55,131 bases of DNA from Arcticibacter svalbardensis MN12-7 (GTDB lineage: Bacteria > Bacteroidota > Bacteroidia > Sphingobacteriales > Sphingobacteriaceae). This document shows, piece after piece, positions 1 to 55,131 of this stretch; positions within the stretch are counted from its first letter, which is position 1, and every line of letters begins with the position of its first letter. The notes under the pieces are model-generated. The model had not been told where the DNA came from. It made no database searches and saw only the letters and a program-made list of their open reading frames with translations. The position numbers were made by a program, and so were the translations under genes. Location: NCBI RefSeq assembly GCF_000403135.1, contig NZ_AQPN01000051.1:1-55131 (forward strand). The letters are read 5' to 3'.

Positions 1-93
1 GCAGCACTCCACCGGATTCCTGAAGACTGGATGGAGCCCGCCTTTGAAAAACTAAATGCAACTAAAGATTGTGAGGAGAAAATCGATCTATGA
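1..93 (+). CDS. C-terminal end of an unidentified protein (partial)
   Basis: An open frame enters from the left edge and ends at a TGA at 91-93. The last 30 codons give a charged, partly helical tail that includes RIPEDWMEPAFEKL. The stop overlaps the ATG of the next gene (ATGA), so the two are probably translationally coupled in one operon. Transglutaminase-like genes of this type often follow an ATP-grasp or alpha-E protein gene, but this tail is too short to assign to either. Confidence 0.6.
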   Translation, partial: AALHRIPEDWMEPAFEKLNATKDCEEKIDL

Positions 94-935
94 AGTTTAA
101 GGTAACATCCGAATTATCCTATCAGTTCAACTCCCCGGGAACATTAATCCTAAACATTCATGCACTCAGAACTCCAGATCAAACCGTGCTGGAGGAGCTT
201 CATCAAGTTGAACCTTATTTTAAGTCTCAGGAACTGGTATCAGCTCATGCTGAAAACAGGTTTATCAGGATTGAAATTGATACACCTTCACCCATTCATA
301 TTAAGTATGAGGCCCTTATAGAGAACGCAACTGCTTTCATACCAGCATCCGAACTCTATGAAGTACAAGTAAAAGATATGGATGCATTGGTGTTATCTTA
401 TTTGAATCCAAGCAGGTATTGCCAGTCTGATAAACTCTATCGCCTGGCAAATAACATGTTTGGCTATATTGATGGCGCTTTCAACAAGGTTTTGGCACTT
501 ACCGACTGGATTTATTACAACGTGGAATATTTAAGTGGATCTACTAACTCTCAGACCTCTGCCTACGATACTGTTACGGAACAAGCTGGTGTATGCCGTG
601 ACTTTGCACACTTAGGCATCGCCTTATGCAGGGCGTTAACTATTCCCGCCAGGTATTTCACCGGGTACTCCTACAAGCTTAGCCCTCCAGATTTTCATGC
701 CTGCTTTGAAGCCTATTTAGGGGGCAAATGGATTATTTTTGATGCCACCAAACTATGTCCGCTAAATGGTCTGGTTAAAATTGCTACAGGAAGAGATGCT
801 GCAGATACGGCCATTGCCAGCATCTTTGGTGATGTATTATTTACATCGATCCAGGTAGGATGCGAAATAGCGGATGAAAATTTTGTTCCTTTTCAGTACG
901 ATAAGGCTGATCTGAAGGGACTTGCGTATCTCTGA
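90..935 (+). CDS. transglutaminase-like cysteine protease family protein
   Basis: This 281-residue protein has an N-terminal beta-rich region (about 1-100) and a transglutaminase-like core (about 140-235). The catalytic triad is visible: Cys169 in GVCRDFAH, His203 in DFHACFEA and Asp218 in IIFDATKL. No signal peptide or membrane segment is seen, so it is probably cytoplasmic. Bacterial members act as peptidases or amide-bond enzymes, and the substrate cannot be told from sequence. It overlaps the preceding gene by four bases, which suggests a shared transcript. The ATG start is fixed by that overlap. Confidence 0.88.
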   Translation: MKFKVTSELSYQFNSPGTLILNIHALRTPDQTVLEELHQVEPYFKSQELVSAHAENRFIRIEIDTPSPIHIKYEALIENATAFIPASELYEVQVKDMDALVLSYLNPSRYCQSDKLYRLANNMFGYIDGAFNKVLALTDWIYYNVEYLSGSTNSQTSAYDTVTEQAGVCRDFAHLGIALCRALTIPARYFTGYSYKLSPPDFHACFEAYLGGKWIIFDATKLCPLNGLVKIATGRDAADTAIASIFGDVLFTSIQVGCEIADENFVPFQYDKADLKGLAYL

Positions 936-979
936 AAATTACAGTTAAACTATAAGTCGTCTGATCTGTTCATCCTAAA

Positions 980-2623
980 ATGAAAAGATATATAACCTTT
1001 ATTGGAGTGGCACTCATCACCCTGGTGATTGCCTCTCTTTTATACTTAAAGTTCAGAAAACTGGATGATTTTGAACCCCAGATTAAAGGGAAACTTCAAA
1101 AGCTTGTACATGATGCCTCCAAAGGCCTCTATCGGCTGGATATAGAAAAAATAAATGCCGATATCGTCGGTTCTAAGGTAATTTTTAGCAATGTGAACAT
1201 TAGGTATGATTCATTAGTCTACGTGAAGCTCAGGGCAGCTAAACAAGCTCCTGCAGATGTCTTTAACATTCATTTGAATTCCCTTGCTTTGGATGGAATA
1301 ACTCCGGAAGATTTAATCCGCAAAAAGGATATCCATCTCAACATTCTTTTAATCGAAAAGCCTGTCGTTCACGTGTACCATCATCAGCTTGATTATGAGC
1401 GTCCTAAGAAAGAAACCAGCGTTTATGATGTGGTGCACAAAGAAATTGGAAGCTTTGCATTGAATTCCCTTGACCTCAAACATGTGGAATTTATTTATCA
1501 TCATGTGGCTTCCAAAGTGCAAACCAGCTTTAAAGATTTGAATGTCAGCCTCAAAGATATTCTCATTGATTCTAAAACTCAATCTGATACTACCCGTTTT
1601 CTGTATGCTAAAGACGCAACCCTGTCTTTAAAGGATTTTAAACATAAAACGGCTGATAGTCTGTATAATTTTAAGCTGGACAGTATCACTATCCTGGCTG
1701 CAAAAAATGAGGTGCAGATTCAGTCGCTCAGAATGGAGCCCCGCATAAGTAAGGCTGACTATCCTAAAGTGCTTAAATCAAGGAAGGACCGCTTTGATAT
1801 CTTAATTCAGCATGTGGTTTTAGAAAATATAAACTGGTGGGCATTGCTTGCCGATGAAGGGATTTATGTGGACCATGCTTTCCTGTCTAAAGGCAAGATC
1901 GAAGTTTACACAGACCGTACCCTTCCCAGCAATGAAACTAAACTGGGTAATTATCCGCATCAGCAATTGTTTAAAACGGACCTTCCCATTGGGATCAAAA
2001 AAATAGATGCGGCTGACTTTGATATTTCCTATATTGAACGGAATCCCAAGACGTTGAAAACCGGAGGACTAGATTTTATCAGCACCCAAGCCACCCTAAC
2101 CAACATCACCAACATCCCTTCCTGGATTAAAAAAGATGAGCAGTTTAAAATCGATGCTACCACTCGTTTTATGGATGAAGGCAAGCTGAAGGTTGGTTTT
2201 CGCTTTAATCTCAGGCGACAAAAAGAGGGCATATTTTCAGTTTCCGCTGAGATGGGCCCCATGTCGGGCCTTAAGTTGAATAAAGCCACCATTGGATTAG
2301 CAGCTGTTGAGATCAAGCAAGCTAACTTTACTCATTTAAAGGTAGATATAAATGGAAATAATGTGGAAGGAAAAGGGAAAATTTTAGTAACTTATTCCGA
2401 TCTTAAAGTTGATGTGTTAAAAAAAGATGACAAGGGTAAGTTCAAAAAGCGAGGTTTGATTACCTTTATTGCCAACAACTTTAAAATTAAACAGCAGAAT
2501 CCCAAGAAGGGTGAAAAAGCGAAGGCGGTGAATGCCTATTACAAAAAGCCGCCCGAAAAATCTTTTTTCGCTCTGATCTGGAAAACGATTTTTGCAGGAG
2601 TTAAGGAGTCTGCGGGACTATAA
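980..2623 (+). CDS. AsmA-like inner-membrane-anchored protein of unknown function
   Basis: This is a 547-residue protein with one N-terminal membrane helix (about residues 4-24) followed by a long periplasmic part. That part alternates hydrophobic and polar residues, as in beta-rich AsmA/DUF748-type proteins thought to bridge the envelope or move lipids. Repeated phrases such as SLALDGI, LDLKHVEF and LENINWWAL fit repeated beta segments. The C-terminal 80 residues are strongly basic (many Lys). No enzymatic motif is seen. The gene follows the transglutaminase gene by 44 bases and precedes the oxidoreductase by 23, so an operon is possible. The AsmA-like label is inference from architecture. 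Confidence 0.6.
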   Translation: MKRYITFIGVALITLVIASLLYLKFRKLDDFEPQIKGKLQKLVHDASKGLYRLDIEKINADIVGSKVIFSNVNIRYDSLVYVKLRAAKQAPADVFNIHLNSLALDGITPEDLIRKKDIHLNILLIEKPVVHVYHHQLDYERPKKETSVYDVVHKEIGSFALNSLDLKHVEFIYHHVASKVQTSFKDLNVSLKDILIDSKTQSDTTRFLYAKDATLSLKDFKHKTADSLYNFKLDSITILAAKNEVQIQSLRMEPRISKADYPKVLKSRKDRFDILIQHVVLENINWWALLADEGIYVDHAFLSKGKIEVYTDRTLPSNETKLGNYPHQQLFKTDLPIGIKKIDAADFDISYIERNPKTLKTGGLDFISTQATLTNITNIPSWIKKDEQFKIDATTRFMDEGKLKVGFRFNLRRQKEGIFSVSAEMGPMSGLKLNKATIGLAAVEIKQANFTHLKVDINGNNVEGKGKILVTYSDLKVDVLKKDDKGKFKKRGLITFIANNFKIKQQNPKKGEKAKAVNAYYKKPPEKSFFALIWKTIFAGVKESAGL

Positions 2624-2646
2624 TTGAATTTAAATAAATTAAAAAA

Positions 2647-3663
2647 ATGAGCCAACCAATCATTACAGGAATCATGTCTTATGGCATGTCGGGAAAGGTA
2701 TTTCATGCTCCTTTTATCCAGTCAAATACGCATTTTCAGTTACGGGGTGTTACCGAAAGGACAACTAAGAAAGTGAAGGAGGTCTATCCTGATGTGATTA
2801 GCTACGATACCATTGAGGAGTTGCTTGCTGATCCCAAAATAGAGTTAGTCATCGTCAATACCCCTAATAATACCCATTATGAGTTCGCCAAAAAGGCATT
2901 GGAAGCGGGGAAACATATCGTTGTGGAAAAACCTTTTGCTGCCAGTTCAGAGGAAGCAATGGAACTGTTCGAACTGGGTCGATCAAAGGGATTAAGGGTG
3001 CTGGTGTACCAAAACAGAAGATGGGATTCGGATTTTAACTCCGTAAAATCAGTACTGGAAAGTGGTAAATTGGGCACTCTGATCGAGATTCATTTTCGTT
3101 ATGATCGGTATAGAAGTGAAATTAGCAAAAAATCGTTCAAGGAATTGCCTTTGCCGGCAAGTGGTTTAACGTACGACCTCGGCCCGCATCTGGTAGATCA
3201 GGTCATAAGTATGCTGGGTAAACCGGAATCATTCCATAAGTCTACCGGGATATTTAGAAAAGGTTCCCAGGTAGATGATTATGTTAATTTCCATTTCAAG
3301 TATCCGGGAAGCCTGAATGTTTTTGGTACAGCAAGTCTGCTAACCGCAGCACCTTTGCCTGCATTTGTGATTCATGGTACTAAGGGTACCTATATCAAAG
3401 TGAGAGCTGACGTTCAGGAAGATCAGTTACTGGTTGGAACTTTGCCAACAGCTGCAGATTATGGGATTGAAAAGGAGGGAGCGGAAGGTCAGTTGACCAC
3501 TATTAACGATGCAGGGAAAACTATAGTAGAATACATTCCATCTTTAAAAGGAAATTACAGCCGTTTATTTGATGCTATCTACAATACGATTCGTAAAGAT
3601 GTTCCTTATCCGATCACAGAAAATGATATTATGCTGCAAATGCAGATCCTGGAATCGAAATAA
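2647..3663 (+). CDS. Gfo/Idh/MocA family NAD(P)-dependent oxidoreductase
   Basis: This 338-residue protein has an N-terminal Rossmann domain (about 1-120) and a C-terminal alpha/beta domain. The family motif EKPFA lies at 94-98, and the conserved histidine region YDLGPHLVDQ at about 177-186. The N-terminus MSYGMSGKVFHAPFI is the form seen in the YvaA/YdgJ-like branch, whose members oxidise or reduce sugars or polyols such as inositols. The specific substrate is not predictable. It is cytoplasmic with no signal peptide. A strong hairpin follows at 3720-3767, so it is probably the last gene of its transcript. Confidence 0.9.
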   Translation: MSQPIITGIMSYGMSGKVFHAPFIQSNTHFQLRGVTERTTKKVKEVYPDVISYDTIEELLADPKIELVIVNTPNNTHYEFAKKALEAGKHIVVEKPFAASSEEAMELFELGRSKGLRVLVYQNRRWDSDFNSVKSVLESGKLGTLIEIHFRYDRYRSEISKKSFKELPLPASGLTYDLGPHLVDQVISMLGKPESFHKSTGIFRKGSQVDDYVNFHFKYPGSLNVFGTASLLTAAPLPAFVIHGTKGTYIKVRADVQEDQLLVGTLPTAADYGIEKEGAEGQLTTINDAGKTIVEYIPSLKGNYSRLFDAIYNTIRKDVPYPITENDIMLQMQILESK

Positions 3664-3719
3664 AAGCTTCATCTCTGTATAACAGATTTTATATAATACT
3701 ATAATGACACTATAAATAG

Positions 3720-3767
3720 TCCATGTTGAGTCCGTGTTTTGCTGCAAAAACACGGACTCAACATGGA
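3720..3767 (+). terminator. 21-bp perfect hairpin, likely transcription terminator
   Basis: The arms TCCATGTTGAGTCCGTGTTT and their exact complement close over a short loop at 3741-3746. The stem is 21 bp with no mismatch and is followed by an AT-rich run (ATTTATTATACTTT). It sits 57 bases after the oxidoreductase stop. The stem is long for an ordinary terminator, so a different palindromic element cannot be excluded. Confidence 0.7.
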
Positions 3768-3829
3768 TTTATTATACTTTCATGCTAAATTCTATTAGAT
3801 TCATTTATGAATAATATATTAGAATTAAT

Positions 3830-3843
3830 AAGTGTGAACACTT
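3830..3843. promoter_or_regulatory. short palindrome upstream of the DUF4142 gene
   Basis: The site reads AAGTGTGAACACTT, a 6-bp dyad with a two-base centre, 41 bases before the ATG of the DUF4142 gene. It could be an operator for a dimeric regulator. Only the symmetry is seen. Confidence 0.25.
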
Positions 3844-3884
3844 AACACAGTAAAGATGTTACCCGTAAATTAACCCATTTTGAC

Positions 3885-4487
3885 ATGAAAAAGCTATCCT
3901 CCGTCCTTCTTTTTATGGCTTTAATAGTCACAAGCTGTAGCAATAATTCATCCTCAACCAATCAGGAAGGATCTGATAGTACTACTCAAAATTCCTCCTT
4001 AGACCGTAACGACAGAAGTTTTTTATATAAAGCCGCTAACTCTTCCATGATGGAGTTTGAACTCAGCAAGATGGCATTGGCAAAATCAAGGAATGAACGA
4101 ATTAAATCCTTTTCTTCAATGCTGATGAATGATCATACAGATGCGGAAGAAGAATTAAGAACAATTGCCAGTCAGAAAGGCCTTGCGTTGCCCACTTCAT
4201 TAACTGCAGGTAGTAAGAAAGAGGTCGACAAATTGCAAAAGAAGGATGGGGTACAGTTCGATAAAGATTATATAAAAGTTGTTCTTTCATCGCATCGGAA
4301 GGCTGTGAGAGATTTTAAAGAGGCGACAAAGGATACCGAGGACTCAGATGTGAAAGATTTTGCGTCCCGCACTCTTCCAATATTAAATATGCATCTCGAT
4401 TCCGCTAATGCTATAAATAAGGGGGTAAAAACCTTCGTAGAGCCCAATAACATTACAGAAGGGATGAAAACTAATCCTTTGAAATAG
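3885..4487 (+). CDS. DUF4142 domain lipoprotein
   Basis: This 200-residue protein has a lipoprotein signal peptide (hydrophobic 4-16, lipobox VTSCS with Cys18). A Ser/Asn/Thr-rich linker of about 30 residues follows, and then a helical DUF4142 domain (about 45-185) with the typical stretch LAKSRNERIKSFSSMLMNDH. DUF4142 proteins are predicted four-helix-bundle envelope proteins that resemble ferritin-like folds, and their role is unknown. It should be anchored in the outer or inner membrane. It is convergent with the lipid kinase gene, only two bases apart. Confidence 0.88.
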   Translation: MKKLSSVLLFMALIVTSCSNNSSSTNQEGSDSTTQNSSLDRNDRSFLYKAANSSMMEFELSKMALAKSRNERIKSFSSMLMNDHTDAEEELRTIASQKGLALPTSLTAGSKKEVDKLQKKDGVQFDKDYIKVVLSSHRKAVRDFKEATKDTEDSDVKDFASRTLPILNMHLDSANAINKGVKTFVEPNNITEGMKTNPLK

Positions 4488-4489
4488 AC

Positions 4490-5374
4490 CTATTCTGCCT
4501 CAGGAGGCGGTACAAGAAGAGTTAAACAGGAAGGTATAATTTCAGCCTGTATTTCTCTTACTTTTCCTATTATTTCGCCGTCAACTTGCAAGGTGGTTAA
4601 TTTGGAAGCATGAATGTGTAATTTGCTGCAGCTGTGCACCTGTACATATTCGGAGGTTTGCAGTTTATTTCTAAACATCTTCCAGGCAATGGATAAAAGC
4701 TTGATTCGGGGGAAGGGTTTTACCACAACGAGCTCAAATTTACCATCATCAATCTTTCCAACAGGGTTAATTACGGCACCTGTGCCATATTTTGATGCAT
4801 TTGCAAATGTTAGTGATACGGCATGAAGTTTAATCTTTTTGCCGTCTATTTCGATGATAAACTTGTTTTTCTTGATCAGGAAGACTTCCCTGAAAAGGTA
4901 TTTTGCATAAATCCAGAGACCTCTTGCCGGGTCTTCTTCAAAGCGCTTTACAATTCGGGCATTTAAACCTACGTCTGCCAGGTGAATGCACACTTTATTA
5001 TTGATTTTTAGTACATCGATATGCTGCTCAACTCCATCTGTGAGTAAACTTAGGGCATAATCTATTTTATTGCCAATTTTAAGTTCACTGGCCATTCCAT
5101 TTGCTGATCCGGTAGGGATTATAAGCAGCGGTAAAGGAGTTTTGTGAATTAATGAGGCAATCAGGTTTATTGTTCCGTCTCCACCTGCAGCGGCAAGTAT
5201 ATCCGGTTTATAGTGATTGATTTTTTTAAGAATTTCTTTTTCTAAAATAGTTTCCGGGAGGTCGTAAATTAGGTATTCATAGTTTTTATTTTCAGCATCT
5301 GACTGAATTATGGTTTTAAGATTTTCCTCCAGACGACTTCCCGATTTGGTGTTTACTACAAATAAAACTTTCAC
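4490..5374 (-). CDS. diacylglycerol/lipid kinase family protein (YegS/BmrU-like)
   Basis: This 294-residue protein carries the signature of the family: GGDGTIN at 64-70 for nucleotide binding, PTGSANGMA at 87-95, and a C-terminal beta-sandwich with LQVDGE near 265. Members phosphorylate diacylglycerol, sphingoid bases or other lipids using ATP, and this one is probably membrane associated but lacks membrane helices. It lies downstream of the MerR regulator gene on the same strand with a 35-base gap, so co-transcription is possible. The lipid substrate is unknown. Confidence 0.88.
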   Translation of the reverse strand: MKVLFVVNTKSGSRLEENLKTIIQSDAENKNYEYLIYDLPETILEKEILKKINHYKPDILAAAGGDGTINLIASLIHKTPLPLLIIPTGSANGMASELKIGNKIDYALSLLTDGVEQHIDVLKINNKVCIHLADVGLNARIVKRFEEDPARGLWIYAKYLFREVFLIKKNKFIIEIDGKKIKLHAVSLTFANASKYGTGAVINPVGKIDDGKFELVVVKPFPRIKLLSIAWKMFRNKLQTSEYVQVHSCSKLHIHASKLTTLQVDGEIIGKVREIQAEIIPSCLTLLVPPPEAE

Positions 5375-5409
5375 AGCTAGATGCGTTATGTTTAACGACG
5401 TTTACGTCT

Positions 5410-5745
5410 TTATAACTGATCCTTAACCTCTAACAAAAACTTTTTCAACTTTTCAAGTGAATCAATTACTTTCTGATTCTCTTTAATTTCAGTTTTATTT
5501 GTTTTTAGATGGTCTTTAGCTCCGGATAGGGTGTAGCCTTTATCTTTTACCAAATGAAAAATTATTTTAAGATTTTCAACGTCTTCCGGGGAGAACAACC
5601 TATTGCCTTTTTTGTTCTTTTTAGGTTGGAGGATTTCAAATTCACGCTCATAAAATCTTATCTGTGAGGCGTTAACCTGAAACATTTCAGTAACTTCCCC
5701 CATGGTGTAATAGAGTTTGGTAATTTCTCTTTCTTTGTATGGCAT
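5410..5745 (-). CDS. MerR family transcriptional regulator
   Basis: This 111-residue protein starts at the ATG at 5745 (MPYKERE). A TTG two codons upstream would lie inside the promoter box and is rejected. A winged-helix MerR domain occupies about 10-80, with YYTMGEVTEMFQVNASQIRF followed by the Glu-Arg wing. The C-terminal part is a short coiled coil, and no effector-binding domain with metal-ligand cysteines is seen. The same short MerR form recurs in Bacteroidota next to housekeeping genes. It is divergent from alaS. Confidence 0.87.
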   Translation of the reverse strand: MPYKEREITKLYYTMGEVTEMFQVNASQIRFYEREFEILQPKKNKKGNRLFSPEDVENLKIIFHLVKDKGYTLSGAKDHLKTNKTEIKENQKVIDSLEKLKKFLLEVKDQL

Positions 5746-5748
5746 ATA

Positions 5749-5756
5749 CAAATGTA
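5749..5756 (-). promoter_or_regulatory. -7 promoter element (TACATTTG) of the merR gene
   Basis: On the minus strand the sequence TACATTTG fits the Bacteroidota consensus TAnnTTTG exactly. Only three bases separate it from the ATG of the MerR gene, so the transcript should begin at or next to the start codon (leaderless). No clear -33 TTG was located at the expected distance. Confidence 0.6.
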
Positions 5757-5830
5757 GTACGAATTAGCAATATTTGACAGGAGTTTCGCCGAATAATGAA
5801 TTGTAATATTTCAAAATCCAAATCTGCTAT

Positions 5831-5838
5831 TAACTTTG
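5831..5838 (+). promoter_or_regulatory. -7 promoter element (TAACTTTG) of alaS
   Basis: TAACTTTG followed by C fits the Bacteroidota -7 consensus and ends 18 bases before the alaS ATG. A TTG at 5801-5803 is too far upstream (27-base spacer) to be a convincing -33 element. The box contains the TTG that an automatic caller could take as an upstream start of alaS, which argues against that start. Confidence 0.6.
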
Positions 5839-5856
5839 CAAGCAAATAAGTATAGG

Positions 5857-8490
5857 ATGACAACGAAGGAAATCAGAAATGGATTTTTAGATTTTTTTGC
5901 AGGAAAGGGCCATCAGGTAGTGCCATCTGCGCCAATTGTGGTAAAGAATGACCCTACATTGATGTTTACGAATGCGGGAATGAATCAGTTTAAAGATATA
6001 TTTCTTGGTGAAGCAGCCGTAAAATATCCCCGTGTGGCTGATACGCAACGCTGTTTGCGGGTTTCGGGTAAACATAACGATCTGGAAGAAGTGGGAATTG
6101 ATACCTATCATCATACCATGTTCGAAATGCTGGGAAACTGGAGTTTTGGTGACTACTTTAAAGAAGATGCAATTGCCTGGAGTTGGGAATTGCTGACTAA
6201 AGTATATGGAATAAACGAAAATCAAATATATGTTACTGTATTCCAGGGCGATGAAAAAGAAGGCTTGCCTAAAGATCAGGAAGCTTATGATTTCTGGAAG
6301 AAATGGATTGCAGAAGACCGCATTTTGCTTGGTAATAAGAAAGATAATTTCTGGGAAATGGGCGATACAGGACCATGTGGACCGTGCTCCGAAATCCATG
6401 TGGATTGTCGTCCAGATGAAGAGCGTGCTGCAGTAGATGGCAAAACGTTGGTTAATGCGGATCATCCACAGGTTATTGAGATCTGGAATAATGTATTTAT
6501 GCAGTTTAACCGGCTCAAGGATGGTTCTTTGCAAACGCTTCCTGCACAACATGTGGATACGGGAATGGGGTTGGAGCGACTGGTACGCATCCTTCAGGGT
6601 AAATCATCTAATTATGATACAGATGTATTTCAACCACTAATTTCCTTTATTTCTAAAGAAAGTGACATCCCTTATCACCAGGGAGAAAGTGTGGCAAAGA
6701 CTGATATTGCGATGCGGGTGATGTCCGATCATATCCGTGCTATTGCATTCGCAATAGCAGACGGCCAGTTGCCATCAAATGTGAAAGCTGGATATGTGAT
6801 AAGACGGATACTTCGACGCGCTGTACGGTACGCATATAGCTTCCTTGAATTTAAAGATCCATTTATTAATAAACTGGTACCTATTTTGGCTGAGCAATTT
6901 GACGGGGTTTTCCCAGAGTTAAAGGCGCAGCAGGATTTTGTACAGAAGGTGATTCTGGAAGAGGAAATTTCTTTTTTAAGGACCCTTGCCGCAGGGATCC
7001 AGCGTTTTGAAAAATATAGTTCTACGGATCAGGTGGTAGAAGGCAACTTTGCATTTGAGTTGTACGATACATTTGGGTTTCCTATCGACCTGACTGATTT
7101 GATGGCGCGGGAAAATGGAATGACCGTTGACATGGAAGGCTTTTCTAAGGCCTTAGAGGCTCAGAAGGCTCGTTCAAGGGCTGCAACTGTTGTTGATACG
7201 TCGGATTGGATTAACGTTAATCCGGGTGACTCCAATGAGTTTGTGGGGTATGACCTTTCGGATGCACCTGCACAGATATTGAAGTACAGAAAAATTTCTT
7301 CGAAGGGCAAAGAGCAATACCAGTTAGTATTAGACCGGACACCTTTTTATGCGGAAAGTGGCGGACAGGTGGGCGACACAGGCGTATTAGTTGCTGAAGA
7401 CGGTCAAGTGATCCGGATTACGGATACCAAAAAAGAAAATGCGTTGTTCATTCATTTTACTGATGAACTTCCTTCTTCCTCTAACCTGGAGGGTGTCTTT
7501 TCTGCAGTTGTAGATGCCGATAGAAGGACATATATCAAGAGTAATCACTCGGCGACACATCTTTTGCAGGCGGCTTTGCGCCAAGTGCTGGGTACACATG
7601 TTCAACAAAAAGGCTCGCTGGTTAATGCAGATACTTTACGGTTTGACTTTTCGCACTTTGCAAAGGTTACGGATGAAGAGTTGGCACAGGTTGAAGCAAT
7701 AGTTAATAAAAAGATCCGGGAAAATATTTTCTTGAAAGAAGAGCGGAATGTTCCTATTCAGGATGCTGTTAAAAGGGGCGTAACGGCATTGTTTGGCGAG
7801 AAATACGGTGAATTTGTACGGATCATAACCTTTGATGAGGCCTATTCAAAGGAACTTTGTGGAGGCCTGCATGTTCAGGCAACTGGCGAAATAGGTTCCT
7901 TTAAAATAGTGTCGGAGAGTGCTGTTGCAGCAGGAGTGAGGAGAATTGAAGCGATTACAGGTCTTGGTGCAGAGCAATATTTTATTGACCAGACGCATCT
8001 TTTAAACCAGATCAAGGCGCTGTTAAAAAACCCGAAAGACCTTTCCAGGTCAATCGAATCTTTGTTGGAAGAGAATACTCTCCTTAAAAAGGAGATTGAG
8101 AAAAGTGTATTTGAACGGGTAGCGAACCTGAAAGATGAGTTAGCTGCTAAAGCTCAAAATATTAATGGGATCAATTTTATAGCGCAGCGTATTGACTTTG
8201 CTCATCCTGATGCAGTAAAAAACCTGGCTTTCTCTTTAAAGGAGATGGTAGAAAACTTATTTCTTGTACTTGCCTCGGAAGAAGCTGGTAAACCTGGTTT
8301 AACCGTTATTATCTCTGATAATTTGGTGAATACAAGAGGTCTGAATGCAGGAAACATTGTTCGTGAACTTGCTAAAAATATTCAAGGTGGAGGTGGAGGT
8401 CAACCTTTTTACGCAACTGCTGGTGGTAAGGACAGTTCAGGTTTGGATAAAGCACTACTACAGGCTAAGGAGCTTATCAGTAAAGCTTAG
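5857..8490 (+). CDS. alaS: alanine-tRNA ligase
   Basis: This 877-residue enzyme charges tRNA-Ala with alanine. The order is a class II catalytic domain (1-240), tRNA recognition (240-460), the editing domain with the zinc-site residues His564, His568 (HSATH), Cys668 and His672 (CGGLH), and a C-terminal coiled coil and dimerisation domain ending in a Gly-rich GGGGGQPFYATAGG. Spacing matches the E. coli enzyme closely. The ATG at 5857 (MTTKEIRNGF) is preferred over the in-frame TTG at 5836, which lies in the promoter box. It is divergent from merR and followed by a hairpin terminator. Confidence 0.98.
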   Translation: MTTKEIRNGFLDFFAGKGHQVVPSAPIVVKNDPTLMFTNAGMNQFKDIFLGEAAVKYPRVADTQRCLRVSGKHNDLEEVGIDTYHHTMFEMLGNWSFGDYFKEDAIAWSWELLTKVYGINENQIYVTVFQGDEKEGLPKDQEAYDFWKKWIAEDRILLGNKKDNFWEMGDTGPCGPCSEIHVDCRPDEERAAVDGKTLVNADHPQVIEIWNNVFMQFNRLKDGSLQTLPAQHVDTGMGLERLVRILQGKSSNYDTDVFQPLISFISKESDIPYHQGESVAKTDIAMRVMSDHIRAIAFAIADGQLPSNVKAGYVIRRILRRAVRYAYSFLEFKDPFINKLVPILAEQFDGVFPELKAQQDFVQKVILEEEISFLRTLAAGIQRFEKYSSTDQVVEGNFAFELYDTFGFPIDLTDLMARENGMTVDMEGFSKALEAQKARSRAATVVDTSDWINVNPGDSNEFVGYDLSDAPAQILKYRKISSKGKEQYQLVLDRTPFYAESGGQVGDTGVLVAEDGQVIRITDTKKENALFIHFTDELPSSSNLEGVFSAVVDADRRTYIKSNHSATHLLQAALRQVLGTHVQQKGSLVNADTLRFDFSHFAKVTDEELAQVEAIVNKKIRENIFLKEERNVPIQDAVKRGVTALFGEKYGEFVRIITFDEAYSKELCGGLHVQATGEIGSFKIVSESAVAAGVRRIEAITGLGAEQYFIDQTHLLNQIKALLKNPKDLSRSIESLLEENTLLKKEIEKSVFERVANLKDELAAKAQNINGINFIAQRIDFAHPDAVKNLAFSLKEMVENLFLVLASEEAGKPGLTVIISDNLVNTRGLNAGNIVRELAKNIQGGGGGQPFYATAGGKDSSGLDKALLQAKELISKA

Positions 8491-8524
8491 TTTTTATCGC
8501 TGAAAAGAACTTATATTTTTTTTG

Positions 8525-8559
8525 GAATCCTCAAAATACTAGCGGTATTTTGAGGATTC
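8525..8559 (+). terminator. hairpin terminator after alaS
   Basis: The arms GAATCCTCAAAATAC and GTATTTTGAGGATTC form a perfect 15-bp stem with a 5-base loop (TAGCG), followed by TTTATATT, 34 bases after the alaS stop. The core of the arms recurs in the hairpin at 17221-17266. Confidence 0.75.
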
Positions 8560-8667
8560 TTTATATTATGCTATTTCTACGGTTTTTTAATATGAGTGTT
8601 ATCTGTGGGAAAGTACCTGCTTATGAATTAATACACTAAGTCATCTAGTCTTTGCACCACGTAAAGA

Positions 8668-8784
8668 ATGGAAAATACTATGGAGAAATTCATCACCTTC
8701 ATCATTATCAGCAACAAGAAAGAGGCTTTACAATTATGGGATGTTACCTTTCGCTCAATCCAGAAAAGTTATAATATCAATTAA
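8668..8784 (+). CDS. possible 38-residue small ORF
   Basis: An ATG at 8668 opens a 38-codon frame (MENTMEKFITFIII, then KKEALQLWDVTF) that ends at 8784 and overlaps the end of the convergent OmpA-family gene by eight bases. An imperfect promoter-like CTAGTCTTTGC at 8649-8659 lies just upstream. No family is recognised. It may be a gene fragment or chance, and only conservation in relatives would settle it. Confidence 0.25.
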   Translation: MENTMEKFITFIIISNKKEALQLWDVTFRSIQKSYNIN

Positions 8785-10687
8785 TTGATTTAATAATAAA
8801 CGCAGTTCTCCGGTTTAATTGTCTGCCCTTTTCTGTTAGGTTATCGGCTATAGGGAGGCTTTTTCCATATCCTTTATAACTTAATCTGGATGCTTTTATA
8901 TTGTTACCGATCAAATAGTTATAAACTTCTTTGGCGCGATTTTCTGAAAGCAATAAGTTAATTTTATCGGTGCCGACGTTATCGGTGTGGCCATTTATTT
9001 CGATACTTACTGTTGAATTTTCATTTAGAAAACGAATCAAGATAGCCAGGTCAGATTTGGATTCCGGAAGAAGACTGAACTTATCGGTGTCAAAGAATAT
9101 ATTCTTTAATGTGGCTTCTTCCTGTACTTTAATCGGTTTCAGTTTTACATCAAGAATAAAAGGAGCCCGGTCATTTTGAGTTTCCAGTGCCAAGTTTTCT
9201 GAATAAACCATATATCCTTTTTTGAATATAGTCAGTCCATATTTAGAATCCTGAGGCAAGGTAGCCAGGAACTTCCCATTATTGTCTTCATCATCTTCAA
9301 ATGCTGGCTTTCCTGTTTTAAGATCAACTATCGTAACCTGGGCAGATAATGCCTTTTGGGTATCAAAGTCAGTGATGCTACCCTTTACGTAGGTTACTTT
9401 TTTAGGTTTGAATGCTTCATTCAATTGGAATGAATAGATATCCATACCGCCATAACCGCCTTTAATATCTGAGGAGTAGTAGGCTGTATTTCCATCTGTG
9501 CTCACCATAAAACCACTTTGTTCTTTGGCTGTATTGATGGGGTATCCCAGATTTGTGGGTTGCTTCCATTGCCCGTTATCTTCCTGAACACTCATAAATA
9601 TGTCTTGCTTCCCTAATCCTGGCCAACCTTCGGATGAAAAGTAAAGGGTTCTATTGTCGGGATGTATATATGGCGAATGCTCATCGTAAGGGGTATTGAT
9701 ATTTGGACCGAGGTTTTTGGGTTCAGACCACCCTCCGTCAGGTTTTAGTTCTGCACACCAAATGTCATTACCTCCATAGCCTCCTTTTCTGTTGCTTACA
9801 AAGTAGAGCCTTTTGCCATCTGCATTCAGTGCAGGTTGCGATTCCCATGCATCTGTATTCAATGGGTAACCGGGATTATAGGGCACACTCCAGTCTTTTC
9901 CATTCTTTTTACTGAGGTATATATCGCAACTCCCTTGGCCGTCGGGTCGGTTGCAAGCCGTAAAAAATAAGTAGATGCCATCAGGAGAAATGCATTGGGC
10001 ACCTTCGTTATATTCTTCCGTATTGATATTGGAGCTTAATGAGGTGGCAGGTTTCCATCCTTTAGGGGTCTTTTCACTCTCATAAAAATCTTCATTGTTT
10101 TTGGTTCGCCTGGTAAATATAATCTGTTCATTATCAGCAGTAATGCTGGGGAAATACTCCTGATTAGGGGTGTTGATACTCGCACCCAGATTGATGGGAT
10201 CAAAATGAACGGGTTTGCGTACTGCATCCATTCCGTACTCGCAGTCCAGGATATATTTCTCTATTTGTAATTTGCTTTTGTCTGTCAGTTTGGGCGATTG
10301 GGCATATTTCGTAAACCAAGGCAATGCTTCGGCATAGTTGCCACTGTAGAAATTGCTAATAGCAAGGCCATAAAAGGTTAACGAATTGAAGTTGGGGTTT
10401 ATCTTCAGCACTGATTCGTAGCTTGTCTTAGCCTCTGTATAGGCTTCAGTGAGCCGGTAGATATCACCTAATTGCTGATAAGCTGATGCGAAGTGAGGAT
10501 CTTCCTGTATTGCTTTTTGCAGCAGGGTAATCGCATCGCTGTATTGTTTTTTACGAATATGCGAGCCCGCCTGTTCATAGGCTTGCTTGGCAGAACGAAC
10601 TTGTGTGATTTCCGGTTGCTGCGCATCTATCGTCAGGCTATATATGACGAAGAATCCTGTTAATAAAAGCTGATGCGAATAGAACAT
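8777..10687 (-). CDS. OmpA family protein with TPR and PD40 repeats
   Basis: This 636-residue envelope protein has a signal peptide (about 1-22, ending LTIDAQ), TPR repeats at about 30-140, WD40-like PD40 beta-propeller repeats at about 160-395 (phrases like LYFVSNRKGGYGGNDIW), and a carboxypeptidase-regulatory-like domain at about 405-500. A C-terminal OmpA domain at 520-636 contains the peptidoglycan-binding motif NGHTDNVGTDKINLLLSENR. The combination is common in Bacteroidota and is similar to proteins near gliding or T9SS loci. It probably anchors an outer-membrane assembly to peptidoglycan. The gene stands alone, 175 bases from queE. Confidence 0.93.
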   Translation of the reverse strand: MFYSHQLLLTGFFVIYSLTIDAQQPEITQVRSAKQAYEQAGSHIRKKQYSDAITLLQKAIQEDPHFASAYQQLGDIYRLTEAYTEAKTSYESVLKINPNFNSLTFYGLAISNFYSGNYAEALPWFTKYAQSPKLTDKSKLQIEKYILDCEYGMDAVRKPVHFDPINLGASINTPNQEYFPSITADNEQIIFTRRTKNNEDFYESEKTPKGWKPATSLSSNINTEEYNEGAQCISPDGIYLFFTACNRPDGQGSCDIYLSKKNGKDWSVPYNPGYPLNTDAWESQPALNADGKRLYFVSNRKGGYGGNDIWCAELKPDGGWSEPKNLGPNINTPYDEHSPYIHPDNRTLYFSSEGWPGLGKQDIFMSVQEDNGQWKQPTNLGYPINTAKEQSGFMVSTDGNTAYYSSDIKGGYGGMDIYSFQLNEAFKPKKVTYVKGSITDFDTQKALSAQVTIVDLKTGKPAFEDDEDNNGKFLATLPQDSKYGLTIFKKGYMVYSENLALETQNDRAPFILDVKLKPIKVQEEATLKNIFFDTDKFSLLPESKSDLAILIRFLNENSTVSIEINGHTDNVGTDKINLLLSENRAKEVYNYLIGNNIKASRLSYKGYGKSLPIADNLTEKGRQLNRRTAFIIKSIN

Positions 10688-10862
10688 TTCGCCTAATATA
10701 GGAGAGTTATTTTACATATAGTTAATGAAGAAATAATTTCATATGTTCTTATTACCTGACAGTCGCTGTAAGACAGATTTTTATAAGTCGTAACGCTGCT
10801 GTAAAATCATCTGCCAGTAGCTATGATATGGGGGCATGGCACACATGAAGGGTTATTTCCTA

Positions 10863-11486
10863 TTAAGGGATATTCAGGAATTTATGGGTTTGAAGAGAAA
10901 TTTCCCATCTTGGATTTGCTTTCACGTAATCAATGATCAAAGGGATGATTTCCTGCGACTTAGACCACTCAGGTTGAAGATAAAGCTTGCAGCCTTCTGA
11001 AACAAGGTCCGCATGATTTTCTGCCCATGCAAAGTCACTTTTGTTAAATACAATTACTTTAAGTTCTCCAGCATGTGGGTATATAGAGGGATCAGGTGAT
11101 TTGAATTTCTTTGGAGATAAACAAATCCAGTCCCAAAAGCCAGATAAAGGGTAGGCACCTGAAGTTTCCACAAAAGTTTTAATGCCTTTATTCTGAAGTT
11201 CAGTGGTCAGATAATCAAGATTATACATTAGGGGTTCACCACCTGTAATCACTACAGCCTTTCCTGGATACTTCTCCGCATTGGCTACAATTTGATCTAC
11301 TGGGGTAAGGGGATGAATCGATGCATCCCAGCTTTCTTTGACGTCGCACCAATGGCAACCTACATCACAACCTCCAAGCCTAATAAAATAGGCTGCTTTT
11401 CCACTATGGTAACCTTCGCCCTGTATGGTGTAAAACTCCTCCATTAATGGGAGTAAGGTTCCGTCTTCCGGTACTTTTTGAATCAT
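10863..11486 (-). CDS. queE: 7-carboxy-7-deazaguanine synthase
   Basis: This 207-residue radical SAM enzyme makes CDG from 6-carboxytetrahydropterin in the queuosine/7-deazaguanine pathway. The cluster motif CDVGCHWCDV (C-x3-C-x2-C) lies near residue 35, preceded by FYTIQGEGYHSGKAAYFIRL, a family hallmark for substrate and Mg binding. VITGGEPLMY near 78-87 is the SAM-binding Gly-rich stretch. No other queuosine genes are in the window. A promoter box lies just upstream at 11503-11510. Confidence 0.93.
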   Translation of the reverse strand: MIQKVPEDGTLLPLMEEFYTIQGEGYHSGKAAYFIRLGGCDVGCHWCDVKESWDASIHPLTPVDQIVANAEKYPGKAVVITGGEPLMYNLDYLTTELQNKGIKTFVETSGAYPLSGFWDWICLSPKKFKSPDPSIYPHAGELKVIVFNKSDFAWAENHADLVSEGCKLYLQPEWSKSQEIIPLIIDYVKANPRWEISLQTHKFLNIP

Positions 11487-11502
11487 TTTATTGTTAAGGC
11501 TG

Positions 11503-11510
11503 CAAATATA
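11503..11510 (-). promoter_or_regulatory. -7 promoter element (TATATTTG) of queE
   Basis: TATATTTG on the minus strand matches TAnnTTTG and ends 16 bases before the queE ATG. This gives a short 5' leader of about ten bases. No clear -33 TTG is seen. Confidence 0.55.
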
Positions 11511-11812
11511 CTTATTGAAATAAAAGATATAGGCAGTGAAATGTCATTATTATTTTAGTAAATACAATCTATTAAGAGAGACCTCATTTGAATAGCCCAA
11601 GATAACTCAGAAATTTAAATATTTATCTGTTGAGTAATGTGATTTTGCTTAATCACATTGACTGAACTATAACTATTGTTGTTTTGTTGTGATCAGTCAA
11701 AACTGCGGAAAGGTAAAATTAGTTACCTTATTATTAGTTTTTCTAGCTTAATCACCCCAGATGCCTAATAAATAATTAGGAGGTTTCAGAGTATCGCTGC
11801 ATCTAGCTTTAA
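11511..11812. other. intergenic region between folD and queE
   Basis: This is AT-rich with no convincing gene. A 9-bp perfect hairpin with arms AATGTGATT/AATCACATT lies at 11636-11659. It has no T-run on the minus side and is only a weak candidate terminator for folD. Nothing else was recognised. Confidence 0.5.
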
Positions 11813-12694
11813 TTAAGGATAGATCTCTTTTTTGGCAGATGCTAATGTGTTCTTTAATAAACCAACTATCGTCATCAATCCAACTCCTCCTGGTACAGGT
11901 GAGATCCAGGATGTTTTAGGTGCTACGTTTACAAAGTCAACATCACCATATAATTTAAATCCTGATTTGGTCGTCGTAGATACTTCTGTGTTAATTCCTA
12001 CATCAATTACTACAGCTCCTGGTTTAACCATGTCTTCTGTGATGAAGTTCTTTTTGCCAATTGCTGCAATGATGATATCTGCAGAGCGGACAACATCTTT
12101 GAGGTCTTTGGTACGACTATGTGTTAGTGTTACCGTACAGTTACCCGGATAATCATTTCGGGCCATCAGGATACTGATGGGACTGCCCACTATATTACTT
12201 CTGCCAACTACCACACAATGTTTTCCCGATGTTTCAATTTTATATTCTTCCAGCATCATCAGGATGCCATAAGGAGTAGCAGGAACAAAACAAGGCAGGT
12301 CGCGCATCATTCTTCCTAAGTTGACAGGATGGAACCCATCTACATCTTTTCGGAAATCAATTGCTTCTGTAACTTTTTCAGGGTCAATATGTTTAGGTAA
12401 TGGTAGCTGAACAATAAGTCCATCTACTTCTTGGTCCCTATTTATTTCTTTAATCTTGGCTAATAGTTCAGATTCACTTACCGAAGTATCGTAACGATAG
12501 AGCGAGGATTTAAATCCAACCTTCTCACAATTCCTCATCTTACTGGCAACGTAAGTTTCGCTACCACCATCATGACCCACTAAAATAGCGACAAGATGGG
12601 GCTTTCTGCCAAGGATTGCCAGTACTCCGGCTGCCTCAGCTGTTATTTCTTCTTTAAGTTTTTCGGATACGAATTTACCGTCTAATAACTGCAT
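11813..12694 (-). CDS. folD: bifunctional methylenetetrahydrofolate dehydrogenase / methenyl-THF cyclohydrolase
   Basis: This 293-residue enzyme interconverts 5,10-methylene-THF and 10-formyl-THF in one-carbon metabolism. Seen motifs: [14 protein letters not shown] (active-site Tyr and Lys) near 48-61, [11 protein letters not shown] near 93-103, the NADP-binding [11 protein letters not shown] near 165, and the C-terminal [10 protein letters not shown] near 267. Length is normal for the family. It lies 36 bases downstream of lepA on the same strand and may share its transcript. Confidence 0.97.
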
Positions 12695-12730
12695 GGTTCA
12701 ATTATAGCAATTTGCTGAATTTAAAATGAT

Positions 12731-14518
12731 TTAATCTAACTTAAGTACGGCCATAAATGCGGATTGAGGAATCTCTACATTACCAACCTGGCGCATCCGC
12801 TTCTTACCTTTTTTCTGTTTCTCAAGCAATTTACGCTTACGTGAAATATCACCACCATAACATTTAGCGGTTACATCCTTTCGTAAAGCCTTTACTGTTT
12901 CGCGGGCAATTACTTTGGCACCAATAGAGGCCTGGATAATAATCTCAAACTGCTGTCTTGGGATAAGCTCTCTTAGCTTTTCACAGATCCGCTTTCCGAA
13001 ATCATATGAGTTTGCACGGTGGATTAATGAGGATAAAGCATCAACAGGTTCACTGTTTAAGCGAATGTCTAATCGTACCAGGTCTGATTTGCGGTAACCT
13101 ATCTGATGGTAGTCAAATGAGGCATATCCTTTGGATATAGTTTTTAACCGGTCATAGAAGTCAAATACAATTTCTCCCATTGGAAGCTCAAAGACTAACT
13201 CCACACGATTTGAGGTCAGGTAAGATTGATTGACGATGATCCCTCTTTTTTGTATACAAAGGGACATGATCGGACCAACGAATTCTGATTTAGTGATGAT
13301 GTTCGCTTTTATATAAGGTTCTTCAACAGAATCTATTTTACTTGGATCGGGAAGATCCGAAGGATTATTCACATGAACTACTTCCTGACGAGTGGTATGA
13401 GCAATATAGGAAACGTTGGGGACTGTCGTAATTACAGTCATATCAAATTCCCTTTCCAGTCTTTCCTGGATGATTTCCATATGGAGCATGCCAAGAAATC
13501 CGCAACGGAAGCCAAATCCTAAAGCGGCAGATGATTCGGGTTCAAATACAATGGAGGCATCATTCAACTGCAGTTTATGCATGCTTTCGCGCAACTCTTC
13601 AAAGTCATCAGTATCTACTGGATAGATCCCTGCAAATACCATGGGTTTCACTTCCTCAAAACCTTGGATGGCATCAGTAGAGGGGCGGTCAACTTTAGTA
13701 ATGGTATCACCCACTTTAACTTCACGGGCTTCTTTGATTCCAGAAATAATATATCCTACGTCACCCGTCTTTACCACATCCCTTGGTTCCTGGTTAAGTT
13801 TTAAGATCCCAACCTCGTCTGCAATATATTCCTTGCCTGTAGCAATGAATTTAACCTTATCGCCCTTTCTTATCTCTCCATGCACTACTTTAAAATAGGC
13901 AATGATACCACGGAAAGAGTTAAACACTGAGTCAAATATCAATGCTTGTAATGCACCTGTTTCATTTCCTTTAGGGGCAGGTACGCGACTTACAATAGCT
14001 TCTAATATTTCATGAACGCCAAGTCCGGTTTTACCCGAAGCAGGTATAATGTCTTCCCGCTTGCAACCTATAAGTTCTATGATCTGATCTTTCACTTCCT
14101 CGGGCATTGCTCCTGGGAGATCCATTTTATTTAAGATGGGGATAATTTCCAGGTCATGCTCTAAAGCCAGATAAAGGTTAGAGATGGTTTGAGCCTGAAT
14201 TCCCTGGGACGCGTCTACTATTAATAAGGCGCCTTCGCATGCCGCGATAGAACGGGAAACTTCATATGAAAAGTCAACATGTCCCGGTGTATCTATCAGG
14301 TTAAATATGTAGTCTTCGCCATTAAGGCTATAGTTCATTTGTATAGCATGGCTCTTGATCGTGATCCCTCGTTCACGTTCCAAATCCATGTTGTCAAGCA
14401 ATTGAGCCTGCGCGTCACGCTTGCTGATGGTATTAGTATATTCTAATAACCGATCGGCCAGAGTACTCTTGCCATGATCGATATGTGCAATGATGCAAAA
14501 ATTACGGATATTCTTCAT
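12731..14518 (-). CDS. lepA: elongation factor 4 (LepA GTPase)
   Basis: This 595-residue translational GTPase back-translocates ribosomes or assists initiation under stress. G1 AHIDHGKST is at the N-terminus, the G2/G3 region with DTPGHVDF near 78, and G4 NKMD near 131. Elongation-factor domains follow, and then the LepA-specific C-terminal domain ending [21 protein letters not shown]. Full length. Its promoter box lies only eight bases upstream of the ATG, so the mRNA is predicted to be nearly leaderless. folD follows on the same strand. Confidence 0.98.
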
Positions 14519-14526
14519 TCGTAGTG

Positions 14527-14534
14527 CAAAGATA
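14527..14534 (-). promoter_or_regulatory. -7 promoter element (TATCTTTG) of lepA
   Basis: This is an exact match to TAnnTTTG, with C following, ending eight bases before the lepA ATG. The predicted start of transcription falls within about three bases of the ATG. A -33 TTG was not found at the usual distance. Confidence 0.6.
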
Positions 14535-14818
14535 ATTGATTGATGTTACATTTTCGTCAGATGTGACAGAAAGGCGTATAAACTCAAATTTGGGCCTGAT
14601 TATAAGAATTAGTGCTGCGAAATTATATTTTGTCCTATTTGTAACTTATTGTTAATGATTGGCTTTTAAGTTGTTAAATCAATTATCACTTCATGTAAGC
14701 CTAGAATAGAGTAAATTAATGGCTCTAATAGCAAAATTAAATTCTGAATTGCTAACTAATATGCTATAATGTAATGTTTTATATTGAATTATGTAAATAG
14801 TTAGTTTAATACGATTTA
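14535..14818. other. AT-rich intergenic region upstream of lepA
   Basis: This holds no gene that I recognise. Short frames up to about 16 codons only. It separates lepA from the 82-residue conserved hypothetical gene on the same strand. Confidence 0.5.
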
Positions 14819-15067
14819 TTAGGCTTCATAGCGATGCCATGTTTTTGAAAAGTCATCATTCATGCTTTCAAACCTGCTTACAACAGTAGAAATGAACTCT
14901 TCATCCAGCAGTTCAAAGACTCCGTTTAAGCCATTTAATAAATCTATTTCCGCTAATTTATAGGTTTGCTCCAAATTTCCTTTCTCAAATTTTATGATGA
15001 ATTTGCTGTTCATTGAAAAAATGGTAATCTTACAATCCGGTCTGGGTAACTCCGCAACTACTCGCAT
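14819..15067 (-). CDS. conserved hypothetical protein, 82 residues
   Basis: A small acidic cytoplasmic protein that looks like a short family I associate with Bacteroidota. It has a beta-rich first half (ITIFSMNSKFIIKFEKG) and a helical second half ending in DDFSKTWHRYEA. There is no signal peptide or known motif. A well-formed promoter sits immediately upstream, with the -7 box four bases from the ATG, which supports the start at 15067 and suggests a leaderless mRNA. Function unknown. Confidence 0.75.
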   Translation of the reverse strand: MRVVAELPRPDCKITIFSMNSKFIIKFEKGNLEQTYKLAEIDLLNGLNGVFELLDEEFISTVVSRFESMNDDFSKTWHRYEA

Positions 15068-15071
15068 AAAT

Positions 15072-15105
15072 CAAAGATATGTATATTTAGATGATGTTCT
15101 CCAAA
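15072..15105 (-). promoter_or_regulatory. promoter of the 82-residue gene (TTTG-N22-TATCTTTG)
   Basis: On the minus strand a -33 TTTG (15102-15105) and a -7 TATCTTTG (15072-15079) are 22 bases apart. The -7 box ends four bases before the ATG. The -33 part lies inside the 3' end of the CrtA-like gene. Confidence 0.65.
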
Positions 15106-15785
15106 GGATCTTTCCCGGATAATGTGCCCATGCTTTTAATGATTTTGAACCTTGCAAAAAGCTCTTCACTATACCAGTTTTCCTCTCTTGTCTTTTTGAT
15201 TACCTCTCTATGTTCCGCCGATCCATAAGCAAATGCTTTTATATCCTCTGCTGATTGCCAGACAGAAAATGTGGCTTGTTTATAAACTGGTGCTTCTCCA
15301 ATCCCAAAAGAAGTAATATATCCTTTGGCTTTAAGCATAAGCTGAGCTACATGATCTACATTGGACCAAAAACCTTTCAATTTAGAAAGTCGTATAGTAG
15401 CGCGAGTTAATACGGCAACTGGACCAGTATAGGTAGTTGGATCGAAATCTTTTCCAAAAGGGGTTTGATTATTCCAGGTGCCATGACTGCTGAGCGGTTT
15501 ACATAATACAGTCCATTTTTCCTGAGTGAAATTGCTCCACCAGCGACTTATAAAGGACTCAGCATAAAAGGTATCAAAGTCTTCCTGTTTTTTCCAAACG
15601 GCTAACAATGCCCATTGCTGTAAATCAGGAGAAAGATCAAATGTTCCATTGCGACCAGAGCCCATTAACCGATAGAAGGAGCATTTTTTATTGAGAGACA
15701 ATGGAAGCCGGTGTATAGCCATCGCCAAAAATGCAAAGGGAATATATCGACGGGGGTATCGGATAATAGTAAGTGAGACAATCAT
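15087..15785 (-). CDS. spheroidene monooxygenase-like (CrtA-like) protein
   Basis: With the start at the ATG at 15785 (MIVSLTIIRY) the protein has 232 residues. A longer frame begins at 15869 but its first codons run through the ferritin terminator hairpin, so it is rejected. The C-terminal half matches the CrtA/heme-dependent monooxygenase-like family: GPVAVLTRATIRLSKLKGFW, then GEAPVYKQATFSVWQS and FAYGSAEHREVIKKTREENW. True CrtA adds a keto group to carotenoids. No carotenoid genes are nearby, so the substrate is open and it may be only a dimeric alpha-beta-barrel relative. Confidence 0.68.
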   Translation of the reverse strand: MIVSLTIIRYPRRYIPFAFLAMAIHRLPLSLNKKCSFYRLMGSGRNGTFDLSPDLQQWALLAVWKKQEDFDTFYAESFISRWWSNFTQEKWTVLCKPLSSHGTWNNQTPFGKDFDPTTYTGPVAVLTRATIRLSKLKGFWSNVDHVAQLMLKAKGYITSFGIGEAPVYKQATFSVWQSAEDIKAFAYGSAEHREVIKKTREENWYSEELFARFKIIKSMGTLSGKDPLENII

Positions 15786-15830
15786 CAGGTTGTAAATAAA
15801 TCTTGAGATAGGGTATAAAAATAGGCATAA

Positions 15831-15854
15831 AAAAAGGGCCGTAAAGCCCTTTTT
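15831..15854 (-). terminator. intrinsic terminator of the ferritin gene
   Basis: AAAAAGGGC and GCCCTTTTT form a 9-bp stem with a 6-base loop. Read on the minus strand it is followed by a run of T, 27 bases after the ferritin stop. Runs of A and T on both sides make it potentially bidirectional. Confidence 0.75.
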
Positions 15855-15880
15855 AATATCGTAATTCAAATTAAACTGAT

Positions 15881-16414
15881 TTATTCACCAGCGTTGCCGA
15901 AACTAACTTTTGGGATATGTTTATCAATTTCCCATCTGCCTGCTCCTTCCTCGCCAATAACGTCGAATAACTCCAGAATTCTTCGTGCAACGTATTCCTC
16001 TTCCACTTGTTCTTTAAGGAACCATTGTAGAAACTGGAAGGTGACATAATCATTTGCCTTTTGACACCTGTCTGCAATGCGGTTAAAATTTGAAGTTACC
16101 TGAATCTCCTGTTGAAGTGCCATTTCAAACACTCCTTTAAAGGAATCAAATTCCTGTGGAATATTAGTTACTTCTGGAGAAACCGCACTTCCTCCAAGAT
16201 CATTTACATAGCGAAACAATTTAAGCATGTGCTCTCTTTCTTCTCCTGATTGTTTTTCCAGATAACCTGCGCTGTTATCATAACCATTACGGTCGCACCA
16301 TGAAGACATGGCAAGGTATATAGAAGAGGAATATGCTTCCACTTTGATTTGCTCGTTAAGTAAGGCTTCTATTTCTTCTGTAAGAGAAGTTCTTAATCTA
16401 AGAAGGTCTTTCAT
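15881..16414 (-). CDS. ftnA: non-heme ferritin
   Basis: This 177-residue four-helix bundle protein stores iron as ferric oxide in a 24-mer shell. Ferroxidase ligands are visible with the FtnA spacing: Glu26, Glu59 and His62 (EERE-HM), then further Glu in LQQEIQVTS and FLKEQVEEE. No heme-ligand Met at the BfrA position is evident. Cytoplasmic. It has its own downstream terminator, and the CrtA-like gene follows as a separate unit. Confidence 0.93.
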   Translation of the reverse strand: MKDLLRLRTSLTEEIEALLNEQIKVEAYSSSIYLAMSSWCDRNGYDNSAGYLEKQSGEEREHMLKLFRYVNDLGGSAVSPEVTNIPQEFDSFKGVFEMALQQEIQVTSNFNRIADRCQKANDYVTFQFLQWFLKEQVEEEYVARRILELFDVIGEEGAGRWEIDKHIPKVSFGNAGE

Positions 16415-16506
16415 AGTCGTATACTTTTTATCTAATATACAAAATAAAAAGATAATGTTTTAAAAGCGGGTGGGTATTTGTTATTTGGAGTGAGTTCAAA
16501 TCCTTA

Positions 16507-16872
16507 TCAAGCAAATTGCAGCTGATTGGTTCTAAGAAGGGTATGAAGATGAAGGATAGTTTTTGCTCCCCCAAGAATGCGCTGTAAACGAATCGTATCA
16601 ATCATCGTTAATAGAAAACACGTTTCCGTATACAATGGCATTAAAATAGCGATATCAGCATGTCTTGCAGTGTTTGACGCCATATCATGAAGATTTATAG
16701 CAAACACGCGCTTAGTAAAATCAATGAAATTAATGGGTTTAAATGCAGTAACCCGCCCAGCATATTCCAATATGAAATGATTGGTTTGATCACATTGATA
16801 GACAGATCCACATTCAGTTTTGAAAATCTCAATAAGATGAGTATTAATTTTGGCTTGCATTTCCGTGTACAT
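16507..16872 (-). CDS. conserved hypothetical protein (possibly DUF6686-like)
   Basis: A 121-residue cytoplasmic protein with Cys19 and Cys25 near the N-terminus (ECGSVYQCDQTNHFILEY) and a helical, hydrophobic C-terminal half with several Leu and His. I do not firmly recognise it; the N-terminal pattern resembles a small Bacteroidota family, DUF6686. The start at 16872 is supported by a consensus promoter five bases upstream. A second in-frame Met lies four codons later. It is followed by the ferritin gene 92 bases on, on the same strand. Confidence 0.65.
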   Translation of the reverse strand: MYTEMQAKINTHLIEIFKTECGSVYQCDQTNHFILEYAGRVTAFKPINFIDFTKRVFAINLHDMASNTARHADIAILMPLYTETCFLLTMIDTIRLQRILGGAKTILHLHTLLRTNQLQFA

Positions 16873-16877
16873 TAATA

Positions 16878-16908
16878 CAAACTTACTATTAGTTTATAAT
16901 TGATCCAA
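16878..16908 (-). promoter_or_regulatory. consensus promoter (TTG-N20-TAAGTTTG)
   Basis: The minus strand has TTG at 16906-16908, a 20-base spacer and TAAGTTTG at 16878-16885. Both boxes fit the Bacteroidota housekeeping promoter. The -7 box ends five bases before the ATG of the 121-residue gene, so the mRNA should start at the start codon. Confidence 0.72.
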
Positions 16909-17220
16909 ATAATAATACGCTTTTTTGTAATTATTCTAAATAAGAGATCAAATTGAATGTTTTGTGGCTTTAAAAGAAGTGTATCCTACTTTTTAAGATT
17001 GACAATAAAAGCAAATATACATAAGCGACAGTGCTTTTGCGATAAGCCTTGCTTCGGTTTTATATAGCGAAACTTTCATGATAGAGGAAATAGAAGGTGT
17101 ATTCATGTGCATGTATACAAATCTGATAATGAATGTATTCTGCCTCTAAATCATCGGTTTGCAGATTCAATTCGTTATACAAAATGCAGTGTTTTAAATA
17201 GAAATAAATTTTAAGAAAAA
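16909..17220. other. intergenic region with no recognised gene
   Basis: AT-rich DNA between the 121-residue gene and the terminator of the DUF6600 gene. No open frame, RNA or repeat was recognised. Confidence 0.5.
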
Positions 17221-17266
17221 ATATCCTCAAAGTACCAACAGATTATCATTGGTATTTTGAGGATAT
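17221..17266 (-). terminator. hairpin terminator of the DUF6600 gene, repeat-related
   Basis: The arms ATATCCTCAAAGTACCA and TGGTATTTTGAGGATAT form a 17-bp stem with one G-T pair and a 12-base loop. On the minus strand it is followed by TTTTTTCTT. The core CCTCAAA-R-TAC / GTATTTTGAGG is shared with the hairpin after alaS. Confidence 0.75.
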
Positions 17267-17341
17267 AAAATATTGATTAGCAGCTTTATGCAAGCAATTG
17301 ATAGCTAGTATATGGGTTCAATTATAGCACTAACCCCTTGT

Positions 17342-18673
17342 CTACCTGCTTCCACTTCTGGTAGGTCTGCTATTGGAAGAAGAGCCTTTGTTGTCATTTG
17401 ATCTTTCTGGACTTTGAACTCTCTCAGTTGGCCTGCTTACCTGAGGGGTTGCCTGACTAGGTCTTTCTCGTGGTTGAGCTTCTTGAGGTTGAGTCCTTTT
17501 TTGTTGCTCTACTTGCCTTTGTGGAGGAGTTTCTGAAGAAGGAGTACGTTGTGGTGTCCGCGTAACTCTATTTGGAATGTCCCTTGATGTATTGGTTTCA
17601 GCTGGTTTGCTCGTTTGAGGGGCTCGGGTAGCTCCATTAGAATTTTTATCAGAGCTGTTGGTTTCAGCTGGTCTGCTCGTTTGAGGAATGCGTGTAACCC
17701 TATCAGATGTATTATTTGGAGCATCGGTTCTGTCGGTTCTCAAAGGTCGGTTTTCCCAACTATTACTTGAATTTCCATTTTGACCTCTTGGGGTAGCCTC
17801 CGTGTTGTTGCCATTCCTGTTGTCTGTACCAGGGGTTCTACCTGTAGTTGTACTCGGACGGGTATTTCTGCCATCCCGACTGTCTCTATCATTAGTTGGA
17901 CGACCGTTCCGGTTATCCTCGTTTCGGTTCGAATTGTTTCTTCCGATAACCTCCGGACGATAAATTCGTAATGAACCTCTGTCTGCAACTGCTCTTCCCG
18001 GTCTGTTAGAGCCATAAACCTGGTGTACATCTACTCTACGCCTTGTAACCCGTTCCATCTCTCTGCGGTCAGGACCTGAAAAATAACGATGGTTATTGTT
18101 GACGTATATATTATTGATGACAGTTGTTCTTCCATAAATACCTGAATATCTATTTCTTGGTAAACAATAATTATAAACCGAACGATTGGTAATATAAAGT
18201 TGTGGCACAAAGATCCAGCGGGATAATGGAATGTTGATATTGATGTCGATCAAAAGGCCAGGACTCAGGGGAGCCCATCCATAGTATCCTCCGCCAGAGC
18301 GCCAATTTACCCAAGCCGGTCCCCATTCAGATCCTGGAACCCATAACCAGCCATAGTAATCGTCAAATAACCAACGTCCATAATGAAAGGGAGCCCAACC
18401 CCAGTCATAATCAGATACCCATGTATTTCCGTATTCGGTAATAACCCATTGTCCTCTTGTTCCGTATGGTTGAAAATCTTTCTCTACATCCGGTACCCAA
18501 ACCTGTCCGTAGTCTTCATAATTGACCCATTCTCCATAAGGGGAGAGTTCGTCATAAAAAGTTTGGAAAGATACCCGGGCACCGGGCTGTAACACCATGC
18601 CTGCTGTACCTTTCATGCTGCCGATCACTGTAATCAGTAATCCTAGCATTAATAAGCGTTTTAAATCTTTCAT
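17342..18673 (-). CDS. DUF6600 / WXXGXW-repeat envelope protein with low-complexity tail
   Basis: This 443-residue protein has a signal peptide (about 1-25), then a Trp/Tyr/Gly-rich globular part (30-150) with phrases such as LSPYGEWVNYEDYGQVW and WGWAPFHYGRW that define the DUF6600/WXXGXW family. The last 230 residues are disordered and rich in Asn, Arg, Thr, Ser and Pro, with imperfect tandem repeats. It should be exported to the periplasm or surface. Family function is unknown. It stands alone with its own terminator. Confidence 0.85.
   Translation of the reverse strand: MKDLKRLLMLGLLITVIGSMKGTAGMVLQPGARVSFQTFYDELSPYGEWVNYEDYGQVWVPDVEKDFQPYGTRGQWVITEYGNTWVSDYDWGWAPFHYGRWLFDDYYGWLWVPGSEWGPAWVNWRSGGGYYGWAPLSPGLLIDININIPLSRWIFVPQLYITNRSVYNYCLPRNRYSGIYGRTTVINNIYVNNNHRYFSGPDRREMERVTRRRVDVHQVYGSNRPGRAVADRGSLRIYRPEVIGRNNSNRNEDNRNGRPTNDRDSRDGRNTRPSTTTGRTPGTDNRNGNNTEATPRGQNGNSSNSWENRPLRTDRTDAPNNTSDRVTRIPQTSRPAETNSSDKNSNGATRAPQTSKPAETNTSRDIPNRVTRTPQRTPSSETPPQRQVEQQKRTQPQEAQPRERPSQATPQVSRPTERVQSPERSNDNKGSSSNSRPTRSGSR
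17591..17722 (-). repeat. two 66-bp tandem repeat units inside the DUF6600 gene
   Basis: Units begin at about 17591 and 17657, with the first 30 bases nearly identical (both contain TTGGTTTCAGCTGGT then TGCTCGTTTGAGG). They encode the repeated peptide PQTSRPAETN / PQTSKPAETN. The 66-base period keeps the frame, as expected for a slippage-prone coding repeat. A more degenerate copy precedes them. Confidence 0.7.
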
Positions 18674-19088
18674 CTGTGTGTGTTTAAATGATTAGAGAGG
18701 AATTGAGTATAAAGGTTTATTCCCAAGTTCCCTTTAACTGATTTGTTACGTGTGTTACATACAAGACGAAAGAAAACACCATTAGGTTACAAAGTATATA
18801 GGATATTTATGATTAAATCTGTGCTAAAAAGCAATTTGATTTTAATCTTTTAATAGGATATAAAGGTAATATCGCGGTGGTAGTCAACAATAATGAGCGA
18901 TTTAAGCTTACTGAGATAATAATATATGAGGAAAATATAGTACCAACAATTAAGTGGAATAAGCAACTCAAGCTTTACTTTATAATAGCATATTAAACTG
19001 TTTTATAATGACTTAAGTATTAAAAATGCAAAAATATTTTATTTAAAGCGCCCTGTCAGGCAAATAACCCAACACGGCGCTTTATTAA
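18674..19088. other. intergenic region with candidate terminator of the aldo/keto reductase gene
   Basis: No gene is seen in these 415 bases. A hairpin with arms TAAAGCGCC (19044-19052) and GGCGCTTTA (19076-19084) and a 23-base loop lies just after the reductase stop on the minus strand, followed by an A/T-rich tract. It is a reasonable but not strong terminator. Confidence 0.5.
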
Positions 19089-20120
19089 TTAAGATAATTC
19101 AGCAGATTTTGCCCATAAGTTTATAGATGCATCTACCGCATACTGATCAATTTGTGCTAGTTCATCAGCAGTAAAGCTCAAATTATCAATAGCTTTTGCA
19201 CAATCTACTACTTGCTCCGGACGGCTTGCACCAATCAGGGCAGAAGTAATACGACCATTTCTAAGTACCCATGCAATAGCCATTTGGGCTAAAGTCTGAC
19301 CCCGCTGTGCAGCAACTGCATTCAGTGACCTGATATTATTCAAGTTTTTCTCATTTAGAAACTCAGGTTTCAAAGATGAGTTTTGAGTCACTCTGCTACC
19401 TTCAGGTACTTCCTTTAAATATTTATTTGTCAGCATTCCCTGAGCTAAAGGAGAAAAAACTATCGATCCTATTCCTGCATCTTCTAGTGTATCCACCAAA
19501 CCATCCTCTTCAATCCAACGGTTCAGCATAGAGTAACTTGGCTGATGAATGATGAAAGGTGTTTTCAACTCCTTTAAAATAGCCATTGCCTCAAGCGTAC
19601 GTTGAGAATTATAGGATGAGATACCAACATACAAAGCACGTCCCGACCGTACGATATGATCAAGAGCCATCATAGTTTCTTCAAGTGGGGTATTCGGATC
19701 GAAACGATGCGAGTAGAATATATCGACATAATCCAGACCCATTCTTTTAAGGCTCTGATCACAACTGGAAATAAGATACTTGCGACTTCCCCATTCCCCA
19801 TAAGGACCAGGCCACATACTATATCCTGCTTTCGAAGAAATAACCAGTTCATCACGAAGATTAGAAAAATCTTCCTTTAAGATCCGTCCGAATGCTGTTT
19901 CTGCACTTCCTGGAGGCGGTCCATAATTATTAGCAAGATCAAAATGAGTAATTCCAAGATCAAAAGCCTGTCTGCATATTGCTTTTTTATTACTATGATC
20001 AGCGTCCTCGCCGAAGTTATGCCATAAACCCAGAGAGAGTGCAGGTAATTTTAAACCGCTTTTTCCACAATGATTATAAATCATTTTGTTATAGCGATCT
20101 GGAGAAGGTGTCCATTCCAT
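19089..20120 (-). CDS. aldo/keto reductase, L-glyceraldehyde 3-phosphate reductase type (YghZ/MgrA-like)
   Basis: This 343-residue TIM-barrel enzyme has the AKR tetrad Asp61, Tyr66, Lys97 and His138. The N-terminal FDLANNYGPPPGSAE and KAGYSMWPGPYGEWGSRKYL are characteristic of the YghZ/Gpr branch, which reduces L-glyceraldehyde 3-phosphate and methylglyoxal with NADPH. The C-terminal SALIGASRPEQV binds NADPH phosphate. Cytoplasmic. The GlxA-type regulator gene lies upstream on the same strand, 75 bases away, and might control it; that link is inference. Confidence 0.92.
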   Translation of the reverse strand: MEWTPSPDRYNKMIYNHCGKSGLKLPALSLGLWHNFGEDADHSNKKAICRQAFDLGITHFDLANNYGPPPGSAETAFGRILKEDFSNLRDELVISSKAGYSMWPGPYGEWGSRKYLISSCDQSLKRMGLDYVDIFYSHRFDPNTPLEETMMALDHIVRSGRALYVGISSYNSQRTLEAMAILKELKTPFIIHQPSYSMLNRWIEEDGLVDTLEDAGIGSIVFSPLAQGMLTNKYLKEVPEGSRVTQNSSLKPEFLNEKNLNNIRSLNAVAAQRGQTLAQMAIAWVLRNGRITSALIGASRPEQVVDCAKAIDNLSFTADELAQIDQYAVDASINLWAKSAELS

Positions 20121-20195
20121 AAAATAAAACGTTTTATACTAAGGACACAAATTTGATGAAAAAGTTTGTTAGTTTAGCTGAAAAGGTTCATCTAT

Positions 20196-21161
20196 TTATT
20201 GTATTGCATTAAATTTATCTCTGTATTCCGAAGGTGTCATGCCCACATTTTTTCTAAATATCTTTCTAAAGGCCTTTGGATCATTATATCCTGAATTAAC
20301 AATCACTTCCATCATTTGCTGATCCGTTTGAACTAAAAGTTTTTTAGCCGCTTCCACACGGGTCTGCTGTAGATATTCAATAGGAGTTATCCCTGTAACT
20401 AATTTAAACCTTCTAACTATATTTCTTCTGCTTGATGGAATGTCTTTAATCATTTCCTCAATGGTACCGGTATACTGAAAGCTGTCCTCAATCTTTTTCT
20501 GTGCGGAAGCTACCAATGTATCATTGTGGTCTGTAAAAGGCTTAAAAGTGCTAAAATACGACTGGTTATCCCGATTCATATCAATAGCATATATTTTAGC
20601 AGCTCTAACTGCAATATCTTTTCCACAATAATATTGGAGCAGATGAAGCAAAAGATGAAACGTTGAGGTTGCCCCACCACTGGTATAAAGGAGTCCATCC
20701 TGAGTAACCGTTTTATCAGCTCTTAACAAAACATCAGGAAACGCTGCATTAAATTCCGGACAGGCATCTACATGTGTGGTCGCAACCTTGCCATTGAGCA
20801 GTCCACTCGCTGCTAATAAAAATGCACCCGTACAAAAAGTAGCGATCCTTGTACCCTTTTGGTGTTGTCTGTTTAACCATGGCAGATAATCCTGATTTGC
20901 AACAATATAATCTTTAACCGCGCCAGGTGAGAAAGATGGTATCAATAACAAATCGTATAATTCATCAGAGATTAGGTTCTGAGTGTTATAATTAGAAAAA
21001 TGATCGGCACCATGATCATCAATTTTTATAAGGTTAATGTTAAATAGAGTCGATTGATTCGTATCTGTGTAAAACTTATTAGCCGTTTCAAACACATCCA
21101 ATATAGCAGCTACACTTAATAATTTAAAATTTCTAATTAGTAAAAGACCTACCTGTTTCAT
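20196..21161 (-). CDS. GlxA-type transcriptional regulator (DJ-1/PfpI domain plus AraC HTH)
   Basis: This 321-residue protein has an N-terminal DJ-1/PfpI-like domain (1-190) with Cys110 in ATFCTGAFLLAASGLL at the nucleophile elbow. A C-terminal AraC/XylS double HTH (about 225-318) contains SSRRNIVRRFKLVTGITPIEYLQQ and VIVNSGYNDPKAFRKIFRKNVGMTPSEYR. The N-terminal domain probably senses a small ligand. It is most likely a regulator of a metabolic gene nearby, perhaps the aldo/keto reductase. Confidence 0.92.
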   Translation of the reverse strand: MKQVGLLLIRNFKLLSVAAILDVFETANKFYTDTNQSTLFNINLIKIDDHGADHFSNYNTQNLISDELYDLLLIPSFSPGAVKDYIVANQDYLPWLNRQHQKGTRIATFCTGAFLLAASGLLNGKVATTHVDACPEFNAAFPDVLLRADKTVTQDGLLYTSGGATSTFHLLLHLLQYYCGKDIAVRAAKIYAIDMNRDNQSYFSTFKPFTDHNDTLVASAQKKIEDSFQYTGTIEEMIKDIPSSRRNIVRRFKLVTGITPIEYLQQTRVEAAKKLLVQTDQQMMEVIVNSGYNDPKAFRKIFRKNVGMTPSEYRDKFNAIQ

Positions 21162-21218
21162 GGTAAAATAGATTTATCACAATAAATATAGGTATTTTGT
21201 CTTAAAACCTGTGCTAGT

Positions 21219-21455
21219 TCAAAGCAAAACCAATCCTGTCTTTTTATTGAAATTATTTCCTAAATCAATCACATAATAATAAGTTCCCATTGGAAATAAC
21301 ACGCCGTTAATGTTCCCTACCATGGTATTTATATCCTTTACTGCTGAAATCCTTTGTTCCATAACGATTAAATACTTTATGATGGCATATGAAAAGGAAT
21401 GTAATCCAACAATATTCCATTGATCCATTTATCTGCGTCCTAAAGTAGGAGATTA
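21219..21455 (-). pseudogene. frameshifted relic of a T9SS type B sorting (gliding-motility-associated C-terminal) domain
   Basis: Read on the minus strand, three frames together give the domain: DQWNIVGL, then VFNRYGTKDFSSKGY in a second frame, then LFPMGTYYYVIDLGNNFNKK back in the first. This is the order found in the C-terminal sorting signal of proteins exported by the type IX system. At least two compensating indels and an in-frame stop just before DQWN show it is dead. The body of the original large surface protein is gone. The 69-codon open frame here is only a by-product. Confidence 0.8.
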
Positions 21456-21509
21456 TTCCTCTTCATAAGCAGAGTATCAATAAATAGGTAGTATGTCCCG
21501 ATAAAATCT

Positions 21510-22364
21510 TTAAACTAATCCCTTACAATACATATCCCAATAACGAATCATTAACTTTTTTCCGTAACTACTAAAGTGTCTTCCCATCCCTGGAGTAGGT
21601 GTAAACTCACCAAATACCGCTCCCTTGGATGTAGCATAGAAGTCTATACGTACAAAAATTCCATATGCTTTACTTAACATCTTAGCTTGAGAAATAATTT
21701 CATCCCAACATTTTGGCGGCTTTTGTCCATCTACAAGTGGGTATTTAAGATGCAGGGTTTCCATTTTATTCCAGTGTTCGTCATAAAAATTTCCTTCACC
21801 TTTACTGGGACTAAACCTTTTAATTGCATGACAGCTAGCTATAACACCATTGAAACAAAGAAGCTTATAGTCATCCAAAATGGCATGCTCTCCCTCTTCA
21901 TTTTCCAGAAACTCTTCAATAAGGAATTCTAAATCAGGATTTTTATCTACTTCAGATCTTAAAATATCTCTGATATCTTCCGGAGAGTACCCTTTGTCAT
22001 CAAAAAGATTCAGCCCATTGTGCATCAAAAATACAAGATTTGAAGAGTGACCAACAGTAGGACGGATTACATAGTATAAAGGCAAAGTCTCAAAATTGAT
22101 TTGCTGCACATCCGACCCTCTCCAATATAAGTCAGCAACTTTGCAGCCATGCTTTATCGCAAATTCTCTCGCGTTATATTTATTACTTAATTTACGCTGC
22201 CAGTATGGGACATCCTGCCATTTTTCCATAGAGTCATCAGCACGCATAGGCGTATTTCTAATCCACTCAGCATTGGGATCATTCCAAAAAAGGTGATGGC
22301 GATGTTGAATTCTCTTAGATACTTCACCAAGATTGCTCAAGTATTTTTTGATAGGTTTAAACAT
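21510..22364 (-). CDS. TupA-like ATP-grasp protein
   Basis: This 284-residue protein matches the TupA-like ATP-grasp family, whose founder acts in teichuronopeptide synthesis. Seen features: YYVIRPTVGHSSNLVFLM (nucleotide-binding loop region), FLIEEFLENEEGEHAILDDYKLLCFNG, and the metal-binding end VRIDFYATSKGAVFGEFTPTPG with its paired acidic residues. Such enzymes join a carboxylate to an amine in polysaccharide or glycan modification. No glycosyltransferases are beside it, so its substrate is unknown and it may be an isolated remnant of a polysaccharide locus. Confidence 0.8.
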   Translation of the reverse strand: MFKPIKKYLSNLGEVSKRIQHRHHLFWNDPNAEWIRNTPMRADDSMEKWQDVPYWQRKLSNKYNAREFAIKHGCKVADLYWRGSDVQQINFETLPLYYVIRPTVGHSSNLVFLMHNGLNLFDDKGYSPEDIRDILRSEVDKNPDLEFLIEEFLENEEGEHAILDDYKLLCFNGVIASCHAIKRFSPSKGEGNFYDEHWNKMETLHLKYPLVDGQKPPKCWDEIISQAKMLSKAYGIFVRIDFYATSKGAVFGEFTPTPGMGRHFSSYGKKLMIRYWDMYCKGLV

Positions 22365-22493
22365 ACTAATAGAAACGATTATTTGGTATTATATTTTGAA
22401 AATATTCAGATATATTGAAAATTTATAATTTCATTAATTTATATAATGCAGACAGTCAAGTACTTTTATTGTTTTTGTAATCTGAATATAATA

Positions 22494-22520
22494 TTTGCCG
22501 CTCTAAAACAGAGCGGCAAA
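22494..22520 (-). terminator. terminator of the Ferritin_2 gene pair
   Basis: TTTGCCGCTCT and AGAGCGGCAAA form a perfect 11-bp GC-rich stem with a 5-base loop, 13 bases after the stop of the second ferritin-like gene. On the minus strand it is followed by TATTATATTC. Confidence 0.8.
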
Positions 22521-22532
22521 TAAACCCTAAAA

Positions 22533-23363
22533 CTAAAAAAAAATTAACGCTAAAAAAGGAGTAACAATCTGAAGTACCTGATCTTTGGATAGTGGCTCAT
22601 CAAACGCTTCTGAAGCGGCATTTGCAGAAATAGCCTGACCATTAATATTTGTTATTTCTAACATCGCCTGCATAGTAATTTCTTCACCAGCATACACGTT
22701 ATTGACAGCCGCACCAATACCTGAATTATTAAGCGTAATCCATGGTTTAACGTCAGCACCTCGTCCTTTACGCATCTGCCTGATATGAGAGGCATGTCTG
22801 GCTTCCACAGAATGGATATTCAAAGCAGCTGTTAATACACCAGCATTACCTTTTAAATTTCCAGCCTGACCTTTATAAGCCCGTACACCAGTGTCTTCAA
22901 AAGCCTGAGCGACCGCTAAAAAGGTATCATAATTGCTAAATACAGTTGGGAAAGTTCCCTTAGCCGTAAAGTCGAAAGCAGGTTTAGTACCTGGCTTTGC
23001 GCCTAAAGATGTAATCGTATCCTGTAAAAATTTCACATGCGATTTTTCATGCTGACAAATTGTAGTAATGGCACCCATAGGTGCTCCCGAAGGAATTAGT
23101 CCTGCACTTTTTAACCCAGTGTCGTAAAATTCAGACTCCAGCTGTTCAAGTGTTAAGGCAAACTGAAGTACACCAACAATAGTATCTGTAGTCTGTCCGT
23201 AGGCCTTATTCAACATAGATCCCAGTGCCAATGGTACTGCCGATAACGCAATCTTTGAACCAATATTGAAAAAGCTTTGCATTGCTTTTCTTCTAGGACT
23301 GATGCGATCATAAATGTTTGCATCAACCTTTTCAATTTCATCTAGAATATTTTGAATGTTCAT
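22533..23363 (-). CDS. Ferritin_2 (ferritin-like domain) exported protein
   Basis: This 276-residue protein has an N-terminal export region with two Arg and a hydrophobic stretch (SPRRKAMQSFFNIGSKIALSAV) ending near AYGQ, which resembles a Tat or Sec signal. A four-helix ferritin-like domain (about 65-250) follows, with metal-ligand motifs EQLESEFY, HEKSHVKFLQ and SVEARHASHIRQ. Its neighbour 11 bases upstream is a paralogue, and together they probably form a periplasmic di-metal pair. The family role (iron, oxidative or manganese stress) is not settled. Confidence 0.85.
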   Translation of the reverse strand: MNIQNILDEIEKVDANIYDRISPRRKAMQSFFNIGSKIALSAVPLALGSMLNKAYGQTTDTIVGVLQFALTLEQLESEFYDTGLKSAGLIPSGAPMGAITTICQHEKSHVKFLQDTITSLGAKPGTKPAFDFTAKGTFPTVFSNYDTFLAVAQAFEDTGVRAYKGQAGNLKGNAGVLTAALNIHSVEARHASHIRQMRKGRGADVKPWITLNNSGIGAAVNNVYAGEEITMQAMLEITNINGQAISANAASEAFDEPLSKDQVLQIVTPFLALIFF

Positions 23364-23373
23364 AGTGATAGTT

Positions 23374-24081
23374 TTAACCTGGAAGTGTATTTAAATTAAT
23401 TTTAGTAACAACATAAGCACCTGCAATGGCAAACACTTCTTGTGGAGAACGGGATTTGTCTAAGCCCATAGCATCAATTACTGTGTTATCAGCAAATGTG
23501 CCATTACTGATCAAATCACGAATTAAGGCTGCATGCCTGGCTTCAACCGATACGATTTTACCTGCAAGTACCAAATAATCGCCTAAAGCAATGTATTGTC
23601 CGGCACCGTTATAAGCCGATACACCTAAATCTTCGAAAGCTTTTGCTGTTCCCAGAACACTGTCCCGGCTATTAAAATTAATTGAACTAAAATTAACTTT
23701 CAAATCAGGAATAGCATTTGTACCAAGAGCAGATTTAAAAAATTCCCGATGTGCAATTTCATGATCTCGAATATCTGTTAAAAGAGATTTTTCGTTAGCA
23801 TTCATTGATTCATAAGGAAAATTGAGAACCTGGATGTAAAAAGCAGCTTCCAGTTGCTCTAATGCGTAAGCATAGTTTAATACAGCGGTGTCTCCAGTGC
23901 CAAAAGATACACCCATATCATCACTGTTCATGTCTTTTTTACAGCCGGCAGCCAGTAAAGCAAGACTGGCAGCACCGGCACCTGCATATTTTAAAAACGA
24001 ACGCCGTTGAACATTTGCTGTTAAGAATCCATCCGCTTTTTCTAAAAATAGCTGATCTTCCTCATTCCTTTGGTTTTTCAT
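23374..24081 (-). CDS. Ferritin_2 (ferritin-like domain) Tat-type lipoprotein
   Basis: This 235-residue protein has a twin-arginine leader RRSFLKYAGAGAASLALLAA followed by a Cys (near 47), so it may be a Tat-exported lipoprotein. The ferritin-like domain carries EQLEAAFYIQ, HEIAHREFFKSAL and SVEARHAALIRDL, which match the metal ligands of its downstream paralogue. The gene starts a two-gene operon divergent from the sigma factor gene. The 139-base divergent spacer probably holds promoters for both, but no -7 consensus was identified there. Confidence 0.87.
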   Translation of the reverse strand: MKNQRNEEDQLFLEKADGFLTANVQRRSFLKYAGAGAASLALLAAGCKKDMNSDDMGVSFGTGDTAVLNYAYALEQLEAAFYIQVLNFPYESMNANEKSLLTDIRDHEIAHREFFKSALGTNAIPDLKVNFSSINFNSRDSVLGTAKAFEDLGVSAYNGAGQYIALGDYLVLAGKIVSVEARHAALIRDLISNGTFADNTVIDAMGLDKSRSPQEVFAIAGAYVVTKINLNTLPG

Positions 24082-24220
24082 AAATTAAGCTTTTAGTTTC
24101 TTACATCTACGAGAATTTTACTATGGTCGGTTTTAAAATTCTTTTTTTTTATTAAAAAATATGAAAGCTTAAAAAACTAATAATTAAATTTTTAGTTATT
24201 GTGGATGAAGTCACACCATT

Positions 24221-24769
24221 TTGAGAAGAGATCATATTAAAATAGCAGAGCATGAGCTTATTGAAGGTATTCGCCGAAAGGACAGAATGGCCGCAGAAGC
24301 TTTGTACGATATGTATTCTGCTGCAATCTTTGGAGTGATTATCCGCGTGGTTCAAAATCAGGAATTAGCAGAAGACTTATTACAGGATACATTTGTTAAA
24401 GCGTGGAATTCGTTTAATTCTTATGATGCATCTAAAGGCAAATTATTTACCTGGATCAGCAATATCGCACGCAATAGTGCTATTGATAAACTGCGTTCAA
24501 AAGATTTTCGTAACCATAGCAACATCGATAAGATAGAAAACAACGTATATGCTATTGACGAACAACAGTACGTCGAAATAAATTCGGATGGTATGGGTGT
24601 AAGGGAACTGGTAGAAAAATTAAAACCTCAGGATAAAGTCATATTAGACTTAATTTATTTTAAAGGTTATACACACGTAGAAGTTTCAGATGAGTTACAT
24701 TTACCTTTGGGAACGGTGAAAACCAGATTAAGGAGTGCAATTAATACATTGAAAAGTTTTTTTAATTGA
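24221..24769 (+). CDS. RNA polymerase sigma factor, ECF type (sigma-70 family)
   Basis: This 182-residue protein has sigma region 2 (about 25-95: NQELAEDLLQDTFVKAW with the -10 recognition helix) and region 4 (about 125-180: LKPQDKVILDLIYFKGYTHVEV, HLPLGTVKTRLRSAI). The frame opens after a TGA at 24206-24208, and the only plausible start before the conserved part is TTG at 24221. ATG codons at 24205 are out of frame. It is paired with the anti-sigma gene four bases downstream and divergent from two Ferritin_2 genes. Confidence 0.92.
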   Translation: MRRDHIKIAEHELIEGIRRKDRMAAEALYDMYSAAIFGVIIRVVQNQELAEDLLQDTFVKAWNSFNSYDASKGKLFTWISNIARNSAIDKLRSKDFRNHSNIDKIENNVYAIDEQQYVEINSDGMGVRELVEKLKPQDKVILDLIYFKGYTHVEVSDELHLPLGTVKTRLRSAINTLKSFFN

Positions 24770-24773
24770 AGCA

Positions 24774-25601
24774 GTGGAAGATATTAAAGCATATATCGAA
24801 AGTGGGATCTTAGAACTATACGTTCTGGGTAACCTAACTGATGCCGAAAGACATGACGTGGAAGATATGTGCCTTAAGTTTCCGGAGTTAAGCACGGAAA
24901 TTAGCCAAATTGAAAATTCTCTATTGCAGTATTCCAATGTATATGGCATAGAACCTCCAACATCTTCACGCGATAAGTTCTTGTCATCCCTGAATTTTGA
25001 AATACAAGCAGAACCGCTACTGGAAGCTGAAGTTATCAATCTGCCTTCCAGAGAAAAAAGTATTAGGTTTTATAAATATGCATTTGCAGCCTCTGTTGCC
25101 TTATTGTTAGTGTCACTCTTTACCATTATTAACTTAAATAAGGAGCTGAAGGAATCAAAAAACGAAATTATAGCACTTCAAAGTTCCAATCAAAAATTTG
25201 CATCTCAGGTAAATTACATCGGTAAGGAGTTACAAGTGAACAAAAAGTTCCTGCAGGTATATCAAAATCCGGAAGAATACAAGCTGGTTACATTGAATGG
25301 AACACCGAAAGCTCCTGAAGCAAGTATGAAGGTTGCCTTTAACAAGGACAAACAGGAAGTGCTGATTGATATTTCATCCTTAAACTTACCGGCACCGGAT
25401 GCCAACCACCAGTACCAGTTATGGGCTCTTGTAGATGGCAAACCGATAGATCTTGGGGTATTCGATTATACAAGCGCACAATCAGGTTTAACTCAAATGA
25501 AGTCTATTGGCAAAGTAGATGCCTTTGCGGTAACTTTAGAGAAAAAGGGAGGAAGTAAGACGCCAACCTTAACTGAGCTGGTCGTTATGGGAGGTGCATA
25601 A
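24774..25601 (+). CDS. RskA-type anti-sigma factor
   Basis: This 275-residue membrane protein starts at a GTG, four bases after the sigma stop. The N-terminal cytoplasmic part (about 1-95) carries sigma-binding helices. One membrane helix spans about 100-120 (YAFAASVALLLVSLFTIIN), followed by a coiled coil (122-165) and a C-terminal RskA domain (about 175-275) with HQYQLWALVDGKPIDLGVF and TLTELVVMGGA. No zinc-binding HxxxCxxC motif is seen. It should hold the sigma factor inactive until an envelope signal arrives. Confidence 0.9.
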   Translation: MEDIKAYIESGILELYVLGNLTDAERHDVEDMCLKFPELSTEISQIENSLLQYSNVYGIEPPTSSRDKFLSSLNFEIQAEPLLEAEVINLPSREKSIRFYKYAFAASVALLLVSLFTIINLNKELKESKNEIIALQSSNQKFASQVNYIGKELQVNKKFLQVYQNPEEYKLVTLNGTPKAPEASMKVAFNKDKQEVLIDISSLNLPAPDANHQYQLWALVDGKPIDLGVFDYTSAQSGLTQMKSIGKVDAFAVTLEKKGGSKTPTLTELVVMGGA

Positions 25602-25618
25602 GTTTAACTTATGCACCT
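25592..25618. terminator. bidirectional terminator between convergent anti-sigma and helicase genes
   Basis: AGGTGCATAAGT and ACTTATGCACCT pair perfectly over a 3-base loop, followed by AAAAAGG on the plus side. The hairpin overlaps the anti-sigma stop codon and lies ten bases before the helicase stop. Confidence 0.65.
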
Positions 25619-25628
25619 AAAAAGGTCT

Positions 25629-28600
25629 TTAGACACCCAACAAGGCCAGTAAATCCTGTTTGTTCAATGTCTTAACGCCATTATCTGTTCGGATCAGTTC
25701 ATTCATCAGTCCCTTTTTCGATTCCTGCATGTCCATGATCTTCTCTTCGATGGTATCTTTACAGATTAGCCTCACTGCTACCACATTCTTTTTCTGCCCA
25801 ATGCGGTAACACCGGTCTATAGCCTGATTCTCCACTGCAGGATTCCACCATGGATCCACGATATACACATAGTCCGCAGCCGTTAAGTTCAAACCTGTTC
25901 CACCAGCCTTCAAACTGATCAGGAATACCCGCACCTCCGGATTATTCTGAAACTCCTGAATTAGCACTTCTCTGTTTCGTGAAGCCCCTGTTAAGTAGCT
26001 TAAGCCTATTTTCCTATCATCCAACTTTTTGCGAATCAAATCAAGCATCGTCACAAACTGAGAAAATATCAGGATCTTATGCCTGCTTGATTTCGTTTCA
26101 ATCTGTTCAATCAGCGTGTCGATCTTGCAGGAAGCGTCTCCTTTCACCTTTTCACCCTTCAGCAACAGAGGCGAATCACAGATCTGCCTCAACTTAGTCA
26201 GCCCTTTCAACACATGCATGGACTTCCTTGGGAGTTCCGAATGATCAGTAGCCGAAATAAACTCCCTAAATTCCCGCTCATAATCATCATATACCTTGCG
26301 CTGTTCCGCTTGCATCTCACAATACAAAATCATTTCCGTTTTATCCGGCAATTCATTTGCGACCTCCTGTTTAGTGCGCCTCAATATAAAAGGCTTCACT
26401 TTCTTCTGCAGTTCAGCGGCACGTCTACTTACCTTAAATTTATCAATTGGAGAGGAGTAGATATCTTTAAAATATTGCTTGCTGCCTAATAAACCCGGAC
26501 AGGCAAATGAAAGCTGACCATAAAGATCGAAGGTGTTATTTTCAATCGGTGTACCAGTTATCGCAATCTTATTCCGGGAGGTTAATAAACGAACAGACTT
26601 GTAACGTTGCGATTCCGGATTCTTAATATTCTGCGATTCATCCAGAAAAATATAGTTAAACGAATAGTCCTTTACGAAGTTGATATCCGAAAGCAGGGAA
26701 CCATACGAAGTCAGTATCACCTCATACTGATCGAACTCATGATTGTTTTTCAACCTGTTGCCCCCATAAAGCGTCAACAATTTGATAGAAGGAGCAAACT
26801 TTTCTATTTCCGCCTGCCAGTTAAAGATCAGGGAAGTAGGCACAACCAGCAGATTGGTGTTCTGCTTAACTTTCGTTCTTTGCGTAAGGATAAAAGCAAT
26901 GATTTGAAGCGTTTTACCCAAGCCCATATCATCAGCCAGACAACCTCCAAAGCTAAAGTCATCCAAAAAATTTAACCAGTTTAAACCCTGCAACTGGTAG
27001 GGGCGAAGAGTTGCCAATAAACCTTTCGGAATTTCAACCGGAGCAATTCCTTCGAAATCAGGCAGCTTCTTTTGAAATAAAAGTAACTCATTCCTGGCAT
27101 CAGCTGTGAAAGTATCACTCTCATACAATTCCGCAAGAGCAGAAAAGTTAATTTTAGGTGTACGAATAGTCTCTTCATCAATTACTTCTCCCGCATGAAA
27201 GTAATTCGTAAATTTCTCTATCCATTCAGCCGGTAAGATGCCCATCGTACCATCATCCAATTGCACATATTTACTTTTATTCCGGATTGCTTTATGTACC
27301 TGTTTTAAGGAAGCCTTCCTACTGCCATAGCTTACATTGATTTTACTGTTGAACCAGTTGATCCCGCTTAAAACCTGTATCGAGATCTTTACCTTGTTCG
27401 CATTCAGCTTATTGCCTTCAATCTCATTGAACCCTAAAACAGTAATATGCCTATCTTTCCAGTCTTCGAACACTTTTAAAAACCAGTCTTCATTCAAAAA
27501 GTGCTTCTTATGTAAAAAGAAATACTGAAGCCCATTATCCATTTGTTCTTCAAAATCAGCATGTTGCTTCAATAGAAGGGCCGTAAACTGGATTTCAGCA
27601 TCTTCATCACGCTGAACCAAGAAAGGACGACCTCTCGAATCCTCTCCGAAAATCTGCTTTCTCGTACGGATAGGAATTTCAACCTCCCCATAACGGATTA
27701 CGGGTATAAGCATCACATGTTGACCAAAGTCAGACAGAAAGATAATCCGTTCAATGTCCGCATTAAAGCCCTGTTCCATAATCTGTTCGGGAGAAGCCAC
27801 CTCAATATCCGTATAATTGATACTCACCCGTTCTTCCAGTTTACTTAAGATGGTGTTTTTGAAATCTTTGTATTTAGACTGATGAATCAGCGGGTGATTC
27901 GCTTTTCTCTTAAGGAAATTGATAATGTCCAACGTATTCAGAAAATCAATCAGGTATAGTGTGTTTTCAATCAGGATAAAATAAGTATGTTTAATAACCA
28001 GGTCTTCAATATCGTATATGCTGTCCCCAATCTCCACACTTCCTGTAACCTCGTAAAACTGGCCTTTTCTGCTGACTGTTAATGTAATATCACTTACGGT
28101 GCTGGTACTTACCTGTACAGATTGAACAGATAAGGCATTTATACTTTCCGCAACGTCACTGTTATGAATATAAAAAAGAAAGTTGAGCGGGTTTTTTACA
28201 ATAGCCTTTAAGCTGTTGATGGCGGCCTGAGTAACCTTTGAATCCACATTATTCTGAAATCTGGACAATGCAGTAAAGAACTTAATCGCATCCGCTTCAT
28301 CCGTTTCCCATATTAAATCAAGCGGATTGACTGCTTTTAATGGGTTTTTGATCTTGCCATCTTTCGTTTGCTGTGCCTCGTATATTTCAATAAACAGATG
28401 TTTATAATACTTATGCTGCTTAAGGACAACCATTCTTAAACTACCTTCAGCTAAATCAGTCTTTGGCATGACAGGTTCCTGAGCGGACGTCAGTTGATCC
28501 TTTAAAAGACTTAAACTTTCCTTGGTTACAGGAAGAAGCGTATTTAAGATAGGCCGGATGGCTAATTTTTTATCCAGGTACTCTATCAAAAAATAACGAT

Positions 28601-29006
28601 CCAGATCAAGATCATGCTCCAAGCCATAATCTAAAGCGAACTTCTGGAGTTTATCATGACGTAATGAACGGTCGAAAAATACCCGCAACTCATTACGTTT
28701 CAATAAACTAAGTAATACGAGCGATTGATGTTCACATAAATTGGTCTTTTTGTTTTTGCAAGAGCAGGAGATACATAGTTGATTTCCGCTCTGCTTCACT
28801 TTAATTTCAGGAAAAGCATCTGCGCTGTACTGAAGCATAAAGGAACCTTCATCTACAAACAGGTAGCGGGGAATAACAAGATTGACAGATTGAAGCAAGT
28901 AATCTGCATTCACACTGTGCTGGGTAATAAGCTCTTCCGACAATGCCGGCAAAGTTAGCCCATTAAATAGGTATTCGTCCTCCTGATCTGTTGCTGCTAT
29001 GCCCAA
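25629..29006 (-). CDS. SNF2 family DEAD/DEAH-box helicase with SWIM zinc finger
   Basis: This 1125-residue ATPase opens with a SWIM zinc finger, CxCx7CxH (Cys81, Cys83, Cys91, His93). A long middle region (about 120-640) of the bacterial SNF2-associated type follows, and then the ATPase core. Motif I DDMGLGKTLQI lies near 691, motif II is DESQ, and the C-terminal helicase domain has VDPWWNPAVENQAIDRCYRIGQ near 1055. It probably remodels DNA or displaces proteins using ATP. Stand-alone gene. No methyltransferase or restriction partner is in the window, so a defence role is not supported here. Confidence 0.94.
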   Translation of the reverse strand: MGIAATDQEDEYLFNGLTLPALSEELITQHSVNADYLLQSVNLVIPRYLFVDEGSFMLQYSADAFPEIKVKQSGNQLCISCSCKNKKTNLCEHQSLVLLSLLKRNELRVFFDRSLRHDKLQKFALDYGLEHDLDLDRYFLIEYLDKKLAIRPILNTLLPVTKESLSLLKDQLTSAQEPVMPKTDLAEGSLRMVVLKQHKYYKHLFIEIYEAQQTKDGKIKNPLKAVNPLDLIWETDEADAIKFFTALSRFQNNVDSKVTQAAINSLKAIVKNPLNFLFYIHNSDVAESINALSVQSVQVSTSTVSDITLTVSRKGQFYEVTGSVEIGDSIYDIEDLVIKHTYFILIENTLYLIDFLNTLDIINFLKRKANHPLIHQSKYKDFKNTILSKLEERVSINYTDIEVASPEQIMEQGFNADIERIIFLSDFGQHVMLIPVIRYGEVEIPIRTRKQIFGEDSRGRPFLVQRDEDAEIQFTALLLKQHADFEEQMDNGLQYFFLHKKHFLNEDWFLKVFEDWKDRHITVLGFNEIEGNKLNANKVKISIQVLSGINWFNSKINVSYGSRKASLKQVHKAIRNKSKYVQLDDGTMGILPAEWIEKFTNYFHAGEVIDEETIRTPKINFSALAELYESDTFTADARNELLLFQKKLPDFEGIAPVEIPKGLLATLRPYQLQGLNWLNFLDDFSFGGCLADDMGLGKTLQIIAFILTQRTKVKQNTNLLVVPTSLIFNWQAEIEKFAPSIKLLTLYGGNRLKNNHEFDQYEVILTSYGSLLSDINFVKDYSFNYIFLDESQNIKNPESQRYKSVRLLTSRNKIAITGTPIENNTFDLYGQLSFACPGLLGSKQYFKDIYSSPIDKFKVSRRAAELQKKVKPFILRRTKQEVANELPDKTEMILYCEMQAEQRKVYDDYEREFREFISATDHSELPRKSMHVLKGLTKLRQICDSPLLLKGEKVKGDASCKIDTLIEQIETKSSRHKILIFSQFVTMLDLIRKKLDDRKIGLSYLTGASRNREVLIQEFQNNPEVRVFLISLKAGGTGLNLTAADYVYIVDPWWNPAVENQAIDRCYRIGQKKNVVAVRLICKDTIEEKIMDMQESKKGLMNELIRTDNGVKTLNKQDLLALLGV

Positions 29007-29164
29007 TTTATACCTTGTCTATGTAACCTGAATAATTTTCAAGCAAATATGCAATCAAAGAAACTTCAAAGGAAATGAATCTGCAAATTTATATCGCTAA
29101 ATTTCTTCGCTAGGCTCAGTAGTGTTAAATTCTTCGATAAATTCTAGTACCATGAGCTATTTAT

Positions 29165-29365
29165 TTACTGAATATTTTTTAAGTATTCCTTTAATGGAAT
29201 AAGGCCCATTTCAGCCCTTCTTTTATCCACTGATTCCGGTTCTTCTAATATTTCTGATTTTGATAGTTTTCTTAATCCTGATGGAACCTTAAAGTGGTTT
29301 ATACAGGAGATTATAAAGAAGCAACATAAAAAGAGTAGGGATAAAAAAAATCGGTTGTGTTTCAT
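29165..29365 (-). CDS. small lipoprotein, 66 residues
   Basis: The N-terminus is basic and then hydrophobic (FFLSLLFLCCFFIISC), with a lipobox Cys near 21. A short charged mature part follows with ILEEPESVDKRRAEMG. No family is recognised. It abuts the upstream beta-barrel gene by one base on the same strand and probably shares its mRNA. It could be a small accessory lipoprotein of the outer-membrane protein. Confidence 0.6.
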   Translation of the reverse strand: MKHNRFFLSLLFLCCFFIISCINHFKVPSGLRKLSKSEILEEPESVDKRRAEMGLIPLKEYLKNIQ

Positions 29366-29366
29366 A

Positions 29367-29966
29367 TTACAGTTTATAACTTAACCCTATCGTTACATTT
29401 GCTTCATATAATTTCCTCGGGTGAGTCTCATCATTAAAATTTAAAAGGCTATGAAATACAAGCTGAGGATTTACGAATAAGCCTATTTTATTATTAAAAA
29501 AGTACTGAGCACCAGCGCCAGCGCCAAGCCCTATACCGGATTGATTATCCAGTTCAGCTGTGTTTTTTATATCCAGATCGAAACTTAACCCCCCATTGAG
29601 ATAAAAATAATTAAGAAAAGTATATTTTACATACACTGGCATACTTAAAAGCTGAATTTCCTCTGCCCTTGACACTTGTGGTTGCCCCATAGGCGCAGGG
29701 GTAACATTGAATTTATGTGTCAGCAAAGACAGTCCGCTTTCTATTCCTATATGCTTACTTTTTTGATAGGTGTAATGTAGGCTGAATTTTTGGGTTGATT
29801 CCTTACTAACGCCAGCAGTACCTAGTAATAGCTCTTTTTGGTGAAGATAACCATCCGAAAAGGAATAAGAAACACCTACATAATGACCCTTTGCAGGGAT
29901 TTGCGAAAAAAGGGTATAGCTAGATAATAGGAACATGAATAATAGAGAGAGTTTGGATGTCTTCAT
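29367..29966 (-). CDS. outer membrane beta-barrel protein
   Basis: This 199-residue protein has a signal peptide (about 1-21, ending TLFSQ) and alternating beta strands with conserved turns (GHYVGVSYSFSDGY, IGIESGLSLL, YFYLNGGLSFDLDI, GLGAGAGAQYFF). It ends in an aromatic/hydrophobic strand, VTIGLSYKL, as in the small eight-stranded barrels of Bacteroidota. It should sit in the outer membrane. Substrate or partner unknown. The small lipoprotein gene follows immediately. Confidence 0.82.
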   Translation of the reverse strand: MKTSKLSLLFMFLLSSYTLFSQIPAKGHYVGVSYSFSDGYLHQKELLLGTAGVSKESTQKFSLHYTYQKSKHIGIESGLSLLTHKFNVTPAPMGQPQVSRAEEIQLLSMPVYVKYTFLNYFYLNGGLSFDLDIKNTAELDNQSGIGLGAGAGAQYFFNNKIGLFVNPQLVFHSLLNFNDETHPRKLYEANVTIGLSYKL

Positions 29967-30270
29967 GGTACTGAAATAAGGGGATAAAATTTTAAAAGTA
30001 TAAATATTGATAAGTTTATATTAGCTTGACCGAGCAAATAGATCAAAGCATTGAAATATTCAAAAACACATTCAATTATTGAATCAATTAGCTTTTATTA
30101 TTATGCCTAATCTAACAATATATTGGATCTTATTAGGCGAAAAGCATATCTATTTTTTTAAGAAAAATAACTAGAAGACATCTAAACTTTGAATATTGAA
30201 AATTCTGCGGATTCTAGGTTTTATTAAAATCAGAACAGCTTTTAAAGCTTAAACCCCCATAATATAAATT
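29967..30270. other. intergenic region with no recognised gene
   Basis: AT-rich DNA between the beta-barrel gene and the XRE relic. A DUF2975-like membrane protein gene often precedes this kind of XRE regulator, but no trace of one was recognised here. Confidence 0.45.
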
Positions 30271-30386
30271 AATCTTTCCATCCTAAAACCGGAAAAGCCA
30301 AGGCTATCCGGTTCAGCACGCTGGAATCTATATGTAAAGTACTGGATTGTCAGCCAGGGGATTTATTGGAGTATGCGAAGGAATAA
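30271..30386 (+). pseudogene. truncated and frameshifted XRE-family (YozG-like) regulator
   Basis: A 33-codon tail ending at a TAA (30384-30386) reads TGKAKAIRFSTLESICKVLD then CQPGDLLEY, the C-terminal half of small HTH_26/YozG-like regulators. Just upstream another frame gives NLSILK (30271-30288), which joins the tail if one A is restored in the AAAA run at 30284-30287. The first half of the HTH is gone or degraded. A hairpin follows. This is a dead fragment, not a working regulator. Confidence 0.8.
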
Positions 30387-30412
30387 GAACTTCGTTTTTG
30401 CAAGAAATTACA

Positions 30413-30447
30413 TTTCATACAGGCTCATTTTCTAGGCCTGTATGAAA
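30413..30447 (+). terminator. hairpin after the XRE relic
   Basis: TTTCATACAGGC and GCCTGTATGAAA form a perfect 12-bp stem with an 11-base loop, 27 bases beyond the relic stop. No strong T-run follows. It is likely the surviving terminator of the lost regulator operon. Confidence 0.5.
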
Positions 30448-30607
30448 CATAAACCAAATATTACTCAACATGACAGTAGTAGCTTAAAAATGGAAAGTTC
30501 AAGCCTTTGATGTGAATGTGAAGATGTCCATATAAAAGGATAAGTTCCATTTGAAAACATTTGAATTATTATTGATGAATATTTATTGCCCAGCGGATCC
30601 ATCGATC

Positions 30608-30766
30608 TCAAGACAAGCGGCAAAATCTCCCCGATTTACCTATCATTTCTTTCGCGTCAGGTACAGCGGCTCTAATTGTGTTGCACAGTTGCTGCAAAAT
30701 TGGTTGGATGGATTCAGGACAACCTGAAATATATTCGTCAATGCTGTTCACTATAGTCTTTTCCAT
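30608..30766 (-). pseudogene. N-terminal fragment of a DUF1801 (YdhG-like) protein
   Basis: From an ATG at 30766 the frame reads MEKTIVNSIDEYISGCPESI and then a helix ending PDAKEMIG, the N-terminal 43 residues of DUF1801 proteins. These are small families often called iron chaperone-like. After IG the family signature is lost and the frame ends nine residues later. A normal member has about 115 residues. The downstream DNA contains no recognisable remainder in any frame that I could assign, so a deletion joined unrelated sequence here. Confidence 0.7.
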
Positions 30767-30804
30767 AACTATTTGCTTTATCTTAATACACAATTTAAAA
30801 TTAC

Positions 30805-31485
30805 ATGAAATCGTTTATAATTACTGCAATTTTTTCTTTCCTGGTCCTGATAAGTTCCGCACAATCTCGATTTGTGCGTTTACATACCAATAAAGGCGAT
30901 ATCCTTTTGCATCTATACGATGAAACACCTAAACACAGGGATGCTTTTATCAAAAGTATTGAGGAGGGACTTTATGATCATGCCGCTTTTAACCGGGTAA
31001 TAAAATCCTTTGTAAATCAGGGAGGAGAGTTAGACGAAACGATTTTAGATAGGGAAAAGCTACATCCTGAGCTTCCTTTAAAACGTATAGATGCAGAAAT
31101 AATACCCAGTCTTTATCATAAAAAGGGAGCATTAGGTGCAGGAAGGAATGATAATCTCCAAAAGCGTTCTTATCTAACACAAATTTATCTGGTTGCTGGC
31201 AAAAGGCAAACAGATAAGCAACTCGATTTCTTGGAACAGAAAAAAGGTATCAAGTTTTCTGCTGAACAAAGAGAAGTGTATAAAACGATAGGAGGGATCC
31301 CGCGCCTTGATCAGGACTATACGATTTTCGGAGAAATTATACAAGGTATGGATGTGGCTGATGCAATTAATGCAACGGCGACCAATAGTCAGGACCTTCC
31401 AATCAATCCAATTATCTTTACTCCTGAAATCGTATCTATAAAAGAATCGACCCGAATTCTAAAAAAGCTCCATTTGATTGAATGA
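30805..31485 (+). CDS. cyclophilin-type peptidyl-prolyl cis-trans isomerase, exported
   Basis: This 226-residue protein has a signal peptide (about 1-19, SFLVLISSAQ) and a cyclophilin domain (about 22-220) with the family phrases NKGDILLHLYDETPKHRDAF, FNRVIKSFVNQGGE and YTIFGEIIQGMDVADAI. An insertion of about 30 Lys/Glu-rich residues (about 120-155) interrupts the core, as in periplasmic Bacteroidota cyclophilins. It should assist folding of exported proteins. Single gene, divergent from the DUF1801 fragment. Confidence 0.9.
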   Translation: MKSFIITAIFSFLVLISSAQSRFVRLHTNKGDILLHLYDETPKHRDAFIKSIEEGLYDHAAFNRVIKSFVNQGGELDETILDREKLHPELPLKRIDAEIIPSLYHKKGALGAGRNDNLQKRSYLTQIYLVAGKRQTDKQLDFLEQKKGIKFSAEQREVYKTIGGIPRLDQDYTIFGEIIQGMDVADAINATATNSQDLPINPIIFTPEIVSIKESTRILKKLHLIE

Positions 31486-31922
31486 AGAAACGGTACAGTT
31501 GTTTACTAATTTAAAGAAGGTCACTCCTGAGATCTTATAAAGTTGATTTGCATTTGTACTGCCCAGTGACATGACTATAATTCCTTCTAATATGAATGGC
31601 ATATTATTCCGGTATTAGTCCAATGATAGCTAGCGTAAGTCGGACTTAACCCTGATATTTATTACATTGTTTGTGTTTTCAATACTAATCTGTTTACCTG
31701 ATGTTCGTAAGTTGGCTAATCTATTTCCATTCGTATATCTGTGGAGCAGTGGATTGATGAAATACCATAATTACAGATTTTTAGTATTTGATGTAACCTT
31801 GATTTGATGAAAAGTGTCTTTTATGTCTTTTTATGACGTATGAGAGAAGATTTGAGAAGATTTAGCATCATTTTCGTACGTCAGGATCTTTAACGATTAC
31901 TTTACTGTAAATCATAAAGATT
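31486..31922. other. long leader or intergenic region upstream of the orphan 320-residue gene
   Basis: No gene is recognised in these 437 bases. The last 90 bases hold two perfect tandem copies of GAGAAGATTT (31844-31853 and 31854-31863), flanked by the inverted pair TGACGTA (31834-31840) and TACGTCA (31877-31883). This looks like a regulatory site for the gene that starts at 31923. Confidence 0.5.
31834..31883. promoter_or_regulatory. tandem decamer repeats inside an inverted repeat
   Basis: The 7-bp arms TGACGTA and TACGTCA, 36 bases apart, enclose two head-to-tail GAGAAGATTT units. The block ends 39 bases before the ATG at 31923. A regulator binding site is a reasonable guess; a degenerated mobile-element end is an alternative. 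Confidence 0.4.
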
Positions 31923-32885
31923 ATGGCTAGTATAGATAATAAAGGAATGATCCACGGAACCGCAGGATCAGTGATTTACCGTGAGTATCGTGGAAAGAAC
32001 ATCATCCAGGGTAAAGCAAAAGCATTTAAGCAAACCGAAAAAACTAAAAGGAGCGCTACTGAGTTTGGACTTTCAAGTTCTTCGGCAGCAGTTATCCGTA
32101 CGGCTTTTGAACCGGCTTATTTCTTTAAGGATGGGACGGCAGCTTACAGGAGCACCCAATTGGTGTACCGGTCGATACTAAACAATGTGACCGGAGAGAA
32201 GGGAAAAAGGGATCTGCATGACGGGGACCTTTCTTTTTTACAGGGACTGGACTTTAATGCGAACAGTAAACTGCATGAAGTGCTACAAATGAACCATGAA
32301 GCAAGTAAAAGCGCAAATGGTGTTGTAAGTGTTACCCTTGGATCCTTAAACACCCAAACAGACATAAAAAGGCCTAAAAACGCAAGCGGAGCCTATATGA
32401 AACATCGCATCAGGTTAATGTTGGTTGCTTTTAACTTCAGGGAAGAGTATTACGAAAACCTGGGCTTTCAGGATTTAGACATTGAAGGGTATCAAATCAT
32501 AGAAGGGCAAGTGATAACTTTTACAGAACCAGTTCCAGAAGATTGCCTGGCACTAGTCAGTATGTCACTGATGTTGTATTCTACAATCGCCCAAACCAAT
32601 GAAAGTATCCTATTAAATAGTAAGGAATTCAGTCCCTGTGCTATTATTGGAACTTTCAAATCAGAAAAACCATCTGAATACCCTATAAAAGATGTTGATA
32701 CACAACCCTCTAACTACCCCGGCAGAGAAGAAAAAATCAAAGGGATGTTTTATAAAGGCAATCTTCTTATGTTAGGACTTGTAAATAAAATCAGCAAAAT
32801 GACCATTTCATCATCTCGAAAGCAACAAGTGAATAAGATTATACCAGATCTTATCCTTACGGGCAAGGTCTCCTTCAAAAAATGA
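31923..32885 (+). CDS. hypothetical protein of the Bacteroidota DUF6266-like type
   Basis: A 320-residue protein of unknown function with no signal peptide or membrane helix. Its N-terminus (GMIHGTAGSVIYREYRGKNI then RSATEFGLSSSSAAVIR) follows the layout of DUF6266-like proteins, in which a glycine-rich start is followed by a T/R-rich helix with an aligned FG(L/A)SS motif. Such proteins are often multicopy in Sphingobacteriaceae and resemble structural proteins of phage or contractile particles, but this is not established. It stands alone between two non-coding stretches and close to a tRNA. Confidence 0.6.
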   Translation: MASIDNKGMIHGTAGSVIYREYRGKNIIQGKAKAFKQTEKTKRSATEFGLSSSSAAVIRTAFEPAYFFKDGTAAYRSTQLVYRSILNNVTGEKGKRDLHDGDLSFLQGLDFNANSKLHEVLQMNHEASKSANGVVSVTLGSLNTQTDIKRPKNASGAYMKHRIRLMLVAFNFREEYYENLGFQDLDIEGYQIIEGQVITFTEPVPEDCLALVSMSLMLYSTIAQTNESILLNSKEFSPCAIIGTFKSEKPSEYPIKDVDTQPSNYPGREEKIKGMFYKGNLLMLGLVNKISKMTISSSRKQQVNKIIPDLILTGKVSFKK

Positions 32886-33017
32886 TGACTCCTAAAGTCG
32901 TATAGAGATACCTATCTTAAGGTAAGTAAAGCTATAATGTGATGATTTATCTTGTTAGTGCAGCATAAGCGGATTTAACATTATCTTAGAAAAAATATTA
33001 TATTTAGCCAATCCAAA

Positions 33018-33092
33018 GGGAATTTAGCTCAGTTGGTTTAGAGCACTACCTCGACAAGGTAGGGGTCGCTGGTTCGAGCCCAGTAATTCCCA
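33018..33092 (+). tRNA. tRNA-Val, anticodon GAC
   Basis: A complete cloverleaf: acceptor stem GGGAATT/AATTCCC, D arm GCTC-AGTTGGTTTA-GAGC, anticodon stem CTACC/GGTAG with loop TCGACAA, T arm GCTGG-TTCGAGC-CCAGT and discriminator A. The anticodon is GAC (valine). CCA is not encoded. Position 33 is C rather than the near-universal U, which may be normal for this tRNA in the phylum. A strong terminator follows. Confidence 0.93.
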
Positions 33093-33095
33093 CTT

Positions 33096-33130
33096 AAAGA
33101 GCTGATTAATTTTGATCAGCTCTTTTTTTT
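33096..33130 (+). terminator. intrinsic terminator of the tRNA-Val gene
   Basis: AAAGAGCTGAT and ATCAGCTCTTT form an 11-bp stem with an 8-base loop, followed by eight more T. It begins four bases after the tRNA. Confidence 0.9.
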
Positions 33131-33300
33131 GGTGTGCCGGGCATGGCAATCAGCTATTGTGTGAAGGTTTTGAACCTATTTTGCAGTAAACGGATTCAGC
33201 TACAGTTTGATATTGACCACGGAATGAATAATAAAATGATTTTTAACAGCTTTATGGCTAACTCAAATCATTAGTATGACTTAAAAACTATAGTTGACCG

Positions 33301-34896
33301 ATGATAAAAAGGATTAAATTGTATAAAATTAAAGCTGTATGCTTTCTTTTATTCCAATTGTTTGTCATGCCATCAATTGGCCAGATCAAATGGCCAGCTG
33401 GACAGCTGCTTCCTTCTTTCCCTGCGCCTGCACAGACCTTGGATTTAATTACGCTTCGCCAAAACTCTTCTTATTCAGCAGCAGAAATGTATCTGTTTGC
33501 TTCGTTGAAGGGCATCGTAAACAAGACTAAACCACGTATTTTCTCTTATGAGGGTGATTCTTTCGGTGAAGGGCCACATACCTGGCTTCAGTCCCTAGGT
33601 TTGAGTTGGTCTGAACCTGCAGATAAATGGGACCTTATTACTAAATATCGTACTGAAATTTCGGGTTTGATCGTATACGATCCTGCTCAGCCACACACGA
33701 TTAATCTGGCCACAGTACTTGCAAAAGGCAAAGGTGCATTGATTGCCTCGCCTTTGTTGTTGTCCAAATTAACGTCTTCTCCATATAACTTACCTGTCTT
33801 ACTTGATTTGCAGGGGAAATTTAGTAGCAAACTTGAAGTTTACCAGTCGCTATACGATATGTATTGGCCACACCTTGATCACCGTTTACTAATTGGACTA
33901 AACCCTAATGCACATAAAGCGGCTCTGCGTGAATATGCAGTGGCCTTAGGTGCTGCAGTGATATGGCTCGACCCTAAAGTAGCTGGTGAAAGTGAATTGC
34001 TGAACAAATTTTTATCTTCAATGTCCCCTGGTTCAAGTTTTATGGGGTGGTGGCCAGAAGAAGGGGCAGGCGTGACGAGAGCTTCAAAGTATGGTATTGC
34101 AACTATTGCAAGTGATTGGTGTTCTAATCTAACGGTACATAGTGGTACTTCCAGAATCGTAAATATCAAACCAATACCTCCAAAACCGACACTTAAAAAT
34201 AAGATCTACGTTGCATTTATATTGAGTGATGGAGATAATTTACAATATACAGAGCATCTTATGCGCAAACTTTGGAATAATCCAGACCGGGGTACTGTTC
34301 CAATGGGATGGACTGTGTCACCTGCCATGCTGGATGCAATGCCTGGTGCGCTTAACTACTATTGGCAAACGTCCACTGACAATGATAACCTGGTATCCGG
34401 ACCTTCTGGTTATGGGTATACCTATCCTAATACCTGGTCTGATCAAAATTTGCTAAAACAGTTCGTTTCTAAAACGGAGGATTATAATAATCGTGCTGGT
34501 TTACGGGTAATCACCATCTGGAACACTATTGTTGGCGGGATTGACTCAAATGTGGGGAAGATTTATGCCAGTCAGGCACCATCGTTGCTTGGTGTTACTG
34601 CCCAGAACACAGGTGGCGGACTCACTATCTATAATAACAGCTTGCCTGGAATGGCACTTTCCTGTAACTATTGTACAAATGAACAAGCAATGAAAGATCA
34701 TATCGGGCGTGCTTCCGCTGGTTGGAATAGATCATCACCACGATTCCTGATTATACAGGCGCAGCCGTGGACTAACATATCGCCAACCAGTTTTAAAAAT
34801 GTGGCTAATTCACTTAATGAAGATTATATAGTAGTTCGTCCTGATCATCTTTTTCAGCTTATTCGTGAGGAAAATGGCATTTCTACAAATCACTGA
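33301..34896 (+). CDS. GxGYxYP domain protein (putative glycoside hydrolase family)
   Basis: This 531-residue exported protein has a signal-like N-terminus (KAVCFLLFQLFVMPSIGQ) and the hallmark motif GYGYTYP at residues 370-376 in the GxGYxYP C-terminal domain. The family is found in Bacteroidota polysaccharide loci and is proposed, not proven, to be a glycoside hydrolase. Acidic residues near ILSDGDNLQYTEHL (about 307-320) are candidate catalytic or metal-binding positions. The gene is isolated, with no SusC/SusD pair beside it. Confidence 0.87.
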   Translation: MIKRIKLYKIKAVCFLLFQLFVMPSIGQIKWPAGQLLPSFPAPAQTLDLITLRQNSSYSAAEMYLFASLKGIVNKTKPRIFSYEGDSFGEGPHTWLQSLGLSWSEPADKWDLITKYRTEISGLIVYDPAQPHTINLATVLAKGKGALIASPLLLSKLTSSPYNLPVLLDLQGKFSSKLEVYQSLYDMYWPHLDHRLLIGLNPNAHKAALREYAVALGAAVIWLDPKVAGESELLNKFLSSMSPGSSFMGWWPEEGAGVTRASKYGIATIASDWCSNLTVHSGTSRIVNIKPIPPKPTLKNKIYVAFILSDGDNLQYTEHLMRKLWNNPDRGTVPMGWTVSPAMLDAMPGALNYYWQTSTDNDNLVSGPSGYGYTYPNTWSDQNLLKQFVSKTEDYNNRAGLRVITIWNTIVGGIDSNVGKIYASQAPSLLGVTAQNTGGGLTIYNNSLPGMALSCNYCTNEQAMKDHIGRASAGWNRSSPRFLIIQAQPWTNISPTSFKNVANSLNEDYIVVRPDHLFQLIREENGISTNH

Positions 34897-34982
34897 TAAG
34901 TTTATTCCTGCTATGGACAAAGGTATAAATATGACTAATTATTTACTTTAGCTTTTAACTTTAATTAAGTAAATGTCAACAG

Positions 34983-35135
34983 CTATTCAGGTTTTATTTT
35001 TACTATTTTGCCATCTTTCATTACCACGAGTTCAGTTTTTTTATACTTCTTAAACTCAATTAGTTTTTCATATGCCTTATCTAGTCCTAGCATAATTTTG
35101 TTTCTAAGTTCTATTTGTTTTTCATCTGTGTTCAT
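34983..35135 (-). CDS. 50-residue small protein overlapping the zeta-toxin-like gene
   Basis: The frame runs from an ATG at 35135 to a TAG at 34983. It begins inside the last codons of the kinase gene (14-base overlap), which suggests translational coupling. The product is charged: a helical part with EKQIELRNKIMLGLDKAYEK, then a short strand-turn-strand end, LVVMKDGKIVKIKPE. Small proteins with this end accompany zeta-like kinases in other bacteria and are candidate antitoxins. The order (toxin first) and the assignment are inference. It would be missed by usual ORF-length cutoffs. Confidence 0.7.
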   Translation of the reverse strand: MNTDEKQIELRNKIMLGLDKAYEKLIEFKKYKKTELVVMKDGKIVKIKPE

Positions 35136-35736
35136 AACAGTGTCTTAGTTTGTTAAACTGAATTTTGTCAATGATGCTTAATTGTCCGTCCTTCATTTTT
35201 TGCGCCAAAAGCTCGTGTTTACCATTTGAGTTATTGAATATTAGAGCTCCATCAACAATTGGCAAATAAATGTCAAATAAGTTGATTATTCCTTTTACGT
35301 ATCTTCTTTCGATAACATCGGCTTCGATGTTATGCCCACCCTCTGACACTCTTATCTTTACACGTTCTTTTGCTAACTCAACGTTTTCTAGCCAGAAGAA
35401 AAGCAGAGTAATTACATAGCCTTTTGCTTTAGCCTCGCTTATTTTGTTTTTGTAGCTTCTGGAAGAAAGTGTGGTTTCAAATGCAAAACTTTCGTTATCT
35501 TTCAATAGCCCGTTTATTCTATTAAGCATAATCCGTCCTGCTTCAATCGCTACTTCTTCAGGTTGAAAAGGGGACAATCCTTTGGCTATTTCGTCGGCAT
35601 TAACAAACTCTTTGCAATTTAAGATCTCTGGCAATATAGTAAATGAAGCGGTTGTTTTACCAGCACCGTTGCAACCTGCAATTATGTAAAGATTTTTATC
35701 TAGCACAATTACGAATTTACAAAACATAATTGTCAA
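35122..35736 (-). CDS. zeta-toxin-like AAA/kinase family protein
   Basis: A P-loop kinase of the zeta toxin family with Walker A GCNGAGKTT at residues 21-29, a switch with NADEIAKGLSPFQPEEVAIEA, and FAFETTLSSRSY for the catalytic base region. Zeta/PezT toxins phosphorylate UDP-GlcNAc and block cell wall synthesis. Relatives of this short type may have other substrates. The frame gives 204 residues from 35736, but a start at the GTG near residue 11 would also fit the family, which usually begins close to LYIIAG. It overlaps the 50-residue gene by 14 bases. Confidence 0.85.
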   Translation of the reverse strand: MTIMFCKFVIVLDKNLYIIAGCNGAGKTTASFTILPEILNCKEFVNADEIAKGLSPFQPEEVAIEAGRIMLNRINGLLKDNESFAFETTLSSRSYKNKISEAKAKGYVITLLFFWLENVELAKERVKIRVSEGGHNIEADVIERRYVKGIINLFDIYLPIVDGALIFNNSNGKHELLAQKMKDGQLSIIDKIQFNKLRHCYEHR

Positions 35737-35968
35737 TTTTACCTCAATATTATTACCATACTTTTAGATGTCTGGAAATTTACCCGAATAAGAGGATAGT
35801 GCTCTACTCCAAGTTACTCGAACTAGATAGTTTCGATTATTTTTTAATAGGTAGTATGCTTTCTATCATCCATAGAAGAGATCCTGACAAGAAATGGTGT
35901 TGATGTCCTTAAAATAAAACGATTTTAATTGACAAAATATATTGAGTGTTTTCGTTCCGGATGCAATG

Positions 35969-36376
35969 CTACAGTGCCCGCATTTTATTCCCCTTTGCCT
36001 CATGAGTAACCTCAGCCAATCCTAGCTTTTCCATCAATGGTGGAATATACATGCCAAAGCGCCCGCGAAGACCTTTTTTTAGTCCGTACCATCCACCTAT
36101 TGGATTATTTTCAGAACACCCCCAAGCCTCAACGGTACCTTCTTTTGCAGGCTTTTGTTCATCAGCACTGCCTAATTCCATTCAATCACCATGTTTTTTC
36201 AGCATTTCATGAAGATCATTCAGGCAACGCATATTATAATGCAAAACAGTCTTACCAACTGTACACACAAAGATTTCTATTCCGTCCTTTTCATCCACAT
36301 GCATGGTATATTCTGATGAAAATGGTGGTGTTTTAAGTAGCGTAGGCTCGCTTTTTGTTCCAATTTTCTCTTTCAT
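35969..36376 (-). pseudogene. conserved Bacteroidota gene (DUF6855-like) split by an in-frame TGA
   Basis: Two frames lie in the same reading frame, separated only by a TGA at 36182-36184. The first half is a 64-residue part ending LNDLHEMLKKHGD, and the second begins MELGSADEQKPAKEGTVEAW and ends near TFEAKGNKMRAL. Full-length relatives have, as I recall, a tryptophan at this point (HGD-W-MELGSADE), so a single TGG to TGA change explains the split. The family is probably DUF6855, function unknown. Both halves are otherwise undamaged, which suggests a recent mutation. It follows msrA by three bases. Confidence 0.65.
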
Positions 36377-36379
36377 TTT

Positions 36380-36874
36380 TTAATCCCCCAATTGCCACTC
36401 AGGTCTTTCAAAGTGGCAGGTATATCCATAAGGATTCTTTTGTAAATAATCCTGGTGTTCGGCTTCTGCATTCCAAAAATCTGTTGCAGGAACCACTTCT
36501 GTAACTATTTTACCAGGCCACTTGCCAGATATATCCATTTCTGAGATCAGTGTATTCGCTGTTTCCCGCTGACTTTCATCTAAATAGAAAATTGCAGAAC
36601 GATAAGAAGCACCTATATCATTTCCCTGCCTGTTTCGGGTGCTAGGGTCATGAATCTGGAAGAAATATTCCAAAAGGTTGCGATAGGACAGCTGGGTTGG
36701 ATCAAATTCGACCGCTATAGCTTCAGCATGAGTTCCGTGGTTCCGGTAAGTAGCATTCGGCACATCGCCTCCTGTGTAGCCAACTACAGTTGAAATAACG
36801 CCAGGATAGTTCCTGATCAGTTCTTCTACACCCCAAAAGCAACCGCCCGCCAATATGGCTTTTTCAGTATTCAT
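36380..36874 (-). CDS. msrA: peptide-methionine (S)-S-oxide reductase
   Basis: This 164-residue cytoplasmic enzyme repairs methionine-S-sulfoxide. The catalytic Cys12 is in [12 protein letters not shown], followed by [26 protein letters not shown] and the C-terminal [19 protein letters not shown]. Length is typical for the single-domain form with no MsrB fusion. It lies directly downstream of the quinone-oxidoreductase-like gene (five-base gap) and upstream of the DUF6855-like gene, so the three probably form an oxidative-stress operon. Confidence 0.96.
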
Positions 36875-36879
36875 ATAAA

Positions 36880-37818
36880 TTATTTTTTAAAAGTAGAATA
36901 TTCCACTACCAATACAACTTTTCCGTTCAGCCCACCCTTAGAGACTAGTTCCTGTGCCTCAGCGGCTTTGTCTAAAGGAAGCACCTTTGCTATTTCAGGT
37001 TTAATTTTTCCTTCTTCTACCATTTGCTTCCCGTAGTCTAATTTCTCAAATGCCGGTGCTGATGAAGTAAAACCGGCAGATATACCGTATTTTTCAGCTA
37101 GTTCTGGTGATGGTGGCATCACTGCACTTAACAATAGCCCATTCTTTTTGATCACTTCAAACGATTTTATCTGAGTTTCTCCACCAACAAGATCAATAAC
37201 GAGGTCAACATCTTTTACCAATTTGGTAAAATCCTGCGTTTTGTAATCAATTACTTCCTCAGCTCCAAGAGCTCTTACTAAGGCAACTCCATCACCTGAA
37301 GCTGTACCTGTTACCTTTGCACCCAATGCTTTCGCCATTTGTACCATTACTGCGCCTACAGCCCCTCCTGCGCCCTGAATTAGTACAGTTTGTCCTTGCT
37401 GAACTTTACCTTGTTCTACTAAAAACGTATAAGCTGTAACTAATGGAACAGCCAGTGCAGCTGCCTCATTCATGGTTACATTATTGGGAATTGTGGTTAC
37501 TTTGGCTGCGTCAATAGCTATATATTCAGCATAGGTGTCACCAAAGGTGGTAGCAAATACCTTATCACCTACATTTATCCGTGTTACCTGATCGCCAATA
37601 GCTTCCACGGTACCCGCAACATCTCCTCCCGGTATAAAAGGGAAATGTACAGGAATTTGTTGTTTCATAGATCCTGAACGGATTTTTATCTCAAAAGGAT
37701 TGACTGTTGTAGCGGCAACCCGAATCAACACTTCGTTCTCCTTAGGTTGCGGTTTTTCAACTTCACTTAGTGTAATGACTTCAGGTCCTCCGTATTTGGT
37801 ATACTGTATGCTTTTCAT
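36880..37818 (-). CDS. NADP-dependent zinc-less alcohol dehydrogenase / quinone oxidoreductase (MDR family)
   Basis: This 312-residue medium-chain dehydrogenase has the N-terminal GroES-like domain with [16 protein letters not shown], a Rossmann nucleotide-binding part with [19 protein letters not shown] (about 148-166), and VTGTASG for the cofactor ribose region. Zinc-ligand cysteines are absent, as in quinone oxidoreductases such as QOR. It would reduce quinones or reactive carbonyls. It heads the operon with msrA and the DUF6855-like gene. Confidence 0.92.
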
Positions 37819-37881
37819 TTCGTTTATTAGAATGCTAAATTAAACCCTCCGTAATGGGTATTGTTTTATCGGTATCTTTAT

Positions 37882-38679
37882 TCACAACCGTATCGGCTTG
37901 TTCCAACGGTTTTCCTTAACAATGGTTGCACGCATATAAAAATTCTTAATCAATAAAGTGATTTTCCGTTTCAGTTTTGTCCGTTCCTTTTTCAGCACTG
38001 CCACAACACCTGCATCGCCAACTTCTTCAGCAGAAAAGAGATCAATAGCTATCTGTTTATCATGCCAGTCGCCGATAGTGATCTGTACTTGTTCCAGATA
38101 ATCTTCATTTAGATTTAAGTTTAGCACCGGTTTCACCAGTGCATAATTATAAATCAGCATTTTCAATTGCTTTCGGCAGGCATGTAGCGTTTCATCCGAG
38201 GGTAGTATTTCAAGGCAAAGAGCAATATCCTCCAATTGCTGCTTGTAATACATCACTATGTGTTGGTTGCTCAGGTGGGGAAGTTTCTTTTTAAGACTCT
38301 TCCGAGTTTTGCGCAGTCTTTTTACATGTTTATTCGAGGCGGACCTAAGTTTAGCCGCTGATATCTTCATCAAATGACGTTGACGTCGTATAAAAGGGGA
38401 AATTCCTATCTGATGATCCTTAACCATTTCCAGATTTAGATAAGCGTTTCTGATCTCACCCGCTTCCTTAAAGATTTGACGTACTGGCTTTAGTTGTTTT
38501 TCGAGTTGAGCTGTTTTCTTTTCGAGATCTACCATTACTAGGAATGCACGTACTTTCTTTACCTGAATTCGAAATCGGTGCAGCGAATCTTGTTTGCCTT
38601 CATGATCAAAAGATTTCAAATGGGCTTTGAGTTTCGTCCATTCATGTTTTAAATAATGCCACTCAACCTTTTTCTTCAT
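37882..38679 (-). CDS. CHAD domain protein
   Basis: A 265-residue, very basic alpha-helical protein with the conserved histidine and arginine/lysine pattern of CHAD domains (HRFRIQVKKVRAFLVM, ACRKQLKMLIYNYAL). CHAD domains bind inorganic polyphosphate. Most CHAD proteins lie near polyphosphate kinase or CYTH genes, but none is in this window. No signal peptide. It likely localises to polyphosphate granules. Confidence 0.85.
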   Translation of the reverse strand: MKKKVEWHYLKHEWTKLKAHLKSFDHEGKQDSLHRFRIQVKKVRAFLVMVDLEKKTAQLEKQLKPVRQIFKEAGEIRNAYLNLEMVKDHQIGISPFIRRQRHLMKISAAKLRSASNKHVKRLRKTRKSLKKKLPHLSNQHIVMYYKQQLEDIALCLEILPSDETLHACRKQLKMLIYNYALVKPVLNLNLNEDYLEQVQITIGDWHDKQIAIDLFSAEEVGDAGVVAVLKKERTKLKRKITLLIKNFYMRATIVKENRWNKPIRL

Positions 38680-38739
38680 CCCTTATCATACAACAAGCTA
38701 TTGATCTTTAAGTTTGGGAAATGAATTGCTACCATTTGG

Positions 38740-39275
38740 TCATTTTATTGGATCCGTAGGCCTGTTCAGTTGTTTTTTTATCCACTCAAGTGATTCCTGG
38801 TTAGTCTCTTCAAAGCGCCAGTGTCCGGAAATAGGGGTAATAGAAATTGTTTTACCTGCTTTAATGGAGTTAACTGCAGAAAATACAGATGTAGGGGGAC
38901 ATGTATTGTCATTATACCCCCAAGAATAAAATCCAGGTACAGTGATCTGTTTGGCAAAGTTGACTACGTCGTAATAGCCGATGGTTTTCAACTTTAATTT
39001 ATTCCGTGTGCAATCGCCAAAAGCTATGCTGATGTTTCGGAAATTTTCGGTATCAAGGAGAGGAGAGATGCCATGTATTCGATGCTCAGACTAATATAAC
39101 CCTGTTCTTCTTATAAGCTGGTAGCATTTCAGGTCCTGTTTCATAGCTGATAAAAACATTATCCACTGGGACACCAAACTTTAAAATGCTGACATGTATG
39201 GAGGCATTTTTATTCACCTTGTATTCCAGTCCTTTGCATAAGGTGTGAGTACAAACTCAATTAATTTGATTGGAG
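38740..39275 (-). pseudogene. internally deleted and frameshifted acetylxylan esterase
   Basis: On the minus strand the N-terminal part reads LTPYAKDWN, shifts frame, and continues YKVNKNASIHVSILKFGVPV to about 39095. The frame then jumps to the C-terminal third, IHGISPLLDTENFRN, then KTIGYYDVVNFAKQITVPGF and the catalytic-His region SGHWRFEETNQESLEW, ending at 38740. About 240 central residues (with the nucleophile Ser) are missing relative to AXE1/cephalosporin-C deacetylase-type enzymes of about 430 residues. It cannot be functional. Confidence 0.8.
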
Positions 39276-39355
39276 AAAGGGAGTTTTGTGCCGATGCGTT
39301 GGCGAAAAACCTCACAAATAACAATAGTAGAAATAACGGTTCTATTATATGCTCT

Positions 39356-39393
39356 TTAAGGCCGATTAATCCTTATGGGATAATCGGCCTTAA
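39356..39393. terminator. 13-bp hairpin between the esterase relic and DinB
   Basis: TTAAGGCCGATTA and TAATCGGCCTTAA form a perfect 13-bp stem with a 12-base loop that can close further with TCC/GGA. No T-run on either side, so it may be a bidirectional terminator or a free palindrome. Confidence 0.55.
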
Positions 39394-39538
39394 GAACTGT
39401 TTCAAAAGTCGTGAATTGCTTGTTGATTTTAAAAAGTTTCTTTGTCCTAAAACTATTTAAATCGTAAAATGAGGAATACTCATGGGAAAGTATCCAGAAT
39501 TACATCTGTTTAATGATGTCGTTTAGAAATCTACCAAG

Positions 39539-40036
39539 TTAAAAACTTTGATCGTCAGCACTTGGGCCATACGAACCTGGGATTGGAATATCCAGTAAAC
39601 GGAGATATACGCCCAGCTGAGCACGGTGATGAATAGTTTGACTTAGCGCGATACGAATTAATCCTCCCTTTGTAAGATTACCTAAAATCTGATCTCCATT
39701 TCTTAAGATCCATTCAGGTGTCAGGTCTTCATCCTTGGCATTTTCTAGTTTGGCTTTAGCCTCTGCAAAAGAATGTTCAAAGAGATCAAGTAGTTCTTCA
39801 TTGTTATTCCATGTTGCAGGTGAATAAGGCACTACTGCAAAGTCAAGTTCATCTGTATCAAAGGCCAAAGGTATCCAGTTGGTTAGATCAGCAATATGTG
39901 ATGACAGCTGCTTGATAGTCATGCTCTTTACATGTGGTTGCCATTCATATTTATCCTCAGGAATAATTTTCAGCATCTTACAGGTAGTCTCTGATTCCTG
40001 TTTAAGTTCTTCTAAAAAATTTGTTACTGTTGACAT
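39539..40036 (-). CDS. DinB family protein
   Basis: Starting at the ATG at 40036 (MSTVTNFLEEL) the protein has 165 residues. An upstream in-frame TTG overlaps the likely promoter and is rejected. It is a four-helix bundle of the DinB/YfiT-like superfamily with three metal-ligand histidines suggested by LSSHIADLTNW and SQTIHHRAQLGVYLRLL. Many members act as thiol-dependent transferases, but specific substrates are unknown. It follows the YafY regulator gene on the same strand (60 bases), and the two are a frequent pair. Confidence 0.88.
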   Translation of the reverse strand: MSTVTNFLEELKQESETTCKMLKIIPEDKYEWQPHVKSMTIKQLSSHIADLTNWIPLAFDTDELDFAVVPYSPATWNNNEELLDLFEHSFAEAKAKLENAKDEDLTPEWILRNGDQILGNLTKGGLIRIALSQTIHHRAQLGVYLRLLDIPIPGSYGPSADDQSF

Positions 40037-40055
40037 CTTGTTTCTGATTAAGTAA

Positions 40056-40063
40056 CAAAGAAA
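40056..40063 (-). promoter_or_regulatory. -7-like promoter element (TTTCTTTG) of dinB-like gene
   Basis: TTTCTTTG matches TAnnTTTG except for one base and lies 19 bases before the ATG at 40036. No clear -33 was confirmed. It supports the shorter DinB start. Confidence 0.4.
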
Positions 40064-40096
40064 CAATAGTCCTGTGACAGCCCTATGTCAGCAGTG

Positions 40097-41050
40097 CTAA
40101 ATAAAATTAATATTTTTTTTAATGGTATTAAACAATAGCTGTACTTTTTTCTTAATGGAATCGGGCTGAAGGATAATGGCGCAATCTGCGATAGACATAT
40201 ACCAGCGTGAAAATCCTTCTGGAGATAAAGTCAGGAATTTCATTTCTATGCCTTTAGCAGTTTGCTTTTCTGATACATAGCCCTGGTAATATTTCTGCTC
40301 ACCCAAATGAAGTGAAGCCTCCTGATCAACAAGAAGGGTGATTTCTACGACTGAGAATGCTTTATACTGATCAATCAGGTAGTTCTCCAGACTGATATGA
40401 ACGTCCTGATAACATTCGTTTGTTGTTTCGATTTTTATGATGCGATCAAAGCGGAAATCTCTGCATGCTTTCCTTTCACGGCAATAAGCAATCAGGTGCC
40501 AGTAATTATCAAGGTAAAGTATACCAATAGGCTCCACTAAACGTGATGATTGTTGCTGCCGGTAGTAGGAATAATATGTCATCTGCATCACCTTCTTGTC
40601 AGCAATCGCCTGCAAAATAATTTGAAGTGGATTCGGATGTTCCTTGAATTCTGGATGCCGCTTGCTTTTAATTACTTTTATCCTTTCATCCAGATCTTCT
40701 AAATAATCTTTGTCTGTCCGTTTAAGAACTGCCCTGATCTTATCCATTGCAAGGCTGTAAGATTTACTGTTTTCCTGATCGGTTAAAGACAGTACCAGTT
40801 TTTCTGCCGTAATGAAAGCTGTTGCCTCTTCGCGGGTAAACATAAGAGGAGGGAGGCGATAACCATCAGCCAGTGAATAACCTCTTCCGGCTTCACCTAT
40901 AATGGGTACTCCGGCTTCTTCGAGTGAACGGATATCACGGTAAACGGTGCGTAAACTAATTTCGTAACGGTTGGCAACATCCTGCGCCCTGGTGTTTTTG
41001 CGCGATTGTAACTGAATAAGAATTGCGGATAGGCGGTCGATCCTGTTCAT
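40097..41050 (-). CDS. YafY-family transcriptional regulator (HTH plus WYL domain)
   Basis: This 317-residue regulator has an N-terminal HTH_11 (about 5-60: RAQDVANRYEISLRTVYRDIRSLEE) and a WYL domain (about 140-310) with IGILYLDNYWHLIAYCRERKACRDFRFDRI, which binds nucleic acids or nucleotides. WYL regulators respond to DNA damage or single-stranded nucleic acids and often sit in defence loci. It is four bases downstream of the cREC gene and 60 upstream of the DinB gene, so the three form a probable operon. Confidence 0.93.
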   Translation of the reverse strand: MNRIDRLSAILIQLQSRKNTRAQDVANRYEISLRTVYRDIRSLEEAGVPIIGEAGRGYSLADGYRLPPLMFTREEATAFITAEKLVLSLTDQENSKSYSLAMDKIRAVLKRTDKDYLEDLDERIKVIKSKRHPEFKEHPNPLQIILQAIADKKVMQMTYYSYYRQQQSSRLVEPIGILYLDNYWHLIAYCRERKACRDFRFDRIIKIETTNECYQDVHISLENYLIDQYKAFSVVEITLLVDQEASLHLGEQKYYQGYVSEKQTAKGIEMKFLTLSPEGFSRWYMSIADCAIILQPDSIKKKVQLLFNTIKKNINFI

Positions 41051-41054
41051 TGAT

Positions 41055-41396
41055 TTACTCCTCGCTCGTTAAGAATTTTTGATAATTGTTCAGCAATGAT
41101 TCAATCTGCAATTTTGCTACTGGATTGGCTGAATGTACATAGAATTGTAAGTCTTTAAGATCGAATTCACGATCGTATACCAACCATTTAGCACAAGCAT
41201 AACCATCAGGAAGCAGGGACTGTGATTCATCTTCGCCAAGATCATTGTCAAAACTAATGAACTCTGGAAGTCCGTTTTCTGAAATATAAGCTACAAAATC
41301 GGTATAGCTTCTGACAATTATAAAATCAGCATCAGTGAGGTTTTTATAAACCATATTTACAGTTCGCAGGTCGTCAAGAAAAAGCTTATATCCCAT
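41055..41396 (-). CDS. cyclic-phosphate-processing receiver (cREC) domain protein
   Basis: A 113-residue single domain with the cREC hallmarks: LFLDDLRTVN at the N-terminus and FISFDNDLGEDESQS with the conserved acidic residues (Asp71 and Asp73 region). The family is predicted from comparative work to process 2',3'-cyclic phosphates and occurs in RNA repair and defence contexts. Stand-alone form, not fused. It is the first gene of the probable operon with the WYL regulator and DinB. Confidence 0.82.
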   Translation of the reverse strand: MGYKLFLDDLRTVNMVYKNLTDADFIIVRSYTDFVAYISENGLPEFISFDNDLGEDESQSLLPDGYACAKWLVYDREFDLKDLQFYVHSANPVAKLQIESLLNNYQKFLTSEE

Positions 41397-41535
41397 GTTC
41401 AGTAAGTATCGTGGTAATTTTGTTTATTTCAAATCATTAAAATTTTATTTAAAACTTTTTTAACCTTTTTTTAAATATGCAGATACCCTGCATATCACGA
41501 CGTCATCTTTGTCGTGAATTAAAAATTAAAAAAGA

Positions 41536-41703
41536 ATGAAGAAAGTTATAATAACCTTTTTAACCGTTACATTATTTGTACTTATCTGCGTATTAGTTGA
41601 TAAATCAACTAGCATTAAAAACCCATCGTATTATTATTTTTTCGCAATGCTGCTCCTTTATTCAGTAGGGGTGTTGGTAGCCAGAGATATAAATAAAGAG
41701 TGA
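41536..41703 (+). CDS. 55-residue membrane protein
   Basis: An ATG at 41536 gives MKKVIITFLTVTLFVLICVL, a short polar loop, then FFAMLLLYSVGVLVA and an end with RDINKE. It therefore has two hydrophobic segments of about 17 residues each with an extracytoplasmic turn. The start is preceded by AAAAAAG-like spacing (weak). No family is recognised. It sits between the divergent cREC operon and the WYL-exonuclease operon, and would be missed with usual length cutoffs. Confidence 0.6.
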   Translation: MKKVIITFLTVTLFVLICVLVDKSTSIKNPSYYYFFAMLLLYSVGVLVARDINKE

Positions 41704-41782
41704 TGAAGATCATTCTAAATGTTTTCCTGTGAACTTCCAGTAATGATATATTTACAGGACTTAATCGCCTAACATTTAGACC

Positions 41783-42817
41783 ATGCCTATAACCCTTGAT
41801 GCCTTATTACGATACCATTCTATTGATACTTGTTTGCAAGATTATGCTCTTGGTTGCACCCTTGATTTCCTTGCAGAAAGATGTACGCAAGATTTAATTG
41901 AGAAAGGAGAAAATCCCCATAGGGATACCGTAAGTAAGCGTACTATTCAAAATGATATCAAAAATTTGCGAGGTGATAAATTAGGCTATAATGCGCCTAT
42001 TGTGGTTAAGGATGGAAAGTATTCTTATTCTGAGAAGACCTATAGTATTGGTAATGTTTCGCTGACAAATAATGATATTATAAACATTTCAGCTGCTGTG
42101 AAAATGCTGAAATCATATAAAGGTGCTGTGTTTTTTTCGGGTATAGAATCTTTGGTAGACCGGCTGGAACGAAATGCTAATTTGAATTTGTATGGGAAGG
42201 TTCAATCTATTGTGGCTTTCGAGCACTTTCCAGAAAGTTCAGGAACTGACATGATTAAGCCACTTATGGATGCCATTACTAAGAAAGAGGTGATTAATGT
42301 TACTTATTTGCGCTTCGGTTTGGATCAGACAGCAAAAAATCAACCTTTTCACCCTTATCTGCTTAAAGAATACCATAACCGCTGGTATGTGCTGGGAATG
42401 AATAATCAATATAAGGAGATTCAAACCTTTGCACTAGACAGAATTAAGAAGTTTGAGGTTTTAACTGATATTCAGTATGATACACAGCATAAGCCCGATC
42501 CCGATGTATATTTTAAAGATACCATTGGAGTTACTATTTTCCATAATGCTAAACCTGTAGAAATTAAATTACGCTTTAATCAATCAAAGCTTCCGTATAT
42601 CAAAAGTCAGCCGCTACATGAAAGTCAGTGGGTGATAGAAGAAACCGAGGAATATATTACTATTGGACTTAGACTAACGTTAAACTTTGAATTGCAATCG
42701 TTAATTATGAGCTTTGCAGATGAAGTAGAGGTGCTTCAACCGGCTTCATTGAGGTCTTTAATAAAGAAAAGGATTAATAAAGCAAGTGATTCTTTTAATA
42801 AGGAGAGGCCTATTTAA
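41783..42817 (+). CDS. WYL domain regulator (second copy)
   Basis: This 344-residue protein has an N-terminal winged-helix-like region (about 1-80: DTVSKRTIQNDIKNLRGDKLGYNAPI) and a WYL domain in the C-terminal half (LKEYHNRWYVLGMNNQYKEIQTFALDRIKKFEV near 195-228). It differs from the YafY-like copy at 40097 and resembles stand-alone WYL regulators of Bacteroidota. The exonuclease gene starts nine bases downstream on the same strand, which makes a probable two-gene operon. Confidence 0.9.
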   Translation: MPITLDALLRYHSIDTCLQDYALGCTLDFLAERCTQDLIEKGENPHRDTVSKRTIQNDIKNLRGDKLGYNAPIVVKDGKYSYSEKTYSIGNVSLTNNDIINISAAVKMLKSYKGAVFFSGIESLVDRLERNANLNLYGKVQSIVAFEHFPESSGTDMIKPLMDAITKKEVINVTYLRFGLDQTAKNQPFHPYLLKEYHNRWYVLGMNNQYKEIQTFALDRIKKFEVLTDIQYDTQHKPDPDVYFKDTIGVTIFHNAKPVEIKLRFNQSKLPYIKSQPLHESQWVIEETEEYITIGLRLTLNFELQSLIMSFADEVEVLQPASLRSLIKKRINKASDSFNKERPI

Positions 42818-42826
42818 TATAATATA

Positions 42827-43333
42827 ATGAATTCAATCAATACTTTTACTGCAATAGATTTCGAAACTGCTCAGGGAAAAAGGAATAGCATTTGTCAGGT
42901 TGGCCTGGTTAGGGTAGAGCAAGGGATTATTACCAGGAAGATTGTGCTGTTGGTGAAACCTCCTGATAATTTTTACGCTCCAATCAATATTCAGATTCAT
43001 GGAATTACTCCTGATATGACTCGTAATTCGCCTTCTTTTGAGTGGATATGGCCTTCCATCATGGGTTACATCCGCAATCAAAATATTGTGGCACATAATA
43101 GTTCATTTGACGTAAGCTGTTTACAGCAAACTCTAGCGTATTACCGGATAGCTGTTCCCGATTTTAAAGCGCATTGCACATACAAGATTTATGGACAAAA
43201 GTTAAATTTGGTATGTAGTAAATATGGAATAAAATTGCAGCATCATGATGCTTTATCTGATGCATTGGCATGTGCTGAATTATTTCTGATTCATAATAAG
43301 AAGAATAATATTTCTTCTGGAATTTCAATATAA
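42827..43333 (+). CDS. DEDDh 3'-5' exonuclease
   Basis: This 168-residue RNase T/DnaQ-like protein has motif I AIDFETA (Asp11, Glu13), motif II AHNSSFDVSCL (Asp near 93), and motif III HHDALSDALACAELF with the conserved His and Asp. Stand-alone members remove 3' ends of DNA or RNA. It follows the WYL regulator in a two-gene unit and faces the cREC operon, a context that suggests nucleic-acid repair or defence. The exact substrate is unknown. Confidence 0.9.
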   Translation: MNSINTFTAIDFETAQGKRNSICQVGLVRVEQGIITRKIVLLVKPPDNFYAPINIQIHGITPDMTRNSPSFEWIWPSIMGYIRNQNIVAHNSSFDVSCLQQTLAYYRIAVPDFKAHCTYKIYGQKLNLVCSKYGIKLQHHDALSDALACAELFLIHNKKNNISSGISI

Positions 43334-43537
43334 TGATATTTTTGAATTTGCTTAATCGGGTATCTGAACCTGACGGGGGAAGAGCAATTTTAAAATAGTA
43401 AAATAGAAATCGCTCTACTTGCATCGGCACAAAACTAATGATAGTACAGGTTTAAATTTTCGCTATATGCTTATATTTTGCGTAATTTGAAAAAAGTATT
43501 TTCTATATTTATGGCTTAAACCTTAAATATTTAACTC

Positions 43538-43915
43538 ATGAATTATTTCATTATTGTATTACAGAAATACGCACAATTTACAGGCAGGGCCAGGCGTAGT
43601 GAATATTGGTATTTTGCCTTATTTAGCAGTATCATATCAATCATACTATATCTAGTAGGTGATGCGATGGGTTTCAATTTGCTTTATAATATTTATTCTT
43701 TCGCTGTATTGATCCCTTCTATTGCTGTAGGTGTAAGAAGGATGCACGATGTTAACAAAAGCGGCTGGTTCTTACTAATCCCCATTTACAACCTTATTTT
43801 AGCATTTACCGATGGTACTCCGGGCGAAAATGCATATGGGCAAGATCCTAAAGGCAGACAAGGCTTTGGTGCTATGGACTATGAGAAACCATTAGGAGTA
43901 GATCCTAACAGCTAG
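43538..43915 (+). CDS. DUF805 membrane protein
   Basis: This 125-residue protein has about three membrane segments and the family phrases RARRSEYWYFALF, SIAVGVRRMHDVNKSGWFLLIPIYN and FTDGTPGENAYGQDPKG. DUF805 proteins are small inner-membrane proteins of unknown function. Its stop overlaps the GTG of the DUF2752 gene, so they are likely coupled. Confidence 0.9.
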   Translation: MNYFIIVLQKYAQFTGRARRSEYWYFALFSSIISIILYLVGDAMGFNLLYNIYSFAVLIPSIAVGVRRMHDVNKSGWFLLIPIYNLILAFTDGTPGENAYGQDPKGRQGFGAMDYEKPLGVDPNS

Positions 43916-44247
43916 TGTTTCTTATTATTGTGTTTTGCAGCTATTGGAATATGATTCATTGGCTGCAAAACCATTTATTACCCTGCCCTTTTAAATACTT
44001 AACCGGTATTGATTGTCCAGGCTGTGGTTTTCAACGTTCTGTTGTGGCCTTATTACAATGCAACTTGCATGAGAGCTTGGAAATTTACCCTGCTACCATC
44101 CCAATATTGATTTTATTAATTACTGTTTTATTGAAAATGCAGCGGTTTTTTGTCAACAGGCCATATATAAAAGATGTTATGCTTGTGTTGTCGACAATAA
44201 TAATTACGGCAAGCTACCTGTTTAAGTTGAGCCTTTTACTGCCTTAA
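43915..44247 (+). CDS. DUF2752 membrane protein
   Basis: A 110-residue protein with the family core DCPGCGFQRSVVALLQ (Cys-x2-Cys) and three hydrophobic helices. The start may be the GTG at 43915 that overlaps the DUF805 stop, or an internal ATG at 43951 (MIHWLQNHLLP). Function unknown. It ends four bases inside the convergent RDD gene. Confidence 0.85.
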   Translation: MFLIIVFCSYWNMIHWLQNHLLPCPFKYLTGIDCPGCGFQRSVVALLQCNLHESLEIYPATIPILILLITVLLKMQRFFVNRPYIKDVMLVLSTIIITASYLFKLSLLLP

Positions 44248-45014
44248 GCCCTACCTGCTGAAAGGTAATTGTAATCGTTTAGTATAATTTCAAGAAATTG
44301 GTAATCATTTGTTTGTGAGGGATACGCTACATTTAGAAACGTTTTAATACGGTGAGCAAGTTTGAATATTAACAGGTTATTGCGCGTTTGATTAAAGTTT
44401 CGAATAATATCGTGTATCAAAACAATATCTTTATCAATGAGCTGCATGACCTCGGGGTATGTAGGCTTATAATCAAGGCCGGGCTGTATAAAAATAAGGC
44501 TGGTGAAGTCGTCATGAGGGGTGGTCTTAACAAGTGTTGTACCAGCTATCATATCGCCAATGCGTTGTTTTTTATCAGAAAAAGCAACACTGACAACTGC
44601 CGCTGATCCTAAAGTAACACCAAAATCAATAATGCGAAACACCCAGCGTAACAAATATTGCCCTATGCTTGGCCGCCCACCATTAAGGCTTATCACTTTT
44701 ATTTTAAGAGCACGTTTACCTAAGCTTTGCCCGTTCAAGAACATCTCGGTAAACAAGTCGTAGAATACACAAAGTGCAAGCCATATACCTATCAGTATGA
44801 TAAACATGCCTTGATCAATATTTCCGTTACGGCCAATTTCATTTTGACTTATACCTGCGTAAGCAAGAAATATCATAAATGCAACCGTATAGGCGCACAT
44901 AAATACCATATAATCTACAGAACGTGCAGCTATACGCTGACTTAATGAAGCTATATCATAATCAATATCAATATTTTGTGAGGTTATAATTCTAACTGTT
45001 GGCATGGTTAACAA
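44244..45014 (-). CDS. RDD family membrane protein
   Basis: A 256-residue protein with the RDD core: SQRIAARSVDYMVFMCAYTVA, then GQSLGKRALKIKVISLNGG and QYLLRWVFRIIDFGVTLG, about four membrane segments (30-150), and a soluble C-terminal 100 residues. Family members include ion or sodium antiporter-like proteins, but most are unassigned. In many Bacteroidota clusters it lies next to the SpoIIM-like gene, here with its start divergent from it. Confidence 0.9.
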   Translation of the reverse strand: MLTMPTVRIITSQNIDIDYDIASLSQRIAARSVDYMVFMCAYTVAFMIFLAYAGISQNEIGRNGNIDQGMFIILIGIWLALCVFYDLFTEMFLNGQSLGKRALKIKVISLNGGRPSIGQYLLRWVFRIIDFGVTLGSAAVVSVAFSDKKQRIGDMIAGTTLVKTTPHDDFTSLIFIQPGLDYKPTYPEVMQLIDKDIVLIHDIIRNFNQTRNNLLIFKLAHRIKTFLNVAYPSQTNDYQFLEIILNDYNYLSAGRA

Positions 45015-45102
45015 ATATATATATGCAATACCATTTATTTATGTATTAAGATTAAAAATTTGTTACTATTTTAACGGAAAATAATAATACTAGGACTAAA
45101 AC

Positions 45103-46074
45103 ATGCGTGAGGCGTTGTTTATTAAACAAAATACAGAAAGATGGGACGATTATAACAATAATCCAACCGAAGACCCGGACGAGTTGGCTAGTCGTTTTAT
45201 AGGTATTACCGATGATTTGGCTTACGCTAAAACATTCTACCCAAAATCTAAAACAACTGTTTACCTGAATAAGCTTGCAGCAGAGTTTCACCAATATATT
45301 TATAAAAATAAAAAAGAGAAAAGTGGCCGGGTATTTATATTTTGGAAGTATGAAGTACCCTTGCTTTTTATGAAATACCGAAAGCAACTTTTGTACTCAT
45401 TCCTGTTTTTTAGTATCTCATTTTTTATTGGAATATTATCAGCAAAATATGACAACAACTTTGTGAGGCTTATCATGCATGACGATTACGTCAACATGAC
45501 CAACGAGAATATAGCCAAAGGGGACCCATTTGGGGTATATAAAACCGGCAACTCCTATTACATGTTTTTTCAGATAGCGAAAAATAACCTGTATGTAACC
45601 GTTTTTACCTTTGTATCGGGGATATTATTTTCTGTTGGCACTGTTTATGCCCTTTTTAGTAATGGCATAATGCTGGGCGCGTTTGAGTATCTTTTTATTA
45701 GCAAGGGGTTGGGGATCCAATCTGTTTTGGTCATATGGATTCACGGAACGCTCGAAATTTCAGCGATAATTATTGCCGGTGGTGCTGGCCTTATATTTGG
45801 CAATAGTATCCTATTCCCAAAAACGTACACCCGCATGGTCTCCTTAAAAAAGGGTGCCATGGATGGCTTAAAAATAGTCCTTGGGATTTCTCCCATAATA
45901 GTTACTGCCGCTATATTTGAAAGCTTTGTTACCCGCCATACCGAAATGCCTGTTTGGCTAAGCATAGGCATTTTAGCAGGTTCGTTAATTTTTATAGTTT
46001 GGTACGTGATCATTTATCCTTTATATATATTAAAAAAAACCACTATGCCTGATATGTATACAAATGCTACCTAA
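45103..46074 (+). CDS. SpoIIM/DUF95-type membrane protein
   Basis: This 323-residue protein has a cytoplasmic N-terminus (about 1-85) and a SpoIIM-like domain with about five membrane helices (FLFFSISFFIGIL, VFTFVSGILFSVGTVYALF, GTLEISAIIIAGGAGLIFG). SpoIIM acts in forespore engulfment in Bacillus. Non-sporulating Bacteroidota use relatives in a membrane-stress cluster with MoxR/DUF58. It heads a six-gene overlapping operon and overlaps the next gene by 11 bases. Confidence 0.88.
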   Translation: MREALFIKQNTERWDDYNNNPTEDPDELASRFIGITDDLAYAKTFYPKSKTTVYLNKLAAEFHQYIYKNKKEKSGRVFIFWKYEVPLLFMKYRKQLLYSFLFFSISFFIGILSAKYDNNFVRLIMHDDYVNMTNENIAKGDPFGVYKTGNSYYMFFQIAKNNLYVTVFTFVSGILFSVGTVYALFSNGIMLGAFEYLFISKGLGIQSVLVIWIHGTLEISAIIIAGGAGLIFGNSILFPKTYTRMVSLKKGAMDGLKIVLGISPIIVTAAIFESFVTRHTEMPVWLSIGILAGSLIFIVWYVIIYPLYILKKTTMPDMYTNAT

Positions 46075-46915
46075 AGTTGAATTATCAAAAGTCCGCAGTT
46101 TGGGAGAGATTGTTGACGATAGCATTCTTTTTCTCAAGCAGAATTATAAACCTTTATTTAAATCATATTTCGCGATATGCGGCTTTTTTTGGGTTGCAGG
46201 GTTGATAATATCCATATTTAATCAAACATCCGGAGCGCAGCTGCAAGACCAAAGTGAACAGTTTACCAGCCCTTCGTTTTTGTTATCCGTGCTGTTCGGA
46301 CTTCTTAATTTTGTAATGATTACAATAACCTGCCTGTCGTTTATCGTGCTTTACAAGGAAAAAGGTAATGAATCGCCAAGCGTTGCAGAAGTTTGGGCCT
46401 ATGTACAGTACTACCTTTTAAGGGCATTTGGAACCACTGTAATGTTGGTGCTTATTTTAGCCTTAGGTATAGTTTGCTGTATAATCCCGGGCATATATTT
46501 TGCACCTATCTTCATGCTTATCCTCACTGTGATGATAATGGAGAACGGAGGAGGAGTTTATTCATTTAACCGCGCTTTTCTGCTTATAAAAAACAACTGG
46601 GGTCAGGTGTTTGGGGTGCTTGTTGTAATGATGCTGCTCGTTCTGGCTTCAATAATGCTAATATCCATCCCCATAGTGATCGTTGTAATGGGGATTCTTT
46701 TTTTTACACATGTAAACCATCCGCAAACACAGGCGCTGTCTATTTCTATTTCCTTATACTCCATACAGTTTTTATACATGCTCCCTATTATTGCTATTGC
46801 GTTGGCTTACTATAGCCTTAACGAAATTAAGGATGATAACAGCCTGATGCAACGTATTCGAATGCTTGGTAAAAACACGGAGGATGCTGATGACCTACCT
46901 TTAGAAGAGTATTAA
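46064..46915 (+). CDS. multi-pass membrane protein of the MoxR/DUF58 cluster
   Basis: This 283-residue protein has about six hydrophobic segments (FAICGFFWVAGLIISIF, FVMITITCLSFIVLY, GTTVMLVLILALGIVCCIIPG and so on). Its start overlaps the SpoIIM-like gene, and its stop overlaps the next start by one base. It resembles membrane proteins of the glycerophosphoryl-diester-phosphodiesterase-membrane-domain kind, but I do not assign a family with confidence. Confidence 0.7.
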   Translation: MLPKVELSKVRSLGEIVDDSILFLKQNYKPLFKSYFAICGFFWVAGLIISIFNQTSGAQLQDQSEQFTSPSFLLSVLFGLLNFVMITITCLSFIVLYKEKGNESPSVAEVWAYVQYYLLRAFGTTVMLVLILALGIVCCIIPGIYFAPIFMLILTVMIMENGGGVYSFNRAFLLIKNNWGQVFGVLVVMMLLVLASIMLISIPIVIVVMGILFFTHVNHPQTQALSISISLYSIQFLYMLPIIAIALAYYSLNEIKDDNSLMQRIRMLGKNTEDADDLPLEEY

Positions 46916-47655
46916 TGATGCATAAACGGTTACTCATTTTTTGTATACTGATCTGCTTACACCTCAACCTTAAGGCAGGCATTACAACAAAGTCTGATGG
47001 TGTAAAAAAGGTTGTGGTATTACGTGCTGATACTTCAAGAGTAATATTGCGTAGTTTTAATGTTGAGGCCCTGAAAATCTATAAGAGGAGCCCTGGGTTC
47101 AATTACAGTACACAAACCCCTGCAAGTAACTGGTGGGGGAGGTTTTGGCAATGGGTTTGGCTAAAGCTTGAAAAACTACTTGGTCGCAAGGAAACCAAAA
47201 CAAATTCAAACGCATTCATCACTTATTTACTTATAGCCGCAGCAGTGGGTTTTACAGTGTATGTGGTTATGAAGATTTTAGGGCTGGATCATATTTTTAA
47301 GCGTACTGCAAAACAAGCGGGTTTAGCTTACGATGAATCAATTGATGATATAAAGGGGATTAATTTTGATGAAGCCATTAACAATGCCGTAAACCTTCAT
47401 AACTATCGTTTGGCAATACGCTTCTTATACCTTCAAAGTTTAAAGCAACTGGATGAAGCGCAGCTTATCAGCTGGCAAATTGGTAAAACCAACTCTACTT
47501 ATATAAACGAATTAACCAACATGGAGCATAAAAGATCATTTGGTTTGCTTACGCGGCAGTTTGAATTTGTATGGTATGGCAATTTCCCGGTTAACGGGCA
47601 GTCCTTTGAGGAAATAAATACTTTATTTATCGATTTTAAAAAGATGCTATCATGA
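46915..47655 (+). CDS. DUF4129 membrane protein
   Basis: This 246-residue protein has a signal-like N-terminus (LLIFCILICLHLNLKAG), one transmembrane helix (about 102-121, ITYLLIAAAVGFTVYVVMKIL) and a cytoplasmic DUF4129 domain with NYRLAIRFLYLQSLKQLDEAQLI and FGLLTRQFEFVWYGNFPV. DUF4129 is often linked with transglutaminase or DUF58 genes in envelope clusters. It overlaps the DUF4350 gene by four bases (ATGA). Confidence 0.86.
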   Translation: MMHKRLLIFCILICLHLNLKAGITTKSDGVKKVVVLRADTSRVILRSFNVEALKIYKRSPGFNYSTQTPASNWWGRFWQWVWLKLEKLLGRKETKTNSNAFITYLLIAAAVGFTVYVVMKILGLDHIFKRTAKQAGLAYDESIDDIKGINFDEAINNAVNLHNYRLAIRFLYLQSLKQLDEAQLISWQIGKTNSTYINELTNMEHKRSFGLLTRQFEFVWYGNFPVNGQSFEEINTLFIDFKKMLS

Positions 47656-48836
47656 AAGGCTATAAATTGTATCTTTTTTGTGCATCACTGTTTCTGACTG
47701 TATACTTGTTAGCAGAATATAACCGACCAAAAAATATTGATTGGACAACAACTTTTAAATATACAGATAATAACCCTTTCGGTACTTATGTGCTTTATAA
47801 TCGCCTGAATGATATTTTTCCGGCAGCAATAATTGCTAAAACAAATAAATCGGCATACGAGGTATTTACAGATAGCTCTTTAAAACCTGGTAACTACATT
47901 ATTATTGCGGAAACAGCGAATATTGGCAAAGCTGACTTTAAAAAAATGATTACCTATATAGCAGCCGGTAACTCGATTTTTATTTCAGCCCTCAATTGGG
48001 ACGGCTTCCTGGCCGACTCATTAAAAATTAAGAACGGGATTGAGTTTAATAAAGAAAAAACCGGGGTTAACTTTACCAATAAGCTGCTTAAACATCCCAA
48101 AGCGTATAAGTTTGACAAGTTTACAAGCAACCAGTATTTTGATAAGTTTGACACCAGAAAAGCAACGGTTATCAGTCAGAACCAATTTGGCCACAGCAAT
48201 TATCTGAGTTTTAAATTTGGGAAGGGCAATTTATATGTTTTTGCAAACCCACAGTTATTAACCAATTATACACTGCTTAAACCGAAGGGGGCTGATTACG
48301 CCGCAAAAGTACTTTCGTATATGCCTGTAGCTAAATATGTTTATTGGGACCAATACCAAAATAGTGGTAACGAGGAAGATGCATCATCAATGCGGGTCTT
48401 TTTTAAGTATCCTGCTTTGAAATGGGCTTTTTATATTAGCGTTATCTCTTTACTGCTTTTTGTAATTTATGAGGTTAAGCGTAGGCAGCGTATCATCCCG
48501 GTGATAGAACCACTGAAAAATTCAACGGTGGAATTTGTAAGCGTTGTAGGCAACGTATATTATGAACAGCGGGATAATACGAATATCGCTTCCAAAAAGA
48601 TAGTTTACTTTGCCGAACACCTTCGCAGTGTATTCGGTTTAAAAACAGGCATTTATAATAAGGAGTTCCTTGTGGGCTTCACCAATAAAACCGGCATTGA
48701 CGAATCGCTTGCAAAAGAGCTGCTGAACCACATTAATTATCTGGGCCATCAAACGGCCGTTACCGATGATGAACTTATTATATTAAACCAACTAATAGAA
48801 AAATTTTATATCCAATCCGGATCATATGGAAAATGA
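47652..48836 (+). CDS. DUF4350 domain protein
   Basis: This 394-residue protein has an N-terminal signal anchor (YLFCASLFLTVYLLAEY), a periplasmic DUF4350 domain (about 25-245, starting near NPFGTYVLYNRLND), and a second membrane helix (about 257-274, AFYISVISLLLFVIYEVKRR). A cytoplasmic tail follows. The domain is related to the GATase1-like fold. It overlaps the MoxR gene by 11 bases and is a standard member of MoxR/DUF58 clusters. Biochemical role unknown. Confidence 0.86.
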   Translation: MKGYKLYLFCASLFLTVYLLAEYNRPKNIDWTTTFKYTDNNPFGTYVLYNRLNDIFPAAIIAKTNKSAYEVFTDSSLKPGNYIIIAETANIGKADFKKMITYIAAGNSIFISALNWDGFLADSLKIKNGIEFNKEKTGVNFTNKLLKHPKAYKFDKFTSNQYFDKFDTRKATVISQNQFGHSNYLSFKFGKGNLYVFANPQLLTNYTLLKPKGADYAAKVLSYMPVAKYVYWDQYQNSGNEEDASSMRVFFKYPALKWAFYISVISLLLFVIYEVKRRQRIIPVIEPLKNSTVEFVSVVGNVYYEQRDNTNIASKKIVYFAEHLRSVFGLKTGIYNKEFLVGFTNKTGIDESLAKELLNHINYLGHQTAVTDDELIILNQLIEKFYIQSGSYGK

Positions 48837-49803
48837 AGATTTTGAACAAAGAACGGACCTTACAAAGCTAAGTGCTGCTGTTGAGCTAATAAAAGCTACA
48901 CTTGCCCAGATCATTGTTGGCCAGCAGGATGCTATTGAGCTGATCATAGCTGGTATATTGGCCGATGGCCATATCCTGATAGAAGGGGTGCCTGGCGTAG
49001 CCAAAACCTTAACCGCCAAACTGGTTGCCAAAGCAATAGACGCCAAATATTCACGGATCCAGTTTACGCCGGATTTGATGCCCTCTGATGTGTTAGGTAC
49101 ATCTGTATTTAACCCCAAAAGCACTGCCTTTGAATTTAAGCAGGGGCCTATATTCGGGAACATTATCCTGATAGATGAAATAAACCGTGCACCAGCCAAA
49201 ACGCAATCGGCCTTGTTTGAGGTGATGGAAGAGCGGCAGGTAACCATTGACGGGCACACCTACAAAATGCAGGAGCCTTTTATTGTTTTAGCCACACAAA
49301 ACCCGGTGGATCAGGAAGGCACCTACCGCTTGCCTGAAGCTCAACTGGACCGCTTTCTTTTTAAAATAGAGATCAAATATCCTTCGCTGGAAGAAGAAAT
49401 TGCTATTGTTACCCAGCAGCATCAGCAAAAAACAACCGATCAGCTTAGCCATATTAAAGCAGTTTTGGCTGCGGAGGATGTGATAAACCTACGCAAGCAG
49501 GTAAGGGAATTGTATGTAGAGCCAAAAATACTGGCTTTTACCGCGCAAATCATCCACGAAAGCCGTAGCAATAAATCGCTCTTTTTGGGCGGTTCGCCGC
49601 GTGCATCGTTAGCCATCGTCAATGCGGCTAAAGCACTGGCAGCTATTAAGGGTCGAGATTTTGTTACCCCGGATGATATTATAGCCGTTGCTAAACCTGT
49701 GTTAAGGCACCGAATTATACTTACTCCTGATAAAGAAATGGAAGGTGTAACTCCTGATGAAGTAATTGCACAGATCATCCAAAAAATTGAAATACCTCGA
49801 TAA
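48826..49803 (+). CDS. MoxR family AAA+ ATPase
   Basis: This 325-residue ATPase has Walker A EGVPGVAKTLTAKL (the MoxR variant with GVAKT) and Walker B with IILIDEINRAPAKTQSALFEVMEE. Sensor and arginine-finger regions LATQNPVDQEGTYRLPEAQLDRF and GGSPRASLAIVNAAKA follow. MoxR ATPases work as chaperone-like partners of VWA-domain proteins, here most likely the DUF58 protein encoded next. The DNA of this gene appears richer in G+C than neighbouring genes (some 60-base lines reach 57-58% by count). Confidence 0.95.
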   Translation: MENEDFEQRTDLTKLSAAVELIKATLAQIIVGQQDAIELIIAGILADGHILIEGVPGVAKTLTAKLVAKAIDAKYSRIQFTPDLMPSDVLGTSVFNPKSTAFEFKQGPIFGNIILIDEINRAPAKTQSALFEVMEERQVTIDGHTYKMQEPFIVLATQNPVDQEGTYRLPEAQLDRFLFKIEIKYPSLEEEIAIVTQQHQQKTTDQLSHIKAVLAAEDVINLRKQVRELYVEPKILAFTAQIIHESRSNKSLFLGGSPRASLAIVNAAKALAAIKGRDFVTPDDIIAVAKPVLRHRIILTPDKEMEGVTPDEVIAQIIQKIEIPR

Positions 49804-49809
49804 ACACAG

Positions 49810-51156
49810 GTGAAAAAAATAATCAGCTTATTTTATAGTAATCTATTCCTATCCAGCAGGTTGTTTGCCGCGCTTAGTGGCTGTGTGGTACTATTTGTGT
49901 TGTCGTTCTTTTTCCCTTGGCTGGGAGTAATTCCTGAGCTGGTGTTTTGGGTCTTGCTTTTGCTAACGATTATTGATTTGCTGCTACTTTACCGTACAGC
50001 TAATGCCATATTTGCCAAGCGACAAGCACCTGAACGTTTAAGTAACAGCGACGAGAACGAGCTGGGCATCTTCATTGAAAGTAAATACTCTTTCACCATA
50101 TCTGTGGGTATAATTGACGAGATCCCTTTTCAGTTTCAAAAGCGGGATGTGTGGTTTAAAACCATCCTTAAGTCCGGAGAACACAAACTGATTAGCTATA
50201 TGCTGCGACCTACAAAACGCGGTGAATACGAGTTTGGGAACATCAGGGTGTTTGTACGTTCGCCTTTAGGGATTTTAAGCAGGCGTTTTAATTTTGAGCA
50301 GGCCGAAATATTGCCTGTATATCCATCGTTCCTTCAGATGCGCAAATATGAGTTGATGGCCATATCAAACCGCCTGAATGAAATTGGCATTAAGAAGATC
50401 CGCCGGCTTGGGCATAGCATGGAGTTTGAACAGGTTAAAACCTATGTGCCTGGGGATGATTTTCGCACTATTAACTGGAAATCTACAGCTCGCCAAGGCA
50501 ACTTAATGACTAACTTTTACACCGACGAGAAATCGCAGCAGGTGTATTGTGTTATTGATAAATCAAGGGCCATGAAAATGCCTTTTGACAGTTTAAGTCT
50601 TCTTGATTATGCTATTAACGCCAGTTTGGTGCTTGCTAATATCGCTTTGCTGAAAGAAGACAAGGCTGGACTGATTACTGTAGCTGAAAAAATTGGGGCC
50701 GTGATTCCTGCCGACCGCAGGCACACGCAGATAAATAAGATACTTGAGGTGTTGTATAAAGAGAAAACCCGGTATTTGGAAACCAATATGGAGGCATTGT
50801 ACACCACAATCTGCCATGTAATAAAGCAACGCAGCCTGGTGGTGTTCTTTACCAATTACGAAAGCATGAATGCAATGCAAAGACAACTGCCATTTTTAAA
50901 GCGCATTGCAAAGCTCCACCTTTTGTTGGTTGTGTTTTTTGAGAATACCGAGCTAAAGCAATTGAGCGAACAGCCTGCTAATAACGTGGAGGAAATCTAC
51001 ATAAAAACTATAGCGGAAAAATTTGCGTTTGATAAGAAGCTTATCGTTAAAGAATTGGCGAAACATGGTATTCAGTCGATATTAACCAGCCCACAAAATC
51101 TTACCATCAATACCATAAACCGTTATCTGGAATTAAAGGCCAGGCAAAAGATTTAA
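49810..51156 (+). CDS. DUF58 domain (VWA-like) protein
   Basis: This 448-residue protein starts at a GTG six bases after the MoxR stop. Two membrane helices lie near the N-terminus (about 12-60), followed by a beta-rich part and the DUF58 core with RRLGHSMEFEQVKTYVPGDD, RTINWKSTARQG and a degraded VWA metal motif DKSRAMKMP. It is the probable client or partner of MoxR and acts at the membrane. It closes the six-gene operon. Confidence 0.93.
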   Translation: MKKIISLFYSNLFLSSRLFAALSGCVVLFVLSFFFPWLGVIPELVFWVLLLLTIIDLLLLYRTANAIFAKRQAPERLSNSDENELGIFIESKYSFTISVGIIDEIPFQFQKRDVWFKTILKSGEHKLISYMLRPTKRGEYEFGNIRVFVRSPLGILSRRFNFEQAEILPVYPSFLQMRKYELMAISNRLNEIGIKKIRRLGHSMEFEQVKTYVPGDDFRTINWKSTARQGNLMTNFYTDEKSQQVYCVIDKSRAMKMPFDSLSLLDYAINASLVLANIALLKEDKAGLITVAEKIGAVIPADRRHTQINKILEVLYKEKTRYLETNMEALYTTICHVIKQRSLVVFFTNYESMNAMQRQLPFLKRIAKLHLLLVVFFENTELKQLSEQPANNVEEIYIKTIAEKFAFDKKLIVKELAKHGIQSILTSPQNLTINTINRYLELKARQKI

Positions 51157-51583
51157 AAGCAAATTTGGAAGTTATTAGGTAATAATATTGAATTGATTTC
51201 AGTTACGCAATATAAACATAGAAGCTATATTTACAGCATTTTAGATTTTATGAATGTTGTTTGAAGAAATGCTTTTGGATGATTAATAGAGGTTTTAAAG
51301 AAAACACCTGATGGGCAGGTGCTCATATTAACCAATTATAAACCGTATTCATATGTACAAATAGGATGCCAATTGAAAGTTTTCAGTCAAATGTTGTTTC
51401 CCTTGCAATTTACGGCCAATAAGTATTAACATAATTCTTATAAAATAGACACTTTGTTCAAAATATCGGAATTAATTAGTTAATAATATACGAATCTTAT
51501 TCTGAATGATCTACTAATCCAGGCAAATGCAATTCATTCAGATTTTAATGCGAATTTAGTTTATTCATGAATCTGACGATTAT
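51157..51583. other. intergenic region, possible decayed leader of a SusC-type gene
   Basis: No gene is visible. A small hairpin CACCTG-ATGGG-CAGGTG (51305-51321), then ATTAACCAATTATAAACC, and an ATG (51353) followed by TAC AAA TAG resemble, from memory, the leader and first codons of FecR-regulated SusC-like receptor genes in Pedobacter. The frame closes at codon four. This is only a resemblance. Confidence 0.35.
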
Positions 51584-52372
51584 TTAAACATATAGCTGAT
51601 TTTTAAATCTTTTTGCCAGGAAGCCTGTAGCAACATCAAGATCAATGTCAGCTACAATTACTCCTATTTTGCCATACGTTTCGTGGGCAATACAAGCTCC
51701 ATCAGGGCCAATTAATGAGCTGGCTGATTCAGGATAATGAAATGCATAATTAGAACTAGCAAAGTAAATGGTATTTTCTAATGCCCGCATCATCATTGCC
51801 TTTTCATAATATGGATTGTCTTTATCACCCCACTCTGTAAGTTTTACGCCCTGGATATCACTGCCAGCGCAGTGTGGATGAAATACGATTTTAGCATCGC
51901 GTTGTGCTGCCCATCTTACCGATTCTGGATATCGAAACCCTTCATGGCAGATTGTAATTCCAAATTTAACACCATTGATCTCAAAAATACTGCGTTCAGT
52001 ACCTGGGATCCATATATTGTCTTCAGTAGGATCCAACTGATTTTTGGTCTGATAACCTAATATTTCTCCGGTATTTGAAATTACATGCGCTACATTTAAA
52101 AGTCCTTTGGGGTGATACCAATCCATAGGTATGATGACTGATATGGAATTTGCAGCAGCCATCTTACGCACTTCATTTAAGGCTGATACTAGCTTTTCTT
52201 GAGAACGTTCTTCTACTTTATAATCTAACCCTGAATAACCCGGAATATAGGACTCAGGGAAGCAGATAATTTCAGCTTGTTTGTCGGCCGCATCAATGAT
52301 CAGCTTCTCGACCCATTGTAAACCGTCCCAAATAGATTTGGGAAATGGTGGTGATGCTATTGCTACTTTCAT
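51584..52372 (-). CDS. carbon-nitrogen hydrolase (nitrilase superfamily)
   Basis: A 262-residue enzyme with the catalytic Glu40 (IICFPESYIPGY), Lys110 (QTKNQLDP) and Cys142 (GITICHEGFRYPES). The triad is intact. Members cleave nitriles or amides, and this form, with the bulky loop after the Cys, resembles N-carbamoyl or omega-amidase-type enzymes. Substrate unknown. Cytoplasmic, single gene, no signal peptide. Confidence 0.92.
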   Translation of the reverse strand: MKVAIASPPFPKSIWDGLQWVEKLIIDAADKQAEIICFPESYIPGYSGLDYKVEERSQEKLVSALNEVRKMAAANSISVIIPMDWYHPKGLLNVAHVISNTGEILGYQTKNQLDPTEDNIWIPGTERSIFEINGVKFGITICHEGFRYPESVRWAAQRDAKIVFHPHCAGSDIQGVKLTEWGDKDNPYYEKAMMMRALENTIYFASSNYAFHYPESASSLIGPDGACIAHETYGKIGVIVADIDLDVATGFLAKRFKNQLYV

Positions 52373-52522
52373 ACTAGTTTGGCCTCAATTAATTATTGAT
52401 AACAAGTAAACCAGCGACCGTACTGGCGGAATTGTTCAAGCTTATTTGCTTCTTAAAATTATATAAATAATTCTTTCCTTTTTTGATTATTTGCTTGACT
52501 GATGAACATTCGGCTAAACGAA

Positions 52523-54394
52523 TTATTTAAGAACAGAAACTGTTATGTACGAACTATTAGATGAATCGTGGTAAATTCTATGGGTGGCTTTTTGAAAGTC
52601 CTTGGTTTCAGCTTGATAGATATTCATGAATTTTTGAGGATTTCGATCGGCTATTGGAAACCATGAATTTTGAATTTGAATCATGATACGATGTCCTTTT
52701 TTGAAGGTATGCGCCACATCTGGCAGTGTGTAATGGACCTTTGTGATTTGTCTGGGTATGAATGCCTCAGGATTTTCGAAACTGTTACGGTACTTGCCTC
52801 GCATAATTTCTCCGCGAACCAACATTTGATATCCACCCATCACTACGTCTTTAGGATTAGGAACCGGGTTAGGGGTATCTTCGGGATATACATCAATCAG
52901 CTTAACGACATAGTCGGCATCCGTTCCGGTAGTAGAGACTATAAGGTTAGCTAAAACGGGACCGGTTAACGTAATATCTTCTTTTAAGATTGGTGTTTGA
53001 TAGGTTTTAACATCCGGACGGCGAGCAGCAAAGCGCTGATCATCGATCATATATTCGCGTGTACGCCTTTGTTGTACACCTTCCTGGTAGGGTACTGGGT
53101 TCGCTGGATCACTTACATACTCATCCCAACTAGCTGTTTGTGCTTCTTTATCAAAACTGAGCATACCGTTCGGGTGTAAATAAAGGTTTTTATCTTCTGT
53201 ATCCTTCGGCGGCCAGGTACTGAACTTTTTCCATTCGTTACTTCCGGTTACAAATATGGTTGCTTCTGCAGGATTGAAATCACCTTGATCTTTTAAGTAA
53301 TGTTTAAAGAAGGGGAGTTCAAATTTTTCCTGGTAATAGGTGCTTGTGGGCTGACCGAATTGAATATCACCAAAACTGCTTCCATCACTACGTACCCAAC
53401 CGCCATGGAACCATGGACCCATAACCAGAATGTTGTTGGCTTCCGGGTTTTGTTTTTCAATGGATTTATAGGTGGCGAAAGTTCCATAAGCATCTTCGGC
53501 ATCAAAAAAACCGCCTACAACCATCACGGCTGGTTTAACTTTCGTTAAGTGAGGCTGAATATTCCTTGCTTTCCAAAATGAATCGAGATTGGGATGAGCA
53601 AACAAATTGTTCCAGAATTGAATGCTATCTGCAAAATACTTTTCCTTTAATTCTTTAACGCTACCTGATTTGAGAAAAAAGCTGTAATTATCTGTAATGG
53701 AATACTGGAAGCTTTTTGGTCCTTTTTCAACCGTAATGGGTTTTAAACGTGGAACTCCAAACGTTGACATGAAGCCAAAGGCATCGGTTAAAAATAAAAC
53801 ACCATTGTGATGAAAATCATCACCCATGAACCAATCGGTAACAGGGGCTTGTGGGGATACTGCTTTTAGCGCTGGATGTGCGTTTGGCAAAGATGCTGTT
53901 GAATAGAACCCTGGATACGAAATGCCGTATATGCCGGCTTTGCCATTATTGTTATTTATGTTTTTAACCAACCAGTCTATGGTATCATAGGTATCTGAGC
54001 TTTCGTCAATATCTTTTTTGCTTTTCTTATTAGCGACTTGAGGTCTCACATCATCAAAGTTACCTTCGCTCATCCATTTGCCTCTGACGTCCTGATATAC
54101 AAATATAAATCCTTCCTTCATCATTGCCGGGAAATTACCCAGGCTGGTTTTATATTTTCCATCTCCGTAAGGAGCAACGGTATATGGTGTCCGATTAATT
54201 AAAAAGGGATATCTTTTACTTTGGTCTTTGGGGATATAAATAGATGTAAAAAGTTTGATGCCATCGCGCATAGGGATTTGGCGTTCTATTTTTGTGTAAT
54301 TTTCTCTTACATAAGCTGAATCTGTTTGCTGAGCAGCTAGTTGATAGGAGATAAGGAGCAATAGAAAGAGACTTAGGGTCTTTATTGTAGGCAT
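52523..54394 (-). CDS. CocE/NonD family X-Pro-type hydrolase, exported
   Basis: This 623-residue protein has a signal peptide (about 1-21, LLLLISYQLAAQ) and an alpha/beta hydrolase domain of the S15/CocE family. Catalytic residues are visible: Ser159 in GISYPGFYS, Asp298 in VGGFFDAEDAYG and His330 in GPWFHGGW. A C-terminal jelly-roll domain (about 430-623) is typical of the family. Members hydrolyse X-Pro peptides, cocaine esters or beta-lactam-type esters. It is likely periplasmic, and its exact substrate is open. Confidence 0.93.
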   Translation of the reverse strand: MPTIKTLSLFLLLLISYQLAAQQTDSAYVRENYTKIERQIPMRDGIKLFTSIYIPKDQSKRYPFLINRTPYTVAPYGDGKYKTSLGNFPAMMKEGFIFVYQDVRGKWMSEGNFDDVRPQVANKKSKKDIDESSDTYDTIDWLVKNINNNNGKAGIYGISYPGFYSTASLPNAHPALKAVSPQAPVTDWFMGDDFHHNGVLFLTDAFGFMSTFGVPRLKPITVEKGPKSFQYSITDNYSFFLKSGSVKELKEKYFADSIQFWNNLFAHPNLDSFWKARNIQPHLTKVKPAVMVVGGFFDAEDAYGTFATYKSIEKQNPEANNILVMGPWFHGGWVRSDGSSFGDIQFGQPTSTYYQEKFELPFFKHYLKDQGDFNPAEATIFVTGSNEWKKFSTWPPKDTEDKNLYLHPNGMLSFDKEAQTASWDEYVSDPANPVPYQEGVQQRRTREYMIDDQRFAARRPDVKTYQTPILKEDITLTGPVLANLIVSTTGTDADYVVKLIDVYPEDTPNPVPNPKDVVMGGYQMLVRGEIMRGKYRNSFENPEAFIPRQITKVHYTLPDVAHTFKKGHRIMIQIQNSWFPIADRNPQKFMNIYQAETKDFQKATHRIYHDSSNSSYITVSVLK

Positions 54395-54995
54395 TTGTTT
54401 GATAATTTATTATTAAAAAGGTAAATATAAGTTTTGAATCATAAATAATGGAGTATTAAATACTAATAAATTAGCTTGTTGGGGCTATGTTGTAATTTCC
54501 TCTGGTGATTACATCTATAAATAGGTCTTTTTGATTCAATTACACCGTTAAAACCAATCTGTTATGATTACATTCGCATTGACGGTGTATAGTTGCGCAC
54601 AAATTACTCTTTCTGGAGATCGGTAATTCATAGCAGTGACAGGTGTATTTATTATTGAAGCAGTTTATATCCGCTTGATTTCATTCCCCTTTATTCTACA
54701 ATAAGGTTATTAGTGGATCTTCAATGACTACTTTTAAAAATGAGTATGAAATAAATTCTTGCCAGTAATAATTAATGCAACGGCTATTGTATTATATAAT
54801 AACTAAGATCCCCAGAAATCTAAAGTGCGTTCTTAAATATTTCAATGAGACGTTTAAAACCTTCGCAAAACAAATCTCCTTTAGCGCATCGTAGTTGTTT
54901 AAAAGTAATTGTTGAAAAACTTTGATCGTAAATAGTTGTTTTTCAATGTCTAACTTAATGCGAAGTGTATTTCTGAGCAAATGACTGAGAAATAG
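54395..54995. other. AT-rich intergenic region at the right end
   Basis: No gene is supported. An inverted pair TACACCGT (54541-54548) and ACGGTGTA (54582-54589) lies 33 bases apart. A 106-codon frame on the minus strand (54792-55112) was rejected because it runs through the promoter-like region at the edge. Confidence 0.45.
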
Positions 54996-55131
54996 TTGCA
55001 GTATTGCTACAGAATGTGCACTTTTGCAATCCCAAATCGAAGGGGGAAAAGCAAAGCGCGAGGCGGAGCAGAAGATGAAGAGAGATAGAAATAGGAGCAA
55101 AAAGAAAAGCAATTTTTTTCTTGCAAATATC
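54996..55131 (+). promoter_or_regulatory. promoter region reading out of the window, possibly of an rRNA operon
   Basis: A TTG at 54996-54998, a 20-base spacer and CACTTTTG at 55019-55026 fit a Bacteroidota promoter with one mismatch in the -7 box. The sequence just after (ATCCCAAATCG then AAGGGGGAAAAGC) and the terminal AAAAGCAATTTTTTTCTTGC have the look of the tandem promoters and A/T tracts upstream of rRNA operons in this phylum. No gene start is inside the window, so the target is inference. Confidence 0.4.

What the first reader, a model, noticed from the sequence alone, without database searches (positions are those of the whole stretch)
39539..43333. Divergent cREC-WYL-DinB and WYL-DEDDh exonuclease operons around a 55-residue membrane protein
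Two different WYL regulators face each other across a small membrane protein, one with a predicted cyclic-phosphate-processing protein and DinB, the other with a 3'-5' exonuclease. WYL domains sense single-stranded nucleic acids or nucleotides, and cREC is predicted to act on RNA ends. This could be a nucleic-acid damage or phage response locus that has not been described as a unit.
Basis: partly seen in the sequence, partly recalled or inferred. Interest (0 to 1): 0.6.

Follow-up and report, generated by a model that had tools for sequence, protein, structure and literature searches.

The report
Two-armed WYL-controlled nucleic-acid stress locus
Two back-to-back groups of bacterial genes for handling nucleic acids appear to share one DNA switch, of the kind that relatives use next to an RNA-repair gene, so they probably work as one damage-response unit.

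Summary
The genes are as described: DinB-superfamily protein, WYL1, cREC (minus strand); 55-aa membrane protein, WYL2, DEDDh exonuclease (plus strand). The arms diverge, and "DinB" is the metal-binding four-helix family, not Pol IV. The six-gene set recurs in Arcticibacter eurypsychrophilus; four other same-genus genomes searched have no cREC.

The main new result is a perfect 19-bp palindrome, TATGCAG-N5-CTGCATA, in the divergent promoter (41476-41494). Exact matches: one in the window's genome, two in the sister genome, where an insertion splits the arms and each arm keeps a copy. The same architecture (YGCA-N7-TGCR) lies upstream of 18 of 23 WYL2-clade regulators, 12 of these 18 beside an rtcB RNA-ligase gene or fragment. 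It is therefore probably the WYL2 operator, and one regulator probably controls both arms.

Elsewhere in Bacteroidota, cREC recurs with another WYL subfamily and this exonuclease, once inside a GmrSD restriction island. Most cREC loci have neither neighbour.

Best reading: a WYL2-switched nucleic-acid-damage response, plausibly acting on RNA ends, with a SiwR-like WYL1-DinB branch. Co-regulation is supported by comparison only; chemistry, inducer and sign of control are inferred. Verdict: new variant of a known kind.

The parts
39539..40066 (-). DinB/YfiT-superfamily protein (PF05163/PF12867), third gene of the minus-strand arm; ATG start probably about 40036
   Evidence: 53 and 40 bits; 91% identical copy in G001, dN/dS 0.107
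40097..41050 (-). WYL1: HTH_11 + WYL regulator, starts 4 bp after cREC
   Evidence: 92% identical copy in G001; keeps the FRxDR arginine seen in PafBC, PafC and DriD
41055..41396 (-). cREC (cyclic-phosphate processing Receiver domain), first gene of the minus-strand arm
   Evidence: PF20274 86 bits; receiver fold in the model; D50 invariant, D8 and D9 nearly so in 49 sequences
41476..41494 (.). 19-bp palindrome TATGCAGATACCCTGCATA, proposed WYL2 operator shared by both arms
   Evidence: exact pattern once in G000, twice in G001; arms kept in three copies; same architecture in 18 of 23 WYL2-clade promoters
41536..41703 (+). 55-aa membrane protein, first gene of the plus-strand arm, role unknown
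   Evidence: 76% identical in G001, dN/dS 0.157; no family match
41783..42817 (+). WYL2: WYL + WCX regulator of the clade that includes rtcB-linked WYL proteins
   Evidence: Foldseek matches to DriD, PafBC, CapW, BrxR, on a weak model
42827..43333 (+). DEDDh 3'-5' exonuclease, starts 9 bp after WYL2; putative catalytic residues D11, E13, D95, H140, D145 (motif assignment recalled)
   Evidence: RNase_T 71.6 bits; motif positions; solved relatives PolC, DnaQ, ExoX, Cas2-DEDDh

Best explanation
The locus is one divergent stress regulon. A WYL2 dimer binds the 19-bp palindrome between cREC and the 55-aa gene and sets the expression of both arms (inferred from comparative genomics; whether it represses or activates is open). 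WYL2 changes state when its WYL domain binds a nucleic-acid ligand, as characterised WYL regulators do (inferred). The products handle damaged nucleic-acid ends: cREC is predicted to open cyclic phosphates and the DEDDh enzyme to trim 3' ends (inferred from family). The minus-strand arm also makes WYL1 and a DinB-superfamily enzyme, a second-tier branch of the SiwR type (inferred). The 55-aa membrane protein has no assigned role. RNA ends are the likelier target because WYL2's clade includes the rtcB-linked regulators and because cREC has repeated links to a calcineurin-like phosphoesterase.
For: Six-gene set kept in a second species under purifying selection. Exact palindrome once in G000 and twice in G001, one copy per arm around an insertion, both 7-bp arms unchanged in three diverged copies. 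Same 19-bp architecture upstream of 18 of 23 WYL2-clade genes against 21 of 289 other genes in the same loci; 12 of the 18 lie within 2.5 kb of rtcB, one of these a fragment. It is absent from the 300-aa cREC-linked WYL clade, 0 of 8 distinct loci, and from 4 of 4 WYL1 homologues without cREC. cREC + WYL + this exonuclease recurs in L052, L143 and L154 with a different WYL clade; 4 of 75 cREC loci have the exonuclease within 5 kb, about 0.045 expected. A related phosphoesterase lies near cREC in 4 bacterial and 21 of 80 viral loci.
Against: The full set is known from two genomes of one genus. Of 75 cREC loci, 71 lack the exonuclease and 66 lack a WYL gene within 5 kb. The 62%-identical WYL2 of G005 (L033) stands without cREC and shows no palindrome; four other clade members lack it too. 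The motif class was defined on the same promoters in which it was counted. In G001 the two palindromes derive from a duplicated intergenic stretch, so their retention is not fully independent. The exonuclease's solved relatives are mainly DNA enzymes. cREC activity is unproven in print (PMC9503650, passages). No expression data.
Confidence: 0.48

Rival explanations
1. A DNA-damage (single-stranded DNA) response of the SiwR/DriD/PafBC type: WYL1 and/or WYL2 sense ssDNA and switch on DinB, a DNA-trimming exonuclease and accessory genes.
For: WYL1-DinB pairing matches SiwR with DinB_2 genes, where ssDNA is bound and a 19-bp imperfect palindrome lies in the promoter (PMC10693628, passages). WYL1 keeps the arginine of FRxDR seen in PafBC, PafC and DriD. 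The exonuclease matches PolC, DnaQ and ExoX. WYL2's closest folds are DriD and PafBC.
Against: The palindrome belongs to the WYL2 clade, which has A or G instead of that arginine. WYL2's relatives sit by rtcB. cREC is predicted for cyclic phosphates, which DNA breaks do not give.
Confidence: 0.25
2. An anti-phage defence locus: WYL regulators keep nuclease and end-processing effectors low and release them on infection.
For: cREC, WYL and this exonuclease occur with GmrSD restriction genes in L154; L148 and L088 have GmrSD, cREC and WYL, without the exonuclease. WYL regulators CapW and BrxR control CBASS and BREX (PMC9122588 abstract; PMC9122601 passages).
Against: The window has no restriction, CBASS or BREX gene beside the set, and PADLOC names no system in the six proteins. 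cREC itself is widespread in phages (328 relatives in the viral scan), which fits a counter-defence or repair enzyme equally well.
Confidence: 0.12
3. Two unrelated units lie back to back: WYL1-DinB (with cREC) and WYL2-exonuclease, sharing only a promoter region.
For: WYL1, WYL2 and the exonuclease occur without the other parts elsewhere in the genus and family. cREC has very variable neighbours. Only two genomes hold the full set.
Against: The set survives an insertion between the arms, with the palindrome kept on both sides. cREC + WYL + exonuclease recurs elsewhere with another WYL clade.
Confidence: 0.15

Closest known systems
SiwR and the msmeg_1357-1356 DinB-superfamily operon (Mycobacterium smegmatis; PMC10693628, passages)
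   Same: WYL regulator beside DinB_2-type genes; 19-bp palindrome in the promoter; response to nucleic-acid damage
   Different: No cREC, no second WYL and no exonuclease in the passages read; SiwR genes diverge from the dinB-like genes, here WYL1 and DinB are in one arm; the palindrome here lies upstream of cREC and is assigned to WYL2
cREC-containing NAD/ADP-ribose and RNA-repair neighbourhoods (PMC7824862, PMC9503650, passages)
   Same: cREC linked to WYL regulators and to RNA-end enzymes; predicted to act on 2',3'-cyclic ends or cyclic ADP-ribose derivatives
   Different: Those are mostly phage neighbourhoods with RNA ligase, sirtuin, Nudix or 2H genes; here a chromosomal two-arm locus with DEDDh and DinB
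rtcB loci with a WYL regulator in Bacteroidota (seen)
   Same: Same WYL clade and same palindrome architecture
   Different: No RtcB found in the window's genome or in G001
CapW (CBASS) and BrxR (BREX) regulators (PMC9122588 abstract; PMC9122601 passages)
   Same: WYL homodimer expected on a palindrome in its own promoter
   Different: No CBASS or BREX genes beside the set

Membership tests
WYL transcription regulators | WYL domain | tested here: met
   PF13280 68 bits (WYL1) and 46 bits (WYL2)
WYL transcription regulators | N-terminal DNA-binding HTH | tested here: inconclusive
   WYL1: HTH_11 54.5 bits, met. WYL2: no Pfam HTH hit; helix pattern in a weak model (pLDDT 63.7) whose Foldseek matches are full-length WYL regulators
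WYL transcription regulators | WCX domain C-terminal to WYL | tested here: inconclusive
   WYL2: WCX 40 bits, met; WYL1: no WCX hit at E <= 0.01
cREC_REC (PF20274) | Profile match over the curated cut-off | tested here: met
   86 bits against 27
cREC_REC (PF20274) | Receiver fold with conserved aspartates | tested here: met
   pLDDT 94.9; Z 9.7, 2.7 A over 91 residues to 1dz3; Foldseek best E 2e-3, also a receiver; D8, D9, D50 conserved
cREC_REC (PF20274) | Opens cyclic phosphates | not testable with these tools
   Published prediction only (PMC7824862, PMC9503650, passages)
DEDDh exonucleases | RNase_T domain with D-E-D-H-D residues | tested here: met
   71.6 bits; D11, E13, D95, H140, D145 at motif positions (assignment recalled)
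DEDDh exonucleases | RNA or DNA preference | not testable with these tools
   Sequence relatives with structures are mainly DNA polymerase exonucleases
SiwR-DinB type locus | WYL regulator beside DinB-superfamily gene | tested here: met
   Window, G001 and G007
SiwR-DinB type locus | Palindrome bound by that regulator upstream of the dinB-like gene | tested here: inconclusive
   The palindrome found is upstream of cREC and is assigned to WYL2; no operator was found for WYL1
RtcB RNA-repair locus | rtcB gene | tested here: not met
   No PF01139 match in G000 or G001 (G000)
CapW/BrxR-controlled defence systems | CBASS or BREX genes beside the WYL gene | tested here: not met
   None among the six proteins by PADLOC; flanking genes scanned by Pfam are CHAD, alcohol dehydrogenase, DUF805 and DUF2752

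The most novel reading that the evidence does not exclude
Bacteroidota use one WYL operator code (YGCA-N7-TGCR) for RNA-end damage. At many loci the code sits by rtcB; in an rtcB-less branch of Arcticibacter a WYL2 paralogue controls a cREC + DEDDh module and a DinB branch instead. The locus would then be an RtcB-free response to broken RNA, with a separately assembled counterpart (cREC with the 300-aa WYL clade) in islands that can carry restriction genes.
Probability: 0.27. Interest if true: 0.72.

Novelty: new variant of a known kind. Interest (0 to 1): 0.52.

Why it matters
The ligands of most WYL regulators are unknown and cREC is described as experimentally uncharacterised (PMC9503650, 2022, passages). 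This locus offers a compact test: a defined candidate operator, one candidate regulator, and a predicted end-processing enzyme and exonuclease in one switchable unit. The YGCA-N7-TGCR palindrome, if confirmed, would let WYL regulons, including those at rtcB, be read from Bacteroidota genomes.

Tried and rejected
Rejected: that cREC replaces RtcB in general. RtcB is in 34 of 49 cREC genomes searched against 84 of 395 class genomes over the cut-off. Within cREC genomes, those linked to the 300-aa WYL lack RtcB in 7 of 8 (L052/G066, L143/G030, L088, L091, L097, L148 and L155 lack it; L154 has it) against 10 of 43 others (Fisher p about 0.001). Phylogeny and completeness were not controlled, window and G001 were left out, and the L155 WYL lies about 4.6 kb from cREC, so this is only a hint.

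Rejected: the second inverted repeat TCACGAC...GTCGTGA (41495-41517) as a conserved operator; neither G001 copy keeps it. Rejected: the palindrome as a WYL1 operator, since 4 of 4 WYL1 homologues without cREC lack it. The LKE..NRW..(A/G)LDR signature is shared by WYL2, rtcB-linked and cREC-linked WYLs, but these are related to each other and it may be general in Bacteroidota, so it is not used as evidence for the ligand.

Led nowhere: genome-contig scan with WYL2 (no relatives); PHROGs for the 55-aa protein and orphan neighbours (none); PDB sequence search for cREC (nothing credible); BLAST for EXO or WYL near viral cREC genes (none in 80 loci). The degenerate pattern with up to 2 mismatches gave 27 places in G000 and 29 in G001 against 7 and 5 for the reversed control; I did not study the other places, so a wider regulon is open.

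Dropped before counts: 5 of 93 cREC loci had no callable cREC ORF, leaving 88 there and 75 of 80. Six viral loci with phosphoesterase hits of only 31-35 bits were left out of the 21 of 80. The exonuclease density of 0.27 per genome is 16 of 60 genomes above 80 bits, while one search used BLAST bits against several reference exonucleases, so the expected 0.045 is approximate; one of the 4 loci (L082) is the sister genome. L037 and L038 are near-identical; the starts of L034, L047 and L122 are probably called too far upstream. The top rank of YGCA-N7 holds after merging the first core base into Y/R; unmerged, CGCA-N7 (13 loci) still ranks first, ahead of an A/T-run core (11). Control genes may share an intergenic region with a WYL gene.
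Full report
WHAT IS THERE. The six genes are placed as stated. On the minus strand, reading outward: cREC (41396-41055), WYL1 (41050-40097, 4 bp after cREC) and a DinB/YfiT-superfamily protein. On the plus strand: a 55-aa membrane protein (41536-41703), WYL2 (41783-42817) and a DEDDh exonuclease (42827-43333, 9 bp after WYL2). The arms diverge from a 139-bp intergenic region.

CONSERVATION OF THE SET. In G001 all six genes recur: exonuclease-WYL2-55aa on one side, cREC-WYL1-DinB on the other. Between them lies an insertion with an MCRA-family gene (651 bits; oleate hydratase by recall) and a 153-aa orphan. All six pairs show purifying selection (dN/dS 0.07-0.16), including the 55-aa gene. The flanking genes differ. 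The other same-genus genomes searched, G002-G005, have no cREC match but carry WYL1 homologues; the three of these WYL1 loci that I read (G002, G003, G005) show no cREC or DinB match beside WYL1. cREC matched 5 of 60 relatives, the window's genome included.

THE SHARED OPERATOR. The intergenic region holds a perfect 19-bp palindrome, TATGCAGATACCCTGCATA, at 41476-41494. With no mismatch, TATGCAGN5CTGCATA occurs at one place in G000 and two in G001. The G001 places lie upstream of the 55aa-WYL2-exonuclease arm and upstream of the cREC-WYL1-DinB arm, on either side of the insertion. The intergenic stretch is duplicated there; its flanks have diverged, but both 7-bp arms are unchanged in all three copies. 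An enumeration of inverted repeats in 23 WYL2-clade promoters, over all cores and spacers of 1-13, ranked YGCA-N7-TGCR first, in 18 of 23, against 21 of 289 other genes in the same loci. Over 1.87 Mb of loci, some overlapping, there are 65 such sites with up to one mismatch. In 13 of the 18 loci the site is 41-61 bp upstream of the called WYL start; in the window and G001 it is about 300 bp upstream, ahead of the 55-aa gene. Twelve of the 18 lie within 2.5 kb of rtcB, L037 only beside a fragment (Pfam confirmed for L042, L039, L041). The architecture is absent from the 300-aa cREC-linked WYLs, 0 of 8 distinct loci, and from 4 of 4 WYL1 homologues without cREC. I therefore assign the palindrome to WYL2. 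The tree puts window, G001 and G005 WYL2 in one group (99/99) within a 23-row clade (98/97) that holds the rtcB-linked ones. Against the assignment: 5 of 23 members lack the site, among them G005, the closest without cREC.

RECURRENCE OF THE PARTS. Of 75 cREC loci with a callable cREC gene from the genome-contig scan (80 of 173 relatives kept), 4 have this exonuclease within 5 kb (L082, L140, L143, L154) and 9 have a WYL gene, one of them (L122) an rtcB-type WYL. About 0.045 exonucleases were expected. L052 (G066), from another family, adds a case. In L052, L143 and L154 the order is exonuclease, cREC, WYL, with other genes between. L154 reads exonuclease, GmrSD, GmrSD, cREC, AAA ATPase, calcineurin-like phosphoesterase, WYL; L148 has the same order without the exonuclease (AAA and phosphoesterase by Pfam; its GmrSD pair by similarity to that of L088 and L154); L088 has WYL-cREC followed by two GmrSD genes. 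The WYL of these islands is a clade apart from WYL2, so cREC has met a WYL and this exonuclease at least twice. A separate link, cREC followed by a DinB_2-like gene, occurs in 7 of 88 mapped loci, 5 of them Chryseobacterium. A related phosphoesterase lies near cREC in 21 of 80 viral loci, many near-identical, and in 4 bacterial loci. Against this, most cREC loci have none of these partners.

STRUCTURE. The cREC model (pLDDT 94.9) is a receiver fold (Z 9.7 to 1dz3, 91 residues, 2.7 A; Foldseek's best E is only 2e-3). D50 is invariant and D8 and D9 nearly so over 49 sequences. The WYL2 model is weak (pLDDT 63.7); its best Foldseek matches are DriD, PafBC, CapW and BrxR. The exonuclease's solved relatives are PolC, DnaQ, ExoX and Cas2-DEDDh.

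MECHANISM. Shown by comparison: the set is kept in two species and the palindrome is kept on both arms. Inferred: WYL2 binds it, both arms respond, and the ligand is a nucleic acid. SiwR (PMC10693628, passages) is the precedent for WYL1-DinB; CapW (PMC9122588, abstract and outline) and BrxR (PMC9122601, passages) for WYL proteins on inverted repeats. The cREC activity is a published prediction (PMC7824862, PMC9503650, passages). No RtcB was found in G000 or G001, which leaves open that this locus does a related job; the general test speaks against cREC replacing RtcB.

NOVELTY. Searches for WYL with RtcB (11 papers), cREC with WYL, GmrSD or PF20274 (18 papers, 12 listed), WYL with exonuclease or cREC (158 papers, 20 listed), and searches listed no paper that, by title or start of abstract, describes this set or this operator. 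PMC4012209 (passages) links RtcB to the CARF regulator RtcR, not to WYL. Most subscription papers are not held, so absence from print is not shown. The parts are known; the two-arm arrangement and the WYL2 operator appear new. I file it as a new variant of WYL-controlled nucleic-acid stress loci.

Noticed in passing
L154 2414-10463; L148 3105-10462; L088 6015-13741: Recurrent islands with two GmrSD-family restriction genes, cREC, a calcineurin-like phosphoesterase and a 300-aa WYL regulator, plus an AAA ATPase in L154 and L148 and the DEDDh exonuclease in L154.
   Followed up: partly
L054, L142, L149, L157-L160: cREC followed by a DinB_2-like gene, with an RNaseH_like (PF04308) gene nearby upstream; mostly Chryseobacterium.
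   Followed up: partly
L032 7963-10845: In G001 an MCRA-family gene and a 153-aa orphan sit between the arms, flanked by two diverged copies of the intergenic region; the cREC-side copy includes a remnant of the 55-aa gene's start.
   Followed up: partly
L117 6529-7011 and L032 10143-10604: The 153-aa orphan has a 33%-identical relative directly before cREC in Leptobacterium flavescens; no Pfam or PHROG match.
   Followed up: partly
Viral loci L182, L183, L199, L201, L212-L215, L219, L224-L226, L228-L231, L233, L235-L237, L239: A calcineurin-like phosphoesterase related to that of the bacterial islands lies near phage cREC genes, in 21 of 80 viral loci (Pfam for L213).
   Followed up: partly
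window 38740-38991: An 83-aa ORF matches only the C-terminal end of acetyl xylan esterase AXE1 (47 bits), so it looks like a gene remnant beside the DinB gene.
   Followed up: partly
L087, L090, L092, L093 and 15 more loci: In 19 loci, those I checked by title being Flavobacterium, a 575-aa gene (Peptidase_M14 match in L092) precedes cREC on the same strand.
   Followed up: no
L097: A contig labelled as a Bifidobacterium breve MAG carries a Bacteroidota-like cREC-WYL pair, so it may be mis-binned.
   Followed up: no
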